Assembly (NCBI GenBank): GCA_022508745.1
Contig: JAFLUP010000018.1
Coordinates: forward strand, 1 to 39,786
DNA: 39,786 nucleotides
DNA from: Oscillospiraceae bacterium
GTDB lineage: Bacteria > Bacillota > Clostridia > Oscillospirales > CAG-382
Direction of reading: 5' to 3'
Shown: one piece after another, positions 1-39,786 of the stretch
How positions within the stretch are numbered: position 1 is the first letter of the stretch
How the letters are laid out: every line of letters begins with the position of its first letter
The notes under the pieces: generated by a model
What the model was told of the DNA's origin: nothing
The model's database searches: none
Seen by the model: only the letters and a program-made list of their open reading frames with translations
Made by a program: the position numbers and the translations under genes

Positions 1-593
1 GCCTTTTCGCCGTCGGAGTAAGCGGTCTCCTTGACGATGGTCAGCTCGCCGGTCTTGAAATCGTAATCCGTCTGCACATAGGTGAAGCCGTTGATGCGGG
101 AGATGATCATCGCCGCGTCCTTGCCGAGACCGTTGAGGATGACGCGCAGCGGTTCTTTACGAACCTTGTTCGCGGTGCGGGCGATACCGATCGCGCCTTC
201 CGCTGCCGCAAAGGACTCGTGACCTGCCAGGAACGCAAAGCACTTGGTCTCCTCGCGGAGCAGCATTGCGCCCAGATTGCCGTGACCGAGACCGACCTTT
301 CTGGTCTCCGCAACGGAACCGGGGATGCAGAACGCCTGCAGACCGATACCGATGGCTTCCGCAGCGTCCGCCGCGGTCTTGCAGCCCTTCTTGATGGCGA
401 CAGCGCAGCCGAGGGTGTATGCCCAAACCGCGTTCTCAAAGCAGATGGGCTGCACGCCTCTGACGATGCTGTCGGCGTCAACGCCCTTCTCTTCGCAGAG
501 CGCTTTTGCCTCCTCCAAGGAGGAAAGCCCGTATTCTTTCAGACAGGCATTGATCTTGTCAATCCGTCTTTCGTATCCTTCAAAAGTTGCCAT
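1..593 (-). CDS. GGGtGRT family protein, N-terminal part (C-terminus beyond window edge)
   Basis: Reverse-strand reading from ATG at 593 gives MATFEGYERRIDKINACLKEYGLSSLEEAKALCEEKGVNADSIVRGVQPICFENAVWAYTLG...GLGHGNLGAMLLREETKCFAFLAGHESFAAAEGAIGIARTANKVRKEPLRVILNGLGKDAAMIISRINGFTYV, recognisable as the GGGtGRT family; open to position 1. The diagnostic motif itself lies outside the window. Confidence 0.88.
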   Translation of the reverse strand, partial: MATFEGYERRIDKINACLKEYGLSSLEEAKALCEEKGVDADSIVRGVQPICFENAVWAYTLGCAVAIKKGCKTAADAAEAIGIGLQAFCIPGSVAETRKVGLGHGNLGAMLLREETKCFAFLAGHESFAAAEGAIGIARTANKVRKEPLRVILNGLGKDAAMIISRINGFTYVQTDYDFKTGELTIVKETAYSDGEK

Positions 594-608
594 GTTGCTT
601 TCGCCTCC

Positions 609-1304
609 TTATTCTTTTCTCGGGTCGATATATTTGACGGCGTCATCATACCGGCCGTAGGTCTTGACGTTCTTCTCGTAGGCTTCCGCAGGGTCGGAAC
701 CGTTGCGGATGGCCTCCATCATCTTGCCCAGATGGACGAACTTGTAGCCGATGATCTGGTCATCCTTGTCCACGGCGAGGTTGAGGATATAGCCTTCCGC
801 CATTTCCAGATAGCGAACGCCCTTCGCGTTGGTGGCAAAGATGGTACCCACCTGAGAGCGCAGACCTTTGCCCAGGTCGTCGAGAGAGGTACCGACGGGC
901 AGACCGTCGTCAGAGAAAGCGGTCTGGGTACGACCGTACACGATCTGCAGGAACAGCTCACGCATGGCGACATTGATGGCGTCGCAGACGAGGTCGGTAT
1001 TGAGGGCTTCCAGAATGGTCTTGCCCTGCAGGATCTCCGCTGCCATCGCCGCGGAATGGGTCATACCGGAGCAGCCGATGGTCTCGACGAGCGCTTCTTC
1101 GATGATACCCTCCTTGACGTTCAGAGAGAGCTTGCAGCAGCCCTGCTGGGGTGCGCACCAGCCGATGCCGTGGGTAAAGCCGGAAATGTCCTTCACATCG
1201 TACGCCTTAACCCACTTGCCCTCCTCGGGAATGGGGGCGGGACCGTGCTTCGGACCCTTGGCGATGGGACACATCCGTTCAACTTCGCTGGAATACTGTA
1301 ACAT
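609..1304 (-). CDS. Iron-sulfur cluster assembly scaffold (NifU/IscU-like) protein associated with GGGtGRT protein
   Basis: 231 aa; conserved Cys context IGCSGMTHSAAMAAEIL, GWCAPQQGCCKL, DLVCDAIN; immediately upstream of the GGGtGRT gene on the same strand. Confidence 0.85.
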   Translation of the reverse strand: MLQYSSEVERMCPIAKGPKHGPAPIPEEGKWVKAYDVKDISGFTHGIGWCAPQQGCCKLSLNVKEGIIEEALVETIGCSGMTHSAAMAAEILQGKTILEALNTDLVCDAINVAMRELFLQIVYGRTQTAFSDDGLPVGTSLDDLGKGLRSQVGTIFATNAKGVRYLEMAEGYILNLAVDKDDQIIGYKFVHLGKMMEAIRNGSDPAEAYEKNVKTYGRYDDAVKYIDPRKE

Positions 1305-1347
1305 AGTGTTACTCCTTTCGAAATTTATTTATCTGATCTTTCTTCTC

Positions 1348-1917
1348 TTATGGAATGATTTCGCCGAACACTTCGCCGGAGAGTGCTGCGGCGTTGGCTT
1401 CGTCGGTATCCAGATGGACGGCGGGGGCAAACTTGTCACTCACACGGACGACGACTTCACCGAAGGTGAGCCCGCGCTCGCCATCGACCTTCACGGAAAC
1501 GATCTGCTTGTCCTTCAGACCCATCTCCGCAGCGGTGGCGGTGTCCAGATGCACGTGCCGTTTTGCGGCGATCACGCCGCGGGTGATCTCGATTTCCCCG
1601 GCAGGACCGACGATTTTGATGCCCTCGGTTCCCTCGATGTCGCCGGATTCACGGATGAGCGCGTTCACGCCCAACGTCCGTGCATCGGTGAGGGAGATCT
1701 CCACCTGCGTATCCTTGCGGACAGGACCGAGGATCAGAACGTTGTTGATCGCTTTCTTCGGGCCGACGAGGTTGACACGCTCGTTGCTGGCGAACTGCCC
1801 CGGCTGGGAAAGCATCTTCTTGACGGTCAGCGCATTGCCCTCTCCCAGCAGGACCTTCAGATCCGCTTCCGAGAGGTGTACGTGCCTTGCGGATGTTTCA
1901 ACGATGACTTTTTTCAT
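1348..1917 (-). CDS. pduL: Phosphate propanoyl/acetyltransferase, PduL family
   Basis: 189 aa with two metal-binding-type motifs ARHVHLSEADL and KRHVHLDTATAAEMGLKDKQIV; no N-terminal encapsulation-peptide-like extension. Confidence 0.88.
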   Translation of the reverse strand: MKKVIVETSARHVHLSEADLKVLLGEGNALTVKKMLSQPGQFASNERVNLVGPKKAINNVLILGPVRKDTQVEISLTDARTLGVNALIRESGDIEGTEGIKIVGPAGEIEITRGVIAAKRHVHLDTATAAEMGLKDKQIVSVKVDGERGLTFGEVVVRVSDKFAPAVHLDTDEANAAALSGEVFGEIIP

Positions 1918-1960
1918 GTGATTTCCTTCTTTCCATGTCTTTCATGTTGATACTTCCATA

Positions 1961-1989
1961 ATTATACATCACATGAAACAAAAAGTAAA
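1961..1989 (-). promoter_or_regulatory. Putative sigma-A promoter for pduL operon
   Basis: Minus strand TTTACT (1989-1984) - 17 nt - TATAAT (1966-1961), about 45 nt upstream of pduL ATG. Confidence 0.55.
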
Positions 1990-2012
1990 TAGATTTTTTC
2001 GTAAAAAATTTA

Positions 2013-2041
2013 TTGAAATCTCTTCGTTTATATGTTATAAT
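2013..2041 (+). promoter_or_regulatory. Sigma-A promoter for trpS
   Basis: TTGAAA (2013-2018) - 17 nt - TATAAT (2036-2041). Confidence 0.8.
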
Positions 2042-2047
2042 ACAAAA

Positions 2048-2125
2048 TATGGGAATTTATGGCACCCCAAACGGCAAGAAGTTGTGCCTCGCGGCTTGGG
2101 AACCATAGAAAAGAGGTTTACAGTC
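2048..2125 (+). promoter_or_regulatory. Structured trpS 5' leader (candidate cis-regulatory RNA)
   Basis: TATGG(2058-2062)/CCATA(2103-2107) and CCCAA(2066-2070)/TTGGG(2096-2100) nest around GGCA(2073-2076)/TGCC(2085-2088); ends just before the SD aagagg. No T-box motif. Confidence 0.4.
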
Positions 2126-3136
2126 ATGCAAGAAACCAAAGAAGCAAAAAAACTGGTCCTTTCCGGCATCCAGCCGTCCGGAACACTGACGCTCGGGAAC
2201 TATCTCGGTGCGCTGCGGAACTGGACGAAGATGCAGGATGAATATTTGTGCTACTATATGTTGGCGGATCTGCACACCATCACGGTGCGGCAGGTTCCTG
2301 CGGAGCTGCGGCAGAACTGCCTGAAAACCGCCGCGATCTACCTTGCAGCCGGGCTGGATCCGGAAAAGATCACCCTGTTCCTGCAAAGCATGGTGCCGGC
2401 ACATTCCCAGCTTGCGTGGGTACTGAATTGCTATGCCATGATGGGCGAGTTGAACCGCATGACGCAATTCAAGGATAAATCCGCCCGCCACGCGGATAAT
2501 ATCAACGGCGGTCTTTACACCTATCCCGTGCTGATGGCGGCGGATATCCTGCTGTATCAGGCGGACTATGTGCCGGTAGGGAAGGATCAGAAACAGCACG
2601 TGGAGCTCGCCCGGGACATCGCGAACCGCTTCAATAACACGTATAGCGAGACCTTCCGGATCCCGGAACCCATCATCTCCACGAATACCGCCAGCATCCG
2701 TTCTCTTTCGGATCCGACCAAGAAGATGAGCAAGTCCGAAAGCGGCGACGGCACCATTTTCGTACTGGATAACAAGGATACCATCCTGCGCAAGGTACGC
2801 AAAGCGGTCACGGATTCCGACGGCGAGATCCGCCGTGGGGAAGGGAAGCACGGCATCAATAACCTGATGAACATTTACAGCGCCGCCACCGGCAAGACCG
2901 ACGGGGAGATCGAATCCGAATTTGCCGGAAAAGGCTACGGAGACTTCAAACTGGCGGTGGGCGAAGCCATCGCGGATCTGCTGGGCGGCATCCAGCAGGA
3001 ATATGAGCGGTATATGGCGGATAAAGCGTACCTCAACCGCGTGCTGATCGAGGGCGCGGAACGCGCGTCCTACGCCGCGAACAAGACGCTTTCCAAGGTC
3101 TACCGTAAGGTGGGCTTCTACGACCCGCATAAGTAA
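2126..3136 (+). CDS. trpS: Tryptophanyl-tRNA synthetase
   Basis: 337 aa; MQETKEAKKLVLSGIQPSGTLTLGNYLGALRNW..., KMSKS motif; SD aagagg. The track start at 1973 overlaps the promoter, so ATG 2126 is preferred. Confidence 0.96.
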   Translation: MQETKEAKKLVLSGIQPSGTLTLGNYLGALRNWTKMQDEYLCYYMLADLHTITVRQVPAELRQNCLKTAAIYLAAGLDPEKITLFLQSMVPAHSQLAWVLNCYAMMGELNRMTQFKDKSARHADNINGGLYTYPVLMAADILLYQADYVPVGKDQKQHVELARDIANRFNNTYSETFRIPEPIISTNTASIRSLSDPTKKMSKSESGDGTIFVLDNKDTILRKVRKAVTDSDGEIRRGEGKHGINNLMNIYSAATGKTDGEIESEFAGKGYGDFKLAVGEAIADLLGGIQQEYERYMADKAYLNRVLIEGAERASYAANKTLSKVYRKVGFYDPHK

Positions 3137-3140
3137 ACGG

Positions 3141-4202
3141 ATGGCAATGAAAAACACGCTGCTTTCCGTTCCCGCGAGGGATGGCTATCCGCTGGAGGCG
3201 ATGTTGAGCGTCCCGGAAGGGGATTTCAAGAAACTCGTCCTGTATGTGAACGGCTCCGGCCCTGTGACCTACCATATCAATAGGCAGCTCCCGGACGGCA
3301 AATGGTTTCGGTATCATGATCTGTTTGCCGAGGAATTCACCCGCCGCGGGATCGCATACTGCCGGTACAGTACGCGAGGCGCGAAGGACGGGGATACCGC
3401 ACCGTATTTTGTCGATATCGACTATGATGCGTATCGAACCTATCTGCCGCACAATTCGGTCGGCGATGTGGAATGTCTTGTGGATGCCGTTTGCGCAGAG
3501 TACCCGGATATTTCCGTCTATCTGCTCGGCTGGAGCGAGGGGTCGGTCATCGCTCCTCGTGTTGTACTGAACGGTCGCACAAAGATCGACGGGTTGCTGC
3601 TGTGTGGATATTGTAATGAAAATATGCGCGATACATTGGTTTGGCAAGCACAGGGAAATAACGAACTGATTTCTTCCAGGCGGTTGTTTGATTACGATAG
3701 AAAAGGCTATATTTCCAAAGCCGATTTTGAGGAAGACCGGTATCAAGTCCGTCAGGCGTTATTTGGCGAACGAACCTTTGAACAGTTGGATCTGGACGGC
3801 GACGGAAAGTTGACAGCGGAGGATTTTGCTCCGCGCATGTCAAACTTTTTGAACGGGATCCTTTCCGCCATTGAGCGGGGGGATGATGAATGGACCAAGC
3901 AGAATCACGCCCTACATCTGACGACAGGTTGGTTCCGGGAACATTTCTCCCTTGAACCGAATAAGACCCTGCTGCCGAGGCTGGATCTGCCGATCCATAT
4001 TTTCTCCGGCGAATATGATGCCATGACGCCGCAGTTTTATGCGAAAGATATTGAGCAGCGCTTTGCGGAACTGGGCAAAACCAACCTGACTGTTCATTAT
4101 TTTGAAAACCACGACCATGAGCTGAACGTTTTGAGATATTTTATAAAGGGCGAGCTTCCCGACGGGATCAAGTGTCTGTTGGAAACCGCAGAATCGTTGT
4201 AA
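3141..4202 (+). CDS. Alpha/beta hydrolase with an EF-hand pair inserted before the catalytic Asp
   Basis: Nucleophile elbow GWSEGS, Asp region FSGEYDAMTP, His region FENHDHELN; inserted DYDRKGYISKAD and DLDGDGKLTAED loops. Confidence 0.82.
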   Translation: MAMKNTLLSVPARDGYPLEAMLSVPEGDFKKLVLYVNGSGPVTYHINRQLPDGKWFRYHDLFAEEFTRRGIAYCRYSTRGAKDGDTAPYFVDIDYDAYRTYLPHNSVGDVECLVDAVCAEYPDISVYLLGWSEGSVIAPRVVLNGRTKIDGLLLCGYCNENMRDTLVWQAQGNNELISSRRLFDYDRKGYISKADFEEDRYQVRQALFGERTFEQLDLDGDGKLTAEDFAPRMSNFLNGILSAIERGDDEWTKQNHALHLTTGWFREHFSLEPNKTLLPRLDLPIHIFSGEYDAMTPQFYAKDIEQRFAELGKTNLTVHYFENHDHELNVLRYFIKGELPDGIKCLLETAESL

Positions 4203-4216
4203 AAAGGAAAGAAGAT

Positions 4217-6202
4217 ATGGCAAAGAAGAACGAAGAATACGGCAGTCAAAGTATCTCCATGCTCAAGGGCGCGGACCGCGTGCGGAAGCGTCCGGCGGTT
4301 ATTTTCGGCTCGGACGGGCTGGAGGGGTGCGAACATTCCTTTTTTGAGATCCTGTCCAACTCCATCGACGAGTTCCGCGAAGGCTACGGAAAGGTCATCA
4401 ACGTCACCGTCGGCGCGGACCGGGTCATGACCGTGGAGGACTTCGGTCGCGGCGTTCCGCTGGACTGGAACGAAAAGGAACAGCGCTACAACTGGGAGCT
4501 GGTCTACTGCGAGCTGTACGCAGGGGGCAAATACGAAAACGCCGAGGGCGGCGCGTATGAATACTCTCTGGGGCTCAACGGTTTGGGCGCCTGCGCCACG
4601 CAGTACGCCTCCGAGTTCATGGAAGTGACCTCCTACCAGCGTGGAACGCAGTATTCCATTCGCTTCAAGCAGGGGGAACCAGTTGGCGAGCTGGAAAAAG
4701 CCGATTGCCCAAAGAACAAGAGCGGAACGGTGGTGCGCTGGAAGAGCGACAACGCTGTATTTACCGATACGGAGATCTCACTGGAATACTTCCTGCGCAC
4801 CATGCGCAAGCAGGCGGTGGTCAATGCGGGGCTGACGCTGAATCTCAAGTGGCAAAATCAGGAAGGCAACTTCGAGACCCATAGCTTCTATTACGAAAAC
4901 GGTATTGCCGACTATATGGCGGAGATCGTAGGGGAAGCGGGTATGACGCCGGTGCAGGAATACGCCTGCGAGCGCGTCGGGCGCGACCGTCCGGACAAGC
5001 CGGATTATAAATTGAAGATCGACTTTGCGTTTTGCTTCTCCAATGAGGTCAATTTGTTGGAGTATTACCACAATTCCTCCTTTCTGGAATACGGCGGATG
5101 CCCGGATAAGGCGACCCGCTCCGCGTTCGTTTACGCGGTGGACAAATATTGCTCGGAAAAAGGGAAGTATACAAAGAACGAATCCAAAGTTACCTTTGAT
5201 GACGTAAAAAGCTCTCTGGTGCTGGTCATCAACTCCTTTTCTACCCAAACGTCCTACGAAAACCAGACGAAAAAGGCCATCAACAACGCCTTTATCACCA
5301 AGGCGATGACGGAGTTTTTCAAGCAATCGCTGGACGCATACTTCGCAGAGAACCCCGCCTTTGCCGATCAGGTCTGCCAGCAGGTGCTCATCAACAAACG
5401 CTCCCGGGAATCGGCGGACCAGATGCGGGTCAATATCAAAAAGAAACTCACACAGCCGGTGGACAGCATTGCCAACACCGTGGAGAAATTCGTCAACTGC
5501 CGCTCCCGCGACCCGGAGGTCTGCGAGCTGTATATCGTGGAAGGCGACTCCGCTTTGACAAGCTGCAAGCTGGCTCGCAACGCGGAATTCCAAGCCATCA
5601 TCCCCGTCCGCGGCAAGACGCTCAACTGCCTGAAGGCCTCTGTGGACAAGGTGATGAAGAGCGATATCATTCTCGACCTCATCAAGGTCATCGGCTGCGG
5701 CATGGAGTTAAAGTCTCATAAGGGGAAGGATCTCTCCACCTTTGACCTCGACCAACTGCGTTGGAACAAGATCATCATCTGTACCGATGCGGACGTAGAC
5801 GGCTACCAGATCCGCACGCTGATTATGACGCTGTTTTATAGCTTGCTCCCAACCTTAATCCGGGAGGGGAGGGTCTATATCGCAGAAACCCCGCTGTATG
5901 AGATCAACAGCAAGGACGAGACCTATTTCGCCTATGACGAGGGGGAAAAGCAGGCGATCCTTGACAAGCTGGGGAAGCAGAAATACTCCATCCAGCGCTC
6001 CAAGGGTCTGGGCGAAAACGATCCGGACATGATGTCCCGCACCACCATGCACCCCGCCACACGGCGGCTGATCCGGGTCATGCCGGAGGACGAACAAAAG
6101 ACATACGAGATGTTCGACGTTCTGCTGGGGGACAACCTGGCAGGGCGTAAAGAGATGATCGCCGCGTACGGCGCGAAGTACTACGATTTGGCTGACTTCT
6201 AA
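4217..6202 (+). CDS. Type IIA DNA topoisomerase subunit B (ParE/GyrB-like, divergent)
   Basis: 662 aa; GHKL ATPase (RKRPAVIFGSDG, LSNSIDEF, NGLGA), TOPRIM EGDSALTS, TDADVDGYQIRTL, RSKGLGE. Confidence 0.92.
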   Translation: MAKKNEEYGSQSISMLKGADRVRKRPAVIFGSDGLEGCEHSFFEILSNSIDEFREGYGKVINVTVGADRVMTVEDFGRGVPLDWNEKEQRYNWELVYCELYAGGKYENAEGGAYEYSLGLNGLGACATQYASEFMEVTSYQRGTQYSIRFKQGEPVGELEKADCPKNKSGTVVRWKSDNAVFTDTEISLEYFLRTMRKQAVVNAGLTLNLKWQNQEGNFETHSFYYENGIADYMAEIVGEAGMTPVQEYACERVGRDRPDKPDYKLKIDFAFCFSNEVNLLEYYHNSSFLEYGGCPDKATRSAFVYAVDKYCSEKGKYTKNESKVTFDDVKSSLVLVINSFSTQTSYENQTKKAINNAFITKAMTEFFKQSLDAYFAENPAFADQVCQQVLINKRSRESADQMRVNIKKKLTQPVDSIANTVEKFVNCRSRDPEVCELYIVEGDSALTSCKLARNAEFQAIIPVRGKTLNCLKASVDKVMKSDIILDLIKVIGCGMELKSHKGKDLSTFDLDQLRWNKIIICTDADVDGYQIRTLIMTLFYSLLPTLIREGRVYIAETPLYEINSKDETYFAYDEGEKQAILDKLGKQKYSIQRSKGLGENDPDMMSRTTMHPATRRLIRVMPEDEQKTYEMFDVLLGDNLAGRKEMIAAYGAKYYDLADF

Positions 6203-6223
6203 AAGAATATAACGAGGTAATCC

Positions 6224-8440
6224 ATGGCTAAAAAGAAGAAAACCATCGAACAACAGATCCCGGCGGCGGAACCGCTGGACGTGCGCATCACGGAAGTGCT
6301 GGAGAGCAACTATATGCCCTACGCCATGAGCGTGATCGTCTCCCGGGCGATCCCTGCCATCGACGGGTTCAAGCCTGCCCACCGTAAGCTGCTCTATACC
6401 ATGTATAAAATGGGGCTGTTGACCGGTCCGAAGGCGAAAAGCGCCAAGGTGGTGGGGCAGACCATGGTGCTCAACCCCCACGGGGACGCTGCCATCTACG
6501 AGACGCTGGTCCGTCTGACCACCGGCAAGGAAGCGCTGCTGCATCCCTTCATTGAATCCAAAGGGAGCTTCGGCAAGCAATATTCCGACATGGCATATGC
6601 CGCCTCCCGTTACACGGAATGTAAGCTGGCAAAGATCAGCGAGGAGATCTTCGACGGGATCGACCAGGACGCGGTAGACATGGTGCCCAATTACGACGGC
6701 ACCACCACAGAGCCGAATCTGCTCCCCACCAGTTTCCCGAATATTCTGGTCTCCGCCAACAACGGCATCGCCGTAGGCATGACCAGCACCATCTGTTCTT
6801 TTAACCTGCGGGAGGTGTGCGAAGCCACCGTTCAACTGATCAAAAACCCGCAGATGGATGTGGAAGATCTACTGGACGTGCTCAAAGGTCCGGACTTCTC
6901 CACCGGCGGTCTGCTGCTCTATCAACGGGAGAAGCTGCGGGATATTTATACCACCGGCAGGGGCTCCGTTTCTGTGCGATCCCGCTATGAATACGATCCC
7001 CGCGCCAACCGCATCGAGATCACGGAGATTCCCTATACCACCACGGTGGAAAAGATCAAAAATGCCATCGTCGATCAGGTCAAAAGCGGAAAGATCAAGG
7101 AGATCAACGATATCCGTGACGAAACGGATATCAACGGTCTGCGCATCGCCATCGACCTCAAGCGGGGCGCTGATGCGGAAAAACTGATTGCAAGGCTCAA
7201 CAAGCAGCGGATTCTGGAGGAGAATTTCTCCTGTAATTTCAATGTGCTGGTAGGGGGGGTCCCCCAGACGCTGGGCGTTCTGGAGATCCTGGACGAGTGG
7301 ATCGCCTTCCGCACGGAATGTCTGCGCCGCAATTATATTTACGATCTGACCAAGAAATCCGACAAGCTGCACCTGCTGTACGGTTTGAAGGAGATCCTGT
7401 TGGACATCGACAAGGCCATCCGCATCGTCCGGGAGACCGAGAGCGAAAAGGATGTGGTGCCCAACCTGATGAGCGGCTTCGGCATCGACGAAGTACAGGC
7501 GGAATACGTTGCCGAAATCAAGCTGCGCAACCTCAACCGGGAATATATCATCAACCGCATCGACGAAATCGAGGATCTGGAAAAGGCCATCGACGAGTTG
7601 AATCTGCTCATCGGCAGCGACCGACGCATCCGCACCGTCATCGCCAAACAGCTTACAAAGATCGCAGACAAGTACGGCATGCCCCGCAAGACGCTGCTTC
7701 TGGACCCCAGCGAGCTGGAAGAAGTGGATCTGACCGAGCCGGTGGAGGATTATCCCTGCGTCATGTTCCTCAGCAGAGAGGGCTATTTCAAGAAATGCAC
7801 GCCCGCATCTCTGCGCGGCAGCGACGTGCAGAAGTTCAAGGAAAACGATTCCCTGCTATATAAGCAGGAGGTCTCCAATGCCTGCGAAGTGCTGTTCTTC
7901 ACCTCTCTTGCACAGGTATACAAATCCCGCATGAGCGATTTTGACGATTGCAAAGCGTCCTCTCTGGGCACCTATGTCCCTGCGGCGCTCTCCTTCGAGC
8001 AAAACGAGCGTGTGGTGGCAGCCATCCCGTTGAAATCTTACGAGGGCTCTCTAGTGGTCTTCTTCGAAAACGGAAAGGCCGTCAGGATCCCGCTGGAAAG
8101 CTACCAGACCAAGACCAACCGCCGCAAGCTGACGGCAGCGCTGTTTGCCGGCAGCCCCGCCGTAGGGGTGTTCCGCGCCGGAAACGATGGGGCGGCAGGA
8201 GAATACTTCCTGCAAACGGACGATAAACGTGCGCTGCTGGTCAAAGAAGAACAGGTGGTGGAAAAAGCGACGCGCACCTCCGCCGGCGCTGCCGTCTTCA
8301 CCCTGAAGAAGGGCAAGCGCGTCCTTTCTGCGGAACTTTATGATCCGAATTCGCTTCCGCTGGACCGTCCCGCCCGCTACCGAAAGACGAATTTGCCCTC
8401 TACCGGCACGCCTTACGACCGGGAAGCGACGGAAAAATAA
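6224..8440 (+). CDS. Type IIA DNA topoisomerase subunit A (ParC/GyrA-like, divergent)
   Basis: 738 aa; YAMSVIVSRAIPAIDGFKPAHRKLLYTMY, catalytic-Tyr context AASRYTECKLAKI; no GyrA-box seen in the C-terminal domain. Confidence 0.92.
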   Translation: MAKKKKTIEQQIPAAEPLDVRITEVLESNYMPYAMSVIVSRAIPAIDGFKPAHRKLLYTMYKMGLLTGPKAKSAKVVGQTMVLNPHGDAAIYETLVRLTTGKEALLHPFIESKGSFGKQYSDMAYAASRYTECKLAKISEEIFDGIDQDAVDMVPNYDGTTTEPNLLPTSFPNILVSANNGIAVGMTSTICSFNLREVCEATVQLIKNPQMDVEDLLDVLKGPDFSTGGLLLYQREKLRDIYTTGRGSVSVRSRYEYDPRANRIEITEIPYTTTVEKIKNAIVDQVKSGKIKEINDIRDETDINGLRIAIDLKRGADAEKLIARLNKQRILEENFSCNFNVLVGGVPQTLGVLEILDEWIAFRTECLRRNYIYDLTKKSDKLHLLYGLKEILLDIDKAIRIVRETESEKDVVPNLMSGFGIDEVQAEYVAEIKLRNLNREYIINRIDEIEDLEKAIDELNLLIGSDRRIRTVIAKQLTKIADKYGMPRKTLLLDPSELEEVDLTEPVEDYPCVMFLSREGYFKKCTPASLRGSDVQKFKENDSLLYKQEVSNACEVLFFTSLAQVYKSRMSDFDDCKASSLGTYVPAALSFEQNERVVAAIPLKSYEGSLVVFFENGKAVRIPLESYQTKTNRRKLTAALFAGSPAVGVFRAGNDGAAGEYFLQTDDKRALLVKEEQVVEKATRTSAGAAVFTLKKGKRVLSAELYDPNSLPLDRPARYRKTNLPSTGTPYDREATEK

Positions 8441-8445
8441 GGAAA

Positions 8446-8490
8446 ATACCCGCATACGCTCTTGACAGAGGCATATATGCGGTGTATAAT
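8446..8490 (+). promoter_or_regulatory. Consensus sigma-A promoter for gdpP operon with an embedded inverted repeat
   Basis: TTGACA (8462-8467) - 17 nt - TATAAT (8485-8490); inverted repeat CCGCATA (8450-8456)/TATGCGG (8476-8482). Confidence 0.85.
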
Positions 8491-8536
8491 GATATGATAT
8501 TTGATCGCAATTTGCGGAGATAGGAGGTGTGTCCAT

Positions 8537-10528
8537 TTGAAAAACGGTGTGCAACGGTTGATCGATGTGCTGGCGGCTTTGCTGCTGTTGAGCGCGGCGT
8601 CTCTGTGCCTTTACCGGTATTCGGTTCCCTTTGGGCTGCTGTTCAGCGCGTTGACGATCCTGTATGTCGCTTTCTATCTGTCGCGCCGATCTGAAGGCGG
8701 GTTGCATTTCTTCCGGTATTCCACTGGGGACATCTCCTCAGTGCTTGCGAACATCCTCAAAGCGGTGGACGCGCCGGTACTGATCGTCGGCAGCGGCGAC
8801 AAGGTCATCTGGGCGAACAAATGCTTTGAAGACCTGCCGGAGATGGCGTCCCATGTTCTGCTCCCCTCCACCAACAGCTTTCTCGACGGCGCGTTCACGT
8901 TTGCAAAGCTGGAAGAAGCGTACGAGGCGGGGCAGGATACCTTCGAGCAACGCACGGCGGCAGGATTCTACCGCGTCCGGATCATCGCACTGAAAACCAA
9001 AAGCAAGATCTACTACGCCACCTTCTGGGCGGAAGCGACCAAAGAATTTGAGCTACAGCAGGCATTGACGGACAACAACGCCATGATCGCCTTCATCGCG
9101 GTGGACAATGCCTCCGAGCTTTCCCAGAACGGAAGCGAGAACTTCCGCCTGACTGTCGCAAGGATCAACCTTGCGCTGACCGAGTGGGCGAAAAGCATGC
9201 AGGCCATCCTTCTGGAATATGAAGACGGCATGTTTTTGATGCTGTTCAATCACGACAACCTCGCCCGTATGGAGGAAAGCAAATTTTCCATCATCGACGA
9301 AGTTTCCGCGCTTTCTTCCGATAACAACAAGCTCCCGTTGACCATTTCCATCGGCGTTTCGGAGGAGGCGGGCACGCTCGCGGATAAACAGACCAGCGCC
9401 CAGAACGCGCTGCGTAACGCGCTCCAGCGCGGCGGCGCCACCGCCGTCATCAAGACGCGGGACGGCTACCGCAGTTTCGGCGGCAAAACAAAATCCGTCC
9501 AGCGGCAGACCAGCATCCGTTCCCGTATTTGCCGCGACCTGCTCATGGAACATATCCGCTCCAGCAGCAACGTGCTGGTGATGGGGCATCGGCGTCCGGA
9601 CTTCGATTCCATTGCGTCCAACGTCGGTATCGCCAAACTGGTGTCCTTCCTCGGGAAGCCGGTGCATATCGTCACCGACCGCAACGAGGGCAATATCGCC
9701 AACGCATTTCAAATGTTGAAGTCCCTCCCGGAATACGAGACCATGTTTGTGGACGCTCGCCGCGGAATGGATCTGATGACGCCGGATACGCTGCTGGTGA
9801 TCACAGACGCATCCAATCCCTCCCAGTTCTTCTCGGAAGATCTGTATCAAAGCGCGCGGCGCGTGATCGTGATTGACCATCATACGCTGGATAAGCATCT
9901 GGGCGAACAGGTTCTTACGCCCACCAATATCGATCCCAACGCTTCCAGTGCATCGGAGCTGGTCTGTGAAATTCTTGAGCTTTCCATCCCGGACGGCTTG
10001 CTGCAGACCGAGGAAGCGCAGCTGATGATGCTGGGTATCCTGCTGGATACGCAGTTCTTTGCCCGGGATACCGGTTCGCGTACCTTCCGCGCCTGTTCCT
10101 ACCTGCGCACCGCCGGGGCGGATCCTGCAAGGGCGAAGCTGCAGTTCAAGACGGACCCGGATGAATACGAGTGCATGGACCGCTTTGACCGTTCCCGTTA
10201 TTCCTTCCGGGATAAATTCATGATCGCTTATTATGACGGCGAGCGGGATGCGCGCAACATGGTCGCCGCCGCGAAATGCGCCGAAAGGCTTGTGGGGATT
10301 CAGGGCATCGCCGCCTCCTTCGTGCTGTACGCACAGGAATCCGGCATCTCCCTCTCCGCCCGTTCGGACGGCACCTTCAACGTCGTAAATATCGTCAGCC
10401 GGTTGGGCGGCGGCGGGCACTTCCAGTCTGCCGGCGCACGTCTGGTAAAGGACGGCGTTCCCGTGCAAAATATGAAAGTAGCGCGAGAAATGCTGGAAGA
10501 AGCCATCGACGACTATTTGCACCAATAG
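8537..10528 (+). CDS. gdpP: Cyclic-di-AMP phosphodiesterase (degenerate GGDEF, DHH-DHHA1)
   Basis: Two N-terminal TM helices, PAS-like segment, degenerate GGDEF, VMGHRRPDFDSIAS, VIDHHTLDKH, GGGGHFQSAGA; synteny gdpP-rplI-dnaB. TTG start at 8537 preceded by aggaggtg. Confidence 0.93.
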   Translation: MKNGVQRLIDVLAALLLLSAASLCLYRYSVPFGLLFSALTILYVAFYLSRRSEGGLHFFRYSTGDISSVLANILKAVDAPVLIVGSGDKVIWANKCFEDLPEMASHVLLPSTNSFLDGAFTFAKLEEAYEAGQDTFEQRTAAGFYRVRIIALKTKSKIYYATFWAEATKEFELQQALTDNNAMIAFIAVDNASELSQNGSENFRLTVARINLALTEWAKSMQAILLEYEDGMFLMLFNHDNLARMEESKFSIIDEVSALSSDNNKLPLTISIGVSEEAGTLADKQTSAQNALRNALQRGGATAVIKTRDGYRSFGGKTKSVQRQTSIRSRICRDLLMEHIRSSSNVLVMGHRRPDFDSIASNVGIAKLVSFLGKPVHIVTDRNEGNIANAFQMLKSLPEYETMFVDARRGMDLMTPDTLLVITDASNPSQFFSEDLYQSARRVIVIDHHTLDKHLGEQVLTPTNIDPNASSASELVCEILELSIPDGLLQTEEAQLMMLGILLDTQFFARDTGSRTFRACSYLRTAGADPARAKLQFKTDPDEYECMDRFDRSRYSFRDKFMIAYYDGERDARNMVAAAKCAERLVGIQGIAASFVLYAQESGISLSARSDGTFNVVNIVSRLGGGGHFQSAGARLVKDGVPVQNMKVAREMLEEAIDDYLHQ

Positions 10529-10552
10529 GATTTACAGAAAGGATAGACAGCA

Positions 10553-10996
10553 ATGAAAGTGATTTTGCTTCAGGACGTCAAAGCACAGGGGAAGAAGGGG
10601 GATCTGGTCAACGTATCCGACGGATACGCAAAGAACTTCCTGTTCCCGCGGAATCTGGCGAAGGTCGCGGATGCGCAAGTGCTGACGGAGTTAAAAAACC
10701 GCGAGGAATCCATCGCGTTCCGCGAAGCGGAGGACCGCAAAGCGGCGCAGGCACTCAAAGAAAAGCTGGAAAAAACCGTTTTGGTGTTCCAAACCACCGG
10801 CGGCGCGGACGGCAGGCTGTACGGCGCCGTCACCTCGAAGGACGTCAGCGAAAAACTGGAACAGGATCATCAGATCAAGATTGATAAAAAGAAGATCGAC
10901 GTGGGAACTACGATCAAGACGACGGGCGAGTTTAACGCGGAGATCAAGCTCTACCGAGAGATCGGCGCAACGCTCAAGATCGTCGTAAAGGCATAA
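10553..10996 (+). CDS. rplI: 50S ribosomal protein bL9
   Basis: [36 protein letters not shown]. Confidence 0.97.
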
Positions 10997-11000
10997 CGAG

Positions 11001-12371
11001 ATGGCGGAACTGGAAAGCATCCGCAGGATGCCTTATTCCGTCGAAGCGGAGCAGGCGATCCTCGGGACCATCCTCATGGATCCGCTGCGCTACGACGACG
11101 TTTCCTTCCTGACGCCGGATGAATTCTACCTCCCGCAGCATCAGCAGATCTTCGAGGCGATCACGAAAATGTTCCTTGCCGACCGGCAGGTGGACATTGT
11201 CACCCTCATTGACACGCTGACCCAAATGGGAACCTATACGGAGGGGGACGCGGGAAAGTATCTCAAAGCACTGGCAGATCTGGCGACGACCGCTTCCAAT
11301 ATCGGCGAATATGCGAAGATCGTGCAGGATAAAGCGCTTCTGCGAAAGCTGATTCATGCTTCGCAGGAGATCTCCGAAAACGCGTTCAGCGAGCTGGGAG
11401 ACGCCGCCGAGATCCTCGGAAAAGCGGAACAGAGCATCGCCGAGGTCACAGAGCGGAAAGCCGGGAAAGAGTTCGAGCATATCCGGGACGCGATCCTCCG
11501 CAATTACGATACGCTGCTGCAACTGAAAAACGACCCGGAATCCCTGATGGGGATCCGCACCAATTTCGAAATGCTGGACCGTGTTCTGTTGGGTCTCGGA
11601 AGCGGGAACTTGGTGATCGTCGGCGCGCGACCCGGCATGGGAAAGACCAGCTTTGCCATGAATATCGCCTGCAATGTGGCGAAAAGCACCAAGAAGGACG
11701 TTGCCATCTTCTCGCTGGAAATGACCACGGAGGAGCTTTCCTCCCGTCTGCTTTGCTCGGAAGCGCTGCTGGACAGCAAATGTATGCGAACCGGCAGGTT
11801 GTCGGATGACGAATGGAAGCGTCTGGGGGACGCCATGTCCGTCCTGAACGAGACGGAGATCTGGATCGACAATACCCCCCAGATCACGGTGGGCATGATG
11901 AAGTCCAAGCTGCGCAAGCTGAAGAACCTCGGTCTGGTCGTAGTCGATCATTTGCAGCTCATGAACGGCGAGGGAAAGAATCGGGAAAACCGTGTATTAG
12001 AGGTCGCGCAGATCACCGGTTCGTTGAAGGTCATGGCAAAAGAGTTCGGTGTTCCGGTCATTCTTTGTTCCCAGCTTTCTCGTGGAACTAAAGAGCAGAA
12101 AGAGGGCAACAAAAAGCCGTCCCTGACCGATTTGCGCGAATCCGGTGCGATCGAGCAGGACGCCGATGTTGTGCTGCTTCTCCACCGCGCGGAGTATTAT
12201 AAAGTTGCCGATCACAATGCGGAGGAACTTTCCGACCATGAAATGTGCGACTGTATCGTGGCAAAAAACCGTCACGGTACCATCGGAAATGTTCGGCTTG
12301 CGTGGTACGGCAGGCATTTCCGCTTTGTGACGGCCGATGAACGGGAGGATTCCGGCGGTGCGGAGGCATAG
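11001..12371 (+). CDS. dnaB: Replicative DNA helicase
   Basis: MAELESIRRMPYSVEAEQAILGTIL..., Walker A GARPGMGKTSFAMNIA, SQLSRGTKEQ. Confidence 0.97.
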   Translation: MAELESIRRMPYSVEAEQAILGTILMDPLRYDDVSFLTPDEFYLPQHQQIFEAITKMFLADRQVDIVTLIDTLTQMGTYTEGDAGKYLKALADLATTASNIGEYAKIVQDKALLRKLIHASQEISENAFSELGDAAEILGKAEQSIAEVTERKAGKEFEHIRDAILRNYDTLLQLKNDPESLMGIRTNFEMLDRVLLGLGSGNLVIVGARPGMGKTSFAMNIACNVAKSTKKDVAIFSLEMTTEELSSRLLCSEALLDSKCMRTGRLSDDEWKRLGDAMSVLNETEIWIDNTPQITVGMMKSKLRKLKNLGLVVVDHLQLMNGEGKNRENRVLEVAQITGSLKVMAKEFGVPVILCSQLSRGTKEQKEGNKKPSLTDLRESGAIEQDADVVLLLHRAEYYKVADHNAEELSDHEMCDCIVAKNRHGTIGNVRLAWYGRHFRFVTADEREDSGGAEA

Positions 12372-13740
12372 CGCGGAAGAAGCGATCCTCGCATACTTGC
12401 GCGAAAATGCGCTTTTGGAGCAGGGGATGCACGTCTGCGTGTGCTTTTCCGGCGGAGTGGATTCGTCGGTGCTTCTGCACCTGCTGTTTTCCCTGCGAGA
12501 GGAACTGGGTTTGCGCCTTTCCGCCTGTCATTTCCATCACGGGATCCGTGGGGAAGAGGCCGATCGGGATGAAGCCTTTTGCGCGTCCGTCTGCCGGGAG
12601 CTGGACATTCCGCTCTATCACGGCGCTGCCGATGTGCCGGCGCTTGTCCGCCGGACCGGAAAGTCGCCGGAGGAAGCGGCGCGGGACGCGCGTTACGATT
12701 GGTTTGCAGTTCTTGGAAAAAAAGAAGGAATTGATCGTTTTGCAACTGCGCATCATAAAAACGATCAGGCAGAAACGGTGCTGTTCCGCCTGCTTCGCGG
12801 GACGACGGTCGCCGGTTTGCGGGGCATCCCTCCGAAACGCGGGGACGTGATCCGCCCGCTGCTCTGTCTCTCCCGCGGGGAGATCGAGGCCTACGCCCGG
12901 GAACATGGGATCGCCTATTGCACGGACGTAACAAATTTTTCCGAAAAACATACTCGCAATTATATCCGCATGACCTTGCTTCCCGCAATGGAGCGGGTCA
13001 ATCCCGCCGCGACGGAAGCGATCCTCCGATTGTCCCGCTATGCGTCGGAGGACGAAGACGCTCTGTCCGCGATGCTGCCGCCGCATGCGGTTCCGCAGCA
13101 GGTCGCAGGTCTGCCTGCTGCGCTTCTGCGCCGCGTGGTCGCAAGGAATTTCACGTTGGAAACCGGCAAAACGCTCTGTTACACGCATCTGGATGAACTC
13201 TGCCGCGCCGTTGCGACGGGGAAGGACGGGTTCATCGGGTTGCCCGGCGGCTACCGTGCGGTACTTTCCGGCGGAACACTTCGCTACGAGGCTGCCACAC
13301 AGGAACCGCTTCCTCCTCTGGACCCTGGCGTCCTGCGAGAGGGAACCACGCTGCTCTGCGGCGGCGCTCTGCGCGTCACGATGCGGAGAAGCGGAGAGCC
13401 GATTTCTGTCCGTCCGTCCCCAGACGGGGAATTTGTTTACAATTTATCAATAGAGATCCCCTTGTCTTGCAGTGGAATTTGTGGCATGATTCGTTATAGA
13501 TGCCGTCAGAATGGGGATCGTCTTCGTGTGCGCGGCGTCAACCGCAGCGTGAAGAAACTGTTTTCCGAAAGTAAGATCCCGGTTCCTTTGCGGGAACGGA
13601 TCCCTGTTTTTTATGATGATAAAGGCGTGTTCTGTATCCCGTTCGTCGGGGTAGCGGATCGCGCGTATGTGCAGGAGCGGCGCTCCGCATCCTTCATACT
13701 TCAAGTGGAAATTGCCGATAGGCTGCCCGAAAGGTGGTAG
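12358..13740 (+). CDS. tilS: tRNA(Ile)-lysidine synthase
   Basis: PP-loop [28 protein letters not shown] start at 12358 has GGAGG (12344-12348) 9 nt upstream, giving a 14-nt overlap with dnaB; track ATG 12337 is an alternative. Confidence 0.92.
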
Positions 13741-13747
13741 AATACCG

Positions 13748-15721
13748 ATGAAGAGTAACAAAAAATCCTTACTTGTATGGCTGATCGTGATCGCGCTTGC
13801 GGTGGTCTTTGTCAGCGCGCTGCTCAGCGGCAGCGGCGCGGAAGAGGTCACCTACGGTGAGGTGCTGTATATGTTCCGAAACGAGGAGATCCGCGCCGCA
13901 GAGATCGACCGCAGCGGCACGCTGATGTTTGAGACGCCCAACGGCGTTTACCGGCACAAGCTGCGGGATGTGGAGCTCTTCCATGAACATTTGCAGAAAG
14001 AGATCGACCGTCTCATCAAGAACGGTACGCTGGATCCTAAAGCCTTTGACGTCGCATCCGCAGAAGTCTCTATCTGGGTGCAGTTGCTTCCGTATCTGCT
14101 CGTAGTGGGTATGTTCATCTTCGTCTGGTGGTTCTTCATCGCCAAGACCTCCAAAGGCGGGTCCGGCGGTTTAGGCGGGCGGATGAATTCCTTCAGCAAA
14201 GCCCGTACCAAGCTGGGCGCGGACGAGAAGAACAAGGTGTTCTTCCGGGACGTCGCTGGCGCAGACGAAGAAAAAGAAGAACTGCGCGAGGTGGTGGAAT
14301 TCCTCAAACAGCCCAGCAAATTCTCCGATCTGGGAGCAAGGATCCCGAAGGGCGTCCTGCTGATCGGCCCTCCGGGTACCGGTAAAACCCTGCTTGCCAA
14401 GGCAGTAGCAGGGGAGAGTGGTGTGCCGTTCTATTCCATTTCCGGCTCCGATTTCGTGGAAATGTATGTGGGCGTGGGTGCATCCCGCGTGCGCGATTTG
14501 TTTGAGACCGCCAAGAAGACCGCTCCGTGTATCATCTTTATTGATGAGATCGACGCCGTCGGACGCCACAGAGGCGCCGGCTGGGGCGGCGGTCATGACG
14601 AGCGGGAACAGACCCTCAACCAGTTGCTGGTGGAAATGGACGGCTTTGGCGTCAATGACGGCGTGATCGTGATTGCCGCGACCAACCGTCCGGATATTCT
14701 GGACCCCGCGCTGATGCGTCCGGGTCGGTTCGACCGTCAGGTAACGGTCAATCTGCCGGACCTCAAGGGTCGTGCGGCGATCCTGCGGGTGCACGCAAAG
14801 AAGAAACCGATGGGCGAGGACGTGGATCTGGACGTGGTGGCGAAATCCACCGTCGGCATGACCGGTGCGGATCTTTCCAATGTCCTCAATGAAGCGGCGC
14901 TGCTGGCCGCACGGAGGAAGAAGTCCGTCATCAATATGTCGGACATCGAGGATGCGACCCTCAAGGTGATTGTCGGTCCGCAGAAGCGCTCTCTGGTGAT
15001 CACGCCGGAGGAGAAACGCAAGACTGCTTACCACGAGGCAGGGCATGCCATCGTCGGGCATCTGCTCCCGACTCAGGATCCGATTCATCAGATCTCCATC
15101 ATTCCCAGCGGACGTGCGTTGGGGTATACGCTTTCGCTTCCGTCCACGGATCGGACCAGCGTGTTCCGTAACCAGCTCAAAGAAGAGATCGCCACGCTGC
15201 TGGCAGGTCGCCAGGCGGAGCTGATCATCCTCGGGGATATGTCCGCAGGCGCCTCTGAAGATATCAAGCGTGCCAGCGAGATCGCCCGGAAGATGGTCAC
15301 GCGGTTCGGTATGAGCGACCGGCTTGGTCCCATCGTGTACGGCAACTCCAACGACGAAGTGTTCCTCGGCAGAGATTTCAACCATACCAAGGATTACTCC
15401 GAGGAGGTCGCCGCGGCAATCGACGAAGAAGTGCACCGCATCATCGACGAAGCGGCACAGCTGGCGGACCGTCTGCTCAAAGAGAACATCAAGGTGATGC
15501 ATTTCATTGCAGATTACCTCATCAAGCATGAGACCATGGACGCAGAACAGTTCCGGCTCTGCTTTGAGGAAGATGTGACGGAGGAACGGCTCATCGCAGT
15601 GACCGAGCGGAAAAAGGACGCGAATCGCGAAGAGAACCGCGCCCGCCGCGAAAGCAACGAAAAGACAAACAGCGCGCCTGTCGAGTCGGAACAGCCCGGT
15701 CAGGACGGAGATTTCTCATAA
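13748..15721 (+). CDS. ftsH: ATP-dependent zinc metalloprotease FtsH
   Basis: Two TM helices, [15 protein letters not shown] aaaggtgg before ATG 13748. Confidence 0.97.
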
Positions 15722-15737
15722 CTTCTCATAGCACAAA

Positions 15738-15774
15738 AAAAGCGGGAGGCATCGCCTGATTGTCTCCTGCTTTT
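15738..15774 (+). terminator. Rho-independent-like terminator after ftsH
   Basis: AAAAGCGGGAG...CTCCTGCTTTT stem (one G:T) with 15-nt loop. Confidence 0.65.
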
Positions 15775-15846
15775 GAATAGTCGGCGGCGATAGCGGCGAA
15801 ACTCCTATTGCCAAGCTGCGAGATCTCGTTTGAAAGGAAAAGGAAT

Positions 15847-17142
15847 ATGGGAAAAGAACAAAATGCAAATCAACTGTTCCCACCGATAGAACCGCAGGAC
15901 GACGTCATTTCGATAGAGGACGATACGGATTCTCTTCCGCCGAAGAAGCGAAAGTTCGGACGATGGATCCAAATTGTACTGATCTGTCTCTTTGTTTCCA
16001 CCATTTTGCTGGCCGTTTTTCTGTTTTTGAGTACCCTGCGGCGCGATGACGGCGCTCCCGACGCGTCTTCTGTTCCCGTTCAAAGCGAGGAAACGTCGGA
16101 GCAGAGCGAACAAACCGAGGAAGTATCCGAGGAGACGTCGGAGGAGGTAACTTCCGAAGTCAGCGAACCGCAGGCGGAGGACGATTCCCACGGCTGGATC
16201 ATCAACTCGATGGGATACACCTATCTGTATCACGGCGTCGGCGTAGAGCAGTTCAATTACAGCGCTGCCACGTTGGAACGCTACCTCGAGAGCATCCGCT
16301 CCCTTGCGGCAATGGTGCCGGAGGGAACCTCCGTTTACTGTATGCCGGTTCCCACCCGCATCGGGTTCTTATACGCGGAGATCGACGACGAGGTCAAGCG
16401 CGAGGATGATTTCTTCAATTCCTGGCAGGAGACATTCCTGAACACGGTAGAGGACAATCTGCGCCCGCAGGTCTCTGTCGTCAATCTGTACGAATCCTTT
16501 TCAGAGGCATATCAAGCGGGGGAAGAGCTCTTTTTCCGGACAGACAAGAACTGGACGTCGGACGCCGCTTATCTGGCATATCAGCGCTATTGTTATGCCA
16601 GCGGCATCTTGCCGGCAGCCCTTTCCGATTATGATGAAAAGCGCATAGAAGGCTTTCTCGGCTCCTTTTATCTGGCAACCGGCGCGGAACAGCTGCGCAA
16701 CCATGCCGACCTGTTCCGCTACTATCAAAACGAGCATACCGTCGCCAGCAAGGTGATCCTTTACAGCGGCGGATCGGTCTATAAGAGCTATTGCCTTGCC
16801 GGAAACGCGGTGTCAGGCGTTTCCTCGGCATATTCCGTCTATCTCGGTACGGAAGGAGCGCGTTTTCAGATCGAATCCCCCTGCACGACCGGGAGAAAGC
16901 TGCTGGTAGTGGGCGACGGGAGCGCCGCCGCCATGCTTCCGTTTTTGATCGAGAATTATTCGGAGATTCAATATGTCAATGTCGTGTCCTACAGGGACGA
17001 CTTTTCCGATCTGTTTTCGTCGAACACCTTCCATGACGTGCTCTTTGTTTCCTATGTGACCAATACCGTGAAAGGAGAATACCCGCAGCATCTGGCGGCA
17101 ATGGCGGGGATCTTGCAGGAGGATGAACAAACAAACGGTTAG
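15847..17142 (+). CDS. Membrane-anchored DHHW-family-like (AlgX/AlgJ-type SGNH fold) protein with acidic Ser/Glu linker
   Basis: N-terminal TM IQIVLICLFVSTILLAVFLFLS; SEETSEQSEQTEEVSEETSEEVTSEVSE linker; FFRTDKNWTSDAAYLAYQ resembles the DHHW signature region. Confidence 0.65.
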   Translation: MGKEQNANQLFPPIEPQDDVISIEDDTDSLPPKKRKFGRWIQIVLICLFVSTILLAVFLFLSTLRRDDGAPDASSVPVQSEETSEQSEQTEEVSEETSEEVTSEVSEPQAEDDSHGWIINSMGYTYLYHGVGVEQFNYSAATLERYLESIRSLAAMVPEGTSVYCMPVPTRIGFLYAEIDDEVKREDDFFNSWQETFLNTVEDNLRPQVSVVNLYESFSEAYQAGEELFFRTDKNWTSDAAYLAYQRYCYASGILPAALSDYDEKRIEGFLGSFYLATGAEQLRNHADLFRYYQNEHTVASKVILYSGGSVYKSYCLAGNAVSGVSSAYSVYLGTEGARFQIESPCTTGRKLLVVGDGSAAAMLPFLIENYSEIQYVNVVSYRDDFSDLFSSNTFHDVLFVSYVTNTVKGEYPQHLAAMAGILQEDEQTNG

Positions 17143-17917
17143 CGGATTTGTATCCGTAAAAAGTATCTTAACGGCCGGGAGCAGGGAAGTCTATCGTCTG
17201 TTTCTGGAAAAAGAACGGTACGAGATGGTTTCCCGTTCCGGCTTCCACGCCGCGGAAAAACGGCAGTATGAATGGCTGCACGCTGCCGGTATCCCGGTGG
17301 AGTACATGGAAAAGGACGCGTTTTCCGCGTTGGTCGGCAGCGCCACTGCCGGCGGCATCGCGGCGGAGGTAGGCGAGCGGCGGTTTGCCCCGTTGGAAAC
17401 CGTCCTGCAAAAAAAGAACGGGTATTTCACCGTTCTGGATGGGATCGAGGATCCTTTCAATTTCGGGTACGCACTGCGCGCACTGTATGCCGCCGGTGTA
17501 GACGGCGTGATCCTGCCGGAGCGCAACTTCTTCACGGCGACGGAAGCGGTGGTTCGCTCGTCCGCAGGCGCATCGGAGCTGCTTTCCTGCTGTACCGTGT
17601 CGGATCTGCGGGAAGCCTGCCAAAAGATGAAAGAACAAGACATTTTTCTGGTTGCTACCGCCAAAACGGAGCGCGCCAGAGATCTTTACCGTTCCTCCTT
17701 CCGCAGACCGCTCTGCGTAGTTTACGGCGGGGAGAAGCGAGGGATCTCCGCCGGTGTTATGGAGCTGTGTGACGCCGTTGTCAAGATCAAATATCCCCGC
17801 GCCTGTCATTACTCACTCCCGGCGTGCGGCGCCATCTCCATCATTTCTTTTGAGATCGGGCGGCGGCTGGAGAGCTCCGGCAGACATCACGGAGCAGCTC
17901 ATTCATCCGGTATATAG
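17123..17917 (+). CDS. TrmH-family (SPOUT) RNA methyltransferase
   Basis: DGIEDPFNFGYALRALYAAGVDGVILP, VVYGGEKRGISAGV; overlaps upstream CDS by 20 nt. Confidence 0.88.
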   Translation: MNKQTVSGFVSVKSILTAGSREVYRLFLEKERYEMVSRSGFHAAEKRQYEWLHAAGIPVEYMEKDAFSALVGSATAGGIAAEVGERRFAPLETVLQKKNGYFTVLDGIEDPFNFGYALRALYAAGVDGVILPERNFFTATEAVVRSSAGASELLSCCTVSDLREACQKMKEQDIFLVATAKTERARDLYRSSFRRPLCVVYGGEKRGISAGVMELCDAVVKIKYPRACHYSLPACGAISIISFEIGRRLESSGRHHGAAHSSGI

Positions 17918-18514
17918 GATCGGGACATCGCCTACGATCAGGGTTTCAGCGATCAAAAGATCAAAGGAGAGGGTATCCATGCAGGATTCCAGCGGCGCGA
18001 GGTAGTTGACCGTCACGCTGAAATGCAGGAAAACGCGGTGGAGCGTCTGGTTGATCCCGGCACTGTCAAGGGTACTTTTCAGTTCATTCGCGACATTTCC
18101 CGTGGAGACGGGACGGACATGGATCAGCGGCCCTCTACCGGAAAGCAATGCCGTGGAAGTCAGGTTTCCCAACGGGATACCAAAAGTATCGTTCCGGTAA
18201 TCCCGCAGTTCCGCAAGCAAACGCACGGTCAGTTCGGAAGCAAGCAGGGTCAATTCGTTGGAATGGATCCGGACGGCTGTAACGCGCCCGGACGCGTCCC
18301 TTTCCACGGTGACATATTCTTCCGCTCTGTCGCGTATCTCTTGATAGAGCGCGTTTTGCAGCGTCAGAGACAGCATGGCGTTGCCGGCGGTTTGCGCAAA
18401 TGCCTTCATCGCTTGCTCCAACCGTTTGGAAAACACGGCACAGCCGTAAAGCAGCAGTGCCGCCGTCAAAAACAGCAAAAACAAACATCTGTATTTTTTC
18501 CGTATTCTTTTCAT
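17903..18514 (-). CDS. yunB: Sporulation protein YunB-like
   Basis: MKRIRKKYRCLFLLFLTAALLLYGCAVF...GIPLGNLTSTALLSGRGPLIHVRPVSTGNVANELKSTLDSAGINQTLHRVFLHFSVTVNYLAPLES...IAETLIVGDVPILYTG. Confidence 0.85.
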   Translation of the reverse strand: MKRIRKKYRCLFLLFLTAALLLYGCAVFSKRLEQAMKAFAQTAGNAMLSLTLQNALYQEIRDRAEEYVTVERDASGRVTAVRIHSNELTLLASELTVRLLAELRDYRNDTFGIPLGNLTSTALLSGRGPLIHVRPVSTGNVANELKSTLDSAGINQTLHRVFLHFSVTVNYLAPLESCMDTLSFDLLIAETLIVGDVPILYTG

Positions 18515-18552
18515 AGCAGGCAGTTTTCTCCGTGTTTCAAATATCCTGCTTG

Positions 18553-18579
18553 ATTGTATGCCGCTGGCACAGCGGCTAT
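18553..18579 (-). promoter_or_regulatory. Sigma-E-like (sporulation) promoter for yunB
   Basis: Minus strand ATA (18579-18577) - 16 nt - CATACAAT (18560-18553), matching the known B. subtilis sigma-E pattern, 39 nt upstream of the start codon. Confidence 0.6.
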
Positions 18580-18617
18580 GCGCTGCCTGCAAAACTCGAA
18601 ATAGGGGAGGTTATATC

Positions 18618-19856
18618 ATGTTTTGGAAGAAACTTGCAGCGGGACTGCTTGCCCTGTGTATGTTGTTCGTCCTCGTTTCCTGTGTGGATGACGCCAACAA
18701 CGGAACGAGCAGTAGCAGCATAGGCAGCGAAACGAGCAGCGGTACGGACAGCAGCACACCAGCGGAAACATCCTCCGTCTCCGATACGGAGAGCGTTTCC
18801 CGGGAAGAAAGCGCCGAACCCGCCGGAGAGGGCATCCTCGCCGTTCACTATCTGGATGTAGGGCAGGGGGATTCCGTTTTTCTGGAGCTTCCCAACGGGC
18901 AATGTATGCTCATCGACGCATCGGAAGCCATTTACAGCGGAAGGATCATCGAAACCATCCGTGCCCTTTCGTACGACCGCATTGATTATGTGATCGCCAC
19001 GCATCCCCACGCCGATCACATTGGAGGCATGGAGGACGTCCTGAAGGCGTTCACTGTCGGCTGTATCTATCTGCCGGATGTCAGCGCTTCCACGGCAACG
19101 TACATCGGCATGGCGGAGACCATTATAGAACTCGACATCGAAGCAAAAATCGCGGAGACAGGCGTCACGGTGCTTTCGGAAGGGGATCTGCAGGCTTCTT
19201 TCCTTGCACCAAGTACCATCGATCCTTCCGACCAGAATCGCAACTCCGCCGTACTATACCTTACCTACGGCAGCACCCGTTTCCTGTTCATGGGGGACGC
19301 GGACACAAAGGTGGAAAATTCCATCACCGGAAGCATTGATTGCGACGTGCTGAAAGTCGGGCACCACGGCAGCCGCACGGCGTCCGAGAGCGATTTCCTG
19401 CAACGGTGTTCCCCGACCTACGCGGTGATCTCCTGCGGGGAGGGCAACTCCTACGGGCACCCGCATGAGGAAGCGGTGAACCGGCTGGAGGCCTGCGGCG
19501 CAGAGATCCTTCGCACAGACCTTTCCGGCAATATCACCATCCGCTCTGACGGAAGCGGCTTAACCGTGGAGCTTGGCGGACAGGTACAGGAAAAGGATCC
19601 GACAGAGAATCCGCCAGAGAACCCCGATACAACGGAAAGTTCTGTCGAAAGCAGCGATGAGACCTCCTCCGAGAATACGGAATCACCGAAATGGATCCTG
19701 AATACATCGACCCATAAGATCCATCGCCCGGATTGCAGACATGTGGACACGATCGCAGAACACAACCGCATGGAATCCGATCAAACCATTGCAGAACTTT
19801 TGCAGGAGGGATATACCGCCTGCGGGACCTGCAAGCCATCGGACGGTACGGAATAA
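18618..19856 (+). CDS. ComEC-like metallo-beta-lactamase-fold lipoprotein with C-terminal Cys/His domain
   Basis: Lipobox LVSC; HYLDVGQGDSVFLELPNGQCMLID, THPHADHIGG, VLKVGHHGSRTASE; C-terminal WILNTSTHKIHRPDCRHVDTIAEHNRMES...GYTACGTCKP. Confidence 0.9.
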   Translation: MFWKKLAAGLLALCMLFVLVSCVDDANNGTSSSSIGSETSSGTDSSTPAETSSVSDTESVSREESAEPAGEGILAVHYLDVGQGDSVFLELPNGQCMLIDASEAIYSGRIIETIRALSYDRIDYVIATHPHADHIGGMEDVLKAFTVGCIYLPDVSASTATYIGMAETIIELDIEAKIAETGVTVLSEGDLQASFLAPSTIDPSDQNRNSAVLYLTYGSTRFLFMGDADTKVENSITGSIDCDVLKVGHHGSRTASESDFLQRCSPTYAVISCGEGNSYGHPHEEAVNRLEACGAEILRTDLSGNITIRSDGSGLTVELGGQVQEKDPTENPPENPDTTESSVESSDETSSENTESPKWILNTSTHKIHRPDCRHVDTIAEHNRMESDQTIAELLQEGYTACGTCKPSDGTE

Positions 19857-20570
19857 ATGGAAAAAAAGTACCATTATCTCAGCCTTCCTTTTTACCTGAT
19901 TGGAACGCTGTGCGCCGCGGCATATCTGTTTGCGGAGTTCTATCCGGGGGTTATGCTGATGCCCGTCAACCGCATCCTGCTGCTGTGTCTGTGTTGCATC
20001 GGCGTCTATATCGGCAGCCGTATACTTTGTAAAGCGCCGACCGTCGACAAACAGAAGGTCATGAAGAGAACCTTCCTGTTTTTCTTCGCCGCCTATCTGC
20101 TGTTGGTGCTGACCTTCACGCTGTTTGATCCTGCATTCGGCAGGAATCAGAAAGTACGGTTTGTTTTTTCGGACCGCGCACTGCTGAAAAACTCTTTGGA
20201 GAACGAGTTCAATATCGTCCCCTTCAGAACGATCTCCCTATATGTCTCGGCGTTGTTTACCCATCATGTCAGCCTCCCGGTCATTCTGACCAATTTGCTT
20301 GGAAACTTCGTCGCCTTCATGCCGTTGGGACTCTTTCTGCCGATGTTTGTCCGCAAATGCCGTCACTTTGCGGTTTTCCTGCTCACGACGTCCTTGACCG
20401 TTCTGTGTGTCGAGACGCTGCAATTCCTGTTTATCGTCGGTTTTTGTGACATCGACGATCTGATCCTGAATGTTTTCGGCGCGTGTGTTGCGTTTTTGAT
20501 TTTACGGATCCAACCGGTGCGCCGGTTGGTAAACAAATTTTGTTTGGAAGAAAGGAAGGATGAACCATGA
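19857..20570 (+). CDS. VanZ family protein
   Basis: Multi-TM; ENEFNIVPFRTI...NLLGNFVAFMPLGLFLP...ETLQFLFIVGFCDIDDLILNVFGA. Confidence 0.9.
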   Translation: MEKKYHYLSLPFYLIGTLCAAAYLFAEFYPGVMLMPVNRILLLCLCCIGVYIGSRILCKAPTVDKQKVMKRTFLFFFAAYLLLVLTFTLFDPAFGRNQKVRFVFSDRALLKNSLENEFNIVPFRTISLYVSALFTHHVSLPVILTNLLGNFVAFMPLGLFLPMFVRKCRHFAVFLLTTSLTVLCVETLQFLFIVGFCDIDDLILNVFGACVAFLILRIQPVRRLVNKFCLEERKDEP

Positions 20571-20782
20571 AACTGACCATTGATCGCATCGAAGGAGAAT
20601 GGGCGGTCTGCGAATATGAGAAAGGGAAGACCGTCAATCTCCCGGCAGCGCTTCTCCCGGCGGACGCAAAGGAAGGGGATGTGCTGCGCCTGACCGTGGA
20701 CCGCGAGACGACAGAGGACCGGAAGGCTTACGCAGAGGACCTTCGGAACCGACTGTTCCACCGGAACAAGGGCGAGGGCTGA
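20567..20782 (+). CDS. DUF3006 domain-containing protein
   Basis: 71 aa MKLTIDRIEGEWAVCEYEKGKTVNLPAALLPADAKEGDVLRL; ATGA overlap with vanZ-like gene; linkage to ComEC-like MBL gene. Confidence 0.85.
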   Translation: MKLTIDRIEGEWAVCEYEKGKTVNLPAALLPADAKEGDVLRLTVDRETTEDRKAYAEDLRNRLFHRNKGEG

Positions 20783-20806
20783 AAAACCGAATTTGTATAA
20801 TTTGTC

Positions 20807-20843
20807 AAAAAACCCACGGGCGCTGCTTCGTCCGTGGGTTTTT
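20807..20843 (+). terminator. Rho-independent terminator
   Basis: AAAAAACCCACGG...CCGTGGGTTTTT. Confidence 0.85.
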
Positions 20844-21036
20844 GTCGAGCGACGGGGAAACGACAGTTTTCGCCGCGGGCAACTTGCACAAACAATATCT
20901 TGAACCCCCATCTCGAAAGGGCACAACATCCTGTCCTTTTTGCGTTCGGTTTCATAAGTTTACATAATTAGGTTCACATAATTCATCCAAATAATCTATC
21001 ACTTTTTACGAAAATGCGTAAATTCTCGATTTCCTA

Positions 21037-21065
21037 TTGAATTTTGTGCCAAAAAGAGGTATGAT
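21037..21065 (+). promoter_or_regulatory. Sigma-A promoter for proC
   Basis: TTGAAT (21037-21042) - 17 nt - TATGAT (21060-21065). Confidence 0.7.
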
Positions 21066-21115
21066 AGAGATACTTTCGATTCCATTGACAAAGAGCAAAG
21101 GAAGGGGTGACTTCG

Positions 21116-21955
21116 ATGGGCAAATGGGAAAGCAACGGAGGCAGATGTGCGTTTATCGGCGGCGGCAATATGGGCGGCGCGATCATCCGCGGTTTGATCT
21201 CCTGCGGCTCTCTTGCGCCAGACCGAATCACGGTCTGCTGTAAGCATCCGGACAAGTATCCTGCGTTCCGCGCATTGGGCGTGCAGACGGCGGATACCAT
21301 TGCCGAAGCCATCGAAGGAGCTGATTTCCTGTTTCTCTGCGTCAAGCCGGGAACCGTTCGGGAGGTCGTTGAGCAATGCGTGCGTTCTCCCGGATACCGT
21401 GCGGAGATGGTCTTTCTTTCCGTCGCCGCTTCCGTGCCGATCTCGCTGATCTGCGAAGCTGCCGGTGGGGAAGTCCCTGTGATCCGCACCATGCCCAGCA
21501 CCCCTATTACCGTGGGGGAAGGCACGATCGCCCTTTGTCAGAACCAATGCGTTCCCAAATGGGCGTTTGAGACGGTCTGTCGGCTGTTCTCGTCTATCGC
21601 GACCGTCTCCGTTCTGGAGGAATCCCAGCTCAATGCCATCATCTCCGTCAATGGCTCTTCGCCTGCATACGTGTACCTGTTTCTCAAGGCGATGCTGGAC
21701 GGCGCTGCGGAGCAGGGGATCTCCGAGGAGCAAGCGCTTCCGCTGTTGCTGCGCACCGTGATCGGCGCCGCAAAGATGGTGGAGCAGGCGGATTGCTCTA
21801 TCGAGGAGCTGATTCGTCGGGTATGTTCGCCCAACGGGACTACCCTTGCCGCCATGAAGGTGTTTGAAGAAGCCGATTTTGTCGGCATCGTTTCCCGCGC
21901 GATGGACGCGTGCACTAAGCGCGCCGATGAGATTTCGGCGTCGCTGCAGGCATAA
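21116..21955 (+). CDS. proC: Pyrroline-5-carboxylate reductase
   Basis: CAFIGGGNMGGAIIRGL, VIRTMPSTPITVGEG, VNGSSPAYVYLFLKAM. Confidence 0.94.
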   Translation: MGKWESNGGRCAFIGGGNMGGAIIRGLISCGSLAPDRITVCCKHPDKYPAFRALGVQTADTIAEAIEGADFLFLCVKPGTVREVVEQCVRSPGYRAEMVFLSVAASVPISLICEAAGGEVPVIRTMPSTPITVGEGTIALCQNQCVPKWAFETVCRLFSSIATVSVLEESQLNAIISVNGSSPAYVYLFLKAMLDGAAEQGISEEQALPLLLRTVIGAAKMVEQADCSIEELIRRVCSPNGTTLAAMKVFEEADFVGIVSRAMDACTKRADEISASLQA

Positions 21956-21996
21956 CGGGAGGGACAAGCGGCATATGGTGTATCGAGGTGATCGTT

Positions 21997-22593
21997 GTGA
22001 CTCTTTCGAATACGCCTGTGCGCGCGCTCGTTCCGTATGTTGCGCCCGCGGCGCACAAGCGCCATCCCATTTCCGCATCCCGCGCGTTTCTGCGCAGGTT
22101 ATCCTGCGAAATGGACGCTCTTTTTGCCCGTCGGAAGCGGATGTACCTTTCCGCGTTGCTGCTTACGGTTTTCGGCCTGCTTGTCGGCAGTTATTTTGTG
22201 GCTCTGCGGCAGGTACAGGTAGAGCTGCTGTTCGTCGTTCGAGCGGCACAGATCCTGCTGCCCGTCGTCTTCTTCACCGGCGCCACCCTGTTCGGCGTGG
22301 CGTTGGCACCTGCAAGTTTGCTTGGCTTTTCCTTCCTGTTCGGGTGTGCGGCGGAGCAATTGCCGCTCTCTTCCGCGCAGGGGATCCTCTGTTTCGGTTT
22401 GCTGCTGGTGCTGTACCTGCTGGTACTGCTATTCACAGTAGAGGCATTTCTCACCTCCCGCCGTTCTTTTTCCGGCTGGAAAACACTGTTTGCCTGCAAA
22501 TCATTCCTCGCATTCTGTCTGCTGTTTCTTTTTTCTTATCTACTGGATCGAGCGGCGGAGTTTTTTCTTCTGTCGTTTTCGATGATCTCGTAA
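21997..22593 (+). CDS. Multi-TM membrane protein, possibly SpoIIM-like by position upstream of xerD
   Basis: Hydrophobic segments starting RRKRMYLSALLLTVFGLLVGSYFVALRQ; GTG start 21997 (or GTG 21988) near gaggtg. SpoIIM relation is inference only. Confidence 0.6.
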   Translation: MTLSNTPVRALVPYVAPAAHKRHPISASRAFLRRLSCEMDALFARRKRMYLSALLLTVFGLLVGSYFVALRQVQVELLFVVRAAQILLPVVFFTGATLFGVALAPASLLGFSFLFGCAAEQLPLSSAQGILCFGLLLVLYLLVLLFTVEAFLTSRRSFSGWKTLFACKSFLAFCLLFLFSYLLDRAAEFFLLSFSMIS

Positions 22594-22605
22594 TATGGGA
22601 GTTTC

Positions 22606-23514
22606 ATGATGCTGAACGATTCCGGACAACTGGTCATACAATTGAATCGATATCTGGAATACCTGTCCAGCGTCAGGCATTCCCCGGTCAACACCATTCA
22701 GGCTTACCGCCGCGATCTGGAAAAATTCTTCGGTTTTGCCGACATCCGCGGGGTGGACAACTTCTCGGTCCTGACCGCCGAGGATGTGGAGCAGTATAAG
22801 CTGTATTTGGCATCCACCGGTCTTTCCGCCTCCTCCGTCAGCCGTTCGCTTTCGGCACTTCGTGGGATGTTCCAATACCTGATCGCCGTCGGGCAGATGC
22901 AGAGCAATCCTGCCAGAAGCGTACACAACGACAAAGCCACGAAGAAAGAACTGAACATCCTCACGTCCGCCGAGGTGGAAACGCTGCTGGCGCAGCCGGA
23001 CACAAGCGACGTCAAGGGGATGCGGGATAAAGCGATGCTGGAGCTGCTCTATGCCACCGGTATCAAGGTCTCCGAACTGATCGGTCTCGACCTTTCCGAT
23101 GTGAACCTCACGCTTTCCTTCGTCCGCTGCGGCGGCAAGGAGAACGAGCGGTTCATCCCGCTGTATCCGGTTGCGTTGCACGCGTTGGAGGTCTATCTGA
23201 CCCGTTCCAGAACCCTTCTGACGGCAGGCAGCAACGAAAAAGCACTGTTCGTCAATATCTCCGGCGAGCGAATGACCCGTCAGGGCTTCTGGAAAATCCT
23301 CAAGGGCTACGTGCAATCGGCGCATATCACAAAGGATATCACGCCGCATACCCTTCGCCATTCCTTTGCCACACATCTGTTGGAAAACGGCGCGGACATC
23401 CACGAGATCCAGGAGATTCTCGGGCACCGCGATCTGGCTTCTACGCAGAAGTATACGCAGTATTTGAAGAATAAGATGAAAAAAAGTTATATGAAGTTCC
23501 ACCCGAGGGCATAA
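22606..23514 (+). CDS. xerD: Xer-family tyrosine recombinase
   Basis: SAM-like N-domain; HTLRHSFATHLLENGADIHEIQEILGHRDLASTQKYTQY; ArgI position reads GIKVSEL. Confidence 0.85.
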   Translation: MMLNDSGQLVIQLNRYLEYLSSVRHSPVNTIQAYRRDLEKFFGFADIRGVDNFSVLTAEDVEQYKLYLASTGLSASSVSRSLSALRGMFQYLIAVGQMQSNPARSVHNDKATKKELNILTSAEVETLLAQPDTSDVKGMRDKAMLELLYATGIKVSELIGLDLSDVNLTLSFVRCGGKENERFIPLYPVALHALEVYLTRSRTLLTAGSNEKALFVNISGERMTRQGFWKILKGYVQSAHITKDITPHTLRHSFATHLLENGADIHEIQEILGHRDLASTQKYTQYLKNKMKKSYMKFHPRA

Positions 23515-23520
23515 CAATCC

Positions 23521-24534
23521 ATGAGTAAGCTTTTCAACCTTTTTTCCGGCAGCAATAATAAAAGCGGTCGGGGCGTTACGAAAAAACAGGTCGAACGCGA
23601 CAAGAAGATGGGCGTCGGCTTCTTTTTCCGTCTGCTGAAAGCACGCCTCGGGAATATTTCTTCCACCAGTCTGATCTTTTCCGTCTGCAACTTCCCGATT
23701 TTGCTGTTCCTGTTCGGTATCTCCGGCAATCTGGACAGCAGCGTTCCCGGTCCGATCTCACCGCTGTATGCACAGGTGTACGGGATGGAAGTCGCCGCCG
23801 TGAAAGGAACAGAGCTTGCCGCGAAGCAAGGTCCACTGCTTTCCACCCTGCATGGAATCTTCGGCGTAAATACCTCCGTATCGGTGGTTTCTCTCGGTTC
23901 GAAGATCTTCATGTATTGCGCAGCACTGCTGATCTTGACCTTCGGTCTTGCCTCCATCGGTGCGATATACAATATACGCAGTGTGGCGCGCTGTGAACCG
24001 CTTTCCCCGTGGAGCGAGTTTTTCCCTGCGGTCCGCCGGAACTTCAAACAGGGGATCCTCATTGCAGTCATGGATGCGCTGTTGATCCTCTTCCTCGGTT
24101 ATGACTTGATAGCGTACTACGCCAACGCGAATCAGTTCTTCATGCAAATGTCTTTCTATGTTGTGCTGTTCTTTACGATCATTTACTATGTGATGCGTTT
24201 CCATATGTATCTTATCCTCGTAACGTTCGATCTAAAGACAAGCAAATTGCTGAAGAACGCGGTGCTGCTCACCTTCCTCGGCTGGAAGCGAAGCCTGCTG
24301 TGCCTGATCGCATCCGTGTTGACCGTTTTGATCAGCGTTTATCTGTATGTGCTGCTTCCGTTCTTCGGACTTTTGCTGCCCTTTGTTTTCACCTTCGGGA
24401 TCTTGACCTTTATCGGCGTCTATGCAGCATATCCGGTGATCGACAAATATATGATCGAGCCGTATTACCTTGAACATCCGGAGGAACGCCCGGAGGAAGA
24501 GGAGATCGAGCCCGTCTTTACGGATCGCGGCTGA
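23521..24534 (+). CDS. DUF624 (YesL)-like membrane protein
   Basis: Multi-TM with cytosolic basic N-terminus; SIGAIYNIRSVARCEPLSPWSEFFPAVRRNFKQG resembles DUF624-type organisation. Confidence 0.6.
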   Translation: MSKLFNLFSGSNNKSGRGVTKKQVERDKKMGVGFFFRLLKARLGNISSTSLIFSVCNFPILLFLFGISGNLDSSVPGPISPLYAQVYGMEVAAVKGTELAAKQGPLLSTLHGIFGVNTSVSVVSLGSKIFMYCAALLILTFGLASIGAIYNIRSVARCEPLSPWSEFFPAVRRNFKQGILIAVMDALLILFLGYDLIAYYANANQFFMQMSFYVVLFFTIIYYVMRFHMYLILVTFDLKTSKLLKNAVLLTFLGWKRSLLCLIASVLTVLISVYLYVLLPFFGLLLPFVFTFGILTFIGVYAAYPVIDKYMIEPYYLEHPEERPEEEEIEPVFTDRG

Positions 24535-24558
24535 TCATACGATAAGAGAATTGATCAA

Positions 24559-24587
24559 AAAATCCCACAACGCCCTTGTGGGATTTT
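24559..24587 (+). terminator. Rho-independent terminator
   Basis: AAAATCCCACAA-cgccc-TTGTGGGATTTT. Confidence 0.85.
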
Positions 24588-24619
24588 GTTTAAAAATTGT
24601 TCGAAAGGAGGTTGCATCA

Positions 24620-26386
24620 ATGGAAAAACAAAACCGGGTGATCCGTCCGCTGGCGGGATATCTTCGTCCGTTCCTTTGGAAATGTATCGCAGGACCGTTT
24701 TTCAAGCTGTTGGAAGCGATTTTAGAGCTCTATATGCCGCTTCGGCTCGCCGGCGTGATCGACAAGGTTCTGGAGCTGCGGGATGCAGGGGAGCCATACA
24801 GCGAATACGTCCTGCGGGAAGGCGCCATTCTCGTAGGCATCGTCGCGCTGGGGCTTTGCTCTGCCATCCTGTGCCAATATTGGGCAAGCCAGGTCTCCCA
24901 AGGATACGGCACCAAACTGCGCAGTGTGCTATATCGAAAGATGCAATCTCTTTCCCACCGGGAACTGGACGCGTTCGGAACGCCGTCTTTGGTCAACCGT
25001 CTGACTGCCGACGTCAATGCGCTGCAAAACGCGGTGGCCATGTTGATCCGTCTGGTCATTCGTGCGCCCTTCCTTTGTATCGGCGGGATCATTATGGCGT
25101 TTACTCTGAACGCACAGCTGGCGCTGGTGATCCTGATCGCTGTGCCGTTACTGGTGCTTGCAATGGTGCTGGTAACGCGGAAGAGCGTGCCGCTGCACAC
25201 GGAAACGCAAAAGAAAAACGACCGCCTTGCGGTCATTCTGCGGGAAAATCTTTCCGGCGTTCGCGTCATACGCGCCTTTACGCGAACGGAAGAACAGCGG
25301 GAGCGGTACGGAAATGCCGCCGACGAGAGTATGCACGCGGCGATTCGCGCCAACCGTGTCGGCATCCTGCTGAATCCGTTGACACAGCTGATCATGAATC
25401 TGGCGATCGTGCTGATCCTTGCGGTCAGCGGCGTGCGCTTTCCGAAATACGGGGATATCAGCAGCGGGGATTTGATTGCGCTGATCAACTATGTCAATCA
25501 GATCCTTGCAGCGCTTGTAGTGGTTTCCAATCTGGTGGTTCTTTACGCCAAAGCATACGCTTCCGGCAAACGCGTCTGCGAGGTCCTGCATACGGAGCCG
25601 GAGCTGCGAAGCGGGGAAGTGACCGAAGGCGTTTCCGGCGCTCCTGCCGTTTGTTTCCGTAGTGTTTCCTTCTCTTACCATGAGAAAAACGTGCTGGAAA
25701 ACATCTCTTTTACCGTGGAACGGGGCATGACGGTAGGTATCATCGGCGGAACCGGCTCCGGAAAAAGCACACTGACGCACTTGATCTCCCGTCTGTACGA
25801 TTGTACGGCAGGGGAAGTGGAGGTTGACGGCGTAAACGTCCGTGCGTATACGCTGGAGGCATTGCGGAAGAAGATCGCCGTCGTCCCGCAGGAAGTCCAG
25901 TTGTTTTCCGGCACCATCCGGGAAAACATCGTCCTGGGGAACCCGCAGGCGACACAAGAGGAGCTGGAACGCGCCGCGAAAATCGCACAGGCGGATGCCT
26001 TTATCAGGGAAAAAGAAAACGGCTACCAGGGCACTGTTGCCAGGGGAGGCAGGAACTTCAGCGGAGGGCAACGACAGCGGTTGGCCATCGCACGCGCCAT
26101 CGCCTCCGGCAGTGAGATTTTGATTTTTGACGACGCCACCAGCGCACTGGACTACGCAACCGACGCCGCAGTTCGAAAAGGATTGCGAGAAGAGCTCAAC
26201 GATGTGACCCTCTTTATGATCTCACAGCGCGTCAGCGCCGTCCGGCACGCAGATCTGATCCTGGTACTGGACGATGGCCACCTTGCAGGTGCAGGCCGCC
26301 ACGAGGCGCTGTACGCTTCCTGCGAGGCATACCGCGAGATCTGCCGTTCGCAAAACGTAAAGGGAAAGGAGGGGAGTGACGTTTGA
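24620..26386 (+). CDS. ABC exporter half-transporter with degenerate ATPase site
   Basis: TMD plus NBD; Walker A GGTGSGKST, signature FSGGQRQR, Walker B IFDDATSALD, switch loop ISQRVSAV. Confidence 0.93.
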   Translation: MEKQNRVIRPLAGYLRPFLWKCIAGPFFKLLEAILELYMPLRLAGVIDKVLELRDAGEPYSEYVLREGAILVGIVALGLCSAILCQYWASQVSQGYGTKLRSVLYRKMQSLSHRELDAFGTPSLVNRLTADVNALQNAVAMLIRLVIRAPFLCIGGIIMAFTLNAQLALVILIAVPLLVLAMVLVTRKSVPLHTETQKKNDRLAVILRENLSGVRVIRAFTRTEEQRERYGNAADESMHAAIRANRVGILLNPLTQLIMNLAIVLILAVSGVRFPKYGDISSGDLIALINYVNQILAALVVVSNLVVLYAKAYASGKRVCEVLHTEPELRSGEVTEGVSGAPAVCFRSVSFSYHEKNVLENISFTVERGMTVGIIGGTGSGKSTLTHLISRLYDCTAGEVEVDGVNVRAYTLEALRKKIAVVPQEVQLFSGTIRENIVLGNPQATQEELERAAKIAQADAFIREKENGYQGTVARGGRNFSGGQRQRLAIARAIASGSEILIFDDATSALDYATDAAVRKGLREELNDVTLFMISQRVSAVRHADLILVLDDGHLAGAGRHEALYASCEAYREICRSQNVKGKEGSDV

Positions 26387-28098
26387 AAAAGAACCGTACC
26401 CTCCCAAGGCTGATCAAACTGCTTGGAGCGGCAAAGAAGACGCTGTTTTTCGTCTTTCTGTTCGTCCTGTTGGGAAATGTTTCCCTTCTGATCGCACCGA
26501 AACGCATCGGCTCTACCATCGACGCCATCTTCACAGGGCAGCCTTGGCTGGGGATCCTGCTCTCCATCCTGCTGTTCTACGGATTGGGCACCCTTTTCCT
26601 CTGGATCAGTGCGCGTCTTGCCGTTCGCGTTTCCAACGAGGCGGCAAATGCGCTGCGGAAAAGCCTGTTCGATAAGCTCTCCCGTCTCCCGCTTTCCTAT
26701 TTCGACCGAACGCCCCACGGGGACATCATCAGCCGGTTTACCAACGACATCGAGGCGGTCAGCGACGGTCTGAACAGCAGCATCGTGCAGCTAATTTCCG
26801 GCGTTTCATCCATTCTGATCTCTTTAGGCTTCATGCTGTATCTGGATTACCGCGTGACCGTGGTGGTACTGATCGCAACGCCGTTGTGCTTTTTCGTTGG
26901 TCGGGCAATCACGAAATACGGCAAGAAGCGGTTCCGCGAGCAAGCGAAGATCCTCGGGGAAGTGAATGCATATGCGGAGGAGATGATCAGCGCTTCCCAT
27001 ACCGTCAAGCTCTTTCGCCACGAAAAGCGCTCCGCGGAGGCGTTTGACCGCTTAAATGAGGCGCTGTATGACGCAGGATACCGCGCGCAGTTCGCTTCTG
27101 CGCTGGTCAACCCGACAACGCGTTTTGTCAACAATACGGCATACGTGCTGGTGGGCATTTTTGCGTTGCTGGCAGGCATGACCTCCGGCAATATCGCGGC
27201 GTTTCTTTCCTATATGTCGCAGTTTTCCAAGCCTTTCAACGAGATCACGTCCATCACCATGCAACTGCAAAGCGCCATGGCGTCCGCAAGACGGTTGTTT
27301 GCACTGCTGGATGAACCGGAAATGACGGCGGACGGCACGCTTTCCTTGCCGGAAAAGGCGAAAGGGGAGATCTGCTTTGACCATGTGCGTTTCTCCTACG
27401 AAGAAACCACGCCTCTGATCAAAGATTTCAGTATGCACATTCCCGCCGGTACGCAGGTCGCCATCGTCGGTCCCACTGGTGCCGGAAAAACTACGATAAT
27501 CAACCTGTTGATGCGCTTTTACGAGCTAAACGGAGGTAAAATTACCATAGATGGAATAAATATATCCAATATACCGCGTGATGAACTGCGGAAGCAGTTT
27601 GGAATGGTGTTGCAGGAAAGCTGGTTGTTTGCGGGAACCGTTCGGGAAAATCTGCTGTTCGCCAAGCCGGATGCATCGGAAGGGGATATGATCGCCGCAG
27701 CGAAGGCGGCGCACGCACATTCTTTTATAGAGCGGCTGCCCAACGGCTATGACACGCGTATTGAGGAGGACGGCAGCAATCTTTCTGCAGGACAACGGCA
27801 GCTGCTTGCCATCGCGCGCGTCATGCTGGTGGACCGTCCGATGCTGATTCTGGACGAAGCCACCAGCAACGTAGACATTGTGACGGAGATGCGCATCTCC
27901 AAAACATTCCGGGAGATCATGCGAGGAAAAACAACATTCCTGATCGCACATCGGCTTTCGACCATCCGGGAATGTGGGATCATTCTGGTGTTGGATCACG
28001 GGAATATCGTGGAGTACGGTACCCACGAAGAACTGCTTGCGAATCACTCCGTGTACGAGAATCTGTATCTTTCGCAGTTCCGGCACGATACCACCTGA
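26383..28098 (+). CDS. ABC exporter half-transporter, catalytic partner
   Basis: TTG start 26383 preceded by aggagggg and overlapping the previous stop (TTGA); Walker A GPTGAGKTT, signature LSAGQRQ, LILDEATSNVD, IAHRLSTI. Confidence 0.93.
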   Translation: MKKNRTLPRLIKLLGAAKKTLFFVFLFVLLGNVSLLIAPKRIGSTIDAIFTGQPWLGILLSILLFYGLGTLFLWISARLAVRVSNEAANALRKSLFDKLSRLPLSYFDRTPHGDIISRFTNDIEAVSDGLNSSIVQLISGVSSILISLGFMLYLDYRVTVVVLIATPLCFFVGRAITKYGKKRFREQAKILGEVNAYAEEMISASHTVKLFRHEKRSAEAFDRLNEALYDAGYRAQFASALVNPTTRFVNNTAYVLVGIFALLAGMTSGNIAAFLSYMSQFSKPFNEITSITMQLQSAMASARRLFALLDEPEMTADGTLSLPEKAKGEICFDHVRFSYEETTPLIKDFSMHIPAGTQVAIVGPTGAGKTTIINLLMRFYELNGGKITIDGINISNIPRDELRKQFGMVLQESWLFAGTVRENLLFAKPDASEGDMIAAAKAAHAHSFIERLPNGYDTRIEEDGSNLSAGQRQLLAIARVMLVDRPMLILDEATSNVDIVTEMRISKTFREIMRGKTTFLIAHRLSTIRECGIILVLDHGNIVEYGTHEELLANHSVYENLYLSQFRHDTT

Positions 28099-28121
28099 AA
28101 TCGAATAGGATTCCCGCAGGG

Positions 28122-28148
28122 GAGCCGACGGACATCCGCCATCGGCTC
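28122..28148 (+). terminator. Possible terminator hairpin after ABC genes
   Basis: GAGCCGA...TCGGCTC; tail not strongly T-rich. Confidence 0.35.
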
Positions 28149-28235
28149 TCTCTATCCACCCTTTTGAAAATATATAGCATTATACAAAATGCAAATTTTG
28201 TAGATTATAATAGGGGCTTATAAGCGGAAATAGGG

Positions 28236-28270
28236 CGCACCCATACAGATGGACGGTCTGTATGGGTGCG
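28236..28270. repeat. Perfect 14-bp inverted repeat between convergent ABC and radA genes
   Basis: CGCACCCATACAGA-tggacgg-TCTGTATGGGTGCG; possible bidirectional terminator but no clear T-tract on either side. Confidence 0.8.
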
Positions 28271-28278
28271 ATTCTGCT

Positions 28279-29679
28279 TTATTGGTCCTTTGTCTGCTGG
28301 GACGCGTTCAACAACCGAAGCAGATCAAAAATGCTCTTCAGACGGATGATCTCCATCCCATAGCTGTTCTTCATACGTTCAGCGTTGTGATACGGGATAG
28401 CGGCACGCTTGAATCCAAGACGAGCCGCGTTGCTCAAACGCTGATCCAATACACTGATGGAGCGACATTCGCCCGCAAGTCCAATCTCTCCCATGACGAT
28501 CAGATCTTCCGGAACCGGAATATCCTTATAGCTGGAAAGCAGCGCCATGGCAGCGGCAGCGTCACACGCCGGTTCATCGATCCGCAGACCGCCGGCGATA
28601 TTCAGATACACATCCTGCGTAGAAAACCGCAGTCCCAGCCGCTTCTCCAGAACGGCAAGCAGAAGCGACAGCCGGTTATAATCAAACCCGGAAGCCATTC
28701 TGCGTGGCGACGGAAATGTCGTGTTAGACGCAAGCGCCTGGATCTCCGTGACCATCGGACGGCTGCCTTCCATAACGGCCGCCGCGCAGCTGCCGGGAAC
28801 ATCCTTCGGGCGCTGCTGGAGGATCCGCTCCGACGGTTTTTCGATTTCCGTCAGCCCTTCGTCCGACATTTCGAACATACCGATCTCATTCGTGGAACCG
28901 TAGCGGTTCTTGACCGCCCGAATGATGCGGTATGCGTGCTGCTTGTCGCCCTCGAAATAAAGCACAGCGTCCACCATGTGTTCCAACACCTTCGGACCGG
29001 CGATGGCGCCGTCCTTGTTGACGTGCCCGACGATCAGGATGGAAACACGGTCCTCTTTCGCCTTTGTGATGAGCTGCATGGTGGTCTGCTTGACCTGCGT
29101 GATGGTACCGGGCGACGAAGGAAAATTCTCGTCGTACATGGTCTGTATCGAGTCGATAATGACCACATCCGGTTGATTTGTGTTGATTTCCGGAATGATT
29201 TTGTTGACTGCTGTTTCGCTGAGCACCATCAGATTGGAGGTATCTACGCCGACACGGGTTGCCCGCAGCTTGATCTGCGAAATAGATTCCTCGCCGGTGA
29301 CATATAACAATTTTGCGTTTTTGCCCACATGTTGGCAAATCTGTAGCAATAAAGTGGATTTTCCGATGCCCGGTTCTCCGGAGATCAGCACCACCGAGCC
29401 TTCTACGAGTCCTCCGCCCAACACCCGGTCAAACTCTCCGAGCCCCGTCAGAAAGCGAATGTCGTTCTGGAAGGTGATTTCATTGATCTTCAGCGCCTTG
29501 GAGCGTTCCACCGTTTGCGTATTCCGAAGCGGCGCACGCTTGACCTTTGAGGACGAAGAAACCGGCTCCGGCGCAACCGCCTGTTCTTCCATGGTGTTCC
29601 AGGCGCCGCACTCCGGGCATTTTCCGTACCATTTTGAAGTCACGTTTCCGCAATTTCCGCAAACATAATTGGTTTTCAA
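28279..29679 (-). CDS. radA: DNA repair protein RadA/Sms
   Basis: CGNCGNVTSKWYGKCPECGAWNT zinc motif, GEPGIGKSTLLLQ, KNRYGSTNEIGMFEM, C-terminal Lon-like domain. Confidence 0.96.
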   Translation of the reverse strand: MKTNYVCGNCGNVTSKWYGKCPECGAWNTMEEQAVAPEPVSSSSKVKRAPLRNTQTVERSKALKINEITFQNDIRFLTGLGEFDRVLGGGLVEGSVVLISGEPGIGKSTLLLQICQHVGKNAKLLYVTGEESISQIKLRATRVGVDTSNLMVLSETAVNKIIPEINTNQPDVVIIDSIQTMYDENFPSSPGTITQVKQTTMQLITKAKEDRVSILIVGHVNKDGAIAGPKVLEHMVDAVLYFEGDKQHAYRIIRAVKNRYGSTNEIGMFEMSDEGLTEIEKPSERILQQRPKDVPGSCAAAVMEGSRPMVTEIQALASNTTFPSPRRMASGFDYNRLSLLLAVLEKRLGLRFSTQDVYLNIAGGLRIDEPACDAAAAMALLSSYKDIPVPEDLIVMGEIGLAGECRSISVLDQRLSNAARLGFKRAAIPYHNAERMKNSYGMEIIRLKSIFDLLRLLNASQQTKDQ

Positions 29680-29705
29680 CGTCTTATTACCTCATTCATG
29701 GAATG

Positions 29706-29888
29706 TTATTTGTCATCCGATATTCCGGCAAATCCCAATATGCTGCCAACAAGAAACAACGTAATGCCGATAATAAGAGAAATCGGTCCGATTCCGTTGA
29801 AAGCATTTGCCTCCATTTGAAAAAGAGCAAAAATGGAAAGCAAAATTCCACCCAGAATATAAGCGCATCCCAAAATAACTTTTTTCAT
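29706..29888 (-). CDS. Small two-TM membrane protein (60 aa)
   Basis: MKKVILGCAYILGGILLSIFALFQMEANAFNGIGPISLIIGITLFLVGSILGFAGISDDK; fits between cwlD and radA. Confidence 0.65.
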   Translation of the reverse strand: MKKVILGCAYILGGILLSIFALFQMEANAFNGIGPISLIIGITLFLVGSILGFAGISDDK

Positions 29889-29910
29889 GTCTGTTTTCCT
29901 CTGGTGATGA

Positions 29911-30705
29911 TTAGTGTATCATTTCTTCCTGCATCTTTTCGCAATATTGCCCGATTCCGGCGGCCAGTGCGAACGCCAGTTTATCCTGATACTCCGCATC
30001 CGCAAGATTATGTGCGTCCTGCGAATTGGAAAGAAAGCCGCACTCCACGATCACAGCGGGAATTTGCAGGTTTTTCAACAGAAAGATGGTCCGATTATCC
30101 GATTTAATGGTGCGACGATTGTCCGGCATGACCAATGTAGACGAACTTTGCAGCGCTTCCGCGAGCATTGCGCTGCGCGGATCATTCATGGAATAAAAGG
30201 TTTGCAACCCTTGACAACTTTCCATCGGAAACTTATTCATGTGAATACTGATAAAAATCGCGTCAGAATATGCCTCCGCGATTTTTAACCGATTATATAG
30301 ATCGTAGTATTTCTTGCGGGTCTCTTCCCCGCTGTTATAAAGCAGCCGATCGTCAGACCGCGTCAAAACCACGTTGTAGCCGGACAATTTCAGAAACTCC
30401 GCGATTTTATTTGTGATCGACAGGTTCAGCACTTTTTCGTCCAGCCCGTTGGCGACAGCGCCGGGGTCTTCCCCGCCGTGACCGGCGTCCAGAATGATGG
30501 TGAAAGCGGATGTCTCCCCTGCCAACAAGCCTGCCGGATGTTCCGCTTCCGCAAACGCCTGATAGCCCACCGAAGTCACAAGTGACGTAATGCAGTAGAA
30601 CAACAGGACGGCGATCAGCACCGTGGCAAGCAGGAAAAGAAAGATGCGAGGTTCCCTGAAATCATGGGGTGCGAAGGACTTTTCTGCGGACTTTTTCATG
30701 CACAT
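29911..30705 (-). CDS. cwlD: N-acetylmuramoyl-L-alanine amidase, CwlD-like
   Basis: N-terminal TM; IILDAGHGGEDPGAVANGLDEKVLNLSI, IFISIHMNKFP, AVIVECGFLSN. Internal ATG at 30699 is an alternative start. Confidence 0.9.
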   Translation of the reverse strand: MCMKKSAEKSFAPHDFREPRIFLFLLATVLIAVLLFYCITSLVTSVGYQAFAEAEHPAGLLAGETSAFTIILDAGHGGEDPGAVANGLDEKVLNLSITNKIAEFLKLSGYNVVLTRSDDRLLYNSGEETRKKYYDLYNRLKIAEAYSDAIFISIHMNKFPMESCQGLQTFYSMNDPRSAMLAEALQSSSTLVMPDNRRTIKSDNRTIFLLKNLQIPAVIVECGFLSNSQDAHNLADAEYQDKLAFALAAGIGQYCEKMQEEMIH

Positions 30706-30751
30706 TCATACCTTTTTCAATCGTTATATTGTATGTTATAAGGTATGAATG
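30703..30751 (-). promoter_or_regulatory. 12-bp perfect inverted repeat overlapping cwlD SD and start codon
   Basis: CATTCATACCTT (30703-30714) and AAGGTATGAATG (30740-30751) on + strand; 25-nt spacer holds CATACAAT on the minus strand (30735-30728). Confidence 0.7.
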
Positions 30752-30784
30752 AGTGGGACGTGTTATGCCGGTGGATCGGGACGG

Positions 30785-31333
30785 TCACTTCCCTCTTTTG
30801 GTGCTGAACATCATGTGCAGCGGACGGTCAAGCGCGCCCAGCAGGTAGCCAAGCGCACCGGAGAGGAGCGCCGGCAGTGTGAAGAGCAGGCAAACCAGCC
30901 ATCCCATGATATTGGCTTTCGGAAAATAGGTATGCAGCTGAAGGTAACTTCCGTGCAACGCGTAATAGATTAGCTTACAAATCACTTCGGCTTCATCCGA
31001 AAGAAAGAGCGTCACAAGCATCCCGATCAGAATGAACAAAACGAGCGGGCAAGAGCCAAGCAGCGCAATCTTCAGCCCCAGCGCCTTTCCGGGTCGCGCC
31101 GCGTCGGCCGCACGGTAATGGTGCTTTTCCCCAAGCTGGAACAAATTGTCATACTGCAGAAAGCAAAGCAGACCAATGGAAAAGATGCAGCCGATAATAG
31201 AAACCGCAGGGATTCCAAGCCCGATGGTGGCAAGCCCGATGCTGATGCCCAGAATAGACATGACGATCTGATTGGTCCAAAAGCGAATGGTCTGCCGGGA
31301 ATAGGCGTTCCAGAACTCACGAAATCCTTTCAT
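30785..31333 (-). CDS. Membrane protein, possibly DUF624-like
   Basis: MKGFREFWNAYSRQTIRFWTNQIVMSILGISIGLATIGLGIPAV...; multi-TM; ATGA overlap with upstream cohesin-like CDS. Confidence 0.65.
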   Translation of the reverse strand: MKGFREFWNAYSRQTIRFWTNQIVMSILGISIGLATIGLGIPAVSIIGCIFSIGLLCFLQYDNLFQLGEKHHYRAADAARPGKALGLKIALLGSCPLVLFILIGMLVTLFLSDEAEVICKLIYYALHGSYLQLHTYFPKANIMGWLVCLLFTLPALLSGALGYLLGALDRPLHMMFSTKRGK

Positions 31334-32625
31334 GCGAGCTTCTTCTTTCTGATAACGAGGAACGTGACAACAGCTCCCACAAGAACGGCGGCCACACAAA
31401 TGACCACGATCACGATTTTGAGCGTACTGCCCTCGTTTTCATTCGAATCGAAAGATTCATCGGAGATGGCTTCCCCATCGAATTCGTAGCGGGTCGCCAA
31501 ACGGTAGCTATCCGCGGACAGTTCACTTCCGTTTTCGTCCACCAACCGTTGATTCTCAATGGTAAGCAGACCCGGGTCAAAATCCGTACCTTTGAAGGTG
31601 AATTCGACCTGAATCCCCAGCTTTCCGCCTTCCTTCACGCCGTGACCTGCATCGCTGTTCTGCACGCAAAATCTGACACTACCCTTCCCCGGTTGGGTCA
31701 GATCCTCCGTCAAATCCTTCTGCCAATCCTCCGGCAAAAGACATGTATAGCTGACGTACTGCAGGAAATCAGCGTTGTATTTGAGGGTAAATTCTAAACC
31801 GGAAACGCCGGTAGGGTTCGTAATATCTTCCACCGTGATCCACATCAAAACCTTTTTGGAAGGTTTTTCCGCACCGGGGTCGGAAACATCCGACGATTCG
31901 ACAGAGTCGGGTCCATCGGCAGAAGTTTCGTCAGTGGGAAGTTCCCCCGAACCGTTCCCGTTTTCCGAACTGTCCGACCCCTGCGAGACAGCAGGATCTT
32001 CGGATTCGTTTACGGAAGATTCCGGGGTTGAGGGCTCATCACTCACCACCGGCTCCACGGGAGAATCCTCGTTGCCATGCAGACCGATCACGCATCTTTG
32101 GTCCGGAAGATAGAACAAATCCAACGCAACGTCTGCAAAAATAATATTCGTCACGGTGATTTCCACGGACTCTGCGGAATCCGAAAGAACCTTAAAATGC
32201 AGATCCGTGTACAGCTCGCCATTCCGTTTGACGCCGTTGGTGGTGGCTGCGTTTCCCAACTGGTAATCCAGATATTTTTCTTTTTTGCCGGTTTCCGCCT
32301 GCTGTACACTGGTGAAATCCACCGCATCCGGATCATCACCGGAGAAATCCCATCCGGTGGGTTTGGAGTTTTCCCAGGAAATCAGTTCAAGAACGGAATT
32401 GTCGTAACGAATCTTGAAAAGCGCGCCGAAGAGCCCGCTCTGGGCGGTGATCTGTTCCACCGACACGCGGACGGTGATCGTTCCTTCTTCTGTATTTTCT
32501 TCAATACCCTCAATCTTCAACGCTGCGACAGAATCTTCCTCCGCACTTACGGGAAGCGCCGCGCCGATGCTGCCGCAAAGCAGCAAAACGAGGATGCAGA
32601 TCGCCAATATACGTCTGGCAGTCAT
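31330..32625 (-). CDS. Membrane-anchored protein with two cohesin-like domains
   Basis: Signal peptide MTARRILAICILVLLLCGSIGAALPVSAEE; GTITVRVSVEQITAQSGLFGALFKIRYDNSVLELISWE and ITNPTGVSGLEFTLKYNADFLQYVSYT; acidic Ser-rich linker; C-terminal TM plus RKKK. Confidence 0.78.
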   Translation of the reverse strand: MTARRILAICILVLLLCGSIGAALPVSAEEDSVAALKIEGIEENTEEGTITVRVSVEQITAQSGLFGALFKIRYDNSVLELISWENSKPTGWDFSGDDPDAVDFTSVQQAETGKKEKYLDYQLGNAATTNGVKRNGELYTDLHFKVLSDSAESVEITVTNIIFADVALDLFYLPDQRCVIGLHGNEDSPVEPVVSDEPSTPESSVNESEDPAVSQGSDSSENGNGSGELPTDETSADGPDSVESSDVSDPGAEKPSKKVLMWITVEDITNPTGVSGLEFTLKYNADFLQYVSYTCLLPEDWQKDLTEDLTQPGKGSVRFCVQNSDAGHGVKEGGKLGIQVEFTFKGTDFDPGLLTIENQRLVDENGSELSADSYRLATRYEFDGEAISDESFDSNENEGSTLKIVIVVICVAAVLVGAVVTFLVIRKKKLA

Positions 32626-32660
32626 GATATACCCCCTATCTTACGAAAAACGTGTTACCC

Positions 32661-33950
32661 CTATTTCGCCACCTTGTCCTGCTGATCCGGATGAAGGTCC
32701 TCGATGGATTTGGAAACCGTGTGTTGAATAGGCTTCCAACCGACCTTTTTGAACAGCGCCACCACAGCGATGGGTATGTAGGTAGCCATATAAATCGGGA
32801 ATGTGAAAACCGACCAGACCTTCCGACCGCGGGAACATCCGCTGATATTTTCCCCTTCTGTCAGCATGGTCAGAAGGCCCATTATGAGCATCAACAGGTA
32901 GTAAAACAGGATAAACATGACCATGATGGTGGCAGCGCGTTGCAAACCGTTGCTTTCCGGGTAGATGGACCAATAAACCAAGTCCATAACCGCACAGAGG
33001 GTGGAAACGGCAAAACTCATGATGCCGACAAAAATCGTAATCAGCATATCGTAGCAAGCAAAGCTGCCGTGGAAAATGCCCTTGAATAGCTTTCCGCCGT
33101 ATTTCCCGAACACCTGATAAAAGCCCTTTGCCCAACGCATACGCTGGCGCCAGGATTGCGCAAAGCTCTCCGGCTGCTCATCGTAAAGGATGGAGTTTCC
33201 GCAGTACCCGATCTTTTCCCCATCCACAACGGTGCTGACCGTGAATTCCATATCCTCGGTGAGCAGATGGAAGGGCCAACCGCCATTTTTTTCGATCAGC
33301 TCACGGCTGACACAAAAGCCGGTTCCGGAAATGGCGCAGCTGGTGTTCAACCGCATACGCGCGTAATTCAAATACTTTGCCTCTCGCAGGAACCAAAGAG
33401 AATAGCCGGCAGAGATCCAGTTGGTGCCGTAGTTTTTAGAATTGCGGTAGGACGTCAACGCGCGATACCCGCGGTTCAGCCCCAGATTCATTTCTTCAAT
33501 GAAACGCCCGTCGATGAGGTTATCAGCATCCAGAACAATGTAGGCGTCGCAATCGTCCTGCTGTTCACGTAGATGGGCAAACAGATAATCCAGCGCATAC
33601 CCTTTGCCGATCAGGGTATCGCTGTTCCTCTCCACCACGTAGGCGCCTTTTTCCTCACCGATCCATGCAGTACCGTCCGTACAGTTATCGGCGATCACGA
33701 TGATCTTGATCAGCTCGGCAGGATACGTCTGTTTGCGGATGCTGTCGATCAGCTGACCGATCACCTTTTCCTCATTACGTGCAGGAATGATGACGCCGAA
33801 CTTATTTTGCTTGTCGGTAAGAAGCGGCTTTTCCTTCTCCTCCGTGAATAACACATAAAACGTATAGAAAAACTGGTAAAGGAAAAGCAAGGCAAAAAAA
33901 CCGGTCAAGGAAATTTCGATGATCGTAATGATCATTCTTGCTGTCTGCAT
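32661..33950 (-). CDS. Processive family 2 glycosyltransferase, membrane protein
   Basis: GVIIPARNEEKVIGQLIDSIRKQTYP, ADNCTDGT, VLDADN, LTEDMEF, QRMRW; C-terminal TM helices. Confidence 0.9.
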   Translation of the reverse strand: MQTARMIITIIEISLTGFFALLFLYQFFYTFYVLFTEEKEKPLLTDKQNKFGVIIPARNEEKVIGQLIDSIRKQTYPAELIKIIVIADNCTDGTAWIGEEKGAYVVERNSDTLIGKGYALDYLFAHLREQQDDCDAYIVLDADNLIDGRFIEEMNLGLNRGYRALTSYRNSKNYGTNWISAGYSLWFLREAKYLNYARMRLNTSCAISGTGFCVSRELIEKNGGWPFHLLTEDMEFTVSTVVDGEKIGYCGNSILYDEQPESFAQSWRQRMRWAKGFYQVFGKYGGKLFKGIFHGSFACYDMLITIFVGIMSFAVSTLCAVMDLVYWSIYPESNGLQRAATIMVMFILFYYLLMLIMGLLTMLTEGENISGCSRGRKVWSVFTFPIYMATYIPIAVVALFKKVGWKPIQHTVSKSIEDLHPDQQDKVAK

Positions 33951-34007
33951 AAAAACCTCCGAAGGAGTTAAATAAGCACGATGGTATCATAGAAATTTAC
34001 AGAATAG

Positions 34008-34036
34008 ATTATACCATTCTTTCTTTCGAAAGTCAA
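34008..34036 (-). promoter_or_regulatory. Sigma-A promoter for the GT2/cohesin/cwlD/radA operon
   Basis: Minus strand TTGACT (34036-34031) - 17 nt - TATAAT (34013-34008). Confidence 0.8.
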
Positions 34037-34086
34037 TCTTTTTTTAGGAAAATCAAGCCGCCATTCGAAAAACTTCCCGAAAATCC

Positions 34087-34114
34087 TTGCATTTTCCCGT
34101 GGATCGTGTATAAT
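34087..34114 (+). promoter_or_regulatory. Sigma-A promoter for the ACT/DUF711 operon
   Basis: TTGCAT (34087-34092) - 16 nt - TATAAT (34109-34114). Confidence 0.65.
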
Positions 34115-34156
34115 GTGTTATACGATCGCAAAATCAGAAAGGAACGGTTCTGTCTT

Positions 34157-34426
34157 ATGAAAGCAGTCATCACAGTCACCGGCAAAGACAGCATGGGGAT
34201 CATCGCAAGGGTGTCCGAACTCTGTACGGAATACGGGGCGAATATCGTCGATATTTCGCAGACGGTCATGCAGGAATATTTCGCCATGATCATGCTGGTG
34301 GATCTGGAGCGGATGGACGTCCCCTTCGGCGTGTTCTCGGACGAGCTGGACAAGCTCGCGGCGGCGAACGGTTTGAAGATCCATGCCATGCATGAGGACG
34401 TCTTCAATTCCATGCACCGCATTTAA
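34157..34426 (+). CDS. ACT domain protein (UPF0237 family)
   Basis: 90 aa MKAVITVTGKDSMGIIARVSELCTEYGANIVDISQTVMQEYFAMIMLVDL. Confidence 0.92.
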   Translation: MKAVITVTGKDSMGIIARVSELCTEYGANIVDISQTVMQEYFAMIMLVDLERMDVPFGVFSDELDKLAAANGLKIHAMHEDVFNSMHRI

Positions 34427-34444
34427 AATAACGAGAGGTCCTAT

Positions 34445-35803
34445 ATGCTGAATACCAACGATATTCTCGAAACCATCCGCATGATCGAAACCGAACATCT
34501 GGATATTCGGACGATCACCATGGGGATCTCCCTGTTGAGCTGTGCAGGCGGGGATCCAAAGGGGCTTGCGGATCGGATCTACGATACCGTCACGAAAAAG
34601 GCGGAAAACCTGGTGAAAACCGGCGAAGAGCTGGAAAAAGAGTACGGGATTCCCATCGTCAACAAGCGCGTGTCCGTTACGCCTGTGTCGCTGGTGGGCG
34701 CAGGACAGGATGCAGAAGGGTTTCTGAAAGTCGCCCAAGCGCTGGACCGTGCTGCGAACACGCTGGGGATCAACTTCATCGGCGGGTACACCGCACTGGT
34801 CCCGAAGGGGGCGACCCCGTCGGAGCTGACCCTGCTGGATACCATCCCGGAAGCCCTTGCCTCAACCGAATTCGTCTGCGCTTCCGTCAATGCCGCTACC
34901 ACCAAAGCGGGGATGAATATGGACGTGATCGCCCGCATGGGGCATATCATTCGCCAAACGGCGGAGCGCACGCAGGATCAACAGTGCATCGGCGCTGCCA
35001 AGCTGGTGGTGTTCGCAAACGCCCCGGATGATAACCCCTTTATGGCGGGTGCGTTCCACGGCGTCGGTGAGGGCGATTGCGTGATCAACGTGGGCGTTTC
35101 CGGTCCCGGTGTGGTCTGCTCCGCCATTGAGCAGCACCCGGAGGCATCCTTTGAAGAACTTGCCGAAGTTATCAAGAAGACTGCCTTCAAGATTACCCGC
35201 ATGGGGCAGTTGATCGCCTGCGAAGCCAGCAAGCGGCTGGATGTACCCTTCGGGATCGTGGATCTCTCCCTCGCCCCTACCCCCGCCATCGGTGACTCCG
35301 TGGCGCGTATTCTGGAAGCGATGGGGATCGCCTGCTGCGGCGGCTGCGGTACCACGGCGGCGCTGGCGCTGCTGAATGACGCTGTAAAAAAAGGCGGCGT
35401 CATGGCGTCCTCGAAGGTGGGCGGGCTGTCCGGCGCGTTCATCCCGGTGTCGGAGGACGAGGGCATGATCGCCGCCGCAAAAAGCGGCTGCCTGACGCTG
35501 GAAAAGCTGGAAGCCATGACGGCTGTCTGCTCGGTAGGGCTTGACATGATCGCCATTCCCGGCGATACCTCCGCCGCGGTGATCTCCGCGTTGATCGCGG
35601 ATGAGCTATCCATCGGCGTTGCGAACACCAAAACGACAGCGGTGCGTATCATCCCCGCTATCGGTAAAAAAGAGGGCGACTCCCTCTCCTTCGGCGGTCT
35701 GTTGGGAGATGCGCCCGTCATGCGGATCAATCAGGCCGATCCCAGCCGTTTCATCTCCCGCGGCGGCATCATCCCCGCGCCGATCCATTCGCTGAAGAAC
35801 TGA
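34445..35803 (+). CDS. PFL-family protein, DUF711/UPF0210
   Basis: [33 protein letters not shown]...[10 protein letters not shown]...[20 protein letters not shown]. Confidence 0.92.
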
Positions 35804-35816
35804 ACCGTAAAAAAAG

Positions 35817-35853
35817 AACGCTATGCAATCGGGAAAACCTTTTGCATAGCGTT
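35817..35853 (+). terminator. Bidirectional-capable Rho-independent terminator
   Basis: AACGCTATGCAA...TTGCATAGCGTT followed by TTT; poly-A on the other side suits the convergent gene. Confidence 0.85.
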
Positions 35854-35860
35854 TTTGTTT

Positions 35861-36625
35861 TTATTTGGAGATTCGATAATAAGTTAAAAATACTTTGTGT
35901 TTTACAAAAAACGTATCCGGGAGCTGTTCCAATAATTGGAGATGTTGTTCCTCGAATTTTTTGAGTGTTTTATTATCCATCGAGGCAAGGACGCCACGAC
36001 TTGCCCTAATTCGACCATGCCAGCGTTCCTTGGTAAATGGCAAATCAATGAAAAAATTCTCCATTTCGGGATTGTTGAAATAATGCGTTTTTAGATCTTC
36101 AACCGCCGCATTTCCACCAATCCAATTCGGATTTAATTCTTTTACCAGTTGATGGGACAGTCGTGCAATAGGATCATCTTTCAGATAGCTCATATATAGC
36201 TTCAAGAACAATCCGTTTGACTTTATCATCTGTTTTATTTTCGGAACGATTACTTTTGGATCAAAATACCAGAAACACTGACAAGCAGTGATTACGTCAA
36301 AGGTGTCGCTCGGTTCATTCAATTCTTCTGCAGAGCACACCTTATAGTTGATATTCTTGAATTGCTCTGATAAAGCAATCGCTTGTTCGATTTGAGCAAA
36401 AGAAATATCTGTCGCAAGGATATTAGCCCCGTAAGAAGCCAATCCGCGAGGAATCACACCTGTACCGGTTCCGAGATCCAACCAGTTTGTGCCTGCTTTC
36501 CCTACTCCCAGTGCGTAAAGCCGATCATATAGTTCTATAGGATAAATATCCCGATATTTTGCATATTCGGAAGATGTCTTTCCGAAGTCGAAATTTTGCC
36601 CATGATCCACGACGATCTTTTCCAT
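35861..36625 (-). CDS. Class I SAM-dependent methyltransferase
   Basis: TNWLDLGTGTGVIPRGLASYGANILATDIS, SDTFDVITACQCFWYFDPK; noticeably lower GC than flanks. Confidence 0.88.
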   Translation of the reverse strand: MEKIVVDHGQNFDFGKTSSEYAKYRDIYPIELYDRLYALGVGKAGTNWLDLGTGTGVIPRGLASYGANILATDISFAQIEQAIALSEQFKNINYKVCSAEELNEPSDTFDVITACQCFWYFDPKVIVPKIKQMIKSNGLFLKLYMSYLKDDPIARLSHQLVKELNPNWIGGNAAVEDLKTHYFNNPEMENFFIDLPFTKERWHGRIRASRGVLASMDNKTLKKFEEQHLQLLEQLPDTFFVKHKVFLTYYRISK

Positions 36626-36639
36626 TGACGGGTTACCAA

Positions 36640-37836
36640 TTACAGTCTCGACGCGATTTCTTTCAGGAACTCCGTCGTATTGACAGATCGCTTTTCTTCC
36701 AGCGAGGAGATCAGATACAGGTCTTTCGTCATGACGCCGCTTTCGATGGTTTCGATGGACGCCTTTTCCAGCCGATCCGCAAACTCACAAAGATCCGGCA
36801 GACCGTCCAGCTCGCCGCGCTTGCGGAGTGCGCCGCTCCACGCGAAGATGGTGGCGATGGAGTTGGTAGAGGTCTCCTCCCCTGCCAGATGCTTATAGTA
36901 GTGGCGCTGGACGGTGCCGTGCGCCGCTTCATACTCATACACGCCGTCCGGGGACACCAGTACCGACGTCATCATCGCCAGCGAGCCGAAACCGGTGGCC
37001 AGCATATCGGACATCACGTCGCCGTCGTAGTTCTTACACGCCCAGATAAAACCGCCTTCCGAACGGATCACACGCGCCACTGCGTCGTCGATAAGGGTAT
37101 AGAAATACGTGATGCCGGCCTGTTCGAACTGCGCACGGTAGTCCTTTTCGTAGATCTCCGCGAACAGATCCTTAAAATGGTGATCGTATTTCTTGCTGAT
37201 GGTATCCTTTGTGGAGAACCACAGGTCCATCTTCTGTTCCAGCGCATAGCGGAAGCAGGCGTGGGCGAAAGAGGAAATGCTATCGTCCAGATTGTGCATC
37301 CCCTGCACGATACCCGCGGTCTTGAAATCGTGGATCAGCGTGCGAGTCTCCTTCCCTTCACTGTCGGTGACGAGGATCTCCGCCTTTGCGCCGGCAGGAA
37401 CCTCTACCTCGGATGCCTTATACACATCGCCGTAAGCGTGACGTGCGATGGCGATTGGCTTCTTCCAGGAGGTGACGTACGGCTCGATGCCCTTCACGAC
37501 GATGGGCGTGCGGAACACCGTCCCGTCCAGCAACGCACGAATGGTACCGTTCGGGCTTTTCCACATCTGTTTCAGATGGTATTCATCCATTCTGGCGGCG
37601 TTGGGCGTGATGGTGGCACATTTGACCGCCACACCGTACTTTTTGGTCGCCATGGCGGAATCCACGGTGACTTGGTCGTCTGTTTCATTGCGATGCTCCA
37701 GACCGAGGTCGTAGTACTCCGTCTTCAAATCGATATACGGGAGCAGCAGGATATCCTTGATCTGTTTCCAGATCACACGGGTCATTTCGTCGCCGTCCAT
37801 TTCCACGAGCGGCGTTTTCATCTGAATTTTTGCCAT
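36640..37836 (-). CDS. icd: NADP-dependent isocitrate dehydrogenase
   Basis: [73 protein letters not shown]. Confidence 0.95.
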
Positions 37837-37837
37837 T

Positions 37838-39766
37838 TTAAGCCCCTTTCGTGTCGTTCAGAAGTCCGCCTGCCAGCAAGATGCGCCGCTGACGGTCGGA
37901 GAGCTTGACTTGCAGCAGGATTGTCTCCCCTGTCGTCCGGTTTTCCAGTATCGCGACCGTGCCTTCCGCAATGATGTTACGAATCCCTGCGAGACAGAGC
38001 GCATCTCCCTGCGAGATCTTTTCATAATCCGCAGGATCTTCAAATGTCAGCGGCAGAATCCCCGCATTGATCAGATTGGCAACATGGATGCGCGCAAAGG
38101 ACTTTGCAATCACGGCCTTGACGCCGAGGTAGAGCGGCACCAGCGCCGCGTGCTCGCGGGAGGACCCCTGTCCGTAGTTCTCTCCGCCCACTACGATCCC
38201 GCTTCCCTTCTGCTTGGAGCGTTCAGCGAACGCCTCGTCGCAGACGGCGAAGCAGAATTTGGAAAGATACGGGATATTCGAGCGGTACGGCAGGATCTTC
38301 GCGCCGGCAGGCATGATATGATCGGTGGTGATGTTGTCCCCCACCTTCAGCGTACATTCACAGGAGATGCTTTCCGTCAGCGGCTCACTGACCGGGAAAG
38401 GCTTGATGTTCGGTCCGCGCAGGATCTCCAATCCTTCCGCTTCCTCGGGGGATGCAGGCGGAATGATCATATTATCGTTGAGCAGGAACTGTTCCGGCAT
38501 GGGGAACAGAGGCTGTTCGCCCAATTCCCGCGGGTCAGAAAGCACGCCCCGCAGCGCGGAATACGCCGCCGTCTCCGGGCTGACCAGATAGACCTGCGCG
38601 TCTTTGGTGCCACTGCGCCCCTCGAAATTGCGGTTGAAGGTACGCAGGGAGATTCCGGCGCTGTTGGGAGATTGCCCCATGCCGATGCAGGGACCGCAGG
38701 CACATTCCAGCACACGTGCGCCGGCGGCGATGAGATCGGAAAGCGCTCCGCAATCAGCGAGCATATGATAGACCTGTTTGGAGCCGGGCGCGATGGAAAG
38801 GCTGACATGCTCCGCCACCGTCTTTCCTTTCAGGATAGACGCTACCTTGAGCATATCCGAAAGGGACGAATTGGTGCAGGAGCCGATGCAGACCTGATCC
38901 ACCTTCATTTGACCGATCTCCCCAACCGTTTTGACGTTGTCCGGACTATGGGGGCAGGCGGCGGAGGGCTGCAAAGCGGAAAGATCAATGGTGATCTCCT
39001 CGTCGTAAACCGCATCCGGGTCGGAAGCCAGCGGTGTCCAATCCTGCTCTCTCCCCTGCGCTTTCAGGAACGCACGGGTGACCTCGTCGGAGGGGAAAAT
39101 GGAGGTAGAAGCCCCCAATTCCGCGCCCATGTTCGTAATCGTGGCGCGTTCGGGGACGGAAAGGGTCGCAACGCCTTCCCCGGCGTATTCCACGATCTTT
39201 CCAACGCCGCCCTTCACGGTGAGCCGACGCAGGACCTCCAGGATCACATCCTTCGCGGAAACCCAGGGCTGCAAGCGCCCGGTCAGGTTGACGCGGAGCA
39301 TCTTCGGCATGGTGATATAATAGGTGCCGCCGCCCATGGCGACCGCAACGTCCAGCCCACCGGCGCCGAAAGCAAGCATCCCGATGCCGCCGCCGGTGGG
39401 CGTATGGCTGTCGGAACCGATCAGGGTCTTTCCCGGAACACCAAAGCGCTCCAGATGCACCTGATGGCAGATGCCGTTGCCCGGGCGGGAGAAGTACAGC
39501 CCGTGTTTCTTGGCAACCGATTGGATATACCGATGGTCGTCCGCGTTTTCAAACCCGCTTTGCAGGGTGTTGTGGTCGATATAAGCCACAGAAAGCTCCG
39601 TCCGGACACGGGGGATCCCGATCGCTTCGAATTCCAGATACGCCATGGTCCCGGTCGCATCCTGCGTGAGCGTCTGGTCGATCCGCAGACCGATCTCCTG
39701 TCCGACGGTCATCTCCCCTTCCAGAAGATGTGCGCGGATGATTTTTTGCGCAAGCGTGTAACCCAT
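37838..39766 (-). CDS. Aconitate hydratase (about 642 aa)
   Basis: [71 protein letters not shown]; stop lies 1 nt from the icd start. Confidence 0.94.
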
Positions 39767-39786
39767 TCTTTATTGCTCCTTTCGTT

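Follow-up and report, generated by a model that had tools for sequence, protein, structure and literature searches.

In the genome of an Oscillospiraceae bacterium, the ribosome-binding site (RBS) of the sporulation gene cwlD can pair with the transcribed copy of the gene's own sigma-E promoter. The best explanation, to which we assign a probability of about 0.86, is a translational lock embedded in the promoter: the vegetative read-through mRNA should be locked and the mRNA initiated by sigma-E should be open. Comparative sequence analysis indicates that the arrangement has been preserved throughout an order of gut bacteria, with base changes that compensate each other. The basis for this reading was computed and consists of the helix, the promoter match, the conserved complementarity, the covariation, the strand asymmetry of the mismatches, the dependence on genomic context and the predicted costs of opening the RBS.

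The cwlD gene and its likely operon

We analysed a stretch of 39,786 nucleotides (hereafter the window), in which cwlD occupies positions 29911..30705 of the minus strand. It encodes an N-acetylmuramoyl-L-alanine amidase (Pfam Amidase_3, E 4e-45) whose best NCBIfam model is TIGR02883 (spore_cwlD), at 180.2 bits and thus below the curated equivalog cut-off of 221.55; we call it cwlD also because of its sigma-E promoter and conserved context. The CwlD proteins of this lineage may be under-annotated, since the protein scores below the curated cut-off and CwlD is nevertheless its best model. A first-pass annotation, made from the sequence alone, had described the enzyme as cortex-lytic. The literature corrects this, as CwlD acts in making cortex muramic-lactam (PMC3789822), not in cortex lysis. 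Translation may start at the ATG at 30705 (264 aa) or at the ATG at 30699 (262 aa), and the Shine-Dalgarno (SD) sequence AAAAAGG (30711..30717) suits either.

The upstream operon, on the same strand, begins with a GT2 glycosyltransferase gene (32661..33950; Pfam PF13641, E 5e-22). It is preceded by a sigma-A type promoter, TTGACT-N17-TATAAT with a TG before the -10 (34008..34036), identified by consensus match only (11/12). Next comes a gene for a cohesin-domain protein with a C-terminal membrane helix (31330..32625; Pfam Cohesin, E 2e-13) and then, directly upstream of cwlD, an open reading frame for a membrane protein (30785..31333). The cohesin-domain protein has a Ser/Glu-rich linker, sits between the GT2 and membrane protein genes, and its stop codon overlaps the next start (ATGA). 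A Pfam search assigned the membrane protein to no family; it has homologues in 31 other loci, and these adjoin cwlD upstream in most close loci. Downstream lies radA (28279..29679, minus strand). A RadA-type motif comes after cwlD in 56 of the 68 close loci, and likewise in 31 of the 44 loci where read-through is not expected. On the operon strand, the terminator scan found nothing credible before a terminator-like 15-pair hairpin past radA (28236..28270), the likely end of the operon; it also gave weak 5-8-pair stems inside coding sequence, in about the number expected by chance. Given the sigma-A promoter at 34036-34008 and the lack of a terminator until 28270-28236, GT2 - cohesin protein - membrane protein - cwlD - small ORF - radA is likely a single vegetative unit. 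That read-through reaches cwlD is a prediction from sequence, made from this promoter, the missing terminator and the way in which the lock tracks read-through context (see below).

An inverted repeat at the start of cwlD

The first-pass annotation reported a perfect 12-bp inverted repeat here, which we confirm. On the minus strand, the distal, anti-RBS arm CATTCATACCTT (30740..30751) and the proximal arm AAGGTATGAATG (30703..30714) form 12 of 12 pairs (30751-30740 with 30714-30703) around a 25-nt loop. The proximal arm includes the SD core AAGG and the ATG at 30705, i.e. the longer transcript has an upstream arm complementary to both SD and start. The earlier placement of the cwlD start within the arm holds for the ATG at 30705; the start may also be the ATG at 30699, just past the arm.

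Folding the two transcript forms gave the expected difference. The 121-nt read-through RNA has a predicted energy of -26.2 kcal/mol, a fold that contains exactly the 12-bp helix, and an energy matched by 1 of 200 dinucleotide shuffles. In a 141-nt frame the total energy is unexceptional (z -1.0) and the helix still forms. It is absent from both shorter RNAs, starting at 30733 and 30721. Searches with Rfam covariance models across 28200-34000 gave zero matches up to E = 1.

Taken alone, the cwlD repeat is only mildly to moderately unusual, and it is the comparative tests that carry the claim. A search of the window gave five perfect inverted repeats with arms of 12 bp or longer and loops of at most 40, so one somewhere is to be expected. 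Of 133 genes sampled in this genome, 13 (approx. 10%) have an RBS that is no easier to open, which leaves function unproven by a single locus. The stem, being 12 bp and A+T-rich, may also be openable by vegetative ribosomes or helicases.

A predicted sigma-E promoter overlapping the distal arm

The best-scoring promoter of the region (score 15.5, using a matrix hand-set from the published consensus) is GCATAAC-N14-CATACCTT (30768-30740, minus strand). It fits the sigma-E consensus kmATATT - ~14 nt - CATACAnT and is conserved in relatives. The -35 element GCATAAC (30762..30768) aligns with GCATATC/GCATATT in the nearest relatives (L004-L006), which retain GCATATY-N14-CATACCTT, and the -10 element (30740..30747), identical in these loci, fills 8 of the 12 positions in the distal arm. 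The position of the -10 (C of CATA + 13) places the predicted transcription start at ~30734 (30732..30736), in the loop, in agreement with the earlier suggestion of a start within the spacer. This internal promoter, recognized by sequence, would thus yield transcripts that lose the upstream arm. The -10 and the missing -35 of the first-pass annotation have to be revised: it found no -35 because it had taken CATACAAT, in the loop (30728..30735), as the -10, whereas the conserved -10 is CATACCTT in the distal arm, with GCATAAC at the right distance (N14). We rejected CATACAAT as the -10, since its best -35 gives a score of just 6.9 and the box is missing in the nearest relatives; it is a possible secondary sigma-E/sigma-K-like box.

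Sigma-E promoters scoring at least 9 occur in 90% of the family loci and in 8.5% of shuffles. The genome encodes a sigma-E orthologue, which at 335.8 bits falls slightly short of the curated cut-off (348.6), and a sigma-K orthologue above the PRK05803 cut-off. In Clostridioides difficile cwlD belongs to the sigma-E regulon, and sigma-E and sigma-K share a common -10 and have different -35 elements (ATA versus AC) (PMC3789822). Since CATA is the complement of TATG, a sigma-E -10 close to a start codon already supplies the seed of an anti-start arm.

From these elements we infer the actual transcripts, the start site, the effect on translation and the purpose of silencing cwlD during growth. The sigma-A promoter at 34036 would drive a vegetative mRNA covering the genes for GT2, the cohesin protein, the membrane protein, cwlD and radA. 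In this long mRNA the transcribed cwlD promoter (the end of its spacer and the -10 box) would pair with the SD/start region, and the paired RBS would keep ribosomes off cwlD while RNA polymerase continues to radA. During sporulation, sigma-E would initiate just past its own -10, at ~30734. The blocking arm is promoter DNA upstream of this start, so the sigma-E mRNA cannot contain it; its RBS would be open and cwlD would be translated.

Conservation of the proposed lock among relatives

We compared cwlD loci from a family sample (40 genomes with cwlD), an order sample (a cwlD match in 330 of 394 genomes, the source of most of the 60 loci taken) and a named collection. The latter consists mostly of metagenome-assembled genomes (MAGs) labelled Oscillospiraceae, Ruminococcus or Clostridia, and also includes Acutalibacter, Oscillibacter and Evtepia; we took the name of the order, Oscillospirales, from these labels. 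Removing near-identical upstream regions left 161 loci (31 family, 58 order, 72 named), mostly from Oscillospirales-type Clostridia. Most of the genomes are MAGs. The calls of starts, promoters and upstream genes followed fixed rules, and some of the start codons are wrong. The null model swaps in the upstream region of another locus and preserves the -10, the SD and the start. Loci were put in the read-through class when a co-directional gene ended within 160 nt with no terminator (n=69), and in the no-read-through class when there was a terminator or a divergent neighbour upstream (n=44). This classification of upstream contexts was backed by homology. Several fairly complete genomes are among those of the window's genus that lack a cwlD match (G009, G015, G017 and others), which suggests that sporulation, or at least cwlD, has been lost within this genus.

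The primary sequence around the cwlD start is not conserved, and hairpins recur with different letters. Examples are the arms TAGTTTTCATATAA/TTATATGAAAACTA (L010), ACGCATATGAATCA/TGATTCATATGCGT (L012), TTAGAACGCATA/TATGCGTTCTAA (L017), TTCACCGCCGAA/TTCGGCGGTGAA (L143) and TTTTTCATAAAGTATA/TATACTTTATGAAAAA (L139). Duplexes between the upstream region and the RBS are more stable than under the swap null in the family (-18.0 versus -12.3, p 4e-11), the order (-16.4 versus -12.4, p 2e-12) and the named collection (-17.8 versus -14.6, p 4e-7). Opening the region from SD to start costs 13.5 kcal/mol in the read-through mRNA versus 4.2 in the sigma-E mRNA in the family, and 11.7 versus 4.5 kcal/mol in the order; this difference exceeds the swapped-upstream null in both (p 3e-11 and p 2e-12, respectively). 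The bases that pair with the RBS are concentrated between -12 and +8 relative to the first base (C) of the -10, i.e. in the promoter DNA upstream of the start site.

The strength of the lock depends on context. It amounts to 9.2 kcal/mol in the read-through class, versus 3.1 for the swapped-upstream null (p 7e-23) and versus 5.0 in the no-read-through class (p 3e-6), and the effect of context is also significant outside the family (p 2e-5). When proteins were clustered at 52% identity, the two classes differed similarly (9.4 versus 4.9, p 2e-4) and 33 of 34 read-through loci lay above their own null (p 2e-10). A weak excess over the null remains in the no-read-through loci (p 0.0002; p 0.013 after clustering). 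The next gene downstream of cwlD, taken as a control, showed no lock (1.2 versus 0.9, p 0.16).

Two kinds of base change indicate that the helix is maintained by selection in relatives. Mismatches in stems that were found by Watson-Crick matching alone are mostly G-U (28) and rarely A-C (4), versus 86:52 in the swap null (Fisher p 0.004); this points to the sense-strand RNA, rather than a DNA operator, as the selected object. Compensatory changes, which the first-pass annotation had proposed to look for in an alignment of relatives, are present: 29 cells are double-changed versus 9.0 after shuffling, and 0 of 500 shuffles reached as many. This count comes from 21 sequences in the CAT:ATG register, in which pairing falls from 89% to 37-56% when the register is slid; as the sequences were picked for that register, the percentages (not the swap tests) are inflated, and only the counts of changes carry weight. 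Pairing in L004-L006, from the window's own genus, uses a partly different register. The compensatory changes, the tolerance of G-U on the sense strand and the dependence on read-through support the core of the original proposal, namely that the read-through mRNA would hide the cwlD start and an mRNA from an internal promoter would do without the first arm.

Outside the order, the mean lock at cwlD in 40 phylum-wide loci is 4.2 versus 2.3 for the null (p 0.12). The lock is thus no general feature there, although strong individual cases occur at L191, L195, L203, L218 and L225. In L225, L217 and L214, from genomes of 6-7 Mb in one family of the phylum, the cwlD upstream region has a long complementarity (CCCCCTTGTCCCATATAGAT / ATCTATCGGGACGAGGGGG) that surrounds a -10 of the sigma-E type; such a lock may also have arisen beyond this order.

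Alternative explanations

Long inverted repeats are typical operators, and the arms overlap core promoter elements, as would be the case if a dimeric regulator bound both arms and controlled the sigma-E promoter. However, the sequence, length and spacing of the arms vary freely between loci and only their complementarity to the RBS stays. Mismatches are G-U rather than A-C (28:4), which is not expected of a DNA site, and the strength of the lock follows the direction and terminator of the upstream gene. With neither a conserved site nor strand-neutral mismatches, we regard an operator as very improbable. The hairpin might instead be an intrinsic terminator or attenuator closing the upstream operon, as it sits between this operon and cwlD and a T-rich stretch (at least 6 T in 8 nt) follows the second arm in 9 of 64 relatives. 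It lacks the G+C-rich stem and U tract of such elements: in the window, TGCATGAA comes after the second arm and provides no U tract, the scan finds no terminator here, and 55 of the 64 relatives are also without a U tract. Moreover, the stems were sought with a second arm at the SD or start, and those at this place lie far above the swap null. Termination thus seems a faint prospect as the general explanation, and partial termination may occur in some relatives.

A similarly faint prospect is an element for RNA processing or stability, e.g. an RNase III site that parts the upstream mRNA from cwlD-radA. The presence of a 12-bp helix in an intergenic region, with radA after cwlD in most loci, would suit such a role. 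Yet, among the 64 stems found near the start, the arms cover the whole start codon in 24 and the SD core in 33, many stems have just 9-12 bp, and loci with an unlikely read-through show a weaker effect. Finally, chance deserves consideration because the CATA of the -10 trivially complements the TATG of the start, making CAT:ATG automatic in one register; the remainder could be A+T-rich luck, and the window has its five perfect repeats. The swap nulls, which preserve the -10, SD and start, fall well short of the real loci (3.1 versus 9.2 kcal/mol, p 7e-23), and an inverted-repeat score of at least 10 is reached by 23 of 69 loci versus 1.2% of swaps. These nulls refute chance as an explanation for the group of loci, and it is the least probable of the readings considered here.

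Relation to known systems

The structural features of the cwlD locus, as read from its sequence, are those of phage T4 gene e and Bacillus subtilis sigG. In T4, long early transcripts of gene e (lysozyme), and also of soc, 49 and I-TevI, sequester the SD and AUG; transcripts from the late promoters are without the 5' strand of the structure and are well translated, with an approximately 100-fold effect for e (reviewed in PMC3014915). In related phages, a late promoter is retained within the DNA encoding this 5' strand (PMC3014915). As in gene e, the long cwlD transcript is predicted to hide the SD and start, and the transcript from the inner promoter to be without the blocking strand. Unlike the T4 genes, which depend on a phage late sigma factor, cwlD is a chromosomal sporulation gene under sigma-E. 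At cwlD the anti-start sequence is the -10 box itself (CATA), and the figure of ~100-fold is T4's alone.

For sigG (spoIIIG), PMC5942855 cites Masuda 1988 and Sun 1991 for a hairpin proposed to block translation of the spoIIG read-through mRNA; the hairpin has 20+ bp and cannot form in PsigG transcripts. The likeness lies in a read-through hairpin within the same developmental pathway, and the differences from cwlD lie in the forespore sigma-F/G promoter, the length of the hairpin and the restriction to one gene. The lock proposed here is tied to sigma-E promoters of the mother cell, spans an order at cwlD and sigK, and comes with covariation and a dependence on context. The cwlD gene of C. 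difficile (CD0106) is also driven by sigma-E, with a -35 containing ATA and a -10 resembling the CATA type (PMC3789822). We compared it by its published description, and the literature searched describes no read-through lock for it. Within that literature, which excluded subscription papers, we found no lock at cwlD and no sigma-E read-through lock beyond the case of sigG. Hence, the principle is known from T4 gene e and B. subtilis sigG, and its order-wide use at cwlD appears to be new. The mother-cell sigma-E version, the -10 as the anti-start strand, the recurrence at sigK and the dependence on read-through context also appear to be new.

Such a lock would account for the ability of compact genomes to keep developmental genes in housekeeping operons: the message would be made during growth and be unreadable, and promoter choice alone would unlock it, without a regulator protein. 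This suggests that RNA-seq of growing cells would show untranslated cwlD and sigK transcripts, and calls for caution when the state of sporulation is deduced from transcript levels in gut metatranscriptomes. Locks of the T4/sigG type, of which the literature searched has few scattered examples, would gain an evolutionary rule: they are present where read-through is possible and weak elsewhere. Many natural compensatory variants of the lock are available for experiments.

Recurrence at other sigma-E-type genes

According to sequence comparisons, sigK shares the design, as do other sigma-E-type genes to a weaker degree. The product of sigK is the master regulator of the final stage in the mother cell. 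The orthologue in the window's genome (L240:9986 / L265, C13, minus strand) has the sigma-E promoter GCATACC-N15-CATAGAAT, arms CGCCCCGC/GCGGGGTG and a predicted lock of 11.7 kcal/mol. Across the order, sigK locks average 6.1 versus 1.7 (p 0.004). Four relatives (L267, L268, L271 and L276) have perfect or near-perfect variants of the sigK arms, e.g. GGAGAGCATAGA/TCTATGCTCTCC. The window itself includes yunB (18514, region 18460-18590, minus strand; TIGR02832, over cut-off), and the values for this gene across the order are 4.4 versus 2.2 (p 0.04). The yunB of the window is preceded by a near-perfect sigma-E promoter, GCATAGC-N14-CATACAAT, and its predicted lock pairs CAAGCAGG with CCTGCTATG, even though its called upstream neighbour is on the opposite strand.

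When 1,120 genes from five genomes were scanned without bias, 25 other sigma-E-like promoters (cwlD excluded) emerged, with locks of 3.2 versus 1.7 kcal/mol (p 0.03). The signal is carried by the 7 of them that have a close co-directional gene (5.0 versus 1.4, p 0.04). For sigma-E genes in general, the scan is suggestive only. A mother-cell gene that comes to lie downstream of a growth-phase gene might evolve its -10 and spacer into an antisense of its own RBS. We entertain tentatively, at somewhat less than even odds, that in the spore-forming members of this order the sigma-E promoter itself serves as a general translational off-switch that insulates the regulon, including sigK. In the window's genome, strong sigma-E promoters with an arm pairing to the RBS also precede a DUF4830 gene (L247:4046, minus strand) and a TspO/MBR gene (L231:345, plus strand), which are possible uncharacterized mother-cell genes.
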